From Paenibacillus sp. 19GGS1-52 (GTDB taxonomy: Bacteria; Bacillota; Bacilli; Paenibacillales; Paenibacillaceae): a stretch of 64,000 nucleotides of DNA. Under the pieces are notes generated by a model. The model was given only the letters and a program-made list of their open reading frames with translations. It was not told the DNA's origin and did not search any database. Position numbers and translations under genes: made by a program. The first letter of the stretch is position 1. Each line of letters opens with the position of its first letter. The stretch covers positions 6,634,001 to 6,698,000 of the forward strand of contig NZ_CP059724.1 in assembly GCF_022369515.1 (NCBI RefSeq), written 5' to 3'. This document shows positions 1 to 64,000 of the stretch, in pieces.

Positions 1-141
1 ACCGGTGTGGACGTCAATTGCATGCCGTGGATCAAGCCTTTCTCGGACGATGCGCTGAACTCCACCAAAACCGACTTCTTCGAAGCCAAGTCCCGCAACT
101 ACGGTAAGGTGGGCGAAGATAACGGGTTCGACGATTTGTAA
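1..141 (+). CDS. C-terminal fragment, probable ribonucleotide reductase beta subunit
   Basis: The first 141 bases read in one frame to TAA and give 46 residues; the gene starts outside the window. The fragment contains a stretch reading TDFFEAKSRNYGKV and an acidic end, GFDDL. A DFF(E/S)...Y pattern followed by an acidic tail is typical of class I ribonucleotide reductase R2 proteins (NrdB/NrdF), where the tail carries a conserved tyrosine and docks on the large subunit. The assignment rests on this short tail only. A strong hairpin terminator follows 30 bases downstream. An unrelated enzyme with a similar tail cannot be excluded. Confidence 0.5.
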   Translation, partial: TGVDVNCMPWIKPFSDDALNSTKTDFFEAKSRNYGKVGEDNGFDDL

Positions 142-170
142 GAGCTGGACTAATCTCATAACCTGTTCAA

Positions 171-216
171 AAAAAGAGGCCATTCTCTACGCTTAGCGTG
201 GGAATGACCTCTTTTT
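171..216 (+). terminator. Intrinsic terminator after the first gene
   Basis: AAAAAGAGGCCATTC at the left arm pairs with GAATGACCTCTTTTT at the right arm, extended by CTACGC/GCGTGG, and the right arm ends in a T run. The A run on the left means it could also end transcription arriving from ssuE on the minus strand. Confidence 0.85.
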
Positions 217-255
217 GCTGTCGTGCTGTCGGATGAGAAAGCGTGGATTAACAAT

Positions 256-343
256 TTGACTGCAAAAAGTACAATAGAATAGTTCTATTTTCTCGCAAAA
301 AGACATAACGCTGAATTCTGTTGTACAAAATACATTAGAATGG
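256..343. repeat. Two related 25-base units in the intergenic gap
   Basis: A unit at 256-280 (TTGACTGCAAAAAGTACAAT...) and one at 318-343 (CTGTTGTACAAAATACATTA...) share a core of the form CTG..CAAAA.TACA.TAGAAT. This is the weakest of several loci in the window where an intergenic gap holds two to four copies of a locally specific unit; compare 6840, 20240, 29863 and 49800. No gene is seen between 142 and 385. Confidence 0.4.
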
Positions 344-385
344 TTTGAGAACCCCACACTCTATCCATTATCGCAGATTACGGAT

Positions 386-949
386 TCAGAGTTGCTTAGC
401 CTGCACCTTACGCGCCACCTTATGGTTGGTTTCTTCAGCAAGCTCTTCCAGCACCTCGTTCAGACGCAGCTTCAATTCTTCCACTAGCTCGACTTCACCT
501 TGATCGTTCCGGACAGCCTGTGAATCCACTGCATATACGCCGCTCAAAATATGACGCGCGCCCAGCACGGACAACACCGGCTTCAGCGCGTAATCAATGG
601 AGAGAAGATGAGCTAAGCTGCCGCCCATGAAGAGAGGAAGCACGATTTTGCCGGCCAGTCCTTTTTGCGGCACCAGATCGAGGAAGGTCTTCAGCACACC
701 TGTATAGGACGCTTTATAAACGGGGCTGACCACGATTACCGCATCTGCTTCGGCCACAAGACCATTTGCTTTGACGATCGACTCGCTCTCAAACTTGGTA
801 TGAATTAAATCCTCTGCTGGCAGCTCTGCGACATTAATGCGCTCTACCTCAAAGCCGCGCTGTCTTAAGCTGGCCTCCGCATATTCGATGACTGCATTGA
901 TGCGTGACACCAGGGATGGCGTTCCGTTAATGACTACAATTTTGGCCAC
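386..949 (-). CDS. ssuE: NADPH-dependent FMN reductase, SsuE family
   Basis: A 187-residue flavodoxin-fold protein. The N-terminal INGTPSLVSR loop binds the FMN phosphate, and the blocks SPVYKASYTGVLKTFLDL (residues about 75-92) and LPLFMGGSLAHLLSIDYALKP (about 104-124) match the SsuE subfamily closely. SsuE supplies reduced FMN to the alkanesulfonate monooxygenase SsuD, releasing sulfite from sulfonates in the cytosol. Translation starts at GTG (947-949) behind GAGGTG. The C-terminus carries about 15 extra residues rich in lysine and alanine. No ssuD or sulfonate transporter is adjacent, although a sulfate-uptake operon lies at 32-35 kb. Family membership is clear; the in vivo partner is inferred. 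Confidence 0.85.
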   Translation of the reverse strand: MAKIVVINGTPSLVSRINAVIEYAEASLRQRGFEVERINVAELPAEDLIHTKFESESIVKANGLVAEADAVIVVSPVYKASYTGVLKTFLDLVPQKGLAGKIVLPLFMGGSLAHLLSIDYALKPVLSVLGARHILSGVYAVDSQAVRNDQGEVELVEELKLRLNEVLEELAEETNHKVARKVQAKQL

Positions 950-1106
950 TTCTACACCTCTTCCGTCCGGTTAACAGTCAACGCTGTTAATTCCGACTAA
1001 AATACTTTAAATTAGTTATAATCCTAACAAAAGAAGCTCATTATTGTCAAACTAACCTTTGCTGATAAAGGTTAGTGGGTGCTTATGATTATCGTGCGCC
1101 TGCCCC

Positions 1107-1135
1107 TTGCACTTGCCACTTTCTTGCGCTATACT
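1107..1135 (+). promoter_or_regulatory. Sigma-A promoter of the serS T-box leader
   Basis: TTGCAC at 1107-1112 and TATACT at 1130-1135 are separated by 17 bases. The promoter sits just upstream of the T-box leader and reads toward serS, giving a leader of about 240 nt. Confidence 0.8.
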
Positions 1136-1144
1136 AAGCAACAA

Positions 1145-1347
1145 TATTACATCCCGATCAAGCCAATGAACGGCATCCAACCGTGAGGCGTCTGCGACCG
1201 GAGCAGCTGCTCCCTAAGTTTACCGGGTTTCGCCCGTTATAGCGATGACCAAAGAGGATCGATTTCATGCGTAGTTTATGCGAAATCGGTCAACCTGGGT
1301 GGCACCGCGAGCTGACGCTCCTCGTCCCATGGATGAGGGCGTTTTTT
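1145..1347 (+). promoter_or_regulatory. T-box riboswitch controlling the seryl-tRNA synthetase gene
   Basis: The T-box core GGGTGGCACCGCG is at 1297-1309. It is preceded by a stem III candidate (CGATTTC at 1259-1265 pairing with GAAATCG at 1281-1287) and followed by a terminator hairpin at about 1314-1347 (ACGCTCCTCGTCC against GGATGAGGGCGT, then TTTTTT). T-box RNAs bind the cognate tRNA; an uncharged tRNA stabilises the antiterminator and lets transcription reach the synthetase. The 5' limit and the specifier codon in stem I were not resolved; a serine codon is expected from the downstream gene. Confidence 0.9.
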
Positions 1348-1380
1348 GCATTTTTTTAAGACAAAAGGAGCGAAACGCGG

Positions 1381-2664
1381 ATGCTGGACATGAACTGGAT
1401 CAGGGACAATGAGGAAATCGTTAGAAAGACGGCGAAGTGGAAACAGGTGGATTTCCCGCTGGATGAGCTGCTGGAATGGGATGACAAACGGCGGAAGCTG
1501 CGCCAGGAAACGGAAGAACACAGAGCTGCGCGGAATGGGCTGACCAAAGAGGTTGAATTGTACCTGCGGCAGGGTGAGGCTACAGCGGGCGAGGCCGCGA
1601 AAGAACAGGTGCGGGAGATTAACCGCCGTTTAGACATACTGGAGGTTCATCTGGCCGCGGCGGACAGCCGAGTTGCCGAGCTGCTGCTGCTGGCGCCTAA
1701 TCCGATATCGCCGGATACCCCCATCGGCCGCGATGATAGCGAGAATGTGGAGCTGCGGCAGCAAGGAGCAGTCCCGGAATTTGGCTTCGCGCCGCGCGAC
1801 CATGTAACCTTGGGCGAGCTGCACGATATCATCGATATTCCGCGCGGCGTCAAGGCAGGTGGCCCCCGCAGCTATGTCCTCAAGGGAGCCGGCCTTTACC
1901 TGCACCTCGCCGTGCAGCGGCTGGCGTTGGATGTACTGGCAGCACGCGGTTTCAGCGTGATGGATGTACCGGTGATCGTCCGCCCAGAATCGCTGGTGCG
2001 GACAGGTTTTTTCCCTGGAGGGATGGACCAGACCTATGAGCTGAATGGGGAGAACCGCTGGCTGGCCGGAACGTCGGAGGTTTCGCTGGTCTCGCTGTAT
2101 AGCGATGAGATCGTCGAACTCGAAGAACCACTGCGGCTGGCCGGGATGTCGGCTTGCTTCCGCCGTGAAGTTGGCTCAGCGGGACGGGATGTCCGCGGAT
2201 TGTACCGTGTACATCAGTTCTCGAAGATCGAGCAGGTGGTCTTATGCCGAAATGATACGTCAGTGTCGGAGAATATCCTGCAGGAAATTCTGGCCAACGC
2301 CGAGCATATTTTGCAACTGCTGGAGCTACCTTACCGAGTCGTGGCCGTCTGTAGTGGAGACATGTCGCTAAAGACACATAAGCAATACGATATCGAAACC
2401 TGGATGCCGAGCAGAGGGGCGTACGGGGAGACTCATTCGGCCTCGAACCTGCTGGACTTTCAAGCCCGCCGTTCGAACATTCGTTACCGCGATGCCGACG
2501 GGCGGCTGCAATACTGCCACACCCTGAATAATACCGCAGTGGCTACACCAAGGATTCTGATCCCGCTGCTGGAGAATCATCAGTTGGAGGATGGCACCCT
2601 CTATATTCCCCAGGCTTTGCGCAAATATATGGATGGCAAAGAACGGCTAGAGCTTCCGAAATAA
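1381..2664 (+). CDS. serS: Seryl-tRNA synthetase, divergent form
   Basis: A 427-residue class II synthetase that charges tRNA-Ser with serine. Residues 1-110 form the charged helical tRNA-binding arm. The catalytic domain shows TSEV at 231-234, motif 2 around MSACFRREVGSAGRDVRGLY (256-275), YDIETW at 336-341, and motif 3 at about 380-400 with R391. Motif 3 departs from the usual bacterial HTLNGSGLAVGR: here it reads HTLNNTAVATPR. The serine-site loop is also changed (ETHSASN for the usual EISSCSN). The start is ATG behind AAAGGAG, and a T-box leader precedes it. A hairpin terminator follows at 2718. The divergence suggests a second, non-canonical SerRS rather than the main copy. Confidence 0.9.
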   Translation: MLDMNWIRDNEEIVRKTAKWKQVDFPLDELLEWDDKRRKLRQETEEHRAARNGLTKEVELYLRQGEATAGEAAKEQVREINRRLDILEVHLAAADSRVAELLLLAPNPISPDTPIGRDDSENVELRQQGAVPEFGFAPRDHVTLGELHDIIDIPRGVKAGGPRSYVLKGAGLYLHLAVQRLALDVLAARGFSVMDVPVIVRPESLVRTGFFPGGMDQTYELNGENRWLAGTSEVSLVSLYSDEIVELEEPLRLAGMSACFRREVGSAGRDVRGLYRVHQFSKIEQVVLCRNDTSVSENILQEILANAEHILQLLELPYRVVAVCSGDMSLKTHKQYDIETWMPSRGAYGETHSASNLLDFQARRSNIRYRDADGRLQYCHTLNNTAVATPRILIPLLENHQLEDGTLYIPQALRKYMDGKERLELPK

Positions 2665-2717
2665 CAACTGAAACCACCTCTACTCACCCCAAATCATTCT
2701 AATATACGCGTGGCTAG

Positions 2718-2741
2718 GACGGCTAATTAGCCGTCTTTTTT
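2718..2741 (+). terminator. Intrinsic terminator of serS
   Basis: GACGGCTAATTAGCCGTC at 2718-2735 is a perfect palindrome and is followed by TTTTTT. Confidence 0.85.
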
Positions 2742-2841
2742 CTTGTTAATCATCCTTCAATGTTCTATGAACCTATAAGCTAAAAGTACGGCAATTCGCT
2801 AGATTAGCGTCGTATTTTGACTAATTCAAGGCATTTTTCAG

Positions 2842-3146
2842 GAAAAATTCACACTGGACTTTGCACGCGCAGCAGCGTTACCGCTAACCGCTATAACCGC
2901 TTGGGAGGCGCTGTTTGAACGTCTGGGGATTTCTCTGAACATCTCGGAGAACGCCAATAAAGAAATTTTGATTATCGGTGCTGCCAGAGGTGTAGGTTCA
3001 ATTGCCATCCAATTGGCTAAATATGCCGGGCTAACGGTTATCGGTACGGCTTCACGTCCGGAATCAACGCAGTTACCCTGCGTAAGGCGCATGCTCTGCT
3101 TGAATCCGGCCGTACGGTAGGCAAGGTTGTTGTGGAAAAATTCTGA
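2842..3146 (+). pseudogene. Remnant of a zinc-type alcohol dehydrogenase / quinone oxidoreductase
   Basis: Translated from 2842, the DNA gives [20 protein letters not shown] and then [20 protein letters not shown], the catalytic-domain end and NAD(P)-binding glycine motif of medium-chain dehydrogenases. The frame is then lost. A second frame ending at TGA 3144-3146 gives [20 protein letters not shown], the usual C-terminus of the same family. The first ~120 residues and about 100 residues between the Rossmann motif and the C-terminus are missing, so this is a doubly deleted, non-functional gene. It has no start codon or ribosome binding site. Confidence 0.85.
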
Positions 3147-3182
3147 TCTTTTCAGAAATAGATATATCCATTGGAGTGGAAT

Positions 3183-3240
3183 ATAACCGGTATTCGTTAC
3201 GGAAGCCTAGAGCCTCCGCATCGATGCCGGTTATTTCTTT
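3183..3240 (+). terminator. Probable terminator downstream of the dehydrogenase remnant
   Basis: ATAACCGG at 3183-3190 pairs with CCGGTTAT near 3227-3234, followed by TTCTTTT. An inner GGAAGCCTAGAGCCTCC helix lies between the arms. Confidence 0.6.
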
Positions 3241-3359
3241 TACAGCCTTCAGAATGATTTATGTTGATTAATGAGAATTGTTCTATTATAATCGAATTAT
3301 AAATAAGTTCTATAAGTATAGAACAAATTGTACCACTGAAAAAGAAAGGTGACCCCAAG

Positions 3360-4265
3360 ATGAATTATAAAGTGGAAGTAGATTTCGCCCCCATTTATGA
3401 ATGTGTGACCAGCCTGACCTTATTTCTAAGCAAACAGAACCATAATGCCATGGATGCGGGCAAGCTCTGGGTCCGGGAGGTTCAGGATAAATTCCCACCT
3501 GCTGGACTTCAAAAACTGCGGGAAGCCGGGAAGATACTCGATGACTTCAACCTATTCCCATATATCTGGATCTGCACAGAGGAGCGTTCCGTTAGCGGAT
3601 TTCTAGATTGGCTAGACACTTTATCCTCCGGTCAGTTGTATGAGATCGCCGCCCGTTTTGTACAATCCGTTCCAACAAATCTTACTGATCTGCGAAACCT
3701 GGCATCGGAAGTCCTGCGGGAATGGGACGCGCGCTATTTCAAAGATATTAATTCCGCAATTCTCACAGGCCTTCATCGGGAAGCCGAGTTCAGACGGTCT
3801 GTACTGAATGATACCAATGATATGGAAGTCTACGAGCAGGCGACCGAGGGCATGCGGCTTTACCCTACTGACCACCTAAAGCAAGTCATTATTATCCCTC
3901 AATATCATGCCCGTCCCTTGGTTACGACTTCACAATATGATGAATTTGTGTTTACCAGCTACTCCTGCGATGTCCTCCCACCAGAAGCGGGACGTCCCGC
4001 TCCTAGTCTGCTGCGGCTTACACGGGCTCTTTCAGATGAGACGCGTCTGTACATTCTTCGTTTGCTCACGGGAAAGCAAATGAACTTTACGGAGATCGTA
4101 AGAAACGTGGGGATATCCAAAAGCACGATTCATTACCATCTTATCGCGCTGCGTGCAGCTGGGCTTGTGATCGTGCATTCTAAAGGCAAAAGTACAGAAT
4201 ACAGCCTGCGGCTAGAGGCGCTGGATGGACTTCCTCATCGGATTGGATCTTATCTGAAGAGTTAA
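3360..4265 (+). CDS. ArsR-like winged-helix transcriptional regulator
   Basis: A 301-residue protein. The last ~80 residues form a winged helix: LTRALSDETRLYILRLLTGK, then FTEIVRNVGISKSTIHYHLI as the recognition helix region, then the wing GKSTEYSLR. The first ~210 residues form a separate, unnamed domain that begins VEVDFAPIYECVTSLTLFLS; similar long ArsR-type proteins in Firmicutes have such a ligand or dimer domain. The gene starts at ATG behind AAAGGTG. An MFS gene begins 17 bases after the stop, so the regulator probably controls that exporter. The inducing ligand is unknown. Confidence 0.8.
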   Translation: MNYKVEVDFAPIYECVTSLTLFLSKQNHNAMDAGKLWVREVQDKFPPAGLQKLREAGKILDDFNLFPYIWICTEERSVSGFLDWLDTLSSGQLYEIAARFVQSVPTNLTDLRNLASEVLREWDARYFKDINSAILTGLHREAEFRRSVLNDTNDMEVYEQATEGMRLYPTDHLKQVIIIPQYHARPLVTTSQYDEFVFTSYSCDVLPPEAGRPAPSLLRLTRALSDETRLYILRLLTGKQMNFTEIVRNVGISKSTIHYHLIALRAAGLVIVHSKGKSTEYSLRLEALDGLPHRIGSYLKS

Positions 4266-4282
4266 ATAAGGAGAGGAATTTT

Positions 4283-5554
4283 GTGCTGAAACGGGGATAT
4301 TATAGTCTGCTGGTTACGATTTCTCTGAGCTCCTTCGGGGATGCTTTTGGCCTGCTTGCCATGGAATGGCTGGTTTATGATCTAACCGGCTCCAAGCTCG
4401 CAATGGGGACACTAGCTCTCAGCTCTGGTATCCCCGAGCTACTCCTGCGCCTGCTCGGTTCACCGCTGTCCGACCGGTTAAACCGCGGTCGCCTTATGGC
4501 CTGCCTGGCCGCAGTACGCCTGCTGGCCTTGGCGCTTCCACTGATCATGGGTCTCACTGGGCACTTGCAGCTGTGGCATTTATTCCTCGCCGCAGCACTA
4601 AGTGGAGCCTGTTCGGCCTTGTTCATGCCAACGGCAATGGCCGTAATTCCCGGTGTTGCTGACGGTCAGAAGCTGATCCGTGCTTTTGCCATCATCGACG
4701 GCTGCAAGAATGCTGCCGCCCTGCTGGGTCCCGCTTTAGCTGGCGCTATGACAGCTGCTAGCGGAGCACTGCCTGCGCTCGGCATCAATGCTGTCTGTTA
4801 CACAATTGCCATCGCCACCCTGCTGCGCTTACCGAAAACTCAGAAGCCTTCCAATGTTCAGGCCACCTTCTCTATAGCTGCTTACGTGCGGGAAATCGGC
4901 GAAGGCTTCTCCTTCTATAAGCAATTCCCGGCGATGTTAGCTATTATGGGAATGGTGTCCATTAGTAATATGAGCTCTGTTGCGATGTGGACGATGATGG
5001 TTCCTTATGTCCGAGAGGTGTTGCACCGGGATGCCGTGGCTATGGGAACTTTAACGACAGCCTCTGCATTTGGCGCTTTAGTTGGACTCGGCGTTATTTC
5101 TTGGGTGGGCGAAATCAAGCGGAGACGGACCGCTATGTTATGCAGTCTTGCGGCAATCGGTCTCTTCAATGCACTGCTGGGACTGATCCCGAGCTTCCCG
5201 CTTGTGCTAATTGCACTATTTGCTGCCGGAGTCGCCTCACCCTTCTTCGGTTCACTAAGCTCTTCATTGCATGGAAGGCTCGTTCCCGGAAATCTGCAGG
5301 GACGTGTCAACTCGATCCGTTTTCTGATCGGTGGTGGTCTACAGCCTATCGGTGCTTTTGTAGGCGGAGCGATAGCCCAGCTCTACAGTGTACCGGTTCT
5401 GTTTGTGGTCATGGGCCTCCTGCCCGTTGTTTGCTCAGGAGTAGCCCTGTTTCTTCCCAGTCTGAGAGAGTTGAATGGCGATCTTTCCTCCTTGGAAGCC
5501 AGGAATCGGCTAAACAGCGGTATGCCTGCACGAATAGGTGATGTCTCCGTTTAA
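4283..5554 (+). CDS. MFS transporter, probable drug exporter
   Basis: A 423-residue membrane protein with about 12 hydrophobic segments and the duplicated MFS layout; a charged cytoplasmic loop SPLSDRLNRGRLM follows TM2 as in the MFS signature (G-x-x-x-D-R-x-x-R/K). The order of segments resembles the MFS_3/enterobactin-exporter-like group found in Gram-positive bacteria. The start is GTG at 4283 behind AAGGAGAGG. It lies 17 bases after the winged-helix regulator and is almost certainly co-transcribed with it. The last 35 residues are hydrophilic. The substrate cannot be told from the sequence. Confidence 0.8.
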   Translation: MLKRGYYSLLVTISLSSFGDAFGLLAMEWLVYDLTGSKLAMGTLALSSGIPELLLRLLGSPLSDRLNRGRLMACLAAVRLLALALPLIMGLTGHLQLWHLFLAAALSGACSALFMPTAMAVIPGVADGQKLIRAFAIIDGCKNAAALLGPALAGAMTAASGALPALGINAVCYTIAIATLLRLPKTQKPSNVQATFSIAAYVREIGEGFSFYKQFPAMLAIMGMVSISNMSSVAMWTMMVPYVREVLHRDAVAMGTLTTASAFGALVGLGVISWVGEIKRRRTAMLCSLAAIGLFNALLGLIPSFPLVLIALFAAGVASPFFGSLSSSLHGRLVPGNLQGRVNSIRFLIGGGLQPIGAFVGGAIAQLYSVPVLFVVMGLLPVVCSGVALFLPSLRELNGDLSSLEARNRLNSGMPARIGDVSV

Positions 5555-5592
5555 GCCATCACTTATTTGTTTCTCTTAGGAGAAATTTGATA

Positions 5593-6630
5593 TCACAGAA
5601 TCCGAACTGAATACTGATTCATTGTGCTTGGCAGCCCTTTGAATGTCAGAATACCATCACTGATTAAAGTCCAAATCCTGTACTCAATAAATGGGTACCC
5701 GACAAGTTGATGTGAGTTCTCAATTACAGCGCTCACTACACTCCCTGCCTTGATAAACCCATCTTGGGCCTCTTCCTCTTGGAGTTTAGTTACCGCTGCT
5801 AAGATGATACCGTCCAGTTCATTCTCTTCTCGGCCCTTGATCTCTTCATCCTGCCATAAACGCAGCATATGCCCCTGACTTGATATCTCTAACCATTCCG
5901 ATTCATAACACTGCCTCTGATCAGCATCCAAAGGCATAACATCATGGCATCTTTTTACAATCTCTCTATAAATGTCTTTTTCAATCATACTCTGCGCATA
6001 AGCCGTTAATTTCTCTTGCGTGTACGTCGGGATTTCCAAACAGACCTTCGATACATTCACAACACTAACCGGCTGCTTCCGTTCCTTCAGAAGATACAGT
6101 ACAAAACGCAGGCCCATCTGGTCATGGGCGTTATCACCGCACCAGATGGTAACGGACTTTCGTTCCGAAATCTTCGCAATCGTTTCTATCATGCTCCCGA
6201 TTTGATGCTGCTGGTTAATAAAGCTATCGAATTTATGATCAGAAAACCGTTCCATCAGCCATTGCAATCTGCGTTGCTGTCCTTCCGCCTTCTCCAAATG
6301 CATAATGGGCCCGATTGAAAATAGGTCGTTAAACGCCAGAACTTTATTCTCTTGTCGCATGCCGATCTCACTAAGTGTTACTTTCAAGGAACCTGCATTG
6401 GACAGACTGAACACAATATGGATACCACTTTGAAGTTCTTCGGCTTCAATCCGACGTTTGCGTGCTACTTCCAAATAGTTGTCATACAACTTCATAATTC
6501 CATCTGCAAGTATACTCTCTGTGTCGTTTTCTTTGGAAATAGTATGTTCAGTCATATTCAAAATTTCATTAAGAAGCACCTTGATTTCCCATTCCTGAAA
6601 CTCCTTCAGTTGCTCTTGGAACTCCCCCAA
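5593..6630 (-). CDS. DUF1835/DUF3658 domain protein
   Basis: A 345-residue soluble protein. Residues ~1-65 are a charged helical lead. The DUF1835 domain starts near residue 68 (GIHIVFSLSNAGSLKVTLSE) and includes NDLFSIGPI and VTIWCGDNAHDQMGLRFVLY. A DUF3658-type segment ends the protein (YPFIEYRIWTLISDGILTFKG). Such proteins are widespread in Bacillales and have no assigned reaction. Translation starts at TTG (6628-6630) behind GGAGG with 9-base spacing. The gene stands alone between a convergent MFS gene and a long non-coding gap. Confidence 0.75.
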   Translation of the reverse strand: MGEFQEQLKEFQEWEIKVLLNEILNMTEHTISKENDTESILADGIMKLYDNYLEVARKRRIEAEELQSGIHIVFSLSNAGSLKVTLSEIGMRQENKVLAFNDLFSIGPIMHLEKAEGQQRRLQWLMERFSDHKFDSFINQQHQIGSMIETIAKISERKSVTIWCGDNAHDQMGLRFVLYLLKERKQPVSVVNVSKVCLEIPTYTQEKLTAYAQSMIEKDIYREIVKRCHDVMPLDADQRQCYESEWLEISSQGHMLRLWQDEEIKGREENELDGIILAAVTKLQEEEAQDGFIKAGSVVSAVIENSHQLVGYPFIEYRIWTLISDGILTFKGLPSTMNQYSVRIL

Positions 6631-6839
6631 TATTCCCCACCTCCATTAAGATCCATACATTGTAGAAACTTCTAACCTCGAGTTAGGAGTGTGCTTCCAA
6701 CTGCTGTCTGTCTTATGCTTAGGATGTAATATTTTCAGGGAAAGATTACAAAAGTCGTTATCGCTGTGTATCGATCCCTATTTCGCTGTGGTACCGTTCC
6801 CCTTTAACTAAACAAGTACCATTTGAAAGTAGGAATAGA

Positions 6840-6975
6840 CTTAACTGCACTCTGTACACTTATTCTGGGGAAATACCAATAAGGTGAGTTTAGCTGTATT
6901 TCGTGCAACTAAATCCTGACAAAATTCCGTTTCAGGCCTTCGCCAATAAATATAAGTGTAGAGAATGCAGTTAAA
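6840..6975. repeat. Three-unit intergenic repeat with inverted outer arms
   Basis: Unit 1 at 6841-6865 (TTAACTGCACTCTGTACACT...) is mirrored on the other strand by unit 3 at 6951-6974 (TTAACTGCATTCTCTACACT... on the minus strand). A direct, diverged unit 2 lies between them at about 6889-6918 (TTTAGCTGTATTTCGTGCAA...). The gap 6631-7148 holds no gene; apart from this array it is featureless AT-rich DNA. The outer arms could pair into a long cruciform or RNA hairpin. Confidence 0.65.
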
Positions 6976-7148
6976 GCGTCCGTTCTCGACAAAAGCGATA
7001 TTTTAAGTGTACATAGTACAATTATTTTTGTGGGACAGTCTTATGACCAAACAAGACTGTGCTTAACAGGCACGTAAGCAACAGTCCCCCTGATGTTTAT
7101 CCATTCCGGCCTTATCATTTAGGAATTCCATCCTGACTTAGTTGAGAT

Positions 7149-7952
7149 CTATTCTCTGTTCCGCTCCATCCAGCCTACCGCATAGTCCACAATCTCCCGC
7201 TGCGGTATCAACTGGGTCGGGGCAGCAGCTATATGTCCGTATGTAATTAATCCTGTCTCCCCTTGAAACTGCTCTGCAAGCTGCACGAAATCATCGGAAT
7301 CCCACTCCTGCTCCTTGAACTCTACCCACTGTCTGCTCCCTTCGAGCATCATCGGCGCTCCGGCAACCCCTTCCTTCTTCCCTGCAAAAGAAGCCCGGCA
7401 TTCCGCCAGATGCAGCGAAGTATTGTTAAGATTACCTACCCCGAGCAGCAGAATCCTTCCATCCAGCTCATAGATACGAGCCAGCGGTGAGTCTTCACCG
7501 AGGGAGTGATCAAGTCCATGACCATTGATAATCTCATCCCTATATTTGCCCCAAGCCGCAAAGGAACTGAGCGGATGGCTGCTGCGTTGCACGCCTTTTT
7601 GCTTACGAAAACAGTCCGGAATAACGCCCATTCCTCTCAAAAGTGTCAAGTCCGGATCATAGACAGGCATCTGCTCACGAATACTCTGCCACCACTCTTG
7701 GGGTACCGGAGGATTACTCCAGCCTGCCGGATCAGACAGATCCCCGGAGTGGGTCGGCATAACTAATGTCCCCTCTTCACCCAATACCTCTTCAAGGGCA
7801 AGAATAACAGCGACAGGTCCGCCTGCCACCCATTCACCCAATGATTTGAAGGAAGAATGCACCAAAAGCGTCATCCCCGCTTGTACTCCAAGTCGCCGGA
7901 AATCTTCTGCTAATGTTTGCACTGTGATTAATTTCCCTTGAACCTCTTCCAT
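7149..7952 (-). CDS. Aminoglycoside N(3)-acetyltransferase family protein
   Basis: A 267-residue Antibiotic_NAT (AAC(3)/YokD-like) protein. Motifs in order are LLVHSSFKSLGEWVAGGP near the N-terminus, EGTLVMPTHSGDLSD, the WW-containing loop VPQEWWQSIREQMPVYDP, RSSHPLSSFAAWG and DGRILLLGVGNLNNTSLHLAE. The family transfers acetyl from acetyl-CoA to the 3-amino group of 2-deoxystreptamine aminoglycosides, though many chromosomal members have other or unknown acceptors. I chose the ATG at 7950-7952 because GGAGG lies 8 bases upstream; an upstream in-frame start would add 18 residues without a binding site. It is monocistronic. Resistance activity is a family expectation only. Confidence 0.85.
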   Translation of the reverse strand: MEEVQGKLITVQTLAEDFRRLGVQAGMTLLVHSSFKSLGEWVAGGPVAVILALEEVLGEEGTLVMPTHSGDLSDPAGWSNPPVPQEWWQSIREQMPVYDPDLTLLRGMGVIPDCFRKQKGVQRSSHPLSSFAAWGKYRDEIINGHGLDHSLGEDSPLARIYELDGRILLLGVGNLNNTSLHLAECRASFAGKKEGVAGAPMMLEGSRQWVEFKEQEWDSDDFVQLAEQFQGETGLITYGHIAAAPTQLIPQREIVDYAVGWMERNRE

Positions 7953-8057
7953 CCTTACATTCCTCCAGCCTATTTTTCTGTAAATCCTAGTGCTATTATA
8001 TAACATGGAGAGATTGGACTCATTACTAGAGAAGCGGGATCTAGGAGTACAGAATAC

Positions 8058-9635
8058 TCATTTATCCTCTTGGAGAGAATATCTACCCAGCAAGGCCTTC
8101 GCTCTATATTCACCGGGGGATATACCCTCTAGCTCCTTAAATACACGGGCAAAGTGCTTACTGCTCTCAAAGCCGACTGCCGCAGAGACCTCCTCCAGCT
8201 TGCTGAGGCTTTCAGACAATAGCGTTTTGGCATGGCTGATGCGGACCTTTTTTAGATACAAGACAAAGTTCTCCCCCGTATAAGCCTTGAATGCTTCACT
8301 GAAATAGGAATAATTCAGAGAGACATGATTACTGACCATAGCCATATTAATCGAACGGGAAAAGTTCGCTTCTATATATTTTAGCGCTTCATTCATATCA
8401 GCATGCTCCGTGTGAGCAGATCTGAGACGTATGATATAGTCGTTCACACTGGTAAGTAAATGCTCTAGTGAACGATAATAGTCGTGAAAATGGCGGAAAT
8501 TGTACATGTTGCCAACCATCCGATACAGCTTCAGTACCTCTACAGACGCTTCTCCATGAACGCGGAACACTTCATCAAGCACCCGCTCATTGATTTTCCG
8601 GCCCACCATCTCCAGGTAGGACAAATCCAATTGCTTGAGCTGCTCAGTCTGAAAAATAACCATCAGCAGTCCTTTCATTTCCTTCTCCCGGTCCGTGCCC
8701 AGCATATTAAGCAGTTTACGCAATTCCTCCTCCGGAGCCAAGGGATTCACTCGTCCTTCGCTGATATTCGAGAAATCTATAACATTCGCTTGCGGATATA
8801 GAAAGGTATATTGCAGCGCCCGGCAGGCTTCTTTGTAGCAGAGACGAATGTCAGAATACGACCGGCCTTCCCTGCTGATTCCTATTAACAGTCCCTTTAG
8901 CTCCCGGGTTTCCGCCTGCTTCGACAGATCCTCAAAGCACTGTTTGCCACTCCCGATCAGTACCAACTTCCCTTCCCAGTCGGTTAAGATCTCGGTGAAT
9001 GTCTTTTCAAGCGGCCCTATCAACCGTTCAACCACTCCCTGCACTTCACCCGGTTTCATTCGCGTACCGTCGTTGTAGTGGTAATCCAACACGCCCACCG
9101 TAAAAGGCACTGCCAAGCTACACAGTTCCTCCTGTGCTTCACGATCCAACTGCACATCTCCTTGCATTAACAGACCCCGCAACCGTATCGCACGTAACTC
9201 CCTGCGAAAATTTTCTGTTTCCTGCTCGAGCTTACGGGCACTGTGCTCTTCTTCATGCCATTCCTCGTTAATGCGCGTCAGTATTCCAAACAGCTCATCA
9301 CGCCGAATAGGCTTTAACAGATATTCCTTAACGCGATAGCGTATCGCACTTTTAGCATATTCGAAATCATCATACCCACTTAGAATTACAACGGCTGGCC
9401 CTTTTCCAGCTCCAGTCTCCGCGGATATCTGTGCCAAAAGTGTAATCCCATCCATCACCGGCATACGGATATCGGTAATCATTATATCCGCCCGTTCCTT
9501 CCTGTACAGCTCAAGTGCTTCTGCACCATTACCCGCCGTTTCGATAACATATTGGTCTGGGTATTCCCGCTCTATCATTGTCTTTAGGCCATTGCGGATA
9601 TTCTTCTCGTCATCTATAATCAGCAGCCTCATCAT
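8058..9635 (-). CDS. YesN/AraC-type response regulator
   Basis: A 525-residue cytosolic regulator. Residues 1-125 are a receiver domain with the DDE pocket near LLIIDDEKN and the phospho-acceptor in DIMITDIRMPVMDG (about D56), T/S in VILSGYDD and the lysine in EYLLKPIRR. A variable ~270-residue middle follows. The last ~100 residues are an AraC double helix-turn-helix (IEANFSRSINMAMVSNHVSL ... SSKHFARVFKELEGISPGEYR). It overlaps the kinase gene by 4 bases (ATGA), so the two are translationally coupled. YesN-type regulators usually activate the neighbouring LplB/LplC/YtcQ transporter in response to sugar. Confidence 0.9.
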   Translation of the reverse strand: MMRLLIIDDEKNIRNGLKTMIEREYPDQYVIETAGNGAEALELYRKERADIMITDIRMPVMDGITLLAQISAETGAGKGPAVVILSGYDDFEYAKSAIRYRVKEYLLKPIRRDELFGILTRINEEWHEEEHSARKLEQETENFRRELRAIRLRGLLMQGDVQLDREAQEELCSLAVPFTVGVLDYHYNDGTRMKPGEVQGVVERLIGPLEKTFTEILTDWEGKLVLIGSGKQCFEDLSKQAETRELKGLLIGISREGRSYSDIRLCYKEACRALQYTFLYPQANVIDFSNISEGRVNPLAPEEELRKLLNMLGTDREKEMKGLLMVIFQTEQLKQLDLSYLEMVGRKINERVLDEVFRVHGEASVEVLKLYRMVGNMYNFRHFHDYYRSLEHLLTSVNDYIIRLRSAHTEHADMNEALKYIEANFSRSINMAMVSNHVSLNYSYFSEAFKAYTGENFVLYLKKVRISHAKTLLSESLSKLEEVSAAVGFESSKHFARVFKELEGISPGEYRAKALLGRYSLQEDK

Positions 9636-11530
9636 AGTTGTTTGTCTCCCGTCAAAAGAACTTTTGGCAAGGTCATGAACACTATCGTTCCCCTCCCTAC
9701 AGCACTCTGTACCTCAAGTCCATATTCTTCTCCATAGAACAGCTGCAGACGTTGATGTACATTTCGCAGCCCAATTCCTCCCGCTCTGCGCGTGTGGCCT
9801 CCCGGCTCGGAAGCGCCCTCACTCACTTCCTCTTTGGCATACAGAGCTTCGTGCAAAGCCAATAGCCGTTCCGGTGTAAGTCCGCTGCCATTATCACGTA
9901 TCGCTATAAAAATATCACCATCCCCTTCCGAAACATCAATTTGGATGGTTCGATTCTCCGCTTCTGCTTGTTCTCCGTACCAGGCGTGCTTCACACTATT
10001 CTCAACTATGGGCTGTAGCGACATTTTCAGCACCTCCAGCTCAACATAGGATTGCTCAATATTCAGCATCAGCACAATGGGGTGCTCGAAACGAATGTTC
10101 ATCACTTCAATATAATTTTCAATATGGCGAATTTCATCTCGCAGCTTTACATACTCACCCGACCATTTGAAATTATAACGCATCATCCCGCCGAGTGAGG
10201 TAAGTGCATCTGAGATGGTCCGCTGGTCCTCCATTTCAGCTAACATCTTAATATTTTCCAGTGTATTATACAGAAAATGCGCATCAATTTGATTGTGCAG
10301 TGTACGTAGCTCCGCCTCTTTCGACAAGGCTTGCTTGTATACAGCCTGAGCAATCAGCGTATTGATGGTATTCATCAGCTTGGAGAAATGATGCGCCAGC
10401 TCGCCGACTTCCCCTCCACCCCGAACAGTGATTCCAGTGTAGGCCTCGCCTCTGCGCACCTTTTTCATCGTTTCCGTCAAGAGACGTAAGTTCTTAAGAA
10501 TATAGGCATTCAGAATATAGGCAATCGCGGTAACTAATATAATAAACCCGATATTCACTCCAACAATCAGATTGCGCGTATGCGAAATGTCCTTCATCAC
10601 GCCTTCCATGGATACAACATTGAGCAAATAAGCATTAATTCGCTCCAGTGGCGTGTAAATAAGCAGGAATGATTTCCCGTTCTCCGTATAATTGATATCC
10701 CAATTTCCTGACTTCTTGTAGGACTGCAGGCGCTCTGTAATCGCACTGGCCATTTTCCCGTTCGCCTGCAGAAAAGAGTGGTCCGGGCGCGTAAACAGCT
10801 GCATTTCCTCATCAACTAGAAACATTTGAGATTGGCTGTCCTGCACTTTGGTATAGGTCTTGGGCGTAAATTTCTCCAGCAGCATATCGACTTGAACCAT
10901 CCCGATGTGGTTATTCTTTGGAACACTCATTTCACGCAGCAGCGAGACCTTCGGCACTAACTTCGGTGTTTGACCAAAGTAACGCTCCAGCAGATCGCGA
11001 TCACTATTCAGAAAGGACCATGATTCCTGGCCTTTCAGCTTCAGTGCCTTTTGGTACCAGGGCTCGAAGGCGACACGGCTTTCCCGGAAGATAATCGGTC
11101 CAATTTCAAGGACATTACTATTTGAATACAAGCGCAAATGTTCAATGTTCGGATTGTTATATTGAATACGTGTAATATTAACAAATACATTGTTATTAAA
11201 CTCAAGCAACTCCCCTAAATCCGGCTCCTCCGTATTTGCTAGATACTCATTCACTTGCTTGTCATCAAAAGCCATTTGTGCAGCCCGTTCCATTGCTTCA
11301 ATCTGATTATTGATATGCAGCTTCTCCATCTGCAGCAGATAGCTGTTCTTGTCAGTGGCATCGCGGACGTAGGTATTATTGATAGCCCTATACGAATAAA
11401 TGGACACCATTAAACAGGGTCCCAAAATAATGAATATATAAGCGGCGACCAAGCGACTCTGTAATGAACGGCGCCCCCACCAATAAGTGAATGAATCCCA
11501 TAAAGCTGCTGTACGCTTGCCTGATTCCAC
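9632..11530 (-). CDS. YesM-type sensor histidine kinase
   Basis: A 632-residue membrane kinase. TM1 is at about residues 28-47 (LVAAYIFIILGPCLMVSIYS), then a ~270-residue extracellular dCache-like sensor, TM2 at about 318-340, a HAMP segment, and the HPK7-type phospho-acceptor motif NQIDAHFLYNTLENIKMLAE. The ATPase domain shows the N box IVENSVKHAW, IRDNGSGLT and GGIGLRNVHQRL. It starts at GTG (11528-11530) behind GAGGTGA. It lies downstream of the sugar transporter genes, separated from them by a terminator, and is coupled to the YesN regulator. The ligand is probably an oligosaccharide or a binding-protein complex; this is inference. Confidence 0.9.
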   Translation of the reverse strand: MESGKRTAALWDSFTYWWGRRSLQSRLVAAYIFIILGPCLMVSIYSYRAINNTYVRDATDKNSYLLQMEKLHINNQIEAMERAAQMAFDDKQVNEYLANTEEPDLGELLEFNNNVFVNITRIQYNNPNIEHLRLYSNSNVLEIGPIIFRESRVAFEPWYQKALKLKGQESWSFLNSDRDLLERYFGQTPKLVPKVSLLREMSVPKNNHIGMVQVDMLLEKFTPKTYTKVQDSQSQMFLVDEEMQLFTRPDHSFLQANGKMASAITERLQSYKKSGNWDINYTENGKSFLLIYTPLERINAYLLNVVSMEGVMKDISHTRNLIVGVNIGFIILVTAIAYILNAYILKNLRLLTETMKKVRRGEAYTGITVRGGGEVGELAHHFSKLMNTINTLIAQAVYKQALSKEAELRTLHNQIDAHFLYNTLENIKMLAEMEDQRTISDALTSLGGMMRYNFKWSGEYVKLRDEIRHIENYIEVMNIRFEHPIVLMLNIEQSYVELEVLKMSLQPIVENSVKHAWYGEQAEAENRTIQIDVSEGDGDIFIAIRDNGSGLTPERLLALHEALYAKEEVSEGASEPGGHTRRAGGIGLRNVHQRLQLFYGEEYGLEVQSAVGRGTIVFMTLPKVLLTGDKQL

Positions 11531-11570
11531 GCTGTAAGATTCACCTCACTGTTATACATCTTTATATTTT

Positions 11571-11607
11571 AAAGACCCAAAGACCCGCGGTCTGCGGGCC
11601 TTTGGGC
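11571..11607 (-). terminator. Intrinsic terminator of the sugar-binding protein gene
   Basis: CCCAAAGACCCGC at 11576-11588 pairs with GCGGGCCTTTGGG at 11594-11606; on the minus strand the stem is followed by TCTTTAAAATAT. It separates the transporter genes from yesM/yesN. Confidence 0.8.
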
Positions 11608-11630
11608 GATCTTATCAGATATAGTTTAGA

Positions 11631-13313
11631 TTACATGCCAAGTTTTTTCTTGTTCTCTTCATATTTAACCTGTTGGAAAGCTTGTAACTTTTCAAGACCC
11701 AGATCCTTTTGTTTGTTGATATACTCGGTCCAAATTTTGTCGAACTCCGCATCCGAAGTAGCCATCAGTAGCTTCGGCAGTGTTTTGCTGCGCAGCTCTT
11801 TAATTTTAGTTAAGATGATGCCTTCAGGAGAGTTGGCCAATGGATCAATCTGGTCAAATTCAGAGATACTTTGTGTTTTTCCTCTCGTCCAGTCTTCAAG
11901 CTGTTTGAAAGGCTCCACCGATTTAGGTGTCCATTGGTCTGTGATATTTGTATTCATCAACATCCAGAAGGTAAAAGATGAGCCGTATTGCTTGTCAAAT
12001 GCCGAGCGGTCTTTATTCATCAGGTCAAATACTTCTGGTTTAAATTGGTCTTTACCATCGATAGTATCATAGCTGACACCTTTTTCTCCCAGGTAAAGGT
12101 CTTTATTACCCTCTTCACTGTTCAAGTAGCTAAGGAACTTAATAGCACGGGCTTTATCCTTGACGTCTTTGGAGATGAGAGTCACTGTCCAGCCCGAAAT
12201 AGCCGGTCCGTTCAGCGTAGGCGGATCCAGCTTAGAATTAGCGGGGCCATCCACAGCGATATAGATTTTATTCGGGTCTTGCTGATACAGCGTACCTTCC
12301 TGTGCTGCAAAGTCAGAACGTTGATACAGCATCGCGAAGTAACGACCTTGAGCAATCTTTTCTTCCATTTGCGGACGTTTGTCGATAAAAATATCCTTGG
12401 ACAGTAAACCGTCCTGATTAGCTTGGCGCAGGGTCTTCATCCAGCTAACGTATTCAGGGTCTGTTTCACGGTCATACAGCTTGCCGTCTTTTTGTCTTGG
12501 AATCGCTAAGAAGTTCTGAATGTATTGTTCCAACGAATCGTTACCGGTTGCGGTAAACTCGTGCAAACCGAGCGGTATGATCGGCTGGCCATTAATATCC
12601 GGGAATTTCTCTTTCGCCAGCTTCAGCGCGTTAAGGAATCCTTCGGGTGTCCGCATATCCGGACTGCCAATTGCTTCATACATATCCTTGCGAACGACGA
12701 AGGTTTGGTTGGATACATATTTGTCTCCGTATTTCTTGTAGTCGGCCGGAGAAGAAGAGGCGTTAGGATAACCATAAACATTGCCATCCTCTTGAGTATA
12801 CCATCCAAGCTTGTCGGGATCGGATACTTTGAAGAAATAAGGATCGTATTCATCAGCCAATTTGTTGAGCGGAAGTACGAGATCGCCTTCAATCATTTTC
12901 TTAACAGCATCTTCATACCAGCCCAGCGTGATGAAATCGGGCAGCTTGCCAGAAGCGATTAAAGTATTCAACTTTTCATTCTCATTCCCTGCAGGAACGA
13001 TGAAGTTAATATCAACACCGGTTTTTTTGGTAATATATTTGGAGGTTGGGTCAACCCCCCATTTATTAGGGAACCAAGCGAAATTCAGGTACCAATCAAA
13101 GGTGATTGGCGAAGTATCGGATTTCCAGCCCGGCTCATCTGCTGATAACGCAGTGGCGGTCGGCTCTGCTGAAGCAGCCGTATTTGTTGAATTCCCCTTG
13201 TTGGCTGTTGTTTCGTTGTTCTTCCCGTTGCTGGAACATCCTGCTGCGGTCAATGTCATAATCAGTGCCAGCATCAGCACCAGCATTTTCCTCGGTTTAC
13301 GTTTTATGTCCAT
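11631..13313 (-). CDS. Extracellular sugar-binding lipoprotein, YtcQ/LipO type
   Basis: A 560-residue lipoprotein. The signal peptide ends in a lipobox, LTAAGCSS, with the lipidated cysteine near residue 26, followed by a Ser/Thr/Asn-rich linker to about residue 60. The mature part is a family 1 solute-binding fold with FDWYLNFAWFPNKWGVDPTS, DFITLGWYEDAVKKM and IYIAVDGPANS blocks typical of the ~550-residue YtcQ group. It would capture oligosaccharides outside the membrane and deliver them to the two permeases encoded upstream. It is the third gene of the transporter operon and ends at a strong terminator. Confidence 0.9.
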   Translation of the reverse strand: MDIKRKPRKMLVLMLALIMTLTAAGCSSNGKNNETTANKGNSTNTAASAEPTATALSADEPGWKSDTSPITFDWYLNFAWFPNKWGVDPTSKYITKKTGVDINFIVPAGNENEKLNTLIASGKLPDFITLGWYEDAVKKMIEGDLVLPLNKLADEYDPYFFKVSDPDKLGWYTQEDGNVYGYPNASSSPADYKKYGDKYVSNQTFVVRKDMYEAIGSPDMRTPEGFLNALKLAKEKFPDINGQPIIPLGLHEFTATGNDSLEQYIQNFLAIPRQKDGKLYDRETDPEYVSWMKTLRQANQDGLLSKDIFIDKRPQMEEKIAQGRYFAMLYQRSDFAAQEGTLYQQDPNKIYIAVDGPANSKLDPPTLNGPAISGWTVTLISKDVKDKARAIKFLSYLNSEEGNKDLYLGEKGVSYDTIDGKDQFKPEVFDLMNKDRSAFDKQYGSSFTFWMLMNTNITDQWTPKSVEPFKQLEDWTRGKTQSISEFDQIDPLANSPEGIILTKIKELRSKTLPKLLMATSDAEFDKIWTEYINKQKDLGLEKLQAFQQVKYEENKKKLGM

Positions 13314-13418
13314 ACTTTCTTACCCCTTTTCTAAAAGTGTTTAATTATAACTTATAACCCCAGGTCCGCTGTAAAACGGCTGGAGGAGTTACCCTGTGAA
13401 CTGTGCTTTCTTAAGAAA

Positions 13419-14309
13419 TCAACCTTTAATCGAGCCAATCATCATTCCCTTGACGAAATAACGCTGCAGGAACGGATATACGAACACAATCGGCAGCGTA
13501 GTGACCACCATTGTGGCCAATTTAATCGACTGTGAGGTTACCGTTTTGGTTAGTGCGCTGCCCTGTACGGCCACCATCATTTGGCTTGAACTGGACTGGG
13601 CCACCACCCGGAACAAATAGGTCTGAATGGGCTGCAAATTCTCGTTGTTCATGTAAATCATCCCTGTAAAATAATCATTCCACTGATATACACCATGGAA
13701 CAGCGCAATAGTAGCAATAACAGGCATGGATACCGGCAATACGATCCGCATGAAAATAGTCCAGTCATTTGCCCCGTCAATATGTGCCGCTTCCTCTAAA
13801 CCCTCGGGAATCTCCCGAAAGAAGGTCATGAAGATAATGAGGTCGAAAAAGCTGAACATTACCGGAATAATGTAAACCATGAAATTCTCCAGAAGATGGA
13901 TATCCTTAATCAACAGGTAAGTCGGGATGAGTCCACCGCCAAAGAAGAGCGTAACCGTACCCATCAGAATATAAAACTTGCCGCCAATCAGATCTTTACG
14001 GGAAAGTGCATAGGCAACCATCGCTGTAAAAAACACATGCACCAGCACGCCAAGGAGTGTTTTGGCCACGGTGATCCACATCGACTGCATTATGCCGGGA
14101 CTAATAAGCACCGCCTTGAAATTCTCCAAAGTGAACTCACGCGGCCACCAGTAAATATTGCCTAGCATGGCGTCTTTGCCATCGTTAAAGGCGTTTATCA
14201 ATACGTACCAAATGGGGTACAGGGTAAGAAAACATACACACAACATAATGAGATTATTAGCTAGATCGAAGAGGGCTTCGCTCTTCGTTTTGCGGTTTAG
14301 AGCAAACAT
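13419..14309 (-). CDS. Sugar ABC permease, LplC/YtcP type
   Basis: A 296-residue inner-membrane permease with six predicted TM segments. The EAA loop that contacts the ATPase reads EGLEEAAHIDGANDWTIFMRIVLP in the second half; it is the CUT1 form. The C-terminus LQRYFVKGMMIGSIKG is characteristic of the LplC group. It forms the heterodimeric channel with the permease encoded just upstream (18-base gap). No ATP-binding subunit is encoded nearby; in Bacillales these systems share the MsmX-type ATPase, which would be encoded elsewhere. Confidence 0.9.
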   Translation of the reverse strand: MFALNRKTKSEALFDLANNLIMLCVCFLTLYPIWYVLINAFNDGKDAMLGNIYWWPREFTLENFKAVLISPGIMQSMWITVAKTLLGVLVHVFFTAMVAYALSRKDLIGGKFYILMGTVTLFFGGGLIPTYLLIKDIHLLENFMVYIIPVMFSFFDLIIFMTFFREIPEGLEEAAHIDGANDWTIFMRIVLPVSMPVIATIALFHGVYQWNDYFTGMIYMNNENLQPIQTYLFRVVAQSSSSQMMVAVQGSALTKTVTSQSIKLATMVVTTLPIVFVYPFLQRYFVKGMMIGSIKG

Positions 14310-14327
14310 GTGCAGGTCCTCCTTGGC

Positions 14328-15329
14328 CTAAAACAACGATGTGTCGTTGATTTTTTTGGATACTTGGTTGGCAATCAGCAGCAGAATGAGAGCGATAACT
14401 GATTTGAACAGTCCGACCGCAGCAGAATAAGAGAAGCGGCCTGATAGAAGTCCTGTATAGTAAACGTAATAGTCAATTACGTTACTGGCGCTGTCATTAA
14501 GCGAGTTGCGCAGAACCAGGATTTGGTCGAAGTTGGAGTTCAGCACCCCGCTGACTGAAAGAATAAACAAAATGCTGATCGTTGATTTGATCGCCGGCAG
14601 AGTAACGAACCACATCTTCTGGAATCGCCCGGCTCCGTCAATAGTTGCTGCCTCGTACATCTCGGGAGATACACCCGCAATAGCGGCCAGATAGATGATG
14701 GCTGACCAGCCCAGCTCTTTCCAAATATCCGAGGTGATAATAATCGTCCAAAAGTACTTCGGCTCGGCCAAATATGAAATAGGCTGATCAATCATATGAA
14801 GTGCCAGCAAAATATGGTTAATGATCCCCACATCCGACAGCCATGTAGCAAGTATCCCGCCAAGCACAACCCATGAGAGAAAATGCGGCAAGTACGAGAT
14901 CGTCTGGATACTTTTCTTAAATCGGATCGAGCGTATCTCATTCAGGAATAGCGCGAATATGATGGGTAGTGGAAATCCGATGACCAGCTTGATTACACTT
15001 ATACCCAGTGTATTTTTGATGACACTCCCCAAATTATCGTCATCCAGAAACTCTCGGAAATGCGTTAGTCCCACCCAAGGAGCCTCCGAAATCGACTTGA
15101 CGATGTTGTATTCCTTGAAGGCAATAATAATGCCGTACATCGGAATGTAGTTGAATATAATCATCCAGACTACGCCTAGTAGAGCCATTGTTTGCAGATG
15201 CCTTTGGACGACCAGTCTTTTCCACAGCTTACGGTAAGGGCTCACAACTTCTTTCTGAACCGGTGGTATCCCGAGAGGGGCCATCGTGTCCAAGGGTACT
15301 GCTGTCATTTCATTTTTTTTGTTTTTCAT
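14328..15329 (-). CDS. Sugar ABC permease, LplB/YteP type
   Basis: A 333-residue permease with six predicted TM segments after a ~45-residue cytosolic lead. Diagnostic stretches are NYIPMYGIIIAFKEYN, the EAA loop SPEMYEAATIDGAGRFQKMW with FVTLPAIKS, and the C-terminal NQVSKKINDTSLF. It is the first gene of the transporter unit and pairs with LplC. A cre-like site lies 36-56 bases upstream of its start. The gene is separated from the phosphorylase gene by a terminator, so it has its own promoter. Confidence 0.9.
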   Translation of the reverse strand: MKNKKNEMTAVPLDTMAPLGIPPVQKEVVSPYRKLWKRLVVQRHLQTMALLGVVWMIIFNYIPMYGIIIAFKEYNIVKSISEAPWVGLTHFREFLDDDNLGSVIKNTLGISVIKLVIGFPLPIIFALFLNEIRSIRFKKSIQTISYLPHFLSWVVLGGILATWLSDVGIINHILLALHMIDQPISYLAEPKYFWTIIITSDIWKELGWSAIIYLAAIAGVSPEMYEAATIDGAGRFQKMWFVTLPAIKSTISILFILSVSGVLNSNFDQILVLRNSLNDSASNVIDYYVYYTGLLSGRFSYSAAVGLFKSVIALILLLIANQVSKKINDTSLF

Positions 15330-15364
15330 TACGGTCCTCCAGGCTCCAGTTAAAATCTCTACTT

Positions 15365-15384
15365 TTTAAAACGCTTACAATCTA
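15365..15384 (-). promoter_or_regulatory. Candidate CcpA (cre) site before the sugar transporter
   Basis: The minus strand reads TTGTAAGCGTTTTAAA, close to the cre consensus TGNAARCGNWWWCA with one mismatch in the terminal CA. Its position just upstream of the permease gene would fit carbon catabolite repression. Confidence 0.5.
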
Positions 15385-15440
15385 TGTATTTATCTTATTT
15401 GTTTTCACCCAGCACCGTAAGGTTTCATATTTTGGAAAAG

Positions 15441-15487
15441 GGGCTCCATTTTTCGGATTACAGCACATTCTCCGAAAAATGGAGCCC
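15441..15487 (-). terminator. Strong hairpin terminator after the phosphorylase gene
   Basis: GGGCTCCATTTTTCGGA at 15441-15457 and its exact complement at 15471-15487 form a 17-bp perfect stem with a 13-base loop. On the minus strand a CTTTTCC run follows. It closes the GH30/phosphorylase unit. Confidence 0.8.
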
Positions 15488-15500
15488 ACAACTTTATGTG

Positions 15501-18500
15501 TTATGCCAATGCCACTCGAATTTCTGTAATTTCACCGCGCCGCAAAGCCTCGGCATGTTCCCCGCGCAACAGTGCCCCGGAGATATCGATTACCATACCT
15601 TCGCGATAGACAAGCTGTAGACTCTTAATGACTGCCCCCTGCTCCCCGAAAGTATCCACTCGCCGTGGATTATAGTAGGTCACTACTGTACTTCCAAGGA
15701 AAGTGAAGGAAAGATAGCCTTGCTCATCGAATAGCCATCCCGGCAGTGCCGGTGCCAGCGTCAAGGCAAGTTCTCCATCCACGACCGAAAACACCTTTTT
15801 ACCCGCCATCATCACTCTCCACATACTGAGAAATTCTGCTGTCGATCCGCTGAGCCTAGCGACGAATCCTCTGCCATGCACACCGGGATCAGGGTTGCCG
15901 CCCGTAGCAATAAAGGATGAATTCTCTAGGGTGCTCCGACCATATACAGCAGGGTCCAGGAACGGAACAAGTGAAGTTGTTAATTCTCCATAAAATTCTT
16001 CATATAGCCCAGCCTTCAACAGCTCCAGCAAATATTTGTAGGACATATGCAGGAAGTTTGACTCGCGTTCCAGCCAACCTGGAGTAAAAGCTCGCATGCG
16101 TCCAATTTCATTAGATTCCCCGTCAAGGCTGACCGAAGTTTGGTACATAGATGTTGTAGGATCATACAGCTCTGTTTTTTTGATGAATTGGTAGACGCTC
16201 TTCGCCTGTTCAGGATCTTTCAGCGTCTTTAGCCAGCGTGTTGGACCTTCCAGGAAATAGGGAAGTGCATAGACTTCAAAAGCCTCAACTACAGCCTTAG
16301 GCAGGCCATAAGCGCTGATTACTGGATTCCCCTCATAATCCTTCACCGGAAGGAACTGGGTCGCCTCAAAGCGGAAATAGGTCGGAACTAGACCGTTCCC
16401 CAATTCAACTGCCTGGCGGATACCCTCATCCAGCTTGGTAAGGAATTTGGTGAGTACTCCCCGGATAAACCGCAGTGAAATTCCAGACTGTAGGCCGCTG
16501 ATCCCAAACCGAACCGCTTCCCTGTAAGCCTCGCGAGCTGATGCTACAGTATCCCAATAACGGAACTGCGTAAGCTTGTGAGACAGCACGGAAGTGACCG
16601 CAAGTTCTACCTGCTCTAAGAATTGAGCCATTTCCACCGGCAGCTCCACGTTTAGTTCCTCATTGTCCCCGTTCTTAAGCACATCCAGCAAAAAGACAAC
16701 ATTCCGCTTCAACTCAAACGTCTCACTCATCCCTGAGCCAAACAGTCCTGGCAGCCCGTTCATGGCATCATTCCAGCCCGGCTTATTCCCTTCCATCTCC
16801 ACACCTAATCCGTAAGGGTCAAGGGTAGCAAATTTATTGAGTGTTAGAGATAACATTTTCACGAACAGGTTGCTGCGATAAATTGAGCCATATCCGCCGT
16901 CCACGCGCAGCCAGTGGGTATCTCCGGCCTTCCGTTTCAGCTTGTGCAGCTTCTCCTCATCCTCCAGCAGCGCCCCATATTGCCGCACTTTGCCGTCGCT
17001 GATTACATACTTCTCACTGCGGGGCTGAACATAGGCCGGGCTGTCGTAGAATGCGTAATCCTCGTCCCCGAACAGCAGCTCTTGTCTTTTATCTGGAAAA
17101 ATATCAAGGTAACCCTCTACCAAATCCAAGTTATAGGTCCAGTGATCTGACCAGAAGCCTTCTCCGAAAGAAGCCTCTATGTTCTGCTGGGACATGGAGA
17201 GTATCGACGATAAGAATTCCTCTTCACTCACCTTCAAGGCAATGTTATGGTCGGCAATGTAGTTGATCAACCGACCTGGTGTAAACTTTCCACGACACAG
17301 TGTATCTAACCCCTCATTATGACCGGGTGCAACCTCCCCAAGCCATTGACCAAGCTGCTTCTTATGATCGGGTGTCACTTCGAAGCTCGTTCCCTGCACG
17401 CTCAGCGGGTTGTAGCCATCCGCCTGAATCAGGCTGTAGAACATTTTGATATTGAAGCTGCCTACTTTCGGATTAAAAAAAACATCATTGCGCCGGTTCT
17501 GATTCATGTCCCGAAAATTCCCGTTGCCCTGCGAATAATATTCCGGTGCCAGCGAGAAGAAGTTATAGTCGCGCTCCATATCGCCGTGCTTGCGTGAGTA
17601 TAGATGGACGACATAACCGTCTTCGCCATTATCGAATATAAAAGGATACCCTCCGCGCAGGAAGTTATCGAGATAAGACTGCCGGCAGTAGGCATCAAAT
17701 AAGGCCGAGGAAGTGTGGGTAGAAATATCTGCCGTCAACTCCTCAGTGAGGCTGGCAGCTTCCTGAGCCTTGAGGGTAATATATTCGTCCCGGCATAGCT
17801 GCTGCGCTTTCCGGTTGATTTTGTCGATATCGTTCACATGTCCGATTAGGGTATTCAGGATCAGAGTGGCACCTGGAGCAAGATTCCGCTCTACACCACT
17901 GAACCCACAAGGCACCTTGTTAACCGGATATTGAGGCAGCTTGGCAAGCTCCGATAGCGGCATTTCCGCGAAACGGTCAGGGTAGGCCAGCGATGTATTG
18001 CTGCCAAACACCACCTCGAAATCAACGATTGGTGCAAGTTGTTCCCCTTCTCCGGTAAAGGACAAGTAGAAATGGCCATTTGTAATTTCACTGACCTGCG
18101 CATCATCATTCGTGCTGGAGCGCAGCTTATAGAACGGAATGCCCTGCTCCAGATTATAGACTTCCATCCAACTGCGCAGCAGGTTGCCGATATCTTTGTA
18201 GCCACTATTCTCTACGCCGTAAGGCAGAATTTCCGGCAGACCATCGAGTAGCTCAAATTCTAGCGCTGTGTCATTGATATTCTCAATCTCCACTCTACGT
18301 ACCAATGCTGCATAGTCATCATTGGGCAGATTGAAATAATGTACAGTCGTCTTTAATCCATGCCCAGCATGAATTTCCTCGATGGTAAGTCCATTAGGCA
18401 GAATCGTCATGACTCGCTTGGCTGCGGAATCTGGACGCGCGGATTGAAACGGTTCATAGATTTCCGACTCGCCTTTGATTTTGATAAAAGTCCGGAAGCC

Positions 18501-18743
18501 GGATAAGGCTACATTCTTATAGGAAATATTGGCCGGAGAGAATTCCATGATCGGCGAGTTCTTATCACGTACCCCGAAGCTGCACACTCCTTGCCCCCGG
18601 TTCACATAGAAGGTCCACATCGGAATTCCTTTTAACCCGGCCAGCCCTGGCAGAAAGCTGGCGAACGGCTTACCCTCATGAAATTGTTCCATTACAAATG
18701 TTCCCGACTCCTGTTTCCCTGACTCAAAATAATAATTGCTCAC
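15501..18743 (-). CDS. Glucan/oligosaccharide phosphorylase, GH94-GH149-GH161 clan, probably GH161
   Basis: A 1080-residue cytosolic protein without signal peptide. The N-terminal part (1-330) is a beta-sandwich with FYVNRGQGVCSFGVRDKNSP near 46-65; the catalytic helical barrel follows. The block NKPGWNDAMNGLPGLFGSGM at about 653-672 matches the region carrying the general acid Asp of inverting GH94-type phosphorylases (here D659). Size and N-terminus resemble the Paenibacillus beta-1,3-oligoglucan phosphorylase that founded GH161, from memory of the family. Such enzymes use phosphate to release glucose 1-phosphate from oligosaccharides. The gene follows GH30 by 22 bases in one operon. The linkage specificity is inference. 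Confidence 0.75.
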   Translation of the reverse strand: MSNYYFESGKQESGTFVMEQFHEGKPFASFLPGLAGLKGIPMWTFYVNRGQGVCSFGVRDKNSPIMEFSPANISYKNVALSGFRTFIKIKGESEIYEPFQSARPDSAAKRVMTILPNGLTIEEIHAGHGLKTTVHYFNLPNDDYAALVRRVEIENINDTALEFELLDGLPEILPYGVENSGYKDIGNLLRSWMEVYNLEQGIPFYKLRSSTNDDAQVSEITNGHFYLSFTGEGEQLAPIVDFEVVFGSNTSLAYPDRFAEMPLSELAKLPQYPVNKVPCGFSGVERNLAPGATLILNTLIGHVNDIDKINRKAQQLCRDEYITLKAQEAASLTEELTADISTHTSSALFDAYCRQSYLDNFLRGGYPFIFDNGEDGYVVHLYSRKHGDMERDYNFFSLAPEYYSQGNGNFRDMNQNRRNDVFFNPKVGSFNIKMFYSLIQADGYNPLSVQGTSFEVTPDHKKQLGQWLGEVAPGHNEGLDTLCRGKFTPGRLINYIADHNIALKVSEEEFLSSILSMSQQNIEASFGEGFWSDHWTYNLDLVEGYLDIFPDKRQELLFGDEDYAFYDSPAYVQPRSEKYVISDGKVRQYGALLEDEEKLHKLKRKAGDTHWLRVDGGYGSIYRSNLFVKMLSLTLNKFATLDPYGLGVEMEGNKPGWNDAMNGLPGLFGSGMSETFELKRNVVFLLDVLKNGDNEELNVELPVEMAQFLEQVELAVTSVLSHKLTQFRYWDTVASAREAYREAVRFGISGLQSGISLRFIRGVLTKFLTKLDEGIRQAVELGNGLVPTYFRFEATQFLPVKDYEGNPVISAYGLPKAVVEAFEVYALPYFLEGPTRWLKTLKDPEQAKSVYQFIKKTELYDPTTSMYQTSVSLDGESNEIGRMRAFTPGWLERESNFLHMSYKYLLELLKAGLYEEFYGELTTSLVPFLDPAVYGRSTLENSSFIATGGNPDPGVHGRGFVARLSGSTAEFLSMWRVMMAGKKVFSVVDGELALTLAPALPGWLFDEQGYLSFTFLGSTVVTYYNPRRVDTFGEQGAVIKSLQLVYREGMVIDISGALLRGEHAEALRRGEITEIRVALA

Positions 18744-18765
18744 GCCTACGCCTCCTTAGAGTTAA

Positions 18766-20106
18766 TTAAAGTGAAATTAAATGCGTTGTGATCGAATGTG
18801 CCGCCAGCTCGCAGGTGGCTATTTCTCCGCCCAGACCCAGGGTCACCGTACGTTTAGCTTCGCCTTCATTCATCAGCACTACAGCTATGCTGCCATCCGG
18901 ATTGCGGAATGCCGTGGATAGAATTCCTTCCACTCCGAACTCAAGTCCGATCCGTACAGCGCCTGGCGCTATATATTTACTGAAATGCCCAATGTAATAA
19001 TAGGAGCTGTTGTAATGAACCTCGTCGGTTGTCGTATCCGCAATGATCGGCGCATCACAAAGATTCCCCACATGATTGGGTCCTCCAGTCTCATCCAGCA
19101 CCAGATTCCAGTCCAGATACCCCTCTGTCCATGCATTGAGATCGCCAATCATGTTCCGGCCGTAACGTTCGCCCGTGAACCATTCGCCCAACCGGACTCC
19201 GCCCTCCTGACAGCCCTCGGTGAACAGCAGATGCTTATCCGGAAACAAGTCATGCACTTTCTCTACCTTGTCGAATTCCTCGCCGCCATACCAGTGAATG
19301 CCGGTTCCCCACACATACTGCGCAGCTTCAGGATCGGATAAGACCACTGAAGCACGTTCGACCATAATATCGCGGTTATGATCCCAGATCACAATGTTCA
19401 CATCACTAAGGCCCGCCCCGCGCATAACTGGACCGAGATGATTTTTCACAAAATCCCGCTCCTCCTCTGCACTGTAAATACAGGAATCCCAGACCTGAAC
19501 CGCTGCAGGTTCGTTCTGCACCGAGACCGCCCAGATTGGAACCCCTTCCTTGCCATAAGCTTCGATAAATTTGGTATAATAACGCGCCCAAAGTTCAGCG
19601 TATTCCGGCTTCAATGAGCCTCCGTTATTCATTTCACCGTTAGTCTTCATCCATGCCGGTGGACTCCACGGGGAAGCAAGCATCGTAAAGGCTCCACCTT
19701 TTACTTCCATGGCATCCTTAATAAGTGGCAACACCCACTTGTAATCATGGGATATATCAAAGCTAGCCAGCTCCGTGTCATCGTCCTGCACATACGTGTA
19801 GTTGCCGAGGGCGAAATCACAGCTATGAATATGAACGCGGCCCATGTTATAGCCTAGGCCGTCTACCGGATGAAAGTACCGCTGAATGACTTCAGCCCGT
19901 TTCTCCGCGCTCATTCGTGACAAGGTATAGGCCGCCGCTTCCGTAAAAGCACCCCCAAAACCAAGCATTTTCTGAAACTCCACTTCTGGCTTCAGTTCCA
20001 CATCCGCGGCCTTGCTCCCAGCCCGTACCTTAAAGGCCAAACCTTCCTTTGGACTCAGACGCTCTCCCGTTTCCTTTGCCGTTACTATAGTTTCAACTAT
20101 TGTCAT
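18766..20106 (-). CDS. Glycoside hydrolase family 30, intracellular
   Basis: A 446-residue (beta/alpha)8 enzyme of the glucosylceramidase-like GH30 group. GFGGAFTEAAAYTL opens the barrel (49-62); the acid/base is E199 in SVQNEP and the nucleophile E297 in LLFTEGC. A C-terminal beta-sandwich (about 370-446) ends the protein. I chose ATG 20104-20106, 9 bases after AAGGAG, over an upstream ATG adding 25 residues. No signal peptide is present, so it acts on imported oligosaccharides, as a retaining beta-glucosidase or beta-xylosidase-like enzyme. A perfect palindromic LacI-type operator lies about 80 bases upstream. Confidence 0.85.
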   Translation of the reverse strand: MTIVETIVTAKETGERLSPKEGLAFKVRAGSKAADVELKPEVEFQKMLGFGGAFTEAAAYTLSRMSAEKRAEVIQRYFHPVDGLGYNMGRVHIHSCDFALGNYTYVQDDDTELASFDISHDYKWVLPLIKDAMEVKGGAFTMLASPWSPPAWMKTNGEMNNGGSLKPEYAELWARYYTKFIEAYGKEGVPIWAVSVQNEPAAVQVWDSCIYSAEEERDFVKNHLGPVMRGAGLSDVNIVIWDHNRDIMVERASVVLSDPEAAQYVWGTGIHWYGGEEFDKVEKVHDLFPDKHLLFTEGCQEGGVRLGEWFTGERYGRNMIGDLNAWTEGYLDWNLVLDETGGPNHVGNLCDAPIIADTTTDEVHYNSSYYYIGHFSKYIAPGAVRIGLEFGVEGILSTAFRNPDGSIAVVLMNEGEAKRTVTLGLGGEIATCELAAHSITTHLISL

Positions 20107-20185
20107 TTCATCCATCTCCTTAGATTTATTAATTAGGTTGGGAGGATTATTTATTGATTGATTGATTTTAACGTCCATCAAACTG

Positions 20186-20205
20186 AATCGAAACCGGTTT
20201 CGATT
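20186..20205. promoter_or_regulatory. LacI-family operator before the GH30 gene
   Basis: AATCGAAACCGGTTTCGATT is a perfect 20-bp palindrome with the central CG typical of LacI/GalR operators. It lies 80 bases upstream of the GH30 start and 330 bases from the end of the LacI-family gene that precedes it, the likely binding partner. Confidence 0.85.
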
Positions 20206-20224
20206 TGTTTAAAAAAAAATCACT

Positions 20225-20440
20225 TCATCCTTCGTACAATTTAGCTGTTAATTATGCCGTTAAATTTCTCGAATCAGCCAATTTTCCCTCTATAACAGCA
20301 AATTATGCCGTTATTTTCATCCCATTCTGCCTTACAGACTGCTATCCGCTGAATTAGAGGCAGAAATGCACGCTAATCGATTCAAATGCGATATATACGT
20401 CTTGTTAGCAGCATAAATTGACGTTAATTTAATCCCATTT
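20225..20440. repeat. AT-rich intergenic region with three related units
   Basis: Units near 20242-20270 (AGCTGTTAATTATGCCGTTA...), 20296-20325 (AACAGCAAATTATGCCGTTA...) and 20409-20438 (AGCAGCATAAATTGACGTTA...) share GCA..AATT...GTTA.TTT..TCCC. The gap 20207-20533 contains no gene and otherwise only AT-rich DNA. Confidence 0.45.
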
Positions 20441-20533
20441 CAGTGAGTGCCTATCGACTTCAGCAAATGCATCAATCAACTCCGTTCTTCATCCTAGATT
20501 CCAGCACAGCTCAGCTCCACTTGCCAATGTCTC

Positions 20534-21553
20534 CTATTCCACGCTTCTCGGAGGAGCACAGGAATCTCTGACAATTAGTTCCACAGGAAGCTTTAACGCT
20601 TCCATGCCTTCTTGAACTTTGTCGATGGTAGAGAACAGAAGATCGGCCGCCTGGCTTCCAAGCAGAACCGTATCCTGACGGATTGTCGTCAAAGCAGGTG
20701 TGACGTGTCTAGCCAGATCGATATCATCATACCCGATGACTGAGATGTCAGTCGGAACGGAAAGTCCGCTGTCTTTTGCCGCCATAACTGCCCCCAATGC
20801 CAACAAGTCACCCGAAGCAAAAACTGCGGTTGGTCGGTCCGGTAGCTGAAGAAGCTCTTTCATCGCGCTATAGCCATTCTCTAGAGAATAATACGGACCA
20901 GCCACGATATAAGAGTCGGACACTTCCAAGCCCAGCTGCTTCATTGCAGCCTTATAGCCCCGTTCTCGTTCGCTTCCCGGGAACGTGTTTACCCCTCCAG
21001 AAATATGAGCAATCTTGCGATGCCCCAAAGAAGCCAGATGATCTACCGCCAGCACCGCACCAGCCATGTTGTTGGAACATACCGTATGCGACTTTGGAGT
21101 CTCAAAATCCAGAATTACTGTAGGGATAGCGCTGTCTAGAAGCTCTTGAAAATACGGGTCCTCATAATCCGACAAGAAGACAACAACCCCATCGACACCC
21201 CGAATCCGGCAATTCTCCAAATACCCGCTCTGCTTGCCCCCGACATCCTTGGAGATAAACATTAAGGCATAACCCTTGGAGACGGCTACCTGCTTAAAGC
21301 TCTCAATGACGCTGCTGAAAAAAGGATGCCGGATACCGACTCCCGTGCTCTCGATGAACAGTACGCCGATCGTCCATGATTTCTTGGTGGTCAGTGTGCG
21401 GGCATGGGAGTTCGGAACATACCCCATTTCCTGAGCTGTCCGGATGATATCCTGGCGCGTCTTCTCCCGCACATCGGAGTAATTATTGAACGCCTTGGAT
21501 ACGGTTGTTGGAGAGTAACCGGTTCTTTTGGCAATATCGTATATAGTGGTCAC
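20534..21553 (-). CDS. LacI-family transcriptional regulator
   Basis: A 339-residue repressor. The N-terminal helix-turn-helix TTIYDIAKRTGYSPTTVSKAFNN (2-24) and hinge are followed by a periplasmic-binding-like effector domain with IGVLFIESTGVGIRHPFF and VIGYDDIDLARHVTPALTTI. It starts at ATG behind an AGTGA-rich region and sits directly upstream of the GH30/phosphorylase genes on the same strand. The palindrome at 20186 is its probable operator, which would make the pair inducible by an imported oligosaccharide or its breakdown product. Confidence 0.9.
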   Translation of the reverse strand: MTTIYDIAKRTGYSPTTVSKAFNNYSDVREKTRQDIIRTAQEMGYVPNSHARTLTTKKSWTIGVLFIESTGVGIRHPFFSSVIESFKQVAVSKGYALMFISKDVGGKQSGYLENCRIRGVDGVVVFLSDYEDPYFQELLDSAIPTVILDFETPKSHTVCSNNMAGAVLAVDHLASLGHRKIAHISGGVNTFPGSERERGYKAAMKQLGLEVSDSYIVAGPYYSLENGYSAMKELLQLPDRPTAVFASGDLLALGAVMAAKDSGLSVPTDISVIGYDDIDLARHVTPALTTIRQDTVLLGSQAADLLFSTIDKVQEGMEALKLPVELIVRDSCAPPRSVE

Positions 21554-21601
21554 TCCGATTCACTCCCGTCCAAATGTAAGCCCTTTCTGTTCAAAGCCAT
21601 T

Positions 21602-22084
21602 TTAACGTCTTTCCCCACGGCCGTCCAGCACAAAAAATTTTTGCACAGAGGGCAGCAGCGTAATTGCCTGAATCAGCAGGCCTAAGCATGTATAGAAAAC
21701 ATGAACTAGCGATACTGCATTCATCATATAGGTCTGTACCATAATCCAGATAATTTGCCCAAATCCGATATAAAGCGACAAGGCCCATGAGCTGTGCAGC
21801 TCTGTAAAAGGATTCAGCCTATCCGCCCATTTCCACTGCGGTCTTTTGATCAGACTGTACAGGATTAACAGAGGCAAGAGACCAAACACAACAAGCAGTA
21901 GAATACCTGGGATTAAAAAATCGGGAAATATCGTTCTTTCCAGCACCGAAGATGGCATTCCCATCATTTCACCACTGGGATCAGCCAAAAGGGCCAGTCC
22001 CCCGCCTAGCGCACCCACGCCCAAAAAAGCCTGCAGAATATAAAGAAATGTTACAGTAAACGGTCTTTCTTGTCTTTGTACCAT
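21602..22084 (-). CDS. Small membrane protein of unknown function
   Basis: A 160-residue protein with four predicted TM segments: about 10-33 (FLYILQAFLGVGALGGGLAL), 55-78, 100-122 and 125-145. The C-terminus is basic (LDGRGERR). I chose ATG 22082-22084 (MVQRQERPFT), which places a short charged lead before TM1; an upstream in-frame start would add 35 residues with a non-membrane, cysteine-containing sequence and no clear binding site. It precedes the LacI gene by 48 bases on the same strand. I do not recognise the family. Confidence 0.6.
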   Translation of the reverse strand: MVQRQERPFTVTFLYILQAFLGVGALGGGLALLADPSGEMMGMPSSVLERTIFPDFLIPGILLLVVFGLLPLLILYSLIKRPQWKWADRLNPFTELHSSWALSLYIGFGQIIWIMVQTYMMNAVSLVHVFYTCLGLLIQAITLLPSVQKFFVLDGRGERR

Positions 22085-22270
22085 TGTGGCAGCCTCATTT
22101 CCACATCTCGAATGGGTTTCCTTCTCATAACCATAACATCGCCCTCGTGTTGATTTTACAGGTTTTCCCTCCTGCTGGCCGAGATACATATCACAACCTG
22201 ATCTACGATACGAACTTTGGGGTATTCGGTGTGAATTACTGCTCTTTGCGCTATACTAAAGTTACAAGAT

Positions 22271-22363
22271 GAAACGGCTTTGCCGTCCTTTTAGGGATGG
22301 CACCCGTTTCTTCGAGAAATATAAGGATAAGTTATCGTGTGAAGCATATAAATTCTTATATTT
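22271..22363 (+). repeat. Two-hairpin intergenic repeat, copy 1
   Basis: A 93-base element: hairpin A between GAAACGG and CCGTTTC, then hairpin B between AATATAAG and CTTATATT. It matches copy 2 at 41542-41634 in 88 of 93 positions. It lies between the four-TM protein and the HNH gene, in a gap (22085-22413) without other features. Confidence 0.85.
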
Positions 22364-22413
22364 CAATGGAAAAACGGATTGATTTCATCATCCTAAAAAA
22401 CGAGGAGATAGGA

Positions 22414-22476
22414 ATGACGCAAATAAAGCGTTCTTCCAAAAATACTTATGACGGATACCAATCTACCTTTATCTAA
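22414..22476 (+). CDS. Possible 20-residue upstream peptide overlapping the HNH gene
   Basis: An ATG at 22414 lies just behind GGAGATAGGA, the best ribosome binding site of the region, and opens a 20-codon frame ending in TAA at 22474-22476. The HNH start codon at 22448 lies inside it in another frame and has no binding site of its own. This arrangement suggests translational coupling of HNH expression to the short frame. No similarity to a known peptide was recognised. Confidence 0.4.
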   Translation: MTQIKRSSKNTYDGYQSTFI

Positions 22477-23239
22477 ACAGTGTATCTACTGCCAACAGAA
22501 TAAACCGCTTTCTGAATTCCGCAGGCGTACAGGCAAACGATCCAAAGGCCAGTCACGCCGTGGGGCCTGTCGGGAATGCCGTAAACAGCGGGAAACTGCG
22601 GAGACCAAGAATCTACCTCAGATAGCGCCAATCACGCGACTCTCCGATTCCCGATCTCTGTCAGCAGCACCACAACCGATATCCGCAGCCGTTCCAACCC
22701 TCCTATCGGCAAAGAGTGCAACGGTTAAAGCCCATCAGCACTCTTTGCCGGAACGCTCCAGAGAAGGGAAGGCACTTCCCCCTTCTTCGGCAGCCAAGGC
22801 TAAAGCCCGCACGCGTGGAGCCGAACAACCACGGATTCATCCGCACCTGCGTGGCCCGAAACCGGAGCCGCAGGATACATCGGCTCTGACTCCATCTGCC
22901 AAGGGGCTGATTCTGATGCGCGGGCACAGCGATAAGGGTCGCCGGTGGCATCAGGAGATTGATTTCGAGCTTGCAGTTACTTTGGTCAACGAGCGGGCCG
23001 CCGTAGTCATCAACCGCCGTACCATCCGCCGAATCTACAGCAATAAGGATTTTCGTGCGATGATATTGACCAGAGACAACTATACCTGTCATTTTTGCGG
23101 ATTATACGGAGATACTATCGACCACCTGCTGCCACGCGCCAAAGGTGGACATACTACCCCCGAGAACTGCGTCTGTGCCTGCAATCTGTGCAATCAGACC
23201 AAGGCTGACCAATATGTAGAGGAATTTATGGGCCGCTAA
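22448..23239 (+). CDS. HNH endonuclease with N-terminal zinc-ribbon-like segment
   Basis: A 263-residue protein. Residues 12-50 hold a C-x2-C ... C-x2-C segment (CIYCQQNKPLSEF ... CRECRKQ). Residues ~60-150 are a low-complexity, Ala/Pro/Ser/Arg-rich linker. The C-terminal HNH nuclease has RDNYTCHFCGLYGDTIDHLLPRAKGG ending NCVCACNLCNQTKAD (written here in part), with the catalytic histidine in IDHLLP and zinc cysteines C-x2-C twice. Stand-alone HNH proteins of this kind are common in Bacillales and their targets are unknown. The gene starts without an obvious ribosome binding site inside a short upstream frame. Confidence 0.85.
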   Translation: MTDTNLPLSKQCIYCQQNKPLSEFRRRTGKRSKGQSRRGACRECRKQRETAETKNLPQIAPITRLSDSRSLSAAPQPISAAVPTLLSAKSATVKAHQHSLPERSREGKALPPSSAAKAKARTRGAEQPRIHPHLRGPKPEPQDTSALTPSAKGLILMRGHSDKGRRWHQEIDFELAVTLVNERAAVVINRRTIRRIYSNKDFRAMILTRDNYTCHFCGLYGDTIDHLLPRAKGGHTTPENCVCACNLCNQTKADQYVEEFMGR

Positions 23240-23407
23240 AGTTATTCCGTGTGACGTCACGGCAAGCATCGAATGTTAATTTATATAGACAATAAGCGCC
23301 CTACTCCCAGGCCAATTGATGTTCAAGTGAACACCAGCCTGAAACATAGAGCGCTTCTTTGTATGATTATGAACCTAATATTTTGTTGCGTTATGAATTT
23401 ACTCAGC

Positions 23408-23602
23408 CTATCCGGTAATATTCTTCACTCGTCCAACCTGTCCATCCGTCAAGCGCACCTTGATTCCATGCGGATGCCGGGGTGAGTTCGTCAGAATATC
23501 CTTAACCGATCCGTGCGTAAGCTTGCCTGTAGGCTGGTCCTGCTTCAATACAATATCCACTTCAAGCCCAGCGCGGATATCCGCTCTTACTTGTCCGTTC
23601 AT
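23408..23602 (-). CDS. ywbE: YwbE-family protein
   Basis: A 64-residue protein of the YwbE/DUF2196 family: RADIRAGLEVDIVLKQDQPT, GKLTHGSVKDILTNS and HPHGIKVRLTDGQVGRV cover nearly the whole length. It looks like a small beta-barrel. Function is not established. It starts at ATG behind AAAGGAGATC and is convergent with the HNH gene. Confidence 0.9.
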   Translation of the reverse strand: MNGQVRADIRAGLEVDIVLKQDQPTGKLTHGSVKDILTNSPRHPHGIKVRLTDGQVGRVKNITG

Positions 23603-23698
23603 GATGTGATCTCCTTTCGTGTTACCCTTATTATTATATCAAAAGACTGCAAAGAGTTATAATGGAGCCAACTACTATAGATAAGGATGAGGACAGCT

Positions 23699-24001
23699 AT
23701 GGCCTTCGGAATTAACAGAGACGAATTAACCCGCTGGAAAAAAGCGGTCTCTGCAGGAGAGATCGCTTTCTTGACTCATTATTGGATTGATCGGCGTTTC
23801 CCCGGCATTACTACCGTTACCAAAGTTGGCTGCAGCGACCTGGCCCGGCTGACAAGCTGGTGTGAGCACAATGGGTTACCCGCCAAATATATTCATAATC
23901 GCTCACCGTTTCCCCATTTCGATCTGATCGGCCCGCAGCAACCAGAAATTCTCCGGCGCGAAGGGTTATGGGAACAGCTGGAGCGCTTCAAAATGCTCTG
24001 A
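23699..24001 (+). CDS. Conserved small protein, YneQ-like
   Basis: A 100-residue protein starting MAFGINRDEL. The blocks GEIAFLTHYWIDRRFPGITT and KVGCSDLARLTSWCEHNGLP, then the HNRSPFPHFDL stretch, are shared by a conserved Bacillales family that includes B. subtilis YneQ, as far as I recall. I chose ATG 23699 because GATGAGG lies 6-10 bases upstream; the ATG 12 bases earlier overlaps that site. The family's function is unknown. The gene is convergent with sdaAA. Confidence 0.75.
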   Translation: MAFGINRDELTRWKKAVSAGEIAFLTHYWIDRRFPGITTVTKVGCSDLARLTSWCEHNGLPAKYIHNRSPFPHFDLIGPQQPEILRREGLWEQLERFKML

Positions 24002-24006
24002 TCCAA

Positions 24007-24885
24007 TTACTTCTTGCTGCGTAGGTCCCTCATGATTTTGCGGCCGGTGGGTGTCTGCGCCAAGCCACCCCCTGCTGTCTCGCGGTGTTTCTCCGGCATC
24101 GCTGAACCTACCTCCAACATCACTTGGATTACTTCATCAGACGGAATAACACTCCGAACACCGGCTAGCGCCATATCCGCGGCGGCCAATGCGGTCACTG
24201 CACCAAATCCGTTTCTAACAATACAAGGAATCTCGACCAGCCCCCCGACCGGATCACAGATAAGACCCAGCGAATTCTTTAGCGCCAGACCCACTGCATG
24301 TACTGCTTGTGCAGGTGTTCCGCCGCGCAGTTCGGTCAGTGCACCGGCCGCCATTCCTATGGCTGAACCGACTTCGGCCTGGCAACCACCTTCTGCGCCG
24401 GATACAAAAGAATTGTTGGCAATGACATAGCCAATCGCACCAGCGGCGAACAAGCCGGATACCATATAGTCGTCACTCCAACCGAAGCGCTCCTGACAGC
24501 TGAGAAACACACCCGGAATAATCCCGCAGGAACCTGCTGTGGGCGTAGCGATAATACGGCCCATTGAGGCATTCACTTCAGATACAGCCAGCGCGTAAGC
24601 CATCGCTTGACCCGCTGATCCGCCAAGACACGGCTCATTCGCTGTGTTATATGCACCGACACGCTGAGCATCCATCCCCGTAAGTCCACTGCGTGAAGTG
24701 GTATCTTCATGCATGCCCCGATGAACTGCTTCTTTCATCACTCCATAATATTGGCTCATCGTAGCAAATTCCTGTTCACTAGGACGTCCTGATTCTGCAC
24801 TTTGCTCCTCTAACATCAGGGCTCCGATGCCTAAGCTACGTTTCTCACATAATATAGCCAGCTCACTCAATGTTTGAAAATTCAT
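24007..24885 (-). CDS. sdaAA: L-serine dehydratase, iron-sulfur, alpha subunit
   Basis: A 292-residue subunit. With the beta subunit it deaminates L-serine to pyruvate and ammonia using a [4Fe-4S] cluster that acts as Lewis acid. The cluster cysteines are expected in TAGSCGIIPGVFLSCQERFG and in GLICDPVGGLVEIPCIVRNG, both present. The N-terminus contains SRSGLTGMDAQRVGAYN, and the C-terminus MPEKHRETAGGGLAQTPTGR is typical. It overlaps the beta subunit gene by 4 bases. Confidence 0.93.
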   Translation of the reverse strand: MNFQTLSELAILCEKRSLGIGALMLEEQSAESGRPSEQEFATMSQYYGVMKEAVHRGMHEDTTSRSGLTGMDAQRVGAYNTANEPCLGGSAGQAMAYALAVSEVNASMGRIIATPTAGSCGIIPGVFLSCQERFGWSDDYMVSGLFAAGAIGYVIANNSFVSGAEGGCQAEVGSAIGMAAGALTELRGGTPAQAVHAVGLALKNSLGLICDPVGGLVEIPCIVRNGFGAVTALAAADMALAGVRSVIPSDEVIQVMLEVGSAMPEKHRETAGGGLAQTPTGRKIMRDLRSKK

Positions 24886-25592
24886 GTTGTACTTTCCTTC
24901 CCTTTCTCTTCCTGTGTACCTTCATTTAGGTTAACCAGCTTTACCGACTTCACAGCAGGTAAAGCCTCTAAATCTTGGATCAGCTCCAGTGTGGCCGATT
25001 CATCCAGCTCAAGCACCGTCAAAGCTGCTCCGCTGCGATTTTTCCGATCCAAAGACATATGTCCGATATTAAAATGGCCTCTGCGCATCACATCCGTAAC
25101 ACTGGCCAGAACCCCTAAATAGTCCATATGGTCAATCAGAACCGTTGGATACATGCCCGTGAGCTTCACTCCAAAGCCATTGATATCCACGATCTCAATG
25201 TTGCCGCCACCGATCGATATTCCCGTCAGCGTCAACTCACTTCCCGTATCCCGACCGGTCAAATGCAGGCGAACCGTATTGGGATGGGGAAACAATCCGG
25301 TTCTCTGCCGAAAGGAAATTTCCATCCCGGCCTCAGCCGCCAGCTCTAAAGAATCGGGCAGCCGAGGGTCATCGGTGGTGAAGTCCAGCAGTCCGCCAGC
25401 TATGGCCCGATCTGTACCATGACCCTGATAGGTAGCCGAGAAAGAACCAAAGAACGTCACCTCTGCCACGCTCGGCAGCTCACCCAGTACCTGTCGGGCT
25501 GCCCTCCCGATCCGTGCAGCTCCTGCTGTATGCGAACTGGAAGGCCCGACCATTGCCGGACCAATAATTGAAAATACATCTTTAAAACGCAT
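24882..25592 (-). CDS. sdaAB: L-serine dehydratase, iron-sulfur, beta subunit
   Basis: A 236-residue subunit. Residues 1-135 carry the SDH beta fold with VGPSSSHTAGAARIGRAARQ near the N-terminus and GHGTDRAIAGGLL. A C-terminal ACT domain starts around residue 150 (VLIDHMDYLGVLASVTDVMR) and may bind serine or another amino acid as regulator. It is the first gene of the two-gene sda operon. Confidence 0.93.
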   Translation of the reverse strand: MRFKDVFSIIGPAMVGPSSSHTAGAARIGRAARQVLGELPSVAEVTFFGSFSATYQGHGTDRAIAGGLLDFTTDDPRLPDSLELAAEAGMEISFRQRTGLFPHPNTVRLHLTGRDTGSELTLTGISIGGGNIEIVDINGFGVKLTGMYPTVLIDHMDYLGVLASVTDVMRRGHFNIGHMSLDRKNRSGAALTVLELDESATLELIQDLEALPAVKSVKLVNLNEGTQEEKGKESTT

Positions 25593-25750
25593 ACTCAGGC
25601 CTCCCGCGATTAGAATTTGACTCTCCTATTATGCTTTTATATTATACTGCACAAGTTGCTGGACTTCACTGTGACATTCACTGTTATATCATCCATATTA
25701 AAATCATGTGGCATATCAGATATTATGGATGAAGCTTGCTGCAGTTACAT

Positions 25751-26173
25751 CTATACACTGGTATCTTGGGAATACAGCTCGATTCCATCTCTGTACTGCC
25801 AACCAAGACTTTCCCAGAAGCGGCGCCCCAGCGCATTGCTCTCGATAACCATCAGATGGCATTTGGCAATGCCGTTTACCCGCAGCTTGTCCAGACATCG
25901 GGACACCAGTTCACGGCCCACCCCCACTCCCCGACTGTCACTGCTAACCGCAACATGATACATATAACCTCTGCGCCCATCATGTCCACAGAGCGCTGTC
26001 CCAGCTAGAGTACCATCCTCATGCACACAGATTTGACTAAAGCCACGATTGCGCTCCAAATAACCTACAATCTCAGCCCGTGAATCCGCTCCACTGAGCC
26101 CCATGCCCTCCGTATTCTCCCATAACCTATAGGCCGCCTCATAATCCTCCGCAACCATGTCTCTGTAAATCAT
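25751..26173 (-). CDS. GNAT-family N-acetyltransferase
   Basis: A 140-residue single-domain GNAT protein. Motif A (acetyl-CoA pyrophosphate loop) is DSRGVGVGRELVSRCLDKLR at about residues 79-98, preceded by GYMYHVAVSS. The C-terminal ALGRRFWESLGWQYRDGIEL is the usual end of the fold. The layout resembles the YpeA group. The acceptor is unknown. It shares its strand with, and lies 16 bases downstream of, the DUF4269 gene. Confidence 0.85.
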   Translation of the reverse strand: MIYRDMVAEDYEAAYRLWENTEGMGLSGADSRAEIVGYLERNRGFSQICVHEDGTLAGTALCGHDGRRGYMYHVAVSSDSRGVGVGRELVSRCLDKLRVNGIAKCHLMVIESNALGRRFWESLGWQYRDGIELYSQDTSV

Positions 26174-26189
26174 TGGTTTTCCTCCACAT

Positions 26190-26786
26190 CTACATATTTG
26201 AATATGACCTTTTACATATAGAATCCAGTTCCCCTAGCTCCAGCTCCCCTAACGCCAACAACGCCTCATAGGGATCACCATTCAGACTCAAAAGATGTGC
26301 AAAAGCTGGTTCCGTCTTCATACCACCTGATTTCAGCTCAATAATATGTTCGCGGAATTCATTGCCCAGCAGATTTAATATATGTGCTTCGACAATCATA
26401 TGCAGATAGCCATTCTGCCGCCCCGTACCCTGTGGCTGAGCAAATAATTCTATAGGCCACCCACCTGCTCGGAAGTTAATCTTGCAGCGGGGTATTCCAT
26501 CGACTAGTCGAGTTACAAGGCAGAAATCATCCATTTGGCCAAAAGAGCGGCGGACTGTCACCGTAAACTCCTCTTGGTCATAGACCTCGCAAATAATATC
26601 TAGATCACTACTCTCTACCTGAATTCCCAGCGGTACAGTGCCCACCAGCATCGGTTCATATTCAGCCAGTACATTCATGATATCCAACTGCTGAAGCAGA
26701 GTGTAGACCTCCCTTTGCACCGTTGAACCACGCAGCAAATAGGCAAGATTACGCCAATCCCTAATTCCCGACATGCTTACCTCCAT
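26190..26786 (-). CDS. DUF4269 nucleotidyltransferase-like protein
   Basis: A 198-residue protein with LVGTVPLGIQVESSDLDIIC (about residues 46-65), the G-S/T-x-PLG...SDLDI pattern of the nucleotidyltransferase fold, and a later catalytic-type strand RCKINFRAGGWPIELFAQP. The central HMIVEAHILNLLGNEFR helix matches DUF4269. No substrate is known. An internal ATG five codons in (MSGIRDW) is an alternative start. It is probably co-transcribed with the GNAT gene. Confidence 0.8.
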   Translation of the reverse strand: MEVSMSGIRDWRNLAYLLRGSTVQREVYTLLQQLDIMNVLAEYEPMLVGTVPLGIQVESSDLDIICEVYDQEEFTVTVRRSFGQMDDFCLVTRLVDGIPRCKINFRAGGWPIELFAQPQGTGRQNGYLHMIVEAHILNLLGNEFREHIIELKSGGMKTEPAFAHLLSLNGDPYEALLALGELELGELDSICKRSYSNM

Positions 26787-26892
26787 TAATTAATAATCCC
26801 GAAATATCTACTGTCAGCTTAACGCAGGAGAATATGTATAAGTAATTATAATATAAAATAACAGTCGCGTATGTCCCTCCCAAGAGAATGCA

Positions 26893-26935
26893 AACTGCCC
26901 TCCACCTAGCCAAAAAGGCGAAGTAGAGGGCAGTT
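26893..26935 (-). terminator. Hairpin downstream of the TetR/MFS remnant
   Basis: AACTGCCCTC at 26893-26902 pairs with GAGGGCAGTT at 26926-26935; an inner GCC/GGC pair extends the stem. The T run is poor. It probably ended the former MFS transcript. Confidence 0.5.
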
Positions 26936-26993
26936 ACTGTTGTATGGACCACAATATCCAATGATCATTTTATTAGCTATCTTGATATTTGTG

Positions 26994-27255
26994 TTAAGCC
27001 GCCAACGTTGTCTTCACAGGTTCCTTACGTTTGATGAAGAAGGCTAAGACCAGTGTGATAATTGCAGCTCCGGTAGTGACCATCGAAGCAACATTCATCC
27101 CATGGATTAAACTCTGCACATCGCTTGTGTGTCCCAAACTCCCTCCGCTATAGGTCGTAATGGTTACAAGCAGAGCAGTCCCGACACTTAGCGACATCCA
27201 GAATTTGTTGCTTCCTCTCTGCTGCTTGGATGTCCCTGCTTGTGTTCTTTTTCAT
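26994..27255 (-). pseudogene. Deletion remnant joining a TetR start to an MFS exporter end
   Basis: From ATG 27253-27255 the minus strand encodes MKKNTSRDIQAAERKQQILD followed by VAK, the typical first helix of a TetR repressor. Reading then passes into a different frame that gives VGTALLVTITTYSGGSLGHT and ends with two hydrophobic segments and KRKEPVKTTLAA, the last TM helix and tail of an EmrB/QacA-type (DHA2) MFS transporter. More than 1.8 kb of a tetR-MFS pair must have been lost between them. No functional product is expected. Confidence 0.8.
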
Positions 27256-27553
27256 TTGGGTGTCTTGGGACATCCGTACTCTCCCCTCTCGTATATTATG
27301 TTAGCAGACCAAAGACTCGTTAAATGAATTCGAACCCATACCCTCGAACCCAGGAATTGAAGACATTAGACGCGATAACGGCGCACCCATTTCTGGGCAC
27401 ACGCATAGAAATATACGGAAAGAGGGAACGCAAAGAGGAATACTAGAAACTGATGCCATGTCAACGGAAGGGATATGGTTACAAGCTGAGAACTACCGGA
27501 TTCATCTCCAGTCCGGCAGTCACACCCACTCTCCTTGGAAAGGACAGCTGCTT

Positions 27554-28009
27554 ATGAACAAAATGAATGACTACGATATCCCGTCTGTCCGGCTAACGGC
27601 TGGCTTATATGCCTTAAGTAAATTGGCCTGTGCCGGATTAACCTTTCTGCTCATTTCCCTGCTGCTGCTTGGATTTCCGCAAAGTGGCGGTATCCCGAAG
27701 GGCTGGCCTATTTCTTTACCCTATGCCATATATGCCTATGGATTACCGACTGCGCTGGTAGCTGATGCACTACTGCGCATATTGCGCTCCACTTCCCAGA
27801 TCCTTGCCCTATTCATATATGCTGCTGCCGGGTTTGGTGCAGGTTTCTGGCTGGTCGCAGAGCAGGGAGGGAATTCAATCCTGTGGGGTATTGGCGGGAT
27901 TGCCGGACTTTTACTGTTCCGGATAGCGCAGCTGGTGGTGGAACGTTACACTCTGCTGCTCCCCATATTCGCGCTGTTCGTGCCGCTGCTATGTCTGCTC
28001 CTGCTCTGA
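27554..28009 (+). CDS. Five-TM membrane protein of unknown function
   Basis: A 151-residue, very hydrophobic protein with segments at about 15-38 (LYALSKLACAGLTFLLISLL), 54-78, 80-100, 105-120 and 127-150, ending directly in a TM helix (LPLLCLLLL). I chose ATG 27554 behind AAAGGA; an in-frame start 96 bases upstream would add a soluble lead with no binding site. It ends 8 bases before the convergent nnr gene. No family was recognised. Confidence 0.55.
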   Translation: MNKMNDYDIPSVRLTAGLYALSKLACAGLTFLLISLLLLGFPQSGGIPKGWPISLPYAIYAYGLPTALVADALLRILRSTSQILALFIYAAAGFGAGFWLVAEQGGNSILWGIGGIAGLLLFRIAQLVVERYTLLLPIFALFVPLLCLLLL

Positions 28010-28017
28010 GCCATGGG

Positions 28018-29775
28018 TCAGAGCTCTTCTATAATGTCACCGGCGATTAATGACGCCGGATTATGACGTCGATAAGCAGCTCGCTCTCCAGCCAATCCGT
28101 GCAGGTATACACCAAAGGCCGCCGCTTGTGCGGCTTTTAGTCCCTGAGCCAGCAGTCCGGAAATAATGCCTGTCAGCACATCACCCGCTCCGCCAGTACC
28201 CATACCTGGATGACCGGTGGTATTTACATAGGCTTGCCCATCTGGAGTCGCAATTACAGTATGCGCTCCCTTTAGGACAAGGATAACGCCGTGCTCCTGC
28301 GCGTAGGCCAAAGCGAGGCCGATACGGTCACGCTGAACTTCAACCGTAGACCAGCCAGCGAGCCGAGCCATTTCTCCGGGGTGAGGAGTAAGAATGACTG
28401 GCTGCCTCCGGTTATTCCAGCAGCTATAATCCTGCTCAGCTAATATATTCAGAGCATCCGCATCTATAACGAGAGGACAATCCGTCTCCTCCCACAGTGT
28501 GCGAAGCCAATCGTTATCTCCCGTAAATCGGCCGAGGCCAGGACCAACGGCCATAACATCTCGCTCTGCACTTAGTTTCAGCAGTTCTGCAGCTGTTCCG
28601 GCCTCCCAAGTCCCATCCGGGCTGCTGCCCACTGGCACCAGCATCAGCTCGGGTGCTGCGCCAATCACAAAGGGCAGCAGCTTCTGCGGCAGCGCCCAAG
28701 TCACCAGACCGCAGCCGCTACGCAGCGCGGCACGAGCTGACAGCAGTCCGGCACCGCTCATGGGCATTGTGCCCGCCGCCACCAGCACATGCCCATAAGT
28801 ACCCTTATGGCCTTCGGGCGACCGGCGGCGTGACAGATCCACATCCAGGCGCGTGCGCAGCACTTCCGGTGTCAGCAGGTAGGTCGTCACGCCCGCTTCC
28901 CGGGCTAGGGAAGCCGGGATGCCGATCGACCGAACTACCACATGCCCCGCTGCTGCCGCACCGGGGTATTGCAGCAGCCCGCGTTTGAGAAACGCGAGGC
29001 ATACCGTCACAGACGCATGAATGCACGGCTCATGCGTCTCCCCCGTGTCTGCGTTCAGACCGCTAGGGATGTCCGCAGACACAATGGCTTTGCCGCTGCT
29101 ATTCGCCGCGGCAATCAGCTCCGCATAGGCGCCGCGCGGGGCACCCGCGGCGCCGGTGCCGAGCAGCGCATCCAGGATGCCGCTGCATACGGCAAAGTCC
29201 AGCCTGTCCCGGCCGTATACTACGGCGGACAGGTCCATTGCTGCAGCGGCATCGCGCTGCAGGGCGGCCTCGCCGGTCAGCGACTCCGGCGGCACTGCAT
29301 AGACCAGCGTGACGGCGATGCCGGACTCGCTGAGGTACCTTGCGGCGGCGAGGCCATCGCCGCCGTTATTGCCTTTGCCGACAAGGATCAGCCAGTGCTC
29401 GGCAGCGGCATGATCCAGAGTCAGCGCCTCATCGCCGCTGACCTTAAATCCCTTCAGCGGAGCGTCCGCTCTGCTATAATCGCCCGCTAGACTATGCCCA
29501 TCTGCTACACCATGCCCGTTCGCTCCACTATACCTGTCTACTCCACTATGCCCGTTAGCTCCACTATGCCCGTTAGCTCCAATATACCTACCCGCTTCGT
29601 AGCTCCCAGCCGAAGCGGGTGCTGCGCTTCCTCTCGCCTGCCGCCGGCAGAGGGCGATGATCTCCTCTGCAATGGCCCGGCCAGCGTTCTCCATCAGCGC
29701 AATCGCCGGAATTCCCAGCCGCTCAATCGTCTCACGGTCCAATTCCCGCATTTGCTTCGCCGTCACCAAATACAT
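28018..29775 (-). CDS. nnr: Bifunctional NAD(P)HX epimerase / ADP-dependent NAD(P)HX dehydratase
   Basis: A 585-residue repair enzyme that returns hydrated NAD(P)H to NAD(P)H. The N-terminal epimerase domain has MRELDRETIERLGIPAIALM and GKGNNGGDGLAAARYL (about 133-148). The C-terminal dehydratase domain (about 310-585) has GHKGTYGHVLVAAG, MAVGPGLGR, ILTPHPGEMARL and GTGGAGDVLTGIISGLLAQG. Residues ~50-107 are unusual: an in-frame insert built of repeats such as GANGHSGANGHSG interrupts the epimerase domain between its first helix and the beta strand that precedes GKGNNGG. The DNA there has 18- to 21-base tandem repeats. GC content is higher than in neighbouring genes. Confidence 0.93.
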   Translation of the reverse strand: MYLVTAKQMRELDRETIERLGIPAIALMENAGRAIAEEIIALCRRQARGSAAPASAGSYEAGRYIGANGHSGANGHSGVDRYSGANGHGVADGHSLAGDYSRADAPLKGFKVSGDEALTLDHAAAEHWLILVGKGNNGGDGLAAARYLSESGIAVTLVYAVPPESLTGEAALQRDAAAAMDLSAVVYGRDRLDFAVCSGILDALLGTGAAGAPRGAYAELIAAANSSGKAIVSADIPSGLNADTGETHEPCIHASVTVCLAFLKRGLLQYPGAAAAGHVVVRSIGIPASLAREAGVTTYLLTPEVLRTRLDVDLSRRRSPEGHKGTYGHVLVAAGTMPMSGAGLLSARAALRSGCGLVTWALPQKLLPFVIGAAPELMLVPVGSSPDGTWEAGTAAELLKLSAERDVMAVGPGLGRFTGDNDWLRTLWEETDCPLVIDADALNILAEQDYSCWNNRRQPVILTPHPGEMARLAGWSTVEVQRDRIGLALAYAQEHGVILVLKGAHTVIATPDGQAYVNTTGHPGMGTGGAGDVLTGIISGLLAQGLKAAQAAAFGVYLHGLAGERAAYRRHNPASLIAGDIIEEL

Positions 29776-29862
29776 GTAGTTCAGCCCCCTTCTACCATAC
29801 TCACAACGCCAGCTACTCTATACCTATCGAAACAGCCCGGCAAAACGACAAAACATGCCCTT

Positions 29863-29998
29863 AGCCGGACTACAGATCCGTTATTCTCTTGAAGATGGCC
29901 TAATCGGAAGCAGCGGCGGACAGAGAATCCGCTATTCGTGAATACAGAGCCTTATTTCACAATTTCAGGTGCAATAACGGAATCTCAGTCCGCCCGCA
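29863..29998. repeat. Three-unit intergenic repeat with inverted outer arms
   Basis: CGGACTACAGATCCGTTATT at about 29866-29885 is mirrored by the minus-strand copy CGGACTGAGATTCCGTTATT near 29973-29992; a third, direct copy (CGGACAGAGAATCCGCTATT) lies between them near 29917-29936. The gap 29776-30064 has no gene. The layout equals that of the array at 6840 although the unit sequence is different. Confidence 0.6.
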
Positions 29999-30064
29999 AT
30001 GAAAGGAGGGCTATTTCAAGAAAGTAACGTCTCCTGTGTCCGTTTACCTACCCAATCCACATCA

Positions 30065-30697
30065 TCAATACGCAACCGTAAATCGGGTACGGCTGAAATT
30101 CCCCTCTTCCAGCTCGTCAATCATAGCTACGGCAAAATCCTCAACGCTGATGATACTATCACCGTTATCATCCAGCACGAGCCGGTCCAATCCGATGCGG
30201 AAATGTCCTGTTCGCCGCCCTGACTGAATCAAGGCAGCCGGAGTTACATACGTATAGTCGAGCTCCGAGCTTCTATAGATCTCATAGGCATCTGCATGCG
30301 CAGCGGCCAGTGGTCTAATCTCCTCAGGAAAATCCGGTGTATCCATGAGCCATTCCCCAGATTCTGTCTTGAGGCTGCCTGCACCGCCAACAATCAGTAG
30401 CCTAGCTACTCCCGCCGTTTGCAGACCTTGTACCAGAGAAGCCGCCGCAGTGAGCAGATCCAGCTCCTGCCCTTTTTCCGGCCCGTAAGCGCTAATCACC
30501 TCTCCATGCCCGCGGACCGCAGCCGCTACCGAAGCAGGGTCCAATACATCAACCGTTACGACTTGCAGACGCTCATGCTCTATGGATATAGACTCTGGTC
30601 TGCGCACCGCTGCTGTCACTTGATGTTTTCTTTTCAACGCCTCCTGTACAATCGCTTTTCCAATCGTTCCTGACGCACCTATCACTACAACATCCAT
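30065..30697 (-). CDS. NAD(P)-binding atypical short-chain dehydrogenase, YwnB/NmrA-like
   Basis: A 210-residue Rossmann-fold protein. The glycine motif VVIGASGTIGKAIVQEALKR is at residues 4-23, followed by VRRPESI, a segment that would contact NADP phosphate. LLIVGGAGSLK and LDYTYVTPAALIQSGRRTG match the YwnB-like atypical SDR/NAD(P)H-binding group; the classical SDR catalytic tetrad is not present. The reaction is unknown. It is preceded on the minus strand by a short gap to the GNAT gene. Confidence 0.8.
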   Translation of the reverse strand: MDVVVIGASGTIGKAIVQEALKRKHQVTAAVRRPESISIEHERLQVVTVDVLDPASVAAAVRGHGEVISAYGPEKGQELDLLTAAASLVQGLQTAGVARLLIVGGAGSLKTESGEWLMDTPDFPEEIRPLAAAHADAYEIYRSSELDYTYVTPAALIQSGRRTGHFRIGLDRLVLDDNGDSIISVEDFAVAMIDELEEGNFSRTRFTVAY

Positions 30698-30838
30698 CTT
30701 CTACTTCCTCACTTTCTCCGATAAGGCCATACCGCGCCTTTCAATAACCTTTAGTAGCTTCTTGTAAATTCACTCTGCCTTACAGCGATTCCCGATATTC
30801 TTCCCTCTATGGCCTTCAATCATTATTTATCCCTTCAC

Positions 30839-31243
30839 CTAACGACGTAGGAACATCCCCTGTGATTGTGGCATAACCGGTACAAACCCATATTGCTCAT
30901 ACAGTTTTGCCGCTTCCCCGTCTGCAATCAAACTTACGTAAGCCTTATCAGGTACCGTATCGAGATATGCAGCAATTTCAAACATAATTGTTTTTCCGAG
31001 ACCACGTCCTTGGTGGGAGGGGGTTACCGCTATATCCGTTATTTGAAAGAAACATCCCCCGTCCCCAACCACACGCCCCATACCTATAAGTTGATCTTCT
31101 TCATATAATGTGACAGCAAAAGAAGAGCGCGGCAATCCGAGCGCAGCTCCCTCCATACTCATTGCACTAAGTCCAGCGTCACGGCGCAGCTTCAAATACT
31201 GTTCAATTGAAGGTGCTTCATGGCGGATAATCAGCTTCTCCAT
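30839..31243 (-). CDS. GNAT-family N-acetyltransferase
   Basis: A 134-residue GNAT protein. The acetyl-CoA loop is SHQGRGLGKTIMFEIAAYLD (about 76-95), preceded by FFQITDIAVTP. The end AKLYEQYGFVPVMPQSQGMF is typical. The acceptor is unknown. It starts at ATG near 31243 and reads in the same direction as the dehydrogenase gene after it. Confidence 0.85.
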   Translation of the reverse strand: MEKLIIRHEAPSIEQYLKLRRDAGLSAMSMEGAALGLPRSSFAVTLYEEDQLIGMGRVVGDGGCFFQITDIAVTPSHQGRGLGKTIMFEIAAYLDTVPDKAYVSLIADGEAAKLYEQYGFVPVMPQSQGMFLRR

Positions 31244-31454
31244 CGTCTAGATCCCCCTGCTTCTTTCGCTCTCTTGTGCGATTCAGTGACCCTAACCAAT
31301 ATATACGACAGCGTTCCTCACAACAAGGGTAACCCGTGTACCACAACTTTGAAACGACAGCTCTGTTCCTGCGTATTACAACTTATGAAATAGTGGATAT
31401 CAACACGGCCTTATCTATCCATTTACAATTATTCTAACAAGGATGGTGAATATA

Positions 31455-31763
31455 ATGTCTCCTTTAGCAAAGCTCCTAAAATGGGGAACTTTCGCGTATG
31501 AAGCCTTTTTGGCGCTACCGTTTATCGGTGGGCTCTTTGTAGTCGCTAATGGTTGGACCCCGCTTGGAATTGCCTTTTTACTGCATGCTATTGCTGTTAT
31601 TGTACTGCTAAGAGAACGTGGACCTTTCATCGGAAATATTCTCGGATTAGTTACTTCAATTATAGCGCTAATTCCTTTCGTTGGCTGGATTATGCACGGC
31701 ATCACTGCTATTGTGCTGCTGGTAGAAGGTGTCTCCACTTCACGGCGGACCCCGCGCTATTAA
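31455..31763 (+). CDS. Small three-TM membrane protein
   Basis: A 102-residue protein with hydrophobic segments at about 13-34 (EAFLALPFIGGLFVVANGW), 34-50 and 58-88, and a basic C-terminus (RRTPRY). I chose ATG 31455 behind AAGGATGGTGA; an ATG 12 bases earlier overlaps that site. A strong terminator follows at 31789. It resembles small conserved Bacillales membrane proteins but I cannot name the family. Confidence 0.65.
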   Translation: MSPLAKLLKWGTFAYEAFLALPFIGGLFVVANGWTPLGIAFLLHAIAVIVLLRERGPFIGNILGLVTSIIALIPFVGWIMHGITAIVLLVEGVSTSRRTPRY

Positions 31764-31788
31764 CAGATCAACACATCAACTTTCACCG

Positions 31789-31832
31789 AAAAGACCCGTT
31801 CCTCAAATTAAATTGAGGTAACGGGTCTTTTT
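31789..31832 (+). terminator. Intrinsic terminator, probably bidirectional
   Basis: AAAAGACCCGTT with CCTCAA pairs with TTGAGG and AACGGGTCTTTTT around an ATTAAA loop. It separates the small membrane protein gene from the convergent yezD gene and could serve both. Confidence 0.9.
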
Positions 31833-31864
31833 GGGTAAACATTTTATAAGGGCAAAAGTAGCTT

Positions 31865-32104
31865 CTATCCTCTTCCTACAGAACGGGAATCAGTCCGCCG
31901 GCTTCCGGTCTCTCCACTATAACGTGTATTTGCATTTGGGGTTGCATTTGCATTTCCGTTCTCAAAACGTTTGCGTTCCGTTCGCTCCATCTGAACAATC
32001 TGCCCTTCATGCACCACTATATGCAATGAGCCGAATTCCATCTCATCCAGAAGTCCTGCAATCCGCTCCAACCATATCTCATCCACCTTAAGCGGTTTAG
32101 CCAT
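31865..32104 (-). CDS. yezD: YezD-family (DUF2292) protein
   Basis: A 79-residue protein. Residues 1-47 (KVDEIWLERIAGLLDEMEFG, then SLHIVVHEGQIVQMERTER) are the DUF2292 core; the remaining ~30 residues are a disordered Asn/Arg/Ser-rich tail. I chose ATG 32102-32104, 7 bases after GGGAGG. YezD-type genes commonly accompany sulfur-assimilation genes in Bacillales, and here the gene lies 107 bases downstream of cysW on the same strand. Its biochemical role is not established. Confidence 0.8.
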   Translation of the reverse strand: MAKPLKVDEIWLERIAGLLDEMEFGSLHIVVHEGQIVQMERTERKRFENGNANATPNANTRYSGETGSRRTDSRSVGRG

Positions 32105-32211
32105 TCTCCAGCCTCCCTTTCCCCGGGTCGGGATCATCTCCCGCCTAACTAAATTCCCTCATTACCCAGCTGTATACTACGAATTAACTTAGCACGGAAT
32201 CAAAAGTGCTG

Positions 32212-33075
32212 TCAATGAGCATTTTTGCGTGAGAGCCAACTTTTAATGATCATCGTCACCAAAGCCAGCAGCAACAGTAATGAAGCTACGGCAAAAGACG
32301 CCGAAAATTGATATTCGTTATACAAAATCTCCACATGCAGCGGCAGGGTATTCGTCTCCCCACGGATATGTCCGGATACTACAGACACCGCACCGAATTC
32401 ACCCATGGCCCGCGCATTACACAGAATAATACCGTACAATAGACCCCATTTAATATTAGGTAAGGTTACCCGGAAAAGGACCTGCCAACCACGTGCACCC
32501 AATGTAATGGCTGCTTCCTCTTCCTGTGTGCCCTGATCTTCCATCAGCGGTATAAGCTCGCGCGCTACAAAAGGAAAGGTCACAAAAAGTGTTGCCAATA
32601 CGATTCCCGGGAGTGCAAACACAATCTTGATATCATGGGCACTCAGCCAGGGACCAAACCATCCGTGTGCGCCGAACACCAGGACAAAGATAAGTCCGCC
32701 AATGACTGGCGACACAGCAAAAGGCAGGTCAATCAGAGTGATTAGAAAACCTTTGCCGCGGAACCGAAATTTGGTCACCGCCCAAGCTGCTGTCACCCCA
32801 AAAATGGTGTTGAGTGGTACCGTGATCGCTGCAACAAGCAGTGTCAACCGTAGTGCTGACGCGGCATCCGGATCAGTCAGCGCAGCCACATATACGCCCC
32901 AGCCTTTTTTCAGTGACTCCGTAAGTACGACGATCAGCGGCAGCGCAATTAGCCAGAACAAGACCAAGCCAGCGGCGGCAATCAGCACCCATTTTACAGC
33001 AGAGGATTCCCTCGTCGCGGGCGAAGACACACTCTTCTGCGGCCTCGATATGTTGAGGGGAACTGTACCCGCCAT
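32212..33075 (-). CDS. cysW: Sulfate ABC permease CysW
   Basis: A 287-residue permease with six TM segments after a ~25-residue cytosolic lead. It shows [20 protein letters not shown], the EAA loop [22 protein letters not shown] and the CysW-type C-terminal part [20 protein letters not shown]. With CysT it forms the sulfate/thiosulfate channel. It starts behind AGGAGGAAT. The gap to cysT is 98 bases and carries a repeated 20-base motif. No ATPase gene (cysA) follows; yezD is next. Confidence 0.93.
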
Positions 33076-33090
33076 AGTATTCCTCCTAAA

Positions 33091-33170
33091 AGTTTTGTTA
33101 GCATAGACCTCTTGATACTCTTCGCAAAACTACTTCGAAAGCACACGCTTAGTTTTGTAGCATAGACTTC
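33091..33170. repeat. Direct 20-base repeat between cysT and cysW
   Basis: AGTTTTGTTAGCATAGACCT at 33091-33110 and AGTTTTGTAGCATAGACTTC at 33151-33170 are near-identical; between them lies CTTCGCAAAACTACTTCGAA, which repeats the CAAAACT core on the other strand. The repeat fills the unusually long gap between two permease genes of one operon. Confidence 0.6.
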
Positions 33171-33173
33171 ACT

Positions 33174-34013
33174 TTACCGAGATGTTTTACGAGCCCAACG
33201 CTGAAGAGAATTAATAACCAGCAGCATTAGAAAAGAAATCAGAAGCAGGAGCAGCGCCACCGCTGTAGCTCCGGCATAATCGTATTGCTCCAGCTTTGAC
33301 ATGATGAGCAGCGGAGCAATTTCCGTACGCATCGGCATGTTGCCAGAGATAAATACAACGGAGCCAAATTCACCGATGCCACGGGCAAAAGCCAGTGCAA
33401 ATCCGGTCAGCAGCGGAGGGATCAGCTCCGGCAGCACCACCGAACGAAAGGTCCGTAAGCGGCCTGCACCGAGAGTTGCAGAAGCTTCCTCCATATCTCG
33501 GTCCAGATCTTCAAGCACGGGCTGAACCGTTCGCACTACAAACGGAATGCCGATGAACATCAGAGCGAGCGTAATGCCGAGCGGTGTGAACGCCACCTTA
33601 AGTCCCAGCGGTTCCAGCCAAGACCCAATCCAGCCGTTGGTAGAGTACAACGCTGTCAGTGAGATACCCGCAACGGCTGTCGGCAGTGCAAATGGAAGAT
33701 CGATCAGGGCATCGAACAATCTTTTGCCTGGAAACTCATAACGCACCAGCACCCAGGCCAACAGTAAACCCAGAAACGCATCTACAAACGCAGCCGCCGC
33801 TGCTGTAGATAAACTGACACGATAGGAAGCCAGAACCCGTGCGTCTGTCGCTACATCCCAGAACTTCACCCAACTGAGGCCCGTCGAATTAAAGAGCAGC
33901 GCGGAGAGCGGAATCAGAACAACGAGGCTCAAGTAAAGTACGCTGAAGCCCATCGTAAGTCCAAAACCAGGCAAAACCTTGCGCCGTGCTGCAGTTGTAG
34001 TGGTGACATTCAT
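33174..34013 (-). CDS. cysT: Sulfate ABC permease CysT
   Basis: A 279-residue permease with six TM segments. [20 protein letters not shown], the EAA loop [22 protein letters not shown] and [20 protein letters not shown] identify the CysT/CysU group. It follows the binding protein gene by 39 bases and starts behind AAGGATGAATAAGGA. The protein is the partner of CysW in sulfate import. Confidence 0.93.
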
Positions 34014-34052
34014 TCCTTATTCATCCTTTCTTGCCTTCGGCTTGCTTGCCGA

Positions 34053-35165
34053 TCAGCTGCCCGGTACATAGATCTTGTCAAAGAGACCGCCATCATTAAA
34101 GTGTTTCTCCTGCGTTTCTTTCCATGTTCCGAACTTCTCTGCGAGCGTAAATAACTTGATATCCGGGAACTTATCCTTGTACTGCGCTTTAACACTTTCC
34201 AGCGTAGGACGGTAGTAGTTCTCAGCCGCAATTTTTTGCCCTTCTTCAGAATAGAGATATTTCAGATAAGCCTCGGACACCTCACGAGTTCCTCTTTTAT
34301 CTACTACCTTATCTACTACAGCAACCGGCGGCTCAGCCAGAATACTCTCGGAAGGATTAATAATTTCAAATTTGTCCGGACCCAGTTCTTCTACCGACAG
34401 ATAAGCTTCATTCTCCCAAGCAATCAGCACGTCGCCAATTCCCCGCTCGACAAAAGTTGTCGTCGATCCTCGTGCACCAGTATCTAGAACAGGAACATGC
34501 TTAAACAATTCTTTTACAAACTCCTGTGCCTTGGCCTCGTCATTATTGTTATGATCCAGCGCGTAACCCCACGCTGCCAGGTAATTCCAACGTGCACCGC
34601 CCGAGGTCTTTGGATTCGGAGTAATTACCTCTACGCCTTCCTTTAATAGATCCGGCCAGTCCTTGATGCCCTTCGGATTACCTTTACGTACAAGAAATAC
34701 GATAGTTGAGGTATAGGGTGAGCTATTATGCTCAAATTTATTTTGCCAGCCTTCATTGATAAGACCTGCTCCCTGCAAGGCGTCGATGTCATAACCAAGC
34801 GCCAGTGTCACCACATCCGCCTCTAGTCCATCCAACACAGCCCGACTTTGTTTGCCCGATCCGCCATGAGATTGTTTAATGGTCACCTTCTGGCCAGTCT
34901 CCTGCTCCCAATGAGCAGCAAATGCCTTGTTATAGCTCTCATATAGTTCGCGGGTAGGATCATAGGAAACGTTAAGCAGTTCTACCGGATCTTTAGCTGG
35001 TGCCTTTGTCGCTTCGGCCGTGGCCGCCGCGTTACCTGAATTGGTTGCTGGTGCATCTGTTTCAGCATTTGTATTGCTATTATTATTGCTGCCGCAAGCA
35101 GTAAGCCCTACCGTTAACAGTAATGTAAAGCCAATAAGAAGCCCTTTTTTATTCCTTTTCTTCAT
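34053..35165 (-). CDS. Sulfate/thiosulfate-binding lipoprotein
   Basis: A 370-residue substrate-binding protein of the Sbp/CysP group. The signal peptide ends in the lipobox VGLTACGS with the lipid-bearing cysteine near residue 24, then an Asn/Ala/Thr-rich linker. Family blocks are [74 protein letters not shown] and [13 protein letters not shown] chose ATG 35163-35165 because GGGGGAGTGG lies before it. It is the first gene of the operon and lies behind a structured terminator leader. Confidence 0.93.
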
Positions 35166-35240
35166 TTCGAACCACTCCCCCATGTTATTTTAATATTTTC
35201 TCTAGCAATACCCCCGGTGAATACAATGTTAAGGTTAATA

Positions 35241-35334
35241 AAAAAAGAACGGAGGAAGGCCCACTTAGGGTAGGTCAAACCGGTCCCTATTGGACACGTG
35301 TCTGCTTAGCCATATTGCGGGCGTTCCTCCGTTC
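35241..35334 (-). promoter_or_regulatory. Structured terminator leader of the sulfate-uptake operon
   Basis: On the minus strand a 16-base arm (GAACGGAGGAACGCCC) pairs with a complement 56 bases later with one mismatch, and the stem is followed by seven Ts. The wide loop contains a further nested helix (TAGGG at 35266-35270 with CCCTA at 35285-35289, enclosing GGT/ACC). The element lies ~70 bases before the binding protein start and ~50 bases after the predicted transcription start, so it must be read through for expression. I could not match it to the SAM-I, T-box or other leaders that I know. Confidence 0.7.
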
Positions 35335-35349
35335 GTACGGTAAGAACAT
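35287..35349 (-). CDS. Possible 20-codon leader peptide of the sulfate operon
   Basis: An ATG at 35347-35349 opens a 20-codon frame (ending MAKQTRVQ) whose stop codon TAG lies at 35287-35289 inside the terminator loop. An internal ATG at 35311-35313 follows CGGAGGAAC, which is also the 5' arm of the terminator stem. Ribosomes on either start would touch the terminator arm. No cysteine or methionine run is present. Coding is unproven. Confidence 0.25.
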   Translation of the reverse strand: MFLPYERRNARNMAKQTRVQ

Positions 35350-35362
35350 CTTATTTATTATT

Positions 35363-35379
35363 CCTACCTATTTAGTAGG
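35363..35379. promoter_or_regulatory. Dyad operator downstream of the sulfate promoter
   Basis: CCTAC-N7-GTAGG lies just after the predicted transcription start and next to GGAATAATAAATA on the minus strand. The position fits a repressor; a CymR-type (Rrf2 family) sulfur regulator is a reasonable guess from gene function, not from a verified motif match. Confidence 0.5.
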
Positions 35380-35389
35380 TTATAAAAAT

Positions 35390-35418
35390 ATAATACTGAA
35401 ACCCCTCTACCCTGTCAA
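35390..35418 (-). promoter_or_regulatory. Sigma-A promoter of the sulfate-uptake operon
   Basis: On the minus strand TTGACA (35413-35418) is followed after exactly 17 bases by TATTAT (35390-35395). It reads into the dyad, the terminator leader and then the binding protein gene. Confidence 0.85.
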
Positions 35419-35565
35419 ACCTTTTTTTCTTAATGGACATCACTATGGTAAAACACGAGGGTACTCATTCCTGTAAAACCCTCTTGTTATTGAGGCTATA
35501 AAGTAATATTATTGCTACATCTTAAGGGGAGTAGAAATTTACCGCGAATGTCAGGGGAGTCTATG

Positions 35566-37866
35566 ATGGGTATGGATTTAGAGTATGGACCTGCATATGG
35601 ACCTGCGCCTGCTCCGCAGAGGCCACCGCTATACAGGCGCCTATTGGGGGAGATGGGACGAAGAGTCAGAGAAACGTATCGGTATGATACGGCCTTTTGG
35701 AGAACAGCACTTTCCGGTCTCTGGGTGATTGGCTTTTTGGCTTTTACGGTCTCCATTCTGGGGATACCCACCGGATTCGGAGTAGCGACCGACATCTTGC
35801 TGGCTGCAGGTGCCGGGACCATCGTGCTGGCCATAGCCGGCAATGTTGCAGCTGTTCTGCTGGCATTGACCGGACTGCGTGTTCCACGCTTATTTGCGGG
35901 TTTTTTGTTGAGCGATATGGGAACAATTCTACTAATACTATATTACGCTGATTTAGAGATTGAAGCAGCGGCTATCATTGCTGTCCTCGTGACTCTGCTA
36001 GGAGGTCTGGGCGGTCTGACGGTGGGTCTTCTGCATAGCGGAAAGGTAGCACGAGGGGTAACGGGAATCATTCTACTAGTAGCGCTGACCTTGTTCCCTC
36101 TAACTCTAGTAAACGGGGGACAAGGGAACCCTCTGCAGAAATCAGTGGCTCCAGATGTTATCCCGCTAAGCGCAGCAGATCCCGGTGCACCCGGTGATTA
36201 TAACTGGCATATGTTCACCTATGCCAGCGGTAAGGATTTACATCGTACAGAATACAGTACAGGCGCAAGTCTTATCTCTTCTGAAGTGGATGCTTCTGCT
36301 TATATCAAGGATTGGTCCGAGCTACGGACCTTATTCTGGGGCTTTGGCTATAAGTCACTTCCTCTAAATGCACAGGTCTGGATGCCTGAGGGTGAAGGGC
36401 CTTATCCGCTTGTCCTGATGGTGCATGGCAATCATATAATGGAGGATTATTCTGAAGGGGGTTATGCTTATCTGGGCGAGCTGTTGGCAAGCCGTGGTTT
36501 CATTGCAGTATCTCTGGACGAGAACTTCTTAAACTATTCCGCCTGGTCCGGTATTCCAGACAATGATTTCAAAGTCCGGACCTGGATGATCCTGAAGCAT
36601 TTGGAGCAAATCGCAACATTCTCGCAAGAATCCGGCAATCCTTTTTATCAAAAAATCGATTCCGCACAAACCGCTTTACTCGGCCATAGCCGCGGTGGTC
36701 AGGCGGTTGCTATGGCTGCAGATGCTGGTCGCTGGTTCAAAAGTGATCCTGTACTTGCCGCAACAGATGCCTTCCATATTACTTCAGTCATCGCTTTGGC
36801 TCCTACAGACACGGCGATAGAGGGTCAGCAAGCCCGACTCAATGATGTTAATTACCTGACACTGCAGGGTGCCCGTGATGGGGATGTACATGATTTCTAC
36901 GGAGACCGGCAATATATTCGTACAACCTATTCACGCAACTCGGATGCTTTTAAGAGCTCTCTCTATATTGCCGATGCTAATCATAGCCAATTTAATAGCG
37001 ATTGGGGTCTTCGGGATCAGGTACTGCCTGCTGGTCTGTTTCTTAACCGCAGTCAGATTATGGACGGCAAAGACCAGAGGCAGATCGCCAAAGTTTATGT
37101 ATCCGCCTTTCTGGAGACTACACTGCATGGAAAGAACGAATATCAGGGCTTATTCCATGATTACCGCAGTGGCCTGCAGTGGCTGCCGGAGACCACCTAC
37201 TATAATCGTTTCCAGAGTGGCGGTTTTCGCTCAATAGTAACCTTTGATGAGGATCGCAACAAAAATACGGCAGGGAATGGAACTGCAGAAGCAACGGGCT
37301 TACTCTGGACAGAGGAACTCGCCAAGGACCGTGAATCCAAGAGCAAAGCAACTTACGGTGTCGTGCTGGAGCGCACAGCCAATGAGAGTGAAGATGCCTT
37401 TTATCGCATTACCCTTAAGAGTGGGGTAGTCACTGAGCTAAGCTTGGCCGGTGCAGAGGGCTTAAGCTTCTCCCTGGCAAACCACGACGCTGACCGGGTA
37501 GAGGATATCCAGGAAACTCCGCTATCTCCGGATGTGGAAATTGAGCTGACAGACGAAAAGGGGAACTCTGCACGAATTCCCTTGAACGAGGTAAGGCAGA
37601 TTCTACCCCTGCCGCAGACTCAGTTCACCTGGAGTCCTTGGTTAGAAGAACGGATGAGCGATGGCAAATACGGCGATCCCTCCGAGGCGATTTTCCAAAC
37701 CTATGAATTGCCGTTCGAAGAGTTCCAGAAGGAAGAACCTTCACTAGACCCCGAGAAGCTGACCACCCTCACCTTCTATCTTAAAGAGAAAGGTGACAAG
37801 ATCATGCTCGATGATATCGGATTCTATACTAGAGGAACTAGTGGAACCGGAACAGCACTAAAGTAA
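35566..37866 (+). CDS. Membrane-anchored alpha/beta-hydrolase
   Basis: A 766-residue protein. Residues ~45-185 hold four or five TM helices (WVIGFLAFTVSILGIPTGFG and following), anchoring a large hydrolase domain. Catalytic-fold motifs are LVLMVHGNH (oxyanion strand, about 283-291) and LLGHSRGGQAVA with the nucleophile S375; a histidine in IADANHSQF and an acid in LQGARDGDVH are candidates for the triad. The last ~170 residues form a beta-rich extra domain. I chose ATG 35566, 6 bases after AGGGGAG; a TTG start 54 bases upstream lacks a site. Substrate unknown; the fold resembles cutinase/PET-hydrolase-like esterases. Confidence 0.75.
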   Translation: MGMDLEYGPAYGPAPAPQRPPLYRRLLGEMGRRVRETYRYDTAFWRTALSGLWVIGFLAFTVSILGIPTGFGVATDILLAAGAGTIVLAIAGNVAAVLLALTGLRVPRLFAGFLLSDMGTILLILYYADLEIEAAAIIAVLVTLLGGLGGLTVGLLHSGKVARGVTGIILLVALTLFPLTLVNGGQGNPLQKSVAPDVIPLSAADPGAPGDYNWHMFTYASGKDLHRTEYSTGASLISSEVDASAYIKDWSELRTLFWGFGYKSLPLNAQVWMPEGEGPYPLVLMVHGNHIMEDYSEGGYAYLGELLASRGFIAVSLDENFLNYSAWSGIPDNDFKVRTWMILKHLEQIATFSQESGNPFYQKIDSAQTALLGHSRGGQAVAMAADAGRWFKSDPVLAATDAFHITSVIALAPTDTAIEGQQARLNDVNYLTLQGARDGDVHDFYGDRQYIRTTYSRNSDAFKSSLYIADANHSQFNSDWGLRDQVLPAGLFLNRSQIMDGKDQRQIAKVYVSAFLETTLHGKNEYQGLFHDYRSGLQWLPETTYYNRFQSGGFRSIVTFDEDRNKNTAGNGTAEATGLLWTEELAKDRESKSKATYGVVLERTANESEDAFYRITLKSGVVTELSLAGAEGLSFSLANHDADRVEDIQETPLSPDVEIELTDEKGNSARIPLNEVRQILPLPQTQFTWSPWLEERMSDGKYGDPSEAIFQTYELPFEEFQKEEPSLDPEKLTTLTFYLKEKGDKIMLDDIGFYTRGTSGTGTALK

Positions 37867-37878
37867 AATGCCAATATT

Positions 37879-37925
37879 TAAAGGGCCTCCCCTGCCGCGC
37901 TAATCCGCAACAGAGGAGGCCCTTT
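37879..37925. terminator. Bidirectional terminator between hydrolase and lactonase genes
   Basis: AAAGGGCCTCC at the left arm pairs with GGAGGCCCTTT at the right arm, flanked by A and T runs, between two convergent genes. Confidence 0.85.
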
Positions 37926-37962
37926 AATATTGTTATATACCCTTAATTATTTGACTCTGTCC

Positions 37963-39012
37963 TCATACCGCCGTAATGCAGACCGGCGAAGCTATCTCCA
38001 GTATATTGCCTGTAGGAATCAATCTGCCTGTGTCAGCATCGATAGTAAACGAGGTGATATTACCGCTATTCTGGTTAGCGGCAAGCAGGACCCCCCCAAT
38101 GATAGCGAAGTTTCGCGGCGTACGTCCACCTGATTTCTGCCAGTCCGCTACCTCAAGCAAACCAGTGGAAGCATGAATATGAAACAGGACAATGCTATCA
38201 TGTCCCCGGTTGGAAGCATACAGAAACCGTCCGCACGGTGAAATATGAATGTCGGCGGCAGTATCATTGCTACCCGCACTATAGGATTCTGGAAGCGTGT
38301 TGATCTGCTGCAATATTCCCAGTGCTCCAAGCTGCTCATCGCTTTCAAATACAGTGACTGTACTATTCAGCTCATTGATTAGATATACCCATTGTCCCGA
38401 AGGGTGAACAGCGAGATGGCGTGGCCCTGAACCAGGTGGCAGGTTCACCTCATGGTGCTTAATCAGTTTGCCTTCTTCAGTCTGGTAGAGCACAATTTGA
38501 TCTAGACCCAGATCACAGACGAGTATACGCCCACCGCTGCTGTCCGGAATAACGGAATGGGGATGCGGCGCCTCTTGGCGGTCTTGGCGAAGCCCCGAGC
38601 CCTGATGTCTAACCTGGTCAGACATGACTTGAAGTGAGCCATCACCATTCAGAGGGAATACATTGACATTTCCCCCCATATAATTGGAGACGAATATGAA
38701 ATCATCCTTCGGGCTGATAGAAACATAACAAGGAGATCCTCCTTCAGTCCGTTGGCTCCCAAGTGGCGATAATTCTCTGGTGCGAGCATCAATGGAAAAG
38801 GCATGAATCTCACCCTCTTCCTGCTCACTAACCGCGTACAATACACTTTTTGTGCTATTTACAGCTAAATATGACGGACTCTCAATACCTGAGATTCCTG
38901 CCAGATTTCTAATCTCCCCAGAGATCAAATTCAAAGAGCATAAGAGAAGGGCCTTCTCTCCTTTAGGCTTATAGGTTCCAACATAAAACAACATTTCATC
39001 GTAACGTTCCAT
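37963..39012 (-). CDS. Lactonase family beta-propeller protein, 6-phosphogluconolactonase-like
   Basis: A 349-residue seven-bladed propeller of the Pgl/YkgB group. Repeated blade motifs include LLCSLNLISGEIRNLAGISG, SPCYVSISPKDDFIFVSNYM, GSGPRHLAVHPSGQWVYLIN and ADIHISPCGRFLYASNRGHD. Members such as E. coli Pgl hydrolyse 6-phosphogluconolactone in the pentose phosphate pathway. No signal peptide is present. The gene is single, between two convergent or divergent neighbours. Confidence 0.88.
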   Translation of the reverse strand: MERYDEMLFYVGTYKPKGEKALLLCSLNLISGEIRNLAGISGIESPSYLAVNSTKSVLYAVSEQEEGEIHAFSIDARTRELSPLGSQRTEGGSPCYVSISPKDDFIFVSNYMGGNVNVFPLNGDGSLQVMSDQVRHQGSGLRQDRQEAPHPHSVIPDSSGGRILVCDLGLDQIVLYQTEEGKLIKHHEVNLPPGSGPRHLAVHPSGQWVYLINELNSTVTVFESDEQLGALGILQQINTLPESYSAGSNDTAADIHISPCGRFLYASNRGHDSIVLFHIHASTGLLEVADWQKSGGRTPRNFAIIGGVLLAANQNSGNITSFTIDADTGRLIPTGNILEIASPVCITAV

Positions 39013-39278
39013 GACAGCGACTCCTTCTTTAGTAATTAGCAGCCTTTACAGCTTCGAAAAAATATACATCAGAGCACAGCGAAAGGCTGATCTATATTGC
39101 CATTATCTGTACATTTTTTCACTATAGCATGTTTGCGTTTGCAATACATCAGTGATTTAAATGATTCATTCTGGGCAAACTATAAAGATGCCTCCAATTT
39201 ATTACACCTGATTTAAACTATCTACAAGCGGTTAATAGTAAACATCAAAGATAACAATACTTAAGGAGATGAAGTGAA

Positions 39279-39539
39279 ATGAGTTTTTTGTGGATGTTGA
39301 TTGTTGGTGGAGTCATTGGCTGGTTGGCGGGTCTGATCATGGGCAGAGATATTCCAGGAGGTGTTATCGGTAATATTATTGCCGGTATTCTGGGCTCATG
39401 GCTTGGCGGAATGCTGCTGGGAAGCTGGGGACCTAAAGTAAGTGATTTCTACGTGTTCCCATCTCTGGTCGGAGCTATCGTGCTGATCTTTATTGTCAGC
39501 CTAATTCTTCGTTCTGTTGGCGGACGCAGCCGTTCATAA
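39279..39539 (+). CDS. GlsB/YeaQ/YmgE-family stress membrane protein
   Basis: An 86-residue protein with three glycine-rich TM helices: FLWMLIVGGVIGWLAGLIMG (2-21), GVIGNIIAGILGSWLGGMLL (28-47) and LVGAIVLIFIVSLILRSVGG (60-79). This is the transglycosylase-associated (GlsB) family, often induced by general stress. The start is ATG behind AAGGAGATGAAG. A strong terminator follows, so it is monocistronic. Confidence 0.92.
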   Translation: MSFLWMLIVGGVIGWLAGLIMGRDIPGGVIGNIIAGILGSWLGGMLLGSWGPKVSDFYVFPSLVGAIVLIFIVSLILRSVGGRSRS

Positions 39540-39578
39540 ACCTGTTATACCTATAATAGCTTGTAAATAATAATGGTA

Positions 39579-39613
39579 AGAAGCCCGTCAGAGTATGCTC
39601 TGACGGGCTTCTT
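39579..39613 (+). terminator. Intrinsic terminator after the GlsB-family gene
   Basis: AGAAGCCCGTCAGAG pairs perfectly with CTCTGACGGGCTTCT around a four-base TATG loop, then TTATAT. Confidence 0.9.
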
Positions 39614-39722
39614 ATATGTGATTACCATTCAAGAGCTGTCCGCTACTCGTTCAATGTTTTGCCATCGTGTTTCTGTTATAATAATGAAGCTAGTGACTCA
39701 AATCACAGAGAGGTTGTGAAAC

Positions 39723-40229
39723 ATGGGCAATATAAACCCCTCGCTTCTACATATTGGCTCCACTTTGGGGGCCGTGTTCATGGCGCTGATGGTTATTGTT
39801 ATTCGTCTAAAAGCAAGCTCCCGTCCGGTTACCATCCGTAAGATATGGATTCCCCCACTCGGCATGTCGACTGGCTTTGCCATGTTCGTCGTACCTGAAG
39901 TAAGGTTTCCCCTATGGTGGGCGGCAATCGCCTTCTTGACCGGCTGGTTCATCTTTGCGTATCCTCTAATTCGCAGTACTATCTTTGAGCAACGAGACGG
40001 GCAGATCTTCGCCCAGCGCTCCAAGAGCTTCGCCTTTATTCTGCTCGGGCTGCTTCTAGTCCGCACACTGCTACATGAATTTATCAATCAGTATGTTTCC
40101 GTTCCGCAGTCCGGTGGACTCTTCTTCATTCTGGCCTTCGGCATGATTGTCCACTGGAGACTGTTCATGTATAAACGTTATAACGTGCTGGCTCCGCCGG
40201 AGACTCGTCTTCCTGAGCCACGGGTATAA
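39723..40229 (+). CDS. CcdC-family membrane protein
   Basis: A 168-residue protein with five predicted TM helices. The stretch IRLKASSRPVTIRKIWIPPL after TM1 and ERFPLWW-like FPLWWAAIAFLTGWFIFAYP are typical of the CcdC family (B. subtilis CcdC is encoded with the cytochrome c maturation protein CcdA). Its role there is not established and ccdA is not near here. The start is ATG behind GAGAGG. The gap to the next gene is 330 bases. Confidence 0.8.
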   Translation: MGNINPSLLHIGSTLGAVFMALMVIVIRLKASSRPVTIRKIWIPPLGMSTGFAMFVVPEVRFPLWWAAIAFLTGWFIFAYPLIRSTIFEQRDGQIFAQRSKSFAFILLGLLLVRTLLHEFINQYVSVPQSGGLFFILAFGMIVHWRLFMYKRYNVLAPPETRLPEPRV

Positions 40230-40559
40230 ATTTTCTGTGAACGAGTTGACCCAGACCCCCTAGCCGATGGCTCTTCATGCAGCCACCGGCTAGCTTCCGT
40301 ATTCATTCGCCACGCATATTTAGTTCTACTGCTACATACAATGTCTTCACCAGTACTGCGCCATTCCTTAGAACGGACAGATAATCCTTCTCCATCCTTA
40401 AAGGTTACAGTTTTTCGAAGCGATGTCAGGTAACTTACGACCGGATACGTTAGAATATAAGCATACTTAACGTCAAGCTCCCAAAACAGGCTTTGCTGAG
40501 AACAGCATAGACATGTTGCGTGAGGTTTTGTATAACTTTTAGAGAGTGGGGACAGGCAA
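40230..40559. other. Gene-free gap before the lactate dehydrogenase gene
   Basis: CTAGCCGATGGCT at about 40260 pairs with AGCCACCGGCTAG near 40294, a hairpin without a good T run that may end the ccdC transcript. A minus-strand frame is open through most of the remaining gap but has no start codon or binding site. The last 40 bases contain the GTGGGGA site for the following TTG start. Nothing else is seen. Confidence 0.4.
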
Positions 40560-41516
40560 TTGAAAAGTAAATCAAGAAAAGTGGCGATAGTCGGCTCCGG
40601 AATGGTCGGTTCCAGCTGTGCCTATTCCATGGTTAATCAGGCTATTTGCGACGAGATCATGATGATCGACCGCACGTATGACCGGGCCATGGCACAAGCG
40701 CTTGACCTCTCGCACTGCATGGATTTCACAGGCACCCGGACGAAGGTATATGCTGGCACCTCTAATGATTGCGCTGGCATGGATGTTGTGATCCTGACCG
40801 CAGGTGCAAATCCCAAGCCAGGCCAGACACGGCTTGATGTTCTGGATGACGCTGCAGTGATTACCACAGAAATTATAACCAACATTATGGCTGGCGGCTT
40901 TGACGGGATCTTTGTAATCGCCGCTAACCCGGTCGATATTGTCACCTATATGGTATGGAAAATATCTGGACTGCCCCGTCACCGAATTATCGGCACAGGC
41001 ACCTCTATCGACTCCTCACGCCTAAAGACATTACTGTCTGATGTGTTCTCCATTGATCCCCGCAGCGTTAACGGCTACGCGCTCGGAGAGCACGGTGAAT
41101 CGCAGTTTGTGGCTTGGTCTCATGTAACGATCGGTGGTAAACCGATTCTGCAGATTATGGAGCAGCACCGCGAGCGCTTCAGCCATCTGGATCTGGAGGA
41201 TATTGCCCGCAAGACGAAGGATGCCGGGTGGGAGATCTTTACACGCAAGGGTTCTACGCATTTCGGCATTGGCAGTGCACTGGCCTATATCACCCGTTCT
41301 ATCCTCAATGACGAGCATAAGATCATTGCAGTCTCAGCCATTCTTGATGGCGAGTATGGACTAAGTGAGGTATGTGCTGGGGTGCCCGCTATTATTGGAC
41401 GCGACGGAATCAAGGAACTGCTAGAACTGAATTTAAGCAGTGAAGAATTCGAGAAATTCAACGCTTCCTGCAGCATCATCCGCACTGGCATTGAGAGCCT
41501 ACATCTGGAGGATTGA
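40560..41516 (+). CDS. L-lactate dehydrogenase family, NAD-dependent 2-hydroxyacid dehydrogenase
   Basis: A 318-residue Rossmann enzyme. NAD binding: [20 protein letters not shown] (9-28) with D37 for the ribose. The catalytic histidine is H178 in GEHGES; R154 in SIDSSRLK binds the substrate carboxylate; R91 in PGQTRLDV closes the active-site loop. The specificity loop reads [12 protein letters not shown]85 takes the place of the Gln102 of lactate dehydrogenases (Arg in malate dehydrogenases). The start is TTG at 40560, 7 bases after GGGGA. Pyruvate/lactate is the likely pair, but another 2-oxoacid is possible. Confidence 0.85.
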
Positions 41517-41541
41517 ATAGAATATAACTCCTTAACAAGAA

Positions 41542-41634
41542 GAAACGGCTTCGCCGTCCTTTTAGGGGTGGCATCCGTTTCTTCGAGAAATATAAGGATA
41601 AGTTATCGTGTGCAACATATAAATTCTTATATTT
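41542..41634 (+). repeat. Two-hairpin intergenic repeat, copy 2
   Basis: Matches copy 1 (22271-22363) at 88 of 93 positions. The changes fall in loops or leave the outer stems GAAACGG/CCGTTTC and AATATAAG/CTTATATT intact. It lies 25 bases after the lactate dehydrogenase stop and before a terminator. Confidence 0.88.
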
Positions 41635-41641
41635 AATCAGC

Positions 41642-41688
41642 AAAAACCTCCGTTCCTGCACGCTATTGTGCAGAACCGGAGGTTTTTT
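41642..41688. terminator. Terminator between lactate dehydrogenase and chemoreceptor genes
   Basis: AAAAACCTCCG pairs with CGGAGGTTTTTT, with an inner CTGCAC/GTGCAG helix. The A and T runs let it work on both convergent transcripts. Confidence 0.9.
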
Positions 41689-41701
41689 GAGCTTAGATAG
41701 A

Positions 41702-43729
41702 TTATTGTCTGAACTTCTCAATCTCGTCCTTCAGCTCAGACATCATATGATTCAATGAATCTGCCGAGGATACAATGTTCTTCATAATTTCTGTCTGCTC
41801 CGTGGAAGCGTAGGCTACCGCTTGGGCATTCTCAGCCGAATCCTTGGCGATAGTCAACATATCGGTAACAGAAGCTGTTATTTCTTCTGTCCCTGCAGAC
41901 ATTTCCTCGTTGATAGCTGACACTTCTTGAATCTGTAAGGAAACCTCATGGATAGAAGAGCGGATATGCTCGAAAGCAGCACCTACATTCTTCATTTTAT
42001 GCATGCCCGCGTCAATTTCAACAATACTTTTCTTCATGGACTGGCCTGCGCTAGTCGTTGAAGATTGAATTCGTGCGATTAGCTCCACAATATTGATTAC
42101 AGAGATATTCGTCCGTTCAGCCAGCTTCTTCACTTCATTCGCCACTACTCCAAAGCCCCGACCATGCTCGCCCGCCCGGGCGGCTTCAATCGAAGCATTC
42201 AAGGACAGCAATCCCGTCTGGTTAGCAATCTCCGAAATGACATCTACAATTTGCCCAACCTGTACGGATTGCTCCGTTAACGCTCCGATTAATTCCGCTG
42301 TTTGGTTGGCTGCGGTGATGATAATCGTCATTTGCTGCAGCGTAGATTGAATTTCGAGATAACCGGCATGTACCTCGGAGTTGACTATCTCCGCCTGATC
42401 AGATACAGCCACGGATGATTCCGCAATTCTCTGCAAACCAATGGCCATCTCTTCCGTCGCTCTGGCGGATTGCTCAGAACCTTTAAACTGATCTTCCATC
42501 CCCTGCGCTACCTCTTGAACAACTGTGGCAATCTCTGCTGAGGTATTAGAAGATAATTGCGCCGACTCCAGCAGCCCTTCCGACGAAGCTGCGACCTGCA
42601 CCACGGCTGTATCTATCTTGCTGACAATAGCGGATAAAGACTCAATCATATCATTGATATTGTGGCTCATCTGGCCAATCTCATCCTCCGAATGGACCAC
42701 TACCCTTTCGCTTAATCTGCCCTCGGTTACCTTCTTCATAACGGTTGAGATGGCAACAATAGGCTTAACAATACGATGGGTAAGATAAAGGGAGATAAGG
42801 ACGATTAGCACTATAATACCCAGTAGAAAGAGGATGACTACTCTTTGAGCGGAAGTAACCTTTGCCGTAATCTCGCTCTTGGGTACTGTTATAAGAAGCT
42901 TCCAATCCGTCCCGGCAATCGTCTTAAAATAGGTTATAACTTCCTGCCCGTCTTCACCCTTATAAGTTTGGGAGCCGCTTTCCTGGCTCAGAATGTTTGT
43001 GACAGCCTGCTTCATGGCAGCTTCCTTGGCATAATCTGCAAGCTTTTTGCCAATCCGCAACGGATCGGACGATGTATAATATTCGCCCGCGCCTGAGATC
43101 ACATATCCATATCCGGTTTCAGCTATATGGATGCTCTTGCTCATGTCTGTCAGAATGTCGGGAGTTACCGAAAAGGCTATGCCTCCGGCAAATTGATCGT
43201 CTTGGTCAACCATCGGAACGATGATCGGGATTATGTATTTTTTGAGTGGCTCCAGATACGTCATACCTGCAACTACAGGTTTATGCGTTTCTTTGGCTTT
43301 TAGAAAATAATCAGCCTTACTGCTGTCAGCCGTCATCTTAATCATATTGCTTAAAAGGCCGCTCCTATTGATGACACTGTAGCCTTCAGATTGGGTATCA
43401 CTGTCATCCAGCACTTTAATCACGGGAAAGATACTCGCAAGCTTATCCGTATCAAATTCCTTATGCTGAGCAACAAGCTCCTCTACCGCGGAGGTTTTCG
43501 TCTGCAGCCATTCGTCAATTCGCGTGGTGTTCATCTCCAAGATTTTCTGCGTCAACTGCTCCGTATCATCTCGTGTAACACCTCCGAAGAAATTCAATAG
43601 AAATAACGTAGCTGCGAGCAAGGGAACAATGGCAATAGCAAGAATTACAAGTGACCATTTTGTTCGAATGGATGCCGCCTTTCTTTTCCTTACATTCATT
43701 TTCATTTTTCCCCAAACGTTTCCACTCAT
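41702..43729 (-). CDS. Methyl-accepting chemotaxis protein
   Basis: A 675-residue receptor. TM1 is at about 24-46 ([20 protein letters not shown]), an extracellular double-Cache-type sensor spans about 50-290 (with [20 protein letters not shown] and [20 protein letters not shown]), TM2 lies at about 298-318, then HAMP and a long cytosolic coiled coil. The signalling tip is [20 protein letters not shown] followed by [20 protein letters not shown]. It signals through CheA/CheW to the flagellar motor. The ligand is unknown. The start follows GGAGGATTAAGGG. Confidence 0.93.
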
Positions 43730-43924
43730 CCCTTAATCCTCCTACAATAAATGGTTTCCATTTACATATGCTGTAAATACATAATCATATATCGGCAGAA
43801 ATAGACAAATTCTTTTGCTTTATAAACGAAAAATAAGCCTTTAGACCCAATAAATGGGATTCCAAAGACTTATATCGACAGAAATTGCATATTGATGATA
43901 ATAAGGAATAGACCCTCTTCAAGC

Positions 43925-46168
43925 TTATTTCAGTACCTTTAAAGCCCGAACGCTATTAAGCACCGCCAGTATTGTTACACCCACATCCGAGAAGACGGCC
44001 TCCCACATGGTGGCAATTCCAAACGCACCCAGAACTAGAAAGACAACTTTAACCCCTAGTGCAAATATAATATTCTGCCAGACGATGGCACGTGTACGCT
44101 TGGCAATCCCAATCGCAACAGCTATCTTAGACGGCTCATCGGTCATAATTACAATGTCCGCTGCCTCAATAGCAGCATCTGACCCCAGTCCACCCATGGC
44201 AATCCCGATGTCAGCTCTCGCCAGTACAGGGGTATCATTAATGCCGTCTCCTACAAAAACAATCTTTTCCTTAGCTGATTTCTGTCCGTCCAGTCTTTCG
44301 ATGGCCTCCACTTTATGCTGTGGCAGAAGCTCTGCATGAACTTCATCTACCCCCAGCTGCTTCCCTACCGCTTCCGCCACCGACGCTGCGTCCCCTGTCA
44401 GCATGACCGTTCTGCGAATACCCAGCGCTTTAAGTGCCTGAATGGCCCGGAGTGAATCGTCCTTCACCTCATCGGCGATCACCAGATAACCTCCGTACTG
44501 CTTATCAATGGCTATATGAACCACCGTTCCACTCTGCTCCGGCACTTTATAGGAGATACCCTCCCGTTCCATCAGCCGTGCATTCCCAGCGAGTACAGCT
44601 TTACCTTCCACCGTAACCGCAATCCCATGACCAGAAATTTCGTTATAGTCCAAAATTCCTTCTTTAGCAATATTCTCACCGTAAGCCGCACGAATCGACT
44701 CGGCAATCGGATGATTGGAATGGCTCTCCGCATAGGCGGCAACCCGCAGCAGTTCGCTCTCTGACTTACCTTCTACTGGATAAATACCCGTTACATTAAA
44801 CTGACCTTTAGTCAGCGTCCCCGTCTTATCGAAGACTACAACTTTCACATCATTCAACGCCTCCAGAAAGTTGCTTCCTTTGATGAGAATGCCGCTCTTG
44901 GAAGCAGCGCCGATGCCTCCGAAGAACCCGAGCGGGATCGAAACCACCAGTGCACAAGGACAGGAGATCACGAGAAATACCAGTGCACGGTAAATCCAAT
45001 CCGTGAACGTAGCCCCACTAATAAATAGTGGCGGAAGCGTAGCTAGTAGCAAAGCTGTGATGACTACCACAGGCGTGTAGGCCCGTGCGAACTTGGTAAT
45101 GAAGTTCTCTGTCTTCGCTTTATTGCTGGAAGCGTTCTGTACCAGCTCCAATATTTTGGAGACGGCCGATTGGCCAAAAGTTTGAGTGACTTCCATGGTG
45201 ATCACACCGTTGCGGTTGATGAATCCGCTTAATACTGCACTGCCTGGTCCCGCCGAACGCGGCACGGATTCACCAGTAAGCGCCGAAGTATCCATCATGG
45301 CACTGCCCTGCAGAATGGTTCCGTCAAGCGGCACCTTCTCACCAGGTTTAACAACGATAATATCTCCGATGCTTACGTCCTCCGGTGAGACCCGCTTCAA
45401 TTCTTCCCCAATCTTAAGAAAGGCAAATTCAGGGCGGATATCCATCAGTGCCGTGATTGATCTGCGAGATTTGTTAACCGCCAGTCCCTGGAACAGCTCT
45501 CCTATCTGGTAAAAGAGCATCACGGCAACACCTTCAGGATATTCACCAATCGCAAAAGCACCGATAGTCGCTACCGCCATCAGGAAATTCTCATCAAACA
45601 CCTGACCCCGAATGATATTCCGAGCGGCCCGCCAGACTACTTCACCGCCTACAATAAGGTAAGCGGCCAGAAAGATCAGTAGCTCTAGTAATCCGCTAAC
45701 CTGCAATAGCATTCCGGCAGCAGCCAGAATACCTCCGCCCCCCAGTCGCAGCAGGATGCGGCGGGTGTTTCCTTCCCCATGCTCATGACTGTGACCGTGA
45801 GCATCGGAATCAGTATCTGAGTGCTCATGAGTATGACTGTGTCCACCAGCCTCAGGTTGTCCATGTTCATGTCCCTCTACGTGTCCGTGATTGCCGTTAA
45901 GTGACGAATTCTGCTTACCCTTAGCTATAATTTCCTGCAGCTTTACATTGGGTTCCAGTGCCTTAACCGTTCTCTCTGCCTCCAACAAGGCTGATTCCAT
46001 ATACGCTTCTTCTGTCTCCATCGTTAACGTCTTCATGGCGAAATTAACAGAACAAGCGGACACTCCCTCAATCTTTTTCACTTTGTCTTCAATCTTCATG
46101 GCACAGTTGGCACAATGCAGACCTTCTAGTGTCCATTGACGCTTCACACTGCCTTGGATCATATTCAA
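43925..46168 (-). CDS. cadA: Zinc/cadmium/lead-transporting P1B-type ATPase
   Basis: A 747-residue heavy-metal exporter. The N-terminal HMA domain has the variant metal site GLHCANCAMKIE (16-27). A His-rich linker of about 40 residues follows (HGHVEGHEHGQ... HSHTHEHS). The core has the TGES-type TALTGESVPRS, the membrane CPC site VISCPCALVVSIPL, the phosphorylated DKTGTLTKG, and GDGINDTPVLARADIGIAMG. CPC with this His-rich linker fits Zn/Cd/Pb specificity. TTG at 46166-46168 follows GGAGGAG by 9 bases; an ATG two codons later is the alternative. An ArsR-type operator and a strong promoter lie upstream. Confidence 0.9.
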   Translation of the reverse strand: MNMIQGSVKRQWTLEGLHCANCAMKIEDKVKKIEGVSACSVNFAMKTLTMETEEAYMESALLEAERTVKALEPNVKLQEIIAKGKQNSSLNGNHGHVEGHEHGQPEAGGHSHTHEHSDTDSDAHGHSHEHGEGNTRRILLRLGGGGILAAAGMLLQVSGLLELLIFLAAYLIVGGEVVWRAARNIIRGQVFDENFLMAVATIGAFAIGEYPEGVAVMLFYQIGELFQGLAVNKSRRSITALMDIRPEFAFLKIGEELKRVSPEDVSIGDIIVVKPGEKVPLDGTILQGSAMMDTSALTGESVPRSAGPGSAVLSGFINRNGVITMEVTQTFGQSAVSKILELVQNASSNKAKTENFITKFARAYTPVVVITALLLATLPPLFISGATFTDWIYRALVFLVISCPCALVVSIPLGFFGGIGAASKSGILIKGSNFLEALNDVKVVVFDKTGTLTKGQFNVTGIYPVEGKSESELLRVAAYAESHSNHPIAESIRAAYGENIAKEGILDYNEISGHGIAVTVEGKAVLAGNARLMEREGISYKVPEQSGTVVHIAIDKQYGGYLVIADEVKDDSLRAIQALKALGIRRTVMLTGDAASVAEAVGKQLGVDEVHAELLPQHKVEAIERLDGQKSAKEKIVFVGDGINDTPVLARADIGIAMGGLGSDAAIEAADIVIMTDEPSKIAVAIGIAKRTRAIVWQNIIFALGVKVVFLVLGAFGIATMWEAVFSDVGVTILAVLNSVRALKVLK

Positions 46169-46194
46169 ATGACTCAGCTCCTCCGGCTAATCTA

Positions 46195-46216
46195 TATATG
46201 AGCACTTATTCATATG
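46195..46216. promoter_or_regulatory. ArsR/SmtB-type operator before cadA
   Basis: TATATGAGCACTTATTCATA (extended by TG) is an imperfect dyad of the ATATGA...TCATAT form bound by zinc- and cadmium-sensing ArsR/SmtB repressors. It lies just downstream of the cadA promoter. Confidence 0.8.
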
Positions 46217-46230
46217 TTATCTTTAACCAT

Positions 46231-46260
46231 ATTATATTCCCTTAAGTTTCGGAGTGTCAA
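46231..46260 (-). promoter_or_regulatory. Sigma-A promoter of cadA
   Basis: The minus strand has TTGACA (46255-46260), 18 bases, then TATAAT (46231-46236), both perfect hexamers. The ArsR-type operator follows 15 bases downstream. Confidence 0.88.
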
Positions 46261-46450
46261 TGCATTGTTAAGTGAACTGCCACCTTTTTCCGCTGCAGTG
46301 CCTTCTGCCCGCATGGAATTCTGTATTTCATACAACAATATAGCTATAAGCAATTATTAAACAAACATACCGTTATAAAACCATCCCCAGTGGTGAAGTA
46401 CTGATTATGATGTAGAACCCTCGAGCTACAAATTTCTTTGCTCTGGTGTC

Positions 46451-46479
46451 TTGATATTTCACTTCATGCTAGTTATTAT
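46451..46479 (+). promoter_or_regulatory. Sigma-A promoter of the CDF transporter gene
   Basis: TTGATA at 46451-46456 and TATTAT at 46474-46479 are 17 bases apart. The ArsR-type operator starts 5 bases after the -10 element. The stretch between the two divergent promoters (46261-46450) shows nothing else. Confidence 0.85.
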
Positions 46480-46483
46480 TAAC

Positions 46484-46505
46484 ATATGATCACTTATTCA
46501 TATAT
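46484..46505. promoter_or_regulatory. ArsR/SmtB-type operator before the CDF gene
   Basis: ATATGATCACTTATTCATAT (plus AT) shares the core ATGA.CACTTATTCATAT with the operator before cadA, in the same orientation on the plus strand. It covers the expected transcription start. Confidence 0.8.
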
Positions 46506-46524
46506 AAAAAGAGGGGTACATATT

Positions 46525-47502
46525 ATGAACAATCATCAGCATAATCAAGCGAGCCAATCGCAAGCCCAGCCGCACAATGAACATGATCATAATCACGATC
46601 ATCATGGTCATAGCCATTCTGGTCACTCCCATGCGCCCAACAATAAAAAGGGCTTACTTATCGCTTTACTTATCACCGGCGGCATTATGTTTCTCGAATT
46701 TTTCGGAGGTCTATTTACCAATAGTTTGGCCCTACTCTCTGATTCTGGTCATATGCTCAGTGATACTGCTTCGCTTGCGCTCAGTCTTGTTGCGATGATA
46801 TTCGCAGTAAAGCCGCCTTCCCTGAAGAATTCCTACGGATTTTATAGATTTGAGGTTATGGCCGCATTATTTAACGGTGTCACTTTGTTTGTTATTGCCG
46901 GATTTATTATGTGGGAGGCTTTTCATCGTTTCTTTGCACCACCTACAGTTGCCAGCGGCTCCATGATGATCATCGCTTCAGTTGGACTGCTTGCCAACCT
47001 CGTCAGCGCCTGGATGTTAATGCGAAAAAGTGATGTAAAAGAGAACCTTAATATACGCAGCGCCTATCTGCATATTTTGAGTGATGCCTTAGGTTCGGTT
47101 GGCGCTATTATTGCCGGACTGATCATGAGTCTATTCTCTTGGTATGCTGCGGATCCGCTCATTAGTGTTTTGGTCGCGCTGCTTATCTTAAAGGGAGCTT
47201 GGGGAGTCATTAAACAGGCTTTTCATATCCTCATGGAAGGAACTCCGAGTGCTGTTAATACCGATCAAGTCAAAGATACGTTAATGCACATTGATGGCGT
47301 GATCGATGTTCATGATTTGCATATCTGGACCATCACTTCAGGACTCGATTCTCTTAGCTGCCACCTGCTTATTAAAGACGACATGGACCCTCAGACCGTC
47401 CTGCAGCAGGCCGTTACGCTTATGGAGGAAAAGTTCAATATTCAGCATTCCACCATACAAGTTGAGAATTCCCAATTACAGCATAGGGATCTAAAAGTCT
47501 AA
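46525..47502 (+). CDS. czcD: CDF-family zinc/cadmium efflux transporter
   Basis: A 325-residue protein of the CzcD/ZitB group. A His-rich N-terminus (HNEHDHNHDHHGHSHSGHSH) precedes six TM helices. Metal-site residues are in SLALLSDSGHMLSDTASLAL (H and D of TM2) and LHILSDALGSVGAI (TM5). The cytosolic C-terminal domain (about 240-320) has VHDLHIWTITSGLDSLSCHL. It exchanges cytosolic Zn2+/Cd2+ for protons. I chose ATG 46525 behind GAGGGG; an ATG 39 bases upstream lies inside the operator region. It is divergent from cadA. Confidence 0.9.
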   Translation: MNNHQHNQASQSQAQPHNEHDHNHDHHGHSHSGHSHAPNNKKGLLIALLITGGIMFLEFFGGLFTNSLALLSDSGHMLSDTASLALSLVAMIFAVKPPSLKNSYGFYRFEVMAALFNGVTLFVIAGFIMWEAFHRFFAPPTVASGSMMIIASVGLLANLVSAWMLMRKSDVKENLNIRSAYLHILSDALGSVGAIIAGLIMSLFSWYAADPLISVLVALLILKGAWGVIKQAFHILMEGTPSAVNTDQVKDTLMHIDGVIDVHDLHIWTITSGLDSLSCHLLIKDDMDPQTVLQQAVTLMEEKFNIQHSTIQVENSQLQHRDLKV

Positions 47503-47584
47503 ATCAACCGCTTTACTGTTAGAATCTATTAATTTGGGCATACTGGTAGAAAGAATGCTATTTAAGAGAGGAAGGATCTACAGT

Positions 47585-48346
47585 ATGTCGAAGCCCCGCC
47601 ATAAAAGTTCTTTTTCACAGAAACGCCCTGTATTAACCGTTGTTATCATTGAGCTGCTGCTGCTCTTGGCCGTAGCTGCCGCCGGAACTTACGCTACACT
47701 GCAAGAATTAAGCTACACTGCACCCGTATTGATCTCTTTTATACCCATTGCGCTCGTGTTAATTGTCTACTTTACCGTCAAGCAGAAATGGAGCTATTTC
47801 GGCTTCAAATCACTTGGCAGCATTCCTGCAGGCAACTGGATCTATTATGCCCCACTAATTCTCGTTCTGATCACTATTTCGCTTAAGGGCTTCCGCACGA
47901 TCAGCGTGTCTGAGGTGCTGTTCTTTATCTTTTTCACACTGCTCGTCGGGTTTGTGGAGGAAAGTATCTATCGGGGATTAATTCTGAAGACCTTGTTGGC
48001 AAAAGGGGTCAAACCCGCGGTTGTGACTTCTACTATTCTATTCTCGGTCACACATGTGCTGAATGCGATGTCCGGTCAGGATACCGCTCAGACAATTCTT
48101 CAAGTCGTATATGCCCTGCTGCTTGGTGCTGTGTTAGCGCTGCTGATGGTGAAGAACGATAATATCGTCCCGTTGATTCTCTTCCACTTCGCACATAACC
48201 TGATTCAATTTGTAGGAAATGACAACTCTAGCGCCTTCATCGGATACGATCTGTTTATATTGGGTGTGCTGGCCGTGCAAACCGTTTGGTTGGCCATGTC
48301 CTTCAAGAAACCATACGTGTCCTCCCACATAGATCAAGCTAGTTAA
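47585..48346 (+). CDS. CPBP-family intramembrane metalloprotease
   Basis: A 253-residue membrane protein with about seven TM helices. The three CPBP (Rce1/Abi) motifs are present: VEESIYRG (EExxxR), FSVTHVLNA (FxxxH) and HFAHNLIQF (HxxxN), all around the membrane active site. Members cleave near the C-terminus of prenylated or peptide substrates, or act in bacteriocin immunity; the target here is unknown. I chose ATG 47585 behind AGAGGAAGGA. It follows czcD by 82 bases on the same strand. Confidence 0.88.
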   Translation: MSKPRHKSSFSQKRPVLTVVIIELLLLLAVAAAGTYATLQELSYTAPVLISFIPIALVLIVYFTVKQKWSYFGFKSLGSIPAGNWIYYAPLILVLITISLKGFRTISVSEVLFFIFFTLLVGFVEESIYRGLILKTLLAKGVKPAVVTSTILFSVTHVLNAMSGQDTAQTILQVVYALLLGAVLALLMVKNDNIVPLILFHFAHNLIQFVGNDNSSAFIGYDLFILGVLAVQTVWLAMSFKKPYVSSHIDQAS

Positions 48347-48460
48347 TACCAAAGGATAGGAACACAGGACATCAAAAAAAACTTTTTTTAGACTTGAACC
48401 TTACGTAGCGTAATGAACTATAGTTAATTTACCGGTAAAAAGTTAACGCAAAAGAAGGAA

Positions 48461-48939
48461 ATGATTATGAAACGACAGTGAAAAGTTGGGGAGCTTGCGA
48501 AGATAACAGGTTTAACAGTAAGAACTTTGCGATATTTTGATCAGATTGGATTATTTTCTCCTAGAAGTGTCCATTCAAATAACACGATTAAAAGAAGACA
48601 TTCTTGTTCAACAAAATCTTTTAAATGAGTTGGAGAATGTATCCGTATTATTCCGAAACGAATCAAGCAAAATACTTCAAGAAGAGCAGTTAGACCAAAT
48701 GAAAAAGCAGTATGAAAGTACCGATGTAGAAACCCTGAATAAAGCAGAGCAAAAGTTCAAATCGGCTCTATGAGAAGATACGCAACTACATGCAACAAGG
48801 TATTCCCGCAACAAACAAAGAAGTTCAAAGTTTAGCTAAGCAATGGCAAAATCTTGTGGAAATGTTTGCTCCAAAAAATGATCCTGAATTTATGAAATCA
48901 GCAGAAAAATTCCACATTGAGAGGGTGAACTTTTTTTGA
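48461..48939 (+). pseudogene. Broken MerR-family regulator, TipA-like
   Basis: The start ATGATTATGAAACGACAG is followed by an in-frame TGA. After it the same frame gives KVGELAKITGLTVRTLRYFD then QIGLFSP, a MerR DNA-binding domain. A second frame (around 48567-48770) gives ITRLKEDILVQQNLLNELEN and a third (to TGA 48937-48939) gives NYMQQGIPATNKEVQSLAKQ, a TipAS-like effector tail. About 60-70 residues between helix-turn-helix and coiled coil are missing. A hairpin GAGGGTGAAC/GTTCATCCTC with T run overlaps the end. AT content is higher than around it. Three disruptions make expression of an intact protein unlikely. Confidence 0.85.
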
Positions 48940-49001
48940 GTTCATCCTCTTTTTAATTGTAAGCTATCTTCAATCAAGGAGATCTGCCAGATGACATCAA
49001 C

Positions 49002-49457
49002 CTAGATTGGTTTTACAGCTACACATATTTCGCAAAAATCGTTGTGAATCATATCAGTAGTGTATCTTTCAAAAATCGGTTTGTTGTCAATTTGATATCT
49101 ACTCTTTTGTAAATACGAAAAAATTTCGGGCCACGCTTTTTGGATATCCTTCGCAGTATGTTTAACTTTGTAAATAACATATTCACCAGCAGAAAGTTGA
49201 CTTTCACAAATTGAATTATCCATTTGATAATCGTTTGAAATGACAATACAAGCATCATATCGACAGTTTTTAGGAAGTGTCGTTTCTGGGTTGTCTTGCG
49301 AAATTCCGAGTATTATTGCAGATTCATCTAGTAGATTTTTTTCCTCAGCCCATTTTTTCAACTTTTCCATCGCTTGAATGTTTCCAGGTCCATATGGACC
49401 CACTTGTCGCACATAGGCGATACGATATTTTGGAAGAGATTCGACTTTAATTTCCAT
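49002..49457 (-). CDS. GyrI-like small-molecule-binding protein
   Basis: A 151-residue protein of the GyrI/SbmC/Rob effector fold without DNA-binding domain. It opens with VESLPKYRIAYVRQVGPYGP, has LDESAIILGISQDNPETTLP and RYDACIVIS, and ends YTTDMIHNDFCEICVAVKPI; these are the two symmetric halves of the fold. Stand-alone members bind or hydrolyse xenobiotic lipophiles or act as antirepressors. The gene is AT-rich compared with its surroundings and lies beside the broken MerR gene, so the two may have arrived together. ATG follows GAAGAT. Confidence 0.82.
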   Translation of the reverse strand: MEIKVESLPKYRIAYVRQVGPYGPGNIQAMEKLKKWAEEKNLLDESAIILGISQDNPETTLPKNCRYDACIVISNDYQMDNSICESQLSAGEYVIYKVKHTAKDIQKAWPEIFSYLQKSRYQIDNKPIFERYTTDMIHNDFCEICVAVKPI

Positions 49458-49713
49458 ATCTTCTTTTTTCCTTTCTGTATTATATTTAATACATTTCGAA
49501 TACTATCATGATATAAAAATATATTCATTTGATTTATCGTTCAACCCATGCCGTTCCCTTTGCGCCGGAGCGTTCTTCACTATTGTCCCAAGTTCTGCTC
49601 AGTTTCCTTGGCCTTTGTCAATATGCCCGAGACTCAGCAGGAGATACCTGCCTCTGGGCATGCAAAACAAATAAGGGTAAGCTTGGCTTACCCAAAAACA
49701 TATAAATCAAGAA

Positions 49714-50114
49714 GAAACGGCTTCGCCATCCTATACTGACGACAGACGTTTCTCGTAAAAATATAAGGATAAATGGGCCCTTACTTTTATGATAAAGGGA
49801 ATTTCTCCCTCTAAATTCGTTAAAAACCTCACTTTTTAGGAATTAGAGGGAATAACTCCCTCTAATTCTTAAAAAGTTACTCATTTAAGCCCATATGGAT
49901 AAATTTAAAGGGGTAATTTCCCTCTAATCTCTAAAATAACCTGAATATAGCATAATTAGGAGGAGAAATTCCCTCTATTTCGATGTGTTGACCTCTGTCA
50001 TATCCGTTGAAAGTGGCTCTACTACGCGTTTTAACTATTTAGGTTAGGGTCAAGCACTGATGATGACTTTAAGTCGATTAGTGATCGTGTGGAAAATATA
50101 AATTCTTATATTCC
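49714..50114 (+). repeat. Two-hairpin intergenic repeat, copy 3, interrupted
   Basis: The left half (49714-49772: GAAACGGCTTCGCCATCC... to AATATAAGGATAA) aligns with copies 1 and 2 through hairpin A and the left arm of hairpin B. The right half (about 50076-50114: GATTAGTGATCGTGTGG... AATTCTTATATTCC) aligns with the remainder. Roughly 300 bp separate the halves. Possible duplicated GATA/GATT sequences flank the break. Confidence 0.7.
49773..50075. repeat. Insert with CCCTCTAAT units inside copy 3
   Basis: The insert holds repeated (A/T)TTCCCTCTAA-like units: near 49803, 49841, 49857, 49917 and 49966, on both strands. Two of them form a near-perfect 21-bp hairpin (49831-49851 with 49857-49877, one mismatch, loop ATAAC). 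No reading frame of note. It may be a small non-coding mobile element or a locally expanded array. The whole stretch 49458-50188 is otherwise gene-free. Confidence 0.55.
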
Positions 50115-50116
50115 GC

Positions 50117-50141
50117 AAAAAAAGAACGCCCCGCGGGCGCT
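50117..50141 (-). terminator. Terminator of the ArsR-family gene
   Basis: On the minus strand AGCGCCC-GCG-GGGCGTT is followed by CTTTTTTTT. It ends transcription 48 bases after the regulator stop codon. Confidence 0.85.
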
Positions 50142-50188
50142 CTCTGTCCTGTCTTATTAGGTTACAGCTAAGTCGGTTTGCTGCTAAG

Positions 50189-50554
50189 CTACTCGTGGCG
50201 GATATGCTCATGCGTCTGCAAAAAGATCTGCTCTACATGCGCATCATTTAACGAGTAATACACGGTCTTCCCTTCTTTGCGGCGCTTCACAATCCGCAGA
50301 TTCCGCAAATAGCGGAGCTGATGAGATACTGCGGATTGACCCATATCCAGGATCGTAGACAAATCGTGTACGCATAACTCTCGTTGGGATAGAGCGTAGA
50401 TGAGCCGCACTCTTGTCGGATCACCCAATGCTTTGAACATCTCAGCCATTTTATCCGTTGTCTCCCGTTCAGGCAGGATCAACGAAATAGATTCTGGTTC
50501 AAGCTCCGAACCCTTGCATGTCTCATCACATTCTTCTAGTGCTGCTGGCTCCAT
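50189..50554 (-). CDS. ArsR/SmtB-family metal-sensing repressor
   Basis: A 121-residue winged-helix repressor. MFKALGDPTRVRLIYALSQR opens the fold, ELCVHDLSTILDMGQSAVSHQLRYL is the metal and DNA helix pair (written here in parts: ELCVHDL, then QSAVSHQLRYLRN), and GKTVYYSLND the wing. Putative metal ligands: an N-terminal C-x3-C (CDETC, about residues 9-13) and C in ELCVHDL for an alpha3N-type site, plus D, H, H and H in NDAHVEQIFLQTHEHIRHE for the alpha5 zinc site. It resembles CadC/ZiaR sensors. The operators at 46195 and 46484 are its likely targets. Confidence 0.88.
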   Translation of the reverse strand: MEPAALEECDETCKGSELEPESISLILPERETTDKMAEMFKALGDPTRVRLIYALSQRELCVHDLSTILDMGQSAVSHQLRYLRNLRIVKRRKEGKTVYYSLNDAHVEQIFLQTHEHIRHE

Positions 50555-50685
50555 GCTCTAAGCCCTCCCCTATAGGCTAATCCGGCTCAACCGGCTGCCA
50601 TAAACATCATGTTCTTTAATTATAGAAAGAACTACTCCGAATGTCCATGGAGAGGGATTATCACTTAAACATAGACCACTACAGC

Positions 50686-51426
50686 TTACACCGCCTTGCG
50701 CCAGAAGGAGAATAGACCTGCCGCCAGAAATACAATCAGACTGCCGAGCACCACGATCATCAAACTATCTAGAGGTAAATTGAAAGCCCCAAATCTGTCT
50801 TGTCCATTAGGCGTCATAGCTAACGCGGGCTGTACCCAGGGATAATAAGGCCCATATGTTGCGGAATTTGCGATTAGGATATTGGGTATCGTAAAGCTCA
50901 CATTCAGTGCCAGCGGCGCGCCAAAGCTGCTCCAGCCTTGAGATACGGCCAGTTGCAAGGCAGCTAGAGGCAGACAGGCAATCCAGCCGCCAAATACGCT
51001 GCGCAGCAGGAGCGACCAGGGTACCGGAGTGGTGGCTTCGCGAATCCAACCCATTCCGAGCAAGCACACGAGAAACAGTAACTGTACCACTCCCAACAAA
51101 ACGATGATCATTACATATTTCGATAAATAGACCTTCGCCCTTGTTACAGGAAGGGAAAGCAGCAGTTTCCACCCTCCATCTTGATGCTCATACCGACAGA
51201 TCAGCGCTGCGAAAATACCCGAGAGTACTGGCAGAAACAGCAAGCCGTGAATCACAGACATGACAGAGAGCAGCAGCTCCCAAGTGACCTCTTCCCCATC
51301 CCGAAAGGATAGCGCACCAGGCAGTATAGCAATTGCCGGACTTAAGATCACAAGCAACCAAATGTACGACTTGGACATCTTCAACCGTTCAGAGGCGCAT
51401 ATTCGCCAAAAGGAACCCATATTCAT
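50686..51426 (-). CDS. ABC-2 type permease, second subunit
   Basis: A 246-residue membrane protein with six predicted TM helices and the pattern of BcrB/SpaE/SpaG-like permeases: a short N-terminal amphipathic segment (MNMGSFWRICASERLKMSKS), then WLLVILSPAIAILPG and RYEHQDGGWKLLLSLPVTRA between TM2 and TM3. The start ATG (51424-51426) overlaps the stop of the preceding permease by 3 bases in the ATGA arrangement. It is the last gene of the five-gene regulator-transporter unit. Confidence 0.85.
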   Translation of the reverse strand: MNMGSFWRICASERLKMSKSYIWLLVILSPAIAILPGALSFRDGEEVTWELLLSVMSVIHGLLFLPVLSGIFAALICRYEHQDGGWKLLLSLPVTRAKVYLSKYVMIIVLLGVVQLLFLVCLLGMGWIREATTPVPWSLLLRSVFGGWIACLPLAALQLAVSQGWSSFGAPLALNVSFTIPNILIANSATYGPYYPWVQPALAMTPNGQDRFGAFNLPLDSLMIVVLGSLIVFLAAGLFSFWRKAV

Positions 51427-52142
51427 TCCACATCCTTTCGTGCGAAGTGTACAATACCCGGCAGCAGCACCAAGAGGCCTAGCAGTAAGCCTGCACTGCT
51501 GTATAGTATATGATGCGGAGTTCCCCAAGCCAGATACGGCCAAGATAAGGGAACCCATTCCGCGAGGAACATGGCAAACAATGAAGTGAGCGATAGCGTC
51601 AGCCCCAGCGCAACCGGAAATGTCTGATTGCGGAAGGATATGGAAAGCCACAGCTGCAGGACAATGACCGGGAGTGCTGCCAGATAAGACAGCAAGCCGA
51701 TCCGAAACACATCTGCGTACGGAATAAGCTCATGCTTAAAGCCCAAGGCCAATCCAAGGCCCACTGCGCCTGCGGAGAGCAGCAGACAAGAGAAAGCTAC
51801 AAGCAATAGACAGAGCAGCAGCTTAGCCATAAATACGGATGTGCGGGAGATGGGCAGGGCCAGAAGCTGCTTCCAAGAGCTCGTCTGATGCTCGATATTT
51901 GCTATTAGTGAGCAGACTAGCGTACCGCCCAAATAGAGAGCTACTGGCACAAAGTCAGACAGATTACTCAGCAGACCGCCCCATAAATCAGCACTATACT
52001 GCTTGGTTAGATAATCATAACGAAGTCCAAAGTTAAGTCCCTGCATAGCGACTAATCCAAGCGGACCGAGAAAGACTAGGAACCATAGTCCCCGGCCGCG
52101 AATCTTCATCCAGTCCGCTGACAGCGCCCGCCAGACCATCAT
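51423..52142 (-). CDS. ABC-2 type permease, first subunit
   Basis: A 239-residue permease with six TM helices. ALSADWMKIRGRGLWFLVFL, then ANIEHQTSSWKQLLALPISR between TM2 and TM3, matches the equivalent loop of its neighbour (EHQ..WK.LL.LP..R), showing the two permeases are paralogues. It overlaps the ATPase gene by 4 bases and the next permease by 4 bases. Two permeases of this size with one ATPase are characteristic of LanFEG/BcrAB-type protection transporters. Confidence 0.85.
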   Translation of the reverse strand: MMVWRALSADWMKIRGRGLWFLVFLGPLGLVAMQGLNFGLRYDYLTKQYSADLWGGLLSNLSDFVPVALYLGGTLVCSLIANIEHQTSSWKQLLALPISRTSVFMAKLLLCLLLVAFSCLLLSAGAVGLGLALGFKHELIPYADVFRIGLLSYLAALPVIVLQLWLSISFRNQTFPVALGLTLSLTSLFAMFLAEWVPLSWPYLAWGTPHHILYSSAGLLLGLLVLLPGIVHFARKDVE

Positions 52143-53050
52143 GCTTCCCCTCCCCCAATAACCTGCAGGAAGAAATCCTCAAGCGATTGTCTATGCTCCT
52201 CCACTCGGTAAATAGAGTGGCCATTCTCGACCAATTCCCTCACCAGCAGTGCTACTCTGGCATCGTCCATGCGGGAGAAGATCAGCTTGTCTTCCCGAAG
52301 TGCTCCATCATAGCCACAATGTCCGGCCAAATCTAAAGCCATTGTCGGATCAGATACATGCAGCCGCATTTCCCCTGCTGCCTGCTGCTGTAGATTAGTG
52401 ATCGTGTCCTGATAGATCAGTTGCCCTTGCCGGATTATCCCTACGGTATCCGCCATTTGTTCAATCTCACTTAGCAGGTGACTGGATACAAGAACAGTAA
52501 TTCCCTGTTCCAGCGGCAACCGCTTAATCAGGCTGCGAATTTCCTGAATGCCTGAAGGATCCAGGCCATTCGTTGGCTCATCGAGAATTAACAGCTCCGG
52601 ACTGCCTAATAGTGCTGCAGCTATGCCTAAACGCTGCTTCATACCCAGTGAGAAGCCCTTGACTGCTCGCCTCTCTTCACCTGTTAAGGAGACAATATCC
52701 AGCACTTCGGCAATTCGCTGCTTGGATACCCCAAGAATTCGGCGAATAACCTCTAGATTGTCTACAGCGCTCAGATGGCCGTAATAGGACGGCGACTCCA
52801 CCAGTGATCCTATCTTGCGCAAGATTTGCAGCTTATTCTTACGCAGATCCCGGCCGAATATTTCAACACTGCCCGATGTAGGCGTAATTAGTCCGAGCAG
52901 CATACGGATCGTTGTGGTCTTACCCGCTCCGTTCGGCCCCAGAAAACCATAGATTTCTCCCTTGCTAATATTCAAATTCAAATTCTCCACCGCAGCCCGG
53001 CCACGGTATTTCTTCCACAAATCCTTGGTTTCTATAACCGTATTCTTCAT
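52139..53050 (-). CDS. ABC transporter ATPase, BcrA/LanF type
   Basis: A 303-residue ATPase. Walker A GPNGAGKTT (about 39-47), Q-loop SLVESPSYYGHLSAVDNLEV, signature FSLGMKQRLGIAAALLG, Walker B LLILDEPTNGLD and H-loop VSSHLLSEIEQMAD. A ~90-residue C-terminal extension follows. The FSLGMKQR signature and LVESP stretch are common in bacitracin- and lantibiotic-export ATPases. I chose ATG 53048-53050 behind GAGGTGA; an in-frame ATG 24 bases upstream has no site. It is preceded by the kinase gene with a 70-base gap. Confidence 0.9.
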   Translation of the reverse strand: MKNTVIETKDLWKKYRGRAAVENLNLNISKGEIYGFLGPNGAGKTTTIRMLLGLITPTSGSVEIFGRDLRKNKLQILRKIGSLVESPSYYGHLSAVDNLEVIRRILGVSKQRIAEVLDIVSLTGEERRAVKGFSLGMKQRLGIAAALLGSPELLILDEPTNGLDPSGIQEIRSLIKRLPLEQGITVLVSSHLLSEIEQMADTVGIIRQGQLIYQDTITNLQQQAAGEMRLHVSDPTMALDLAGHCGYDGALREDKLIFSRMDDARVALLVRELVENGHSIYRVEEHRQSLEDFFLQVIGGGEA

Positions 53051-53120
53051 GTTCTTCACCTCGGTATTCAGCATAACGCTCCAAGGTTAAAACCAAAGTT
53101 GCACGAAGTTTAAGTTTTGT

Positions 53121-54545
53121 TTAAATTTCCTGATGTGGATTAAAGAGCACTATCGAGGTGCCTTGCTGTGTACTTTCCATCGTCCAATCCAGCTCCATAG
53201 CTTTAAGCAGCAAATCCACGATAGTAAGCCCGAGGCCTGCACCCTTGGATGTAGAATCACTTCCCAGACCCTGTCCATGATCGGTGATCATAATGACGCG
53301 TAACCCTGCACGAACTTCGGTGGAAATCTTCACATAACAACCACTGCGTGCGTGCCGTACGATATTCTGATACAGATTATCTAGAATACGCCGGAACCAG
53401 ACCACATCGACACTCCAGTACAGCGGTTTGGTTTCAAGGTCAATATCGACCTTAAAGCCTTCCTTCTCCCATAGAGGATACCAGGCTGCGGCACTTTCCC
53501 GAAGTAGCCTGAGAATATCTTTGCGCTCGCGATTCAGAATCACCCGTCCACTATTCAGCAGGTTATATGACAGCAGATTCTCAATCAGCACACCAAGATC
53601 CGCAATACGCTCATCCATCAGCTTCAGGGACTCTTGACCTTGCGACGTTATCTTCTCCTTGGTCAACACATGTAAGTGGCTGCGGATGATGGTTAGCGGC
53701 GTACGAAGATCATGAGACAAATCGGATACAAGCTGCTTGCGCAAGTCCTCTTCTTCCGACTCTCTTCTACGGCTGCTGGCAAGCTCTGCCACCATCGTAT
53801 TAAAAGCCTCCTCCAAGCGGCCGATTTCATCCGGCTTGCCCGAAGCAATCGCCCCCGGCATTCCATCCGGACCGGTGATGGTCATCGCCGTTTGGAGACG
53901 CAGCAGACGTTTGCGTATGCCAATAAAAAAAAGCCAAGAGACTACTGCAAAGGCAATAAACAGCACCAATAACACCAGGCCATACCATATGCTGATGCTC
54001 TTCCCCAAGACAACGTTCAATACAGACTCGGGGATCTGCATAACCATGAAACCTTCCCCGGACTCGGCTGTGTCACCCACAAAAGCGACGATGGTCAAAG
54101 GCTCACGTTTCATACTCTGTTTCATAAAAGCAATCGCCGTGGCCGTCGTCCAGTGCACCGGTAAGGGGCCTCCAACTTCCTCTACTTCCTGAACTGACTT
54201 AGCAGGCCTAAGCGTTAGTCGAGTCATCCCTTGACCATCTACCCAGAACATGGTTGCCCTGCTATACTTCCCGCTCAGTTCATGCAGCCGTTGATCGATA
54301 ACCTCCGGTGAAGCACCTTGCAGCAGCAGCGCTTCATTATGCCACAACTTCTCCAGCTTCTTAATATTGGAATAGAGTACTGCATCCTTTGGTTGCTCCT
54401 CTGCATCCATTCGGTTGAACAAACCATATGCAATAATGGTTAAGGGCAATACTACCGGAAGGAACAGCAACGCAGCTATAATAATCAACAAATAACGTGA
54501 TAGCAGAGAACTCCGCAGCTTTGAGAAACGTTCTGTCCTCCTCAT
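53121..54545 (-). CDS. Sensor histidine kinase
   Basis: A 474-residue membrane kinase. TM1 is at about 17-40 (YLLIIIAALLFLPVVLPLTI), a ~145-residue extracellular sensor, TM2 at about 190-212, a HAMP segment, the phospho-acceptor box QLVSDLSHDLRTPLTIIRSH (H near 285), and an ATPase domain with ITDHGQGLG and KGAGLGLTIVDLLL. It overlaps the response regulator gene by 4 bases. With the downstream ABC genes it forms a sensing and export unit, probably for a cell-envelope-active peptide. Confidence 0.9.
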   Translation of the reverse strand: MRRTERFSKLRSSLLSRYLLIIIAALLFLPVVLPLTIIAYGLFNRMDAEEQPKDAVLYSNIKKLEKLWHNEALLLQGASPEVIDQRLHELSGKYSRATMFWVDGQGMTRLTLRPAKSVQEVEEVGGPLPVHWTTATAIAFMKQSMKREPLTIVAFVGDTAESGEGFMVMQIPESVLNVVLGKSISIWYGLVLLVLFIAFAVVSWLFFIGIRKRLLRLQTAMTITGPDGMPGAIASGKPDEIGRLEEAFNTMVAELASSRRRESEEEDLRKQLVSDLSHDLRTPLTIIRSHLHVLTKEKITSQGQESLKLMDERIADLGVLIENLLSYNLLNSGRVILNRERKDILRLLRESAAAWYPLWEKEGFKVDIDLETKPLYWSVDVVWFRRILDNLYQNIVRHARSGCYVKISTEVRAGLRVIMITDHGQGLGSDSTSKGAGLGLTIVDLLLKAMELDWTMESTQQGTSIVLFNPHQEI

Positions 54546-55216
54546 GCCCTTACCCGGTACCCAATTCCACGCACAGTTTCGATAATCTGTGGCACCGCAG
54601 GGTCAAGCTCCAGCTTTTCGCGTAAATAACGAATATGGACCATCAGCGTCTTATCCCCTTCCATATAGGCTTCGCCCCAGACCGCTTCGTAAATCTGCTC
54701 TTTGGTCATAATCTGACCGAGATGGCGCAGCAAATAGGAGAAGATCTGGTGCTGCTTGCCAGTAAGCCTAATTTCCTGTCCAGTATCAGCCTGGACCACC
54801 CGGTTATCACTCTCGTATACAATAAGATGCTTCAGAGTGAGCGGTTCAGAAACAGCTGTGCCTGCCCGTCTCAACAAGACCTCGATACGGGCAGCCAGTT
54901 CATCCGGATGAAAGGGCTTCGTCAAATAATCATCGGCGAACTCCAATCCCTGCAGCTTGTCATCAATGGAGGTCCGAGCAGAGAGCATTAGGATTGGAAT
55001 CTGGGGATAGGCCCGCTTCAGCCGTTGTCCAACGGTGAATCCGTCCAGTCCAGGCAGCATAACATCGAGAATAACCAACTGGCAGTCTGCTGCCGCTTCT
55101 AAAGCTCCCTCCCCGCTTTGCAGCCAACGAACCCCATACTCACGCTCACGCAGATCACTGGATACAACATGGCCGATCTCCCGGTCATCCTCAATATATA
55201 GCAGCGCAACACTCAT
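54542..55216 (-). CDS. OmpR-family response regulator
   Basis: A 224-residue regulator. Receiver domain: ALLYIEDDREIG (acidic pocket), phospho-acceptor in LVILDVMLPGLDGF (about D52), LSARTS and DDYLTKPFHPDEL. The C-terminal winged helix starts around residue 125 (RLTGKQHQIFSYLLRHLGQI) with recognition region EAYMEGDKTLMVHIRYLREK. It is the first gene of the unit, cotranscribed with the kinase, and probably activates the ABC genes. Confidence 0.92.
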   Translation of the reverse strand: MSVALLYIEDDREIGHVVSSDLREREYGVRWLQSGEGALEAAADCQLVILDVMLPGLDGFTVGQRLKRAYPQIPILMLSARTSIDDKLQGLEFADDYLTKPFHPDELAARIEVLLRRAGTAVSEPLTLKHLIVYESDNRVVQADTGQEIRLTGKQHQIFSYLLRHLGQIMTKEQIYEAVWGEAYMEGDKTLMVHIRYLREKLELDPAVPQIIETVRGIGYRVRA

Positions 55217-55253
55217 TTAACGTCAATCCTTTCCCACTATATATAAATTAAAA

Positions 55254-55292
55254 ATCCCCGGAAGCAGCGGATATCAAGCTGGTGCTGGGGAT
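55254..55292 (-). terminator. Terminator of the EAL-domain gene
   Basis: ATCCCC at 55254-55259 pairs with GGGGAT at 55287-55292; the inner GCAGC/GCTGG region extends it weakly, and on the minus strand TTTTTAATTT follows. Confidence 0.6.
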
Positions 55293-55312
55293 GCGATTGT
55301 CTGCATATTTTA

Positions 55313-56350
55313 TCAAACACTGTAAATAAAATGAGCGGGTGGCAATTCTTCCGGCTTTCCAAAGAGATAGCCTTGCGCCAAATCTATACCTATATCGCGG
55401 CAAAAAAGAAATTCTTCCCGTCGCTCGATGCCTTCAGCCAGCACTTTGGCACCAAATTCAGCCGCTCGGCTCATAATATCCAGGATCGTACTTTGCTTCA
55501 CAGCGTCTTCATCGCAGTTACTGATTAATTCACGGTCTATTTTTACATAATCCGGTTTCAGGCTGCACATTAACTCTACCGTTGAATAACCCGTACCTAC
55601 ATCATCAAGCGCAACATGCATCCCCTGACGCCGGTACTCGGCAAAAATTGTGTGCAGGTGGGCAATATTCGCTATATTTTCCGTTTCAACAACCTCAAAT
55701 ACGAAATCCTTCGGGTCTTGGTTCAACCTGTCTATCGCCTCAAAGGTATGGGTTAGACAATATTGCGGATTATAAATCGATGAGGGCAAAAAATTTATAA
55801 ATCGTTTGATTCCCTTCGGTAAAAGCTTCGCGCTGCTCTCAATGGCTGAAACTCGCGCCGCCCGGTCCAGGAAACTATGAAATCCCGTCTGACGGGCAAT
55901 CTCAAACAGCTCATAGGGCTGAAAATAACTTCCGTTCTGCAGCGGCCGCAGCAGAAACTCGAAACCTACGATCTCTTCGGTAACGTTTACAATGGGCTGT
56001 AAATAGCTGCAGAAATCATGATTGGAAATAATATTTATCAAATTATCATGGGAGAATCTAATCTCAAGCTGCTGCAAAGATAACCAGCGTTCGTGAAGAC
56101 CGACACCCTTTTTACCCGTAATGTAAAGAGCCAAGGACACCGTTAACAGTTGCTGCAATTCACCTAGCAATTTCAACAAGCGCATAAGTTCCTCTAGCGA
56201 TGTATAAGGAATAATACCCATACTCTTAACTCCCGCTATATCATAACCCGCAGCCTTTATAGCATTAGCAAGAGAGATGGAATAGGGGCGTATTCTTAAT
56301 TCACCTTGATCTTCCACAGGTTCAATAGCAAAACAATCCTTACAGCTCAT
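55313..56350 (-). CDS. EAL-domain protein, probable c-di-GMP phosphodiesterase
   Basis: A 345-residue protein. Residues ~1-95 form a leading domain with a CKDC pair near the N-terminus; the EAL domain spans about 105-345. Metal and substrate residues are kept: E in GFEFLLRPL (the EAL motif), FEVVETENI, DDVGTGYSTVELM, the K in DYVKIDREL, LAEGIE and AQGYLFGKP. No GGDEF domain and no membrane segment is present. I chose ATG 56348-56350 behind GGGGGG; upstream in-frame sequence has no binding site and runs into the neighbouring terminator. The protein would lower c-di-GMP and affect motility or biofilm. Confidence 0.85.
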   Translation of the reverse strand: MSCKDCFAIEPVEDQGELRIRPYSISLANAIKAAGYDIAGVKSMGIIPYTSLEELMRLLKLLGELQQLLTVSLALYITGKKGVGLHERWLSLQQLEIRFSHDNLINIISNHDFCSYLQPIVNVTEEIVGFEFLLRPLQNGSYFQPYELFEIARQTGFHSFLDRAARVSAIESSAKLLPKGIKRFINFLPSSIYNPQYCLTHTFEAIDRLNQDPKDFVFEVVETENIANIAHLHTIFAEYRRQGMHVALDDVGTGYSTVELMCSLKPDYVKIDRELISNCDEDAVKQSTILDIMSRAAEFGAKVLAEGIERREEFLFCRDIGIDLAQGYLFGKPEELPPAHFIYSV

Positions 56351-56404
56351 AAGATCCCCCCAGCTCAATGGTTCAGAAAATGGTGGGATCATTATAGCAC
56401 AAGT

Positions 56405-56460
56405 AGAAACGACTTCGCCGCTCCTTCTAGAAGACGGCATCATTTCAGCGATAAATAGGA
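56405..56460 (+). repeat. Two-hairpin intergenic repeat, degenerate half copy 4
   Basis: GAAACGACTTCGCCGCTCCT... aligns with hairpin A of the repeat at 22271 and 41542, with the GACGGCATCATTTC stretch matching GGTGGCATCCGTTTC. Hairpin B is not preserved beyond ATAAATAGG. Confidence 0.55.
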
Positions 56461-56462
56461 GA

Positions 56463-56503
56463 AAAAGCCATCCGTACACCTCATAGGGTCTCGGATAGCT
56501 TTT
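56463..56503 (-). terminator. Terminator of the PPOX-fold gene
   Basis: AAAAGCCATCCG on the left pairs with CGGATAGCTTTT on the right (one G-T pair), giving a hairpin with flanking A/T runs 38 bases after the stop codon. Confidence 0.75.
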
Positions 56504-56540
56504 ATTAGGAAAGCCATTATAACTAAAGAACGGAAATACG

Positions 56541-56981
56541 CTACTTGCCGACAGCTCCAGCAGTCGATTCCCAGACCCCATGCTGTTTATCCTTACCGGC
56601 ATATTCCATCCGGGTTGGCGTAAGCCTCAGGATCACATAATCAGGATCATCCGGCCCGGTGAACCATTGCTCCAGCTCTTTACTCCACACCTTCGAGCGC
56701 AGATCCTCATTCTCCGTGACAGCAACGGTAGCCTCAATCTCCAGCACATCCTTGCTGCCTCCCGCTTCATATCCGAGCAGCAAAAAAGCATGGGGATTAT
56801 CCTGCAGCTCTTCTACCTTATGCGTCTTGCGGCTGGTAGCCAAATAAATATCCAGTCCTTCATGAAACACCGCCATATAACGCACCTTTGGTTTATTACC
56901 GGCTTCGATCGTGCCGAAGGAACCAAATTTATTGTCATCCAGTACCTTGATGATTGTCTGCTCCAGCTCTCTGTTATCCAT
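56541..56981 (-). CDS. Pyridoxamine 5'-phosphate oxidase-fold protein
   Basis: A 146-residue flavin-binding split-barrel protein of the general-stress-protein-26-like group: FGSFGTIEAGNKPKVRYMAV, LDIYLATSRKTHKVEELQDN and HAFLLLGYEAGGSKDVLEIE, and at the end YVILRLTPTRMEYAG. Such proteins bind FMN, F420 or haem; classical PNPOx activity is unlikely at this size. ATG at 56979-56981 precedes a short divergent promoter region. Confidence 0.85.
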   Translation of the reverse strand: MDNRELEQTIIKVLDDNKFGSFGTIEAGNKPKVRYMAVFHEGLDIYLATSRKTHKVEELQDNPHAFLLLGYEAGGSKDVLEIEATVAVTENEDLRSKVWSKELEQWFTGPDDPDYVILRLTPTRMEYAGKDKQHGVWESTAGAVGK

Positions 56982-57139
56982 TGACAGTATAGCTCCCTTC
57001 TACTATGTGAATATATGTTTATATATTCACGACCTCATTTTGGGTTTATCATTAATATGGTGCTTACTGTAGTGTACCCGCTGGAAACGTATTGAATCCC
57101 GCATCGTTACATAAATCCAACTTGCAAGGAGCTTCATCC

Positions 57140-58327
57140 GTGAAAAAACTGCTCTGGATCAGCTGTCTCTCTTACTTTGTTATCGGGCTCGCCCATGTGG
57201 TGCTCGGCTCTATTCTTCCCGTTCTTCTGGAGCATTATGATCAAAATTATAGTGCCGGGGGCCAACTTATCTTCAGCCAGTTCTCCGGCTTTCTAGCAGG
57301 TGTACTGGTCTCACCTTTTCTGAACCGCCGCTTTGGCAAACGTGGAGGCATTCTCATTGCCACCGGGCTGTTGCTGGTTTCCCAAATTTCCTATGCCTTT
57401 CTTCCGCCTTGGGGTTGGATGTACGTCATCGCCGTTGCCGCAGGGTTCGGGTTCGGCATGATCGAAGCTGTCATCGGTACCATTATAATCGCCGCCATTA
57501 CCGAAGGAACTGCCATAGCGATGAGCAGGCTTGAAGTCCTGTTCGGGGTAGGCGCACTGATTATGCCTCTGATCGCTAGTCCGCTCATTGCTGCTGGATG
57601 GTGGAGGCTTTCCTTTCTGATTGTTGCGGCATTCTCGTTAATATCGCTTTTCTTCTGGGGAAGCCGCGCAAGCTTTGGGAAGCTGCAAAGCGTACTGGAC
57701 GACCGCGCTCCCCGCACTCGCCCAACGAAAACGTCCACGCAGTCTTCCCGGGTAGGCAAAAAGCTCCCGTATGTAGGCAAACAGTGGGTGCTGCTCGGTA
57801 TGTTCATCCTTTTTTTCTTTCTTTATGTAGGTACTGAGATGAGTCTGGTCAATTTCATGCCAGCGATCTTTATCGCCAAACTGGGAATAAGTGAATCTGC
57901 GGCGGCCTTGACCGTAACCTTTTTCTGGCTCGCCATGGCCATAGGCAGGCTGTTTGCCGGGGTTATAGCCGAAAAAATCACCTATCGTATGTATGTTCTC
58001 GGTAGCTGTTTTATTACCCTACTGCTATTTATTCTGTTTCCCTTCTCAGAGCACCGCATCGCCGCGTTCACTATACTCATACTGCTGGGATTGTTCATGT
58101 CTGGCATTTTCTCCATTGCCCTTGTCTTCTCCAGCAAGCTGCTGCCTGGCGCCGAAGAAACGACACCTAGTATCATGATCGCTTCAGGCGGAATTGGTGG
58201 AGCTATTCTGCCTCTCTTAACGGGCTGGTCGATGGATCATCTGCAGGTGGCCCAGACTGCAGGCATGCTGGCTGTTTTCGCCGGTTTCCTATTTTTGCTT
58301 AGCTTTGCCGCATGGAAAATGGGTTAA
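57140..58327 (+). CDS. MFS transporter, FucP/NarK-like
   Basis: A 395-residue protein with 12 predicted TM helices. The signature loop after TM2 reads SPFLNRRFGKRGGIL. The even halves, and the central cytosolic loop RAPRTRPTKTSTQSSRVGKK, are typical for MFS sugar or drug transporters. I chose GTG 57140-57142 because AAGGAG ends 8 bases upstream; an in-frame TTG 48 bases earlier has no site. The CorA-like gene begins 40 bases after the stop, so both may be one transcript. Substrate unknown. Confidence 0.82.
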   Translation: MKKLLWISCLSYFVIGLAHVVLGSILPVLLEHYDQNYSAGGQLIFSQFSGFLAGVLVSPFLNRRFGKRGGILIATGLLLVSQISYAFLPPWGWMYVIAVAAGFGFGMIEAVIGTIIIAAITEGTAIAMSRLEVLFGVGALIMPLIASPLIAAGWWRLSFLIVAAFSLISLFFWGSRASFGKLQSVLDDRAPRTRPTKTSTQSSRVGKKLPYVGKQWVLLGMFILFFFLYVGTEMSLVNFMPAIFIAKLGISESAAALTVTFFWLAMAIGRLFAGVIAEKITYRMYVLGSCFITLLLFILFPFSEHRIAAFTILILLGLFMSGIFSIALVFSSKLLPGAEETTPSIMIASGGIGGAILPLLTGWSMDHLQVAQTAGMLAVFAGFLFLLSFAAWKMG

Positions 58328-58367
58328 TATAGAATGTACTTAAATTCTGTATACAAGGGTGGAACGA

Positions 58368-59822
58368 ATGATGGACGAGCTCTCCTCCGAACCTCTATTA
58401 CATACTGCTCTTCTGCAGTTTATTTTCCCCTTCTCCATCAAGCAGGGCGAAGCTATGGCTCTGATTCATCGGTTAGAGAAGGATGGGTTCACTCGTTTTT
58501 TTCTAGATCAGAAAGAGCTGGAGGATGCTTATTACGGAGATGGCTACAAAGTCTCGCATGAAAAAATGGAGCGAAGCTACCTGCCTTTTGCCGCCCACGT
58601 CCTGTTCCCGCACGAGAAAGACAAGAATTCCTTCCGCCGCTTCTCACGGGTAAATGCGCTAGACTGCAGACTGGAAATGCCGCAGCAAGCTGTAAATTTC
58701 CAGGTCCTCTCGACAGATGTATTTATCTGTCCGTTCCAGCTTGGATTCATCACCGTACGGGTCCGTATTGAAGAGGAGAACATTCCCTTCAGCACCGCAT
58801 TAGAATTCGCAGACCGCTTTCGGCAATTGGAGAATGTCTCCGTTCCAGATGAATGCACCACTATCCATTGCGGGGACAGAATTTTTAAGCAGACAGAGGA
58901 TTTTGTCTTCCGAAATCTGGTCGATGGGTTGGAGCCGTTTCTGGACGCCTCCGAGTTAAATGGAGCTTATTTTGAGACATTGCCTTTTTTCGTCGATGAA
59001 AGAATGATGGTGCAAGCCTTTTACGGCTTTGGGCGCCAGGAGGATAAGGATGAGCTTAGTGTGGAGCTACGCTATCGCGCCTCCCAGTTGGATGGGCTCG
59101 ATCTGCACGGCAAACCGTTCATTAGCGCCAGTGATCCCGATTATATTGCAGATTATATCAACAAGCACTGCTATAACCGCTGGGGCCCGGATACCTATTA
59201 CGTAACGAATGAACAAACCTTTTGCTGTCTGAGCCGGGCTACTCCCGAGATCGCTACCCACTTGGCTAATCAAATGTACGGGGAATACTATTATGGTTTG
59301 TTGCTCAGTATTTTTCATAAAATCGTTCTGCTGAAGCTGGCTAATCTGCACTCTCGTCTTAGTATTACACGCGATTATGACGAAATTGAGGATTTAATCT
59401 TTTTGATCACCAAGTTCTCGGCCAAATATTATTTTCTAGAACTCATTTCACAATCCCAAGGTCGGGAGATCTTCATCCAGCTGCGTAAAGTATACGGGAA
59501 TGATGCCTTGTTCGGAGAAGTGAAGCAAACTCTGGATGACCTGTTTCAATACCAGAATAAGTTCCAGGCCAAACGCCGGGATATGCTGCTGATGATCCTA
59601 ACCGTATTTACAGTAGTCAGTGGCATTTACGGTATGAACCAGGTCATTGAAGATTTGAAGAACCCTATCGACTGGAGCAAAATGCTGCAATACTCCCCTT
59701 TTGAGTATTTGGCCCTCTTCCTGACCTGCAGCGGGATTCTCGTCAGTCTTATCCTTACAATTCGAGAGCTGTGGAACGGAAGCAAGAGCCGCCGTAAAAA
59801 AAGATTAAGCCATGAGGAGTAA
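58368..59822 (+). CDS. Divergent CorA-like membrane protein with GMN motif
   Basis: A 484-residue protein. The first ~390 residues are soluble, helical toward the end (DLIFLITKFSAKYYFLELIS, KQTLDDLFQYQNKFQAKRRD), like the long stalk helices of CorA. Then TM1 (about 406-421, MLLMILTVFTVVSGIYGMNQ) ends in YGMN, the selectivity motif of CorA Mg2+ channels, followed by a 20-residue loop and TM2 (about 446-465). The C-terminus is basic. The N-terminal domain shows no recognisable CorA sequence. I chose ATG 58368 behind AAGGGTGG. A divalent-cation channel is a reasonable inference; no regulatory element for Mg2+ was seen. Confidence 0.6.
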   Translation: MMDELSSEPLLHTALLQFIFPFSIKQGEAMALIHRLEKDGFTRFFLDQKELEDAYYGDGYKVSHEKMERSYLPFAAHVLFPHEKDKNSFRRFSRVNALDCRLEMPQQAVNFQVLSTDVFICPFQLGFITVRVRIEEENIPFSTALEFADRFRQLENVSVPDECTTIHCGDRIFKQTEDFVFRNLVDGLEPFLDASELNGAYFETLPFFVDERMMVQAFYGFGRQEDKDELSVELRYRASQLDGLDLHGKPFISASDPDYIADYINKHCYNRWGPDTYYVTNEQTFCCLSRATPEIATHLANQMYGEYYYGLLLSIFHKIVLLKLANLHSRLSITRDYDEIEDLIFLITKFSAKYYFLELISQSQGREIFIQLRKVYGNDALFGEVKQTLDDLFQYQNKFQAKRRDMLLMILTVFTVVSGIYGMNQVIEDLKNPIDWSKMLQYSPFEYLALFLTCSGILVSLILTIRELWNGSKSRRKKRLSHEE

Positions 59823-59840
59823 GCGGCCGTCCACAGTTGT

Positions 59841-60200
59841 TTACAGCAAACTCTGCAACTGGGAGCAAGCTTCCTTATAAGCTGCACTTACTTCAGGCAA
59901 CAAGGCTGCCGCTGCCGCAAGGTTGTCCTGTCTGGCATGAAGTTCAATTCCAGCGCAGACGGAGGCCAGATACTGTGCCCCAATGCCCAGACTTCCCGAT
60001 TTCAGGCTGTGAGCAACTCCGGCGCTTTCGGCAAGATCCTTGTTATCGATCGCTTTCTGCAAGGCTTCTATTCTAAGCGGGGTGTCGCTCGTGAACATGT
60101 CCAGCAAGGTGCGCAGCAATTCTGGCTCTCCGTCGCCATCCAATTCCTGAATACCGGAAATGGTCTCTTCATCCAGTACCGGTATGTGAGCGTCCGTCAT
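59841..60200 (-). CDS. Hpt domain protein (histidine phosphotransfer)
   Basis: A 119-residue four-helix protein with the Hpt motif AHSLKSGSLGIGAQYLASVC (phosphorylatable H near residue 63). It stands alone, not fused to a kinase, and no hybrid kinase or response regulator is adjacent. ATG 60198-60200 follows AAAGGAGGAA. It convergently abuts the CorA-like gene (18 bases). A phosphorelay role is a family inference. Confidence 0.85.
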   Translation of the reverse strand: MTDAHIPVLDEETISGIQELDGDGEPELLRTLLDMFTSDTPLRIEALQKAIDNKDLAESAGVAHSLKSGSLGIGAQYLASVCAGIELHARQDNLAAAAALLPEVSAAYKEACSQLQSLL

Positions 60201-60301
60201 CCTGATTCCTCCTTTCCCTATTCAGTCTCTGTTTGCCATTCTGTTGTTATATTATATCTCATTAGATCACTTCAAGATATTTCAAATTGGTGGAATGCTG
60301 C

Positions 60302-60330
60302 TGGACAATACAGGAGTGTGCGTCTATAAT
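60302..60330 (+). promoter_or_regulatory. Sigma-A promoter of the TPP-controlled operon
   Basis: TGGACA at 60302-60307, 17 bases, then TATAAT at 60325-60330. It is positioned to start the TPP leader about 30 bases upstream of the conserved core. Confidence 0.88.
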
Positions 60331-60365
60331 ACACCGTAAGAACGTAGCAACACCCGTGAACTTCA

Positions 60366-60460
60366 TAGAATCAGGGGAGCTGGAATTAGGCCGGCTGAGA
60401 TTGTATCCCACAAGATACTGACCCTTATACCTGATCTGGATAATGCCAGCGTAGGAATAG
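60366..60460 (+). promoter_or_regulatory. TPP riboswitch (THI box)
   Basis: Conserved elements are present in order: CAGGGGAGC (60372-60380), GGCTGAGATT (60393-60402), ACCC (60421-60424), ACCTGATCTGGATAATGCCA followed by GCGTAGGAA (60429-60457). This is the thiamine pyrophosphate aptamer. A hairpin terminator follows at 60507. When TPP is bound, transcription of the transporter genes would stop. Confidence 0.96.
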
Positions 60461-60506
60461 CCACTAGTTCGGGTCCCAAGTGACCTCTACTATCTTGCGC
60501 CAAACC

Positions 60507-60533
60507 AGCGTCCCGATCATCGGGGCGCTTTTT
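60507..60533 (+). terminator. Expression-platform terminator of the TPP riboswitch
   Basis: AGCGTCCCGAT and TCGGGGCGCT form a hairpin (60507-60528) followed by TTTTT, between aptamer and the first gene. Confidence 0.88.
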
Positions 60534-60600
60534 GTTATGGGATATTTCGGAATCAATATGAAGCCGGGTCTTTCGTTACCAGATAAAGGAGAGAAGAAAC

Positions 60601-61668
60601 ATGGGAGTCAAAAAAGTATTAACGATGGGCCTAAGCTGCCTGCTGATCATCGCCATTGCGGGCTGCGGCAGTAATAATGGGAATTCCGGCAACAATAAGG
60701 TGAGTACTACCGGAAATAATGAGGCTGCTCCTGAAGCAACTGCTGTTGCCACGGATGCACCGAAAGAGCTTACCAAGCTTAAGATCGCGCTCGACTGGAC
60801 ACCCAATACAAACCATACCGGTCTATATGTGGCCAAAGATCTTGGATATTACGCTGAAGAAGGTCTGGATGTAGAAATTGTGCAGCCCGGTGCGGCTGGT
60901 GCCGACACGATGGTAACCTCCGGTGAAGCAGCGTTTGGCATTGGTGCCCAAGAAAGTCTGACTTTAGCTCGTCTGCAAGGAGTGCCGCTCGTGTCTATCG
61001 CCGCTATTATCCAGCATAATACTTCCGGATTTGCCGCACCCAAGGACCGCAACATCAAGTCTCCGAAGGATTTTGAAGGCAAAACCTATGGTGGCTGGGG
61101 CTCTCCTGCCGAAGAAGCAGCGATGAAAGCGATCATGGACCCGGAAGGCGGGGATGTGAAAAAGGTTAAACTGGTGAACATCGGGGAAGCCGATTTCTTC
61201 ACCGCCGTGAAACGTGATATTGATTTTGCCTGGATCTTCTATGCCTGGACCGGCATCGAAGCTGAGCTGCGCGGCGAGCCCATCGATATGCTGTACTTGA
61301 AGGATTATGCACCGCAATTGGATTATTACACCCCTGTACTAACTACAAGCGAGAAAGAGATTGCCGATCATCCTGAAATAGTGAAGGCATTCCTGAAGGC
61401 TACGTCGAAAGGTTATCAATATGCCATTGATAAGCCTGAAGAAGCGGCCGCCATCCTGAGTAAAGCCGTACCGGATCTAGACCCTAAGCTGGTTCTGGCC
61501 AGCCAGAAATGGCTCAGCCCGAAATATCAGGATGATGCTACCCGCTGGGGGGAGCAGAAGGCTGAAGTATGGCAGAATTACGCCGACTGGATGTACGGTC
61601 TGAAGCTGCTGGATAAGCCACTGGACGTCGCCAGCACATTTACGAATGATTTTCTACCCGCTGAATAG
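60601..61668 (+). CDS. thiY: Thiamine-precursor-binding lipoprotein, ThiY/NMT1 type
   Basis: A 355-residue binding protein. The lipobox is IAIAGCGS (cysteine near residue 22), then an Asn/Gly/Thr-rich linker. The mature part opens LTKLKIALDWTPNTNHTGLY, has GAAGADTMVTSGEAAFGIGA, FAAPKDRNIKSPKDFEGKTYGGWGS (shown here as two joined blocks) and IGEADFFTAVKRDIDFAWIF. This is the NMT1/THI5-like group that binds hydroxymethylpyrimidine precursors such as formylaminopyrimidine. It is the first gene after the TPP leader. Confidence 0.9.
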   Translation: MGVKKVLTMGLSCLLIIAIAGCGSNNGNSGNNKVSTTGNNEAAPEATAVATDAPKELTKLKIALDWTPNTNHTGLYVAKDLGYYAEEGLDVEIVQPGAAGADTMVTSGEAAFGIGAQESLTLARLQGVPLVSIAAIIQHNTSGFAAPKDRNIKSPKDFEGKTYGGWGSPAEEAAMKAIMDPEGGDVKKVKLVNIGEADFFTAVKRDIDFAWIFYAWTGIEAELRGEPIDMLYLKDYAPQLDYYTPVLTTSEKEIADHPEIVKAFLKATSKGYQYAIDKPEEAAAILSKAVPDLDPKLVLASQKWLSPKYQDDATRWGEQKAEVWQNYADWMYGLKLLDKPLDVASTFTNDFLPAE

Positions 61669-61705
61669 TGATCGATAAATACAAAATAGAAAGGTTGATA
61701 TAATC

Positions 61706-61999
61706 ATGGCAAATACTCTATTAAGCATTCAGGTGATCCCCAAGACTCCGAATGGTGAGGATTCCATCCCTTATGTAGATACAGCAATTGAGGTTATTCA
61801 GAAATCCGGTGTGAAGCATCAGGTAAATCCGCTGGATACGACGATGGAGGGCGAACTTACAGAGCTTCTGGAGGTTGTGCGTCAGATGCATGAGGCCTTG
61901 GTCGCGGCAGGCAGTCCCAGCATCATTTCACAGATCAAGATTGCCCATAACCCGAATGGCATCAGCATGGAGAAGCTAACGGAGAAATATCGGCCGTGA
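61706..61999 (+). CDS. MTH1187/YkoF-type thiamine-binding protein
   Basis: A 97-residue ferredoxin-like fold protein: LLSIQVIPKTPNGEDSIPYV, then DTAIEVIQKSGVKHQVNPLD and TTMEGELTELLEVVRQMHEA. The family (DUF77, YqgV/MTH1187) binds thiamine or pyrimidine compounds. It starts 37 bases after thiY and its stop codon overlaps the permease start (GTGA). A substrate-handling or delivery role in this operon is inferred from position. Confidence 0.88.
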   Translation: MANTLLSIQVIPKTPNGEDSIPYVDTAIEVIQKSGVKHQVNPLDTTMEGELTELLEVVRQMHEALVAAGSPSIISQIKIAHNPNGISMEKLTEKYRP

Positions 62000-62757
62000 G
62001 ATCGACCTGGAAGCAAATATGGCCGCCCCTTGTGGCGGTCATATTCTTGTTAACGGGATGGCAGCTGGCGGTCTCCCTATTTCATGTCGAAGCCTGGATT
62101 CTGCCTAGTCCCACCGACATCATCCGTGAATTCAATGCTAACGCTTCTGGAATCTGGGTCCATACATTGGCTACGCTGCGGCTGACCCTGATCGGCTTTC
62201 CGATCGGTACCGCGGTAGGTCTTATCATCGCACTGCTGCTGCACCTGCTGCCTTGGACCAGACGCGCTTTTTATCCGTTGCTGATTCTCAGCCAGAATGT
62301 TCCCTCCATTGCGCTTGCTCCGCTGCTTGTCATCTGGTTCGGCTTCGGCCTGCTGCCGAAGATTATCCTAATTACACTAGTCTGCTTCTTCCCAGTAGCT
62401 GTGGCTACCATGAGCGGCTTGGCGCAAAGTGATGGGATCATGCTCAATTATATGAAAATGGCTGGCGCCGGCAAGTGGCAGATCTTCACCAAGCTGGAAC
62501 TGCCTTCTTCGTTGCCATCGCTGTTCTCCGGTGTGAAAATATCCGCTACCTATGCGGTAATGGGCGCGGTTGTCGCCGAATGGATTGGTGCGGACAAGGG
62601 CATTGGATACTATATGCTCCTGCAGAAATCAGCCTACCGTACGGACCGGATGTTCGTCGCTATTGTTATTATTGTACTGCTTAGTTTAGTGCTCTTTGCG
62701 ATCATTGCCTTGCTGGAGAAATGGCTGGTCCGCTGGAAACCGCGCCGTAATTCCTAG
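61996..62757 (+). CDS. thiX: Thiamine-precursor ABC permease ThiX type
   Basis: A 253-residue permease with six TM helices. Diagnostic stretches are VEAWILPSPTDIIREFNANA and the EAA-like loop MKMAGAGKWQIFTKLELPSS, followed by VVAEWIGADKGIGYYMLLQK, a hallmark of this SsuC/ThiX group. It starts at GTG (61996-61998), overlapping the preceding stop codon by 3 bases, so it is translationally coupled. Confidence 0.9.
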   Translation: MRSTWKQIWPPLVAVIFLLTGWQLAVSLFHVEAWILPSPTDIIREFNANASGIWVHTLATLRLTLIGFPIGTAVGLIIALLLHLLPWTRRAFYPLLILSQNVPSIALAPLLVIWFGFGLLPKIILITLVCFFPVAVATMSGLAQSDGIMLNYMKMAGAGKWQIFTKLELPSSLPSLFSGVKISATYAVMGAVVAEWIGADKGIGYYMLLQKSAYRTDRMFVAIVIIVLLSLVLFAIIALLEKWLVRWKPRRNS

Positions 62758-62774
62758 AAAGGAGAGTCCCTACA

Positions 62775-63566
62775 ATGTCTGAAACACCCGCACTTGAAGT
62801 AAAGGGTATCTCCAAAGCCTACACTCAGCGCCGCCGCGTGACGAGCGTGCTGAATAACGTCTCACTCACGGTCGAGCAGCAGGAATTCGTATCCATCATT
62901 GGACCCTCCGGCTGTGGCAAAAGCACCTTGTTCCACATCATCGGAGGTCTGGAGCAGCCAGATGCCGGAACGATAAGCATGAACGGCAGCCTCGTCACCG
63001 GACAGCGCGGTGAGATCAGCTATATGCCGCAGCAGCCCGCGCTGTTTCCCTGGCGGACGATCGAGGATAACGTCCTGCTCGCTGGCGAGATCAAAGGCGC
63101 GCCGCGGGAGCAGGCGCGCGAAGAAGCCAGGCATTGGCTGGCCAAGGTCGGCCTCGGCGGGTTCGAGCGGGCCTACCCGCACATGCTGTCGGGCGGCATG
63201 CAGCAGCGGGCCGCGTTCCTGCGGGCCTTATTGGCCCCGCAGGAACTGATGCTGCTGGACGAACCGTTCAGCGCGCTGGATGCGCTGACGCGCAGCGAAA
63301 TGCAGCGCTGGCTGCTGGAGCTGTGGGAGGAGAACCGCCGCTCCGTGCTGTTCATTACCCACAACATCGAAGAAGCGCTGCTGCTCTCCAACCGGATCTA
63401 TGTATTCTCCGGCCGTCCCGGCTCGGTATTGCATACGGTGGATATTCCCTTCCCACGGCCGCGCCGTGAGGAAATCACCGATTCACCGGAGTTCCTGCTG
63501 CTGAAGCGGCAGCTCTCGCAGTGGATGCGGGAGGAGCAGGGGAAGAGCGCGACTACAAGGGGATAA
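62775..63566 (+). CDS. thiZ: Thiamine-precursor ABC ATPase ThiZ type
   Basis: A 263-residue ATPase. Walker A GPSGCGKSTL (about 43-52), Q-loop MPQQPALFPWRTIEDNVLLA, signature LSGGMQQRAAFLRALL, Walker B LMLLDEPFSALD and H-loop ITHNIEEALLLS. It follows thiX by 17 bases behind AAAGGAGAG. It completes the ThiXYZ-type importer; a terminator follows. The ABC gene has locally higher GC than its neighbours. Confidence 0.92.
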   Translation: MSETPALEVKGISKAYTQRRRVTSVLNNVSLTVEQQEFVSIIGPSGCGKSTLFHIIGGLEQPDAGTISMNGSLVTGQRGEISYMPQQPALFPWRTIEDNVLLAGEIKGAPREQAREEARHWLAKVGLGGFERAYPHMLSGGMQQRAAFLRALLAPQELMLLDEPFSALDALTRSEMQRWLLELWEENRRSVLFITHNIEEALLLSNRIYVFSGRPGSVLHTVDIPFPRPRREEITDSPEFLLLKRQLSQWMREEQGKSATTRG

Positions 63567-63575
63567 AAATATCAA

Positions 63576-63616
63576 GGACCAGTTAGAACATGGGAGTGTT
63601 CGGGCTGGTTCTTTTT
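63576..63616 (+). terminator. Terminator of the thiamine-precursor transport operon
   Basis: GGACCAGTTAGAACA (63576-63590) pairs with TGTTCGGGCTGGTT (63597-63610), followed by CTTTTT. Confidence 0.8.
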
Positions 63617-63725
63617 CATTTACATTACTTAGAAATATGTGTAATTAATTGTAGAATATTGTCGCAATAAACTCCTTATTATGCAATACTTACGCTGATA
63701 GTCGATTCTATAAGGAGGAATGAGT

Positions 63726-64000
63726 ATGAGACGAATATTCACTTGTTTATTATCTTTTTCAATGTGTATTTTATTAGCGCTTCCATTCCTTCCTGCAACT
63801 CCTATTTATGCAGCAGCTAATGAGAAAGGACCCATAACTGCTGGGACAAGTCTCGACGCGTATTTATACAATGGAACGCTGTCTGTTTATTATTTGAATC
63901 AAGGTGACTGGCTACTTGAAGGCAGCCTCTCCTATGATGAATTTGTCAAAGAACAATCATTATCTATAACCGGGTTAGATACCAGCCAGTCTGTCTCCAT
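63726..64000 (+). CDS. Secreted protein of unknown function, N-terminal part
   Basis: The gene starts at ATG 63726, 7 bases after AAGGAGG, and runs off the window after 91 codons. Residues 1-30 form a signal peptide: basic start MRR, hydrophobic core CLLSFSMCILLALPFLPAT and an AxA-type cleavage site near PIYAAA. The mature start contains GTSLDAYLYNGTLSVYYLNQ, a beta-rich stretch. The family cannot be named from this fragment. It lies behind the transport operon's terminator, so it is a separate unit. Confidence 0.75.
   Translation, partial: MRRIFTCLLSFSMCILLALPFLPATPIYAAANEKGPITAGTSLDAYLYNGTLSVYYLNQGDWLLEGSLSYDEFVKEQSLSITGLDTSQSVS

What the first reader, a model, noticed from the sequence alone, without database searches (positions are those of the whole stretch)
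35241..35418. Sulfate-uptake operon behind an unassigned structured terminator leader
The promoter TTGACA-N17-TATTAT is followed by a CCTAC-N7-GTAGG dyad and then, ~50 bases into the transcript, by a 16-bp stem (one mismatch) with a 56-base loop, an internal helix and seven Ts. Read-through is needed to express the sulfate-binding protein, CysT and CysW. I see no SAM-I, T-box or other leader that I know. This suggests control both at initiation and at elongation, perhaps by a sulfur metabolite, a protein, or translation of a 20-codon leader frame whose stop lies in the loop.
Basis: partly seen in the sequence, partly recalled or inferred. Interest (0 to 1): 0.62.

Follow-up and report, generated by a model that had tools for sequence, protein, structure and literature searches.

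The report
Conserved attenuator before sulfate-uptake operon
In front of the sulfate-uptake genes of Paenibacillus and its relatives lies an undescribed RNA switch, in which one small hairpin competes with a stop signal; the last gene of the same operon, a small protein of unknown function, may be what operates it, although this has not been tested.

Summary
A consensus promoter, a 27-nt operator-like element at the transcription start and a 17-pair terminator with seven Ts precede sbp-cysT-cysW-oscA. P1 recurs across most of the Paenibacillaceae genera sampled (38 aligned leaders: 96.5% of cells paired; covariation 0.306 against 0.136 shuffled). The terminator and a second hairpin inside its loop (P2, two opposed bulged As) also covary. 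At least five genera build terminators of unrelated sequence on P1's 3' arm. Nothing matches Rfam. The 20-codon leader frame is not conserved, so translational attenuation is unlikely. Most likely this is a transcription attenuator with P1 as antiterminator, stabilised by a trans factor, behind an Rrf2/CymR-type operator. The best candidate factor is the operon's own DUF2292/OscA protein: all 33 DUF2292-less sbp operons examined lack P1. After correction for ancestry this is only suggestive (about 4 of 5 independent pairs agree, none disagrees, p=0.125). A small-molecule sensor through P2 remains open. No ligand, binding or read-through has been shown.

The parts
35390..35418 (-). promoter TTGACA-N17-TATTAT
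   Evidence: equivalent -35 and -10 boxes in the homologous leaders
   Evidence: family-wide consensus ATAACCNACTAAACAGGTAGGAATWAT; single copy in the own genome at up to 3 mismatches apart from one chance-like site
35323..35347 (-). P1, antiterminator hairpin GUUCUUACCGUACGAACGGAGGAAC
   Evidence: exact motif only in Paenibacillus/Fontibacillus among 84,980 species genomes
35317..35334 (-). 5' arm of the terminator, overlapping the 3' arm of P1
35274..35305 (-). P2, hairpin in the terminator loop with two opposed bulged As (GC-AGAC-A-CG...CG-GUUU-G-A-C)
   Evidence: retained with unrelated terminator stems in 28 of 30 further genomes
35247..35264 (-). 3' arm of the terminator
35240..35246 (-). 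U tract of the terminator
   Evidence: sequence
34053..35165 (-). sbp, sulfate-binding protein (start at 35165 behind GGGGGAG; 35183 is the alternative ATG)
   Evidence: NF008022 537 bits, TIGR00971 503 bits
33174..34013 (-). cysT, sulfate permease
   Evidence: TIGR02139 414 bits
32212..33075 (-). cysW, sulfate permease
   Evidence: TIGR02140 407 bits
31865..32104 (-). oscA-like DUF2292 protein (79 aa from this start; 32137 is the alternative start), candidate trans factor
   Evidence: PF10055 4.6e-16, NF033785 below its cut-off; found once in nearly every genome of the genus, usually about 3 kb behind P1

Best explanation
The leader is a transcription attenuator. RNA polymerase first makes P1. 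As the terminator's 3' arm emerges it displaces P1, the terminator forms around P2, and transcription stops before sbp. The operon is expressed when P1 is held by a trans-acting factor, so that it works like the antiterminator hairpins of BglG-type systems without being one. Upstream, a repressor of the Rrf2/CymR type probably sits on the 27-mer at the start site when cysteine is plentiful. The most likely P1-binding factor is the operon's own DUF2292 (OscA/YezD) protein, which would give positive autoregulation under sulfur shortage. Shown computationally: the elements, their covariation, the mutual exclusion, recurrence in many genera, and a CymR orthologue in the genome. Inferred: direction of control, a trans factor, OscA as that factor (about 0.3), CymR as the repressor, sulfur status as the signal.
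For: P1 is supported by covariation across the family (96.5% paired, 30 cells with both sides changed against 10.8 in shuffles, 0/500; slid controls 39-58% paired). The terminator covaries independently (59 such cells against 20.1; a loop-of-P1 pair is GC 38, AU 14, GU 9). The terminator fold is 11 kcal/mol below the best P1 fold, while P1 forms first in growing transcripts. P1's 3' arm is reused as a terminator 5' arm with unrelated sequences in g1, g3, g5, g6 and g9, weakly in g4. P1 is nearly invariant on both arms while the terminator's 3' arm drifts. DUF2292 lies in the same operon and first in the operon in genus g9. All 33 DUF2292-less sbp operons examined lack P1. In Pseudomonas corrugata, oscA is co-transcribed with sbp, and its inactivation causes Cr(VI) sensitivity (PMC2996968, citing Viti 2009, whose title links oscA to the sulphur starvation response). 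CymR orthologue: 241 bits against a cut-off of 195.
Against: No expression data. The P1-DUF2292 association gives about 4 concordant and 0 discordant of 5 supported independent pairs, p=0.125, and 14 DUF2292+ genomes lack P1. DUF2292-minus genomes were scored P1-minus after inspection rather than by a blind rule. Most other sampled genera have P1 without an obvious overlapping terminator. In one Paenibacillus clade of seven genomes the U tract is broken. The predicted DUF2292 fold resembles no solved structure. CymR's own DNA motif was not available to test.
Confidence: 0.6

Rival explanations
1. A riboswitch: P2, alone or with P1, binds a sulfur metabolite and thereby favours or hinders the terminator; no dedicated protein is needed.
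For: P2 keeps two bulged As and flanking G-C pairs while its helices covary (7 of 10 pairs with both-side changes; examples CAUAC:GUAUG and CACAC:GUGUG), and it is retained with unrelated terminator stems in DUF2292-less genomes.
Against: Several Paenibacillus clades keep P1 and the terminator but lose P2 (L065, L073, L083, L088-L090), and g9 has P1 plus terminator without P2. P2 is only about 32 nt with a variable loop, and no Rfam aptamer matches.
Confidence: 0.25
2. Leader-peptide attenuation: ribosomes on the 20-codon frame decide between the two folds.
For: The frame is open in the window, with its stop in the loop.
Against: ATG at that position in 9 of 89 leaders, any start codon in 32 of 89, lengths 4-60 codons, no cysteine run.
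Confidence: 0.02
3. A simple partial terminator that sets a fixed expression level; all regulation is by the repressor at the operator.
For: The operator-like element is the most widely kept feature, and some operons have no terminator.
Against: A fixed terminator needs neither a conserved competing hairpin with an invariant internal loop nor a conserved P2.
Confidence: 0.1
4. P1 acts after transcription (RNA stability, translation, or recruitment of a factor that travels with RNA polymerase), and its overlap with terminators is secondary.
For: P1 without an obvious overlapping terminator in most of the other genera sampled; a clade with a broken U tract keeps P1.
Against: Terminators of different sequence all start on P1's 3' arm in at least five genera.
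Confidence: 0.15

Closest known systems
BglG/SacY/LicT ribonucleic antiterminator (RAT) systems
   Same: Small imperfect hairpin overlapping the 5' arm of an intrinsic terminator; often autogenous.
   Different: P1 has one 2x1 internal loop and a 4-5 nt loop, not the RAT sequence with two internal loops. The operon has no PRD/BglG protein; the genome's three CAT_RBD proteins lie elsewhere. The sensed nutrient is not a sugar.
ANTAR targets (NasR/EutV type)
   Same: Leader hairpins that govern a terminator in nutrient-use operons.
   Different: ANTAR targets are two hairpins with hexanucleotide loops; P1 has 4-5 nt loops and is one hairpin overlapping the terminator.
LoaP hairpin (PMC12691694)
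   Same: A small leader hairpin linked to antitermination in Bacillota.
   Different: LoaP recognises a UNCG tetraloop hairpin separate from the terminator and serves long antibiotic operons; P1 has A-Y-N-R/A loops and overlaps the terminator.
S-box (SAM-I) and T-box leaders
   Same: Attenuators of sulfur and amino-acid genes in Bacillota.
   Different: No match in Rfam at gathering or relaxed thresholds.
CymR/IscR-type Rrf2 operators
   Same: The ATAnCCnACT half resembles the Rrf2/IscR half-site known from memory; a CymR orthologue is present.
   Different: Single-copy in the genome at up to 3 mismatches; binding not tested.

Membership tests
Any Rfam RNA family | score above the gathering cut-off | tested here: not met
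   (window and 18 homologous loci)
Terminator/antiterminator attenuator | two mutually exclusive conserved folds, one an intrinsic terminator | tested here: met
   U tract present in about 79 of 89 genus leaders
Terminator/antiterminator attenuator | conditional read-through | not testable with these tools
   needs transcription assays or Term-seq
BglG/SacY RAT systems | about 30-nt hairpin with two asymmetric internal loops | tested here: not met
   P1 has one 2x1 internal loop
BglG/SacY RAT systems | CAT-RBD/PRD antiterminator in or beside the operon | tested here: not met
   three CAT_RBD genes in the genome, none near the operon
ANTAR antiterminator targets | hexanucleotide-loop hairpins | tested here: not met
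   P1 loop is 4-5 nt in all aligned leaders
LoaP targets | UNCG tetraloop hairpin | tested here: not met
   P1 loops are mostly A-Y-N-R/A; LoaP feature from PMC12691694
Leader-peptide attenuators | conserved short frame with start codon and diagnostic codons | tested here: not met
Riboswitches | direct binding of a small molecule | not testable with these tools
   no ligand assay possible; P2 is conserved
CymR regulon | CymR present in the genome | tested here: met
   NF047409, 241 bits against cut-off 195
CymR regulon | CymR binds the element | not testable with these tools
   no published matrix found in the library; needs EMSA or ChIP
OscA/YezD (DUF2292) proteins | DUF2292 domain above cut-off, in a sulfur operon | tested here: met
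   the narrower OscA equivalog NF033785 is below its cut-off (34.9 of 85)

The most novel reading that the evidence does not exclude
DUF2292 (OscA/YezD), a small protein family of unknown function found with sulfate-uptake genes from Paenibacillaceae to Pseudomonas, is a new class of RNA-binding antiterminator. It would recognise the P1 hairpin in the leader of its own operon and so switch sulfate uptake at the level of transcription elongation.
Probability: 0.25. Interest if true: 0.82.

Novelty: new variant of a known kind. Interest (0 to 1): 0.66.

Why it matters
Sulfur-gene control in Bacillota is known mainly as CymR, CysL, S-box and T-box regulation. A conserved, undescribed attenuator in most of the Paenibacillaceae genera sampled would add an elongation-level layer to sulfate uptake. 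It also gives a specific, testable RNA target for a protein family (DUF2292/OscA) whose molecular function is unknown although its loss has a chromate/sulfur phenotype in Pseudomonas.

Tried and rejected
Leader peptide: rejected. Known RNA families: none. The perfect CCTAC dyad as the functional operator: the palindrome is not conserved, the asymmetric 27-mer is. P1 as a DNA palindrome: rejected, because the flanking As and the 2x1 internal loop are asymmetric while the outer stem covaries as RNA. DUF2292 as the P2 binder: rejected, because P2 is kept in genomes without DUF2292. P2 as the universal element: rejected, because it is lost in several P1+ clades and absent in g9. A second P1-like site in the own genome at 3 mismatches was not followed and looks like chance. 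Foldseek on the DUF2292 model gave no match below E=2, and there is no PDB sequence match. Literature searches found nothing on this leader; the transcriptome study of P. riograndensis compared 5' UTRs only with Rfam, and its riboswitch list does not contain it.

Full report
WHAT IS THERE. The finding lies on the minus strand. Reading in that direction, TTGACA-N17-TATTAT (35418-35390) is followed by ATAACCTACTAAATAGGTAGGAATAAT (35383-35357), a short A/T stretch, hairpin P1 GUUCUUACCGUACGAACGGAGGAAC (35347-35323), an intrinsic terminator (arms 35334-35317 and 35264-35247, seven Ts to 35240) and a hairpin P2 inside its loop (35305-35274). Then come sbp, cysT, cysW and a DUF2292/OscA-like gene. 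The leader folds at -56.9 kcal/mol, z -6.5. P1's last twelve bases are the start of the terminator's 5' arm, so the two cannot coexist. Enforcing P1 costs 11 kcal/mol, yet in growing transcripts P1 is the predicted fold until the terminator's 3' arm emerges.

CONSERVATION IN THE GENUS. blastn found the leader in 91 of 100 genomes of the genus. The 90 homologous leaders fetched all precede sbp. In an alignment of 61 leaders P1 is nearly invariant on both arms, whereas the terminator's 3' arm accepts mismatches and G-U pairs; the extra constraint on the 5' arm is what a second, competing fold predicts. RNAalifold itself chooses P1 plus P2. The terminator helix shows 59 cells with both sides changed against 20.1 in shuffles, 0 of 500. 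P1 plus P2 show 24 against 4.0. P2 is a hairpin with one bulged A on each strand five pairs apart, and most of its pairs covary.

BEYOND THE GENUS. A covariance model of the leader hits 189 of 394 family genomes, one hit per genome, in five genera. Reading the sbp upstream region in sampled genomes of the other genera changed the picture. The 27-mer at the start site is nearly family-wide (consensus ATAACCNACTAAACAGGTAGGAATWAT). About 10-15 bases behind it lies a P1-type hairpin in most genera: outer stem, 2x1 internal loop (YA or GA against A), inner stem CCGG:CCGG, CCGU:ACGG or CCAG:CUGG, loop usually A-Y-N-R/A. On 38 such sequences 96.5% of cells pair and the covariation score is 0.306 against 0.136 in shuffles, 0 of 500; sliding the partners drops pairing to 39-58%. 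In genera g1, g3, g5, g6 and g9, more weakly in g4, the 3' arm of P1 doubles as the 5' arm of a terminator, with unrelated sequences and, in g9, without P2. Most of the other genera sampled show P1 without an obvious overlapping terminator; there its role is unknown. P1 was absent from one sampled g14 genome (L276) and from the g17 genomes.

WHAT IT IS NOT. No Rfam family matches the window or 18 homologues. The 20-codon frame is not conserved: ATG in 9 of 89, any start in 32 of 89, lengths 4 to 60. P1's loops are not UNCG (LoaP; PMC12691694), nor hexaloops (ANTAR), and its single internal loop is not the RAT of BglG-type proteins; no such protein is encoded in the operon (one search finds three elsewhere).

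THE TRANS FACTOR. The operon's last gene encodes a DUF2292 protein: a conserved 48-residue core, MAKPLKVDE.W..RI..L..MEFGSL.I.VHEGQIVQ.ERTERKR, and a basic, probably disordered tail. AlphaFold gives helix-strand-strand for the core and low confidence for the tail; nothing in the PDB resembles it. In the genus it occurs once in nearly every genome, usually about 3 kb behind P1; in genus g9 it is the first gene behind the leader. sbp operons in 33 genomes without DUF2292 (in g3, g5, g9 and g17) all lack P1. Four scan hits among them lie in P2 or coding sequence and were discounted by eye. In a 125-genome set the counts are 78 with both, 14 with DUF2292 only, 33 with neither, and none with P1 only. 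On an Sbp tree this reduces to five supported independent pairs, about four agreeing and none disagreeing, p = 0.125: suggestive, not significant. P2 cannot be its target, because P2 persists in genomes without DUF2292. Independently, Pseudomonas corrugata oscA is co-transcribed with sbp and its inactivation causes chromate sensitivity (PMC2996968, citing Viti et al. 2009). I therefore propose DUF2292 as the P1-binding factor at about 0.3, within a broader claim (0.6) that P1 is a factor-stabilised antiterminator.

INITIATION CONTROL. The 27-mer overlaps the start site and its left half resembles Rrf2/IscR half-sites (from memory). The genome encodes a clear CymR orthologue among several Rrf2 proteins. 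CymR with CysK represses cysteine genes when cysteine is present (PMC2940859, PMC3828012). That CymR binds here is inference; the element is single-copy at up to three mismatches apart from one chance-like site.

LIMITS. No transcript or binding data exist for this leader. The direction of control is inferred from anatomy. The broader form of P1 was not searched outside Paenibacillaceae. Genera are anonymous codes in the genome tool, so g-numbers cannot be turned into names here. One Paenibacillus clade keeps the hairpins but has a broken U tract, which argues that termination is not essential everywhere.

Noticed in passing
window 60363-60474 (+): TPP riboswitch (RF00059, 63.1 bits), the only Rfam match in the window.
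   Followed up: no
window 35512-37866 (+): Divergent neighbour of the operon is a 784-aa protein with a chlorophyllase/PETase-like alpha/beta-hydrolase part and a hydrophobic N-terminal region.
   Followed up: no
L290, L296, L291 (genus g9), behind the leader: The DUF2292 gene appears to be first in the sulfate operon, directly behind P1 and its terminator, instead of last.
   Followed up: partly
L232-L246, L253-L255: P2 is retained although P1 and the terminator stem have been replaced by unrelated sequence; a different small hairpin (e.g. CGCC-AUUGU-GGCG in L236) then overlaps the terminator 5' arm.
   Followed up: partly
L037, L039, L045, L047, L048, L050, L051: One Paenibacillus clade keeps P1, P2 and the terminator stem but has a broken U tract (TCTATTGCTTGTT) and a start codon soon after it.
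   Followed up: no
L078 (G088): Leader truncated right after the start of P1 (TTCTTACC), terminator deleted, operon kept: a natural deletion mutant.
   Followed up: no
L230 (G025), L247 (G186), L249 (G201): One stop codon inside the stretch that matches sbp in each of three genomes.
   Followed up: no
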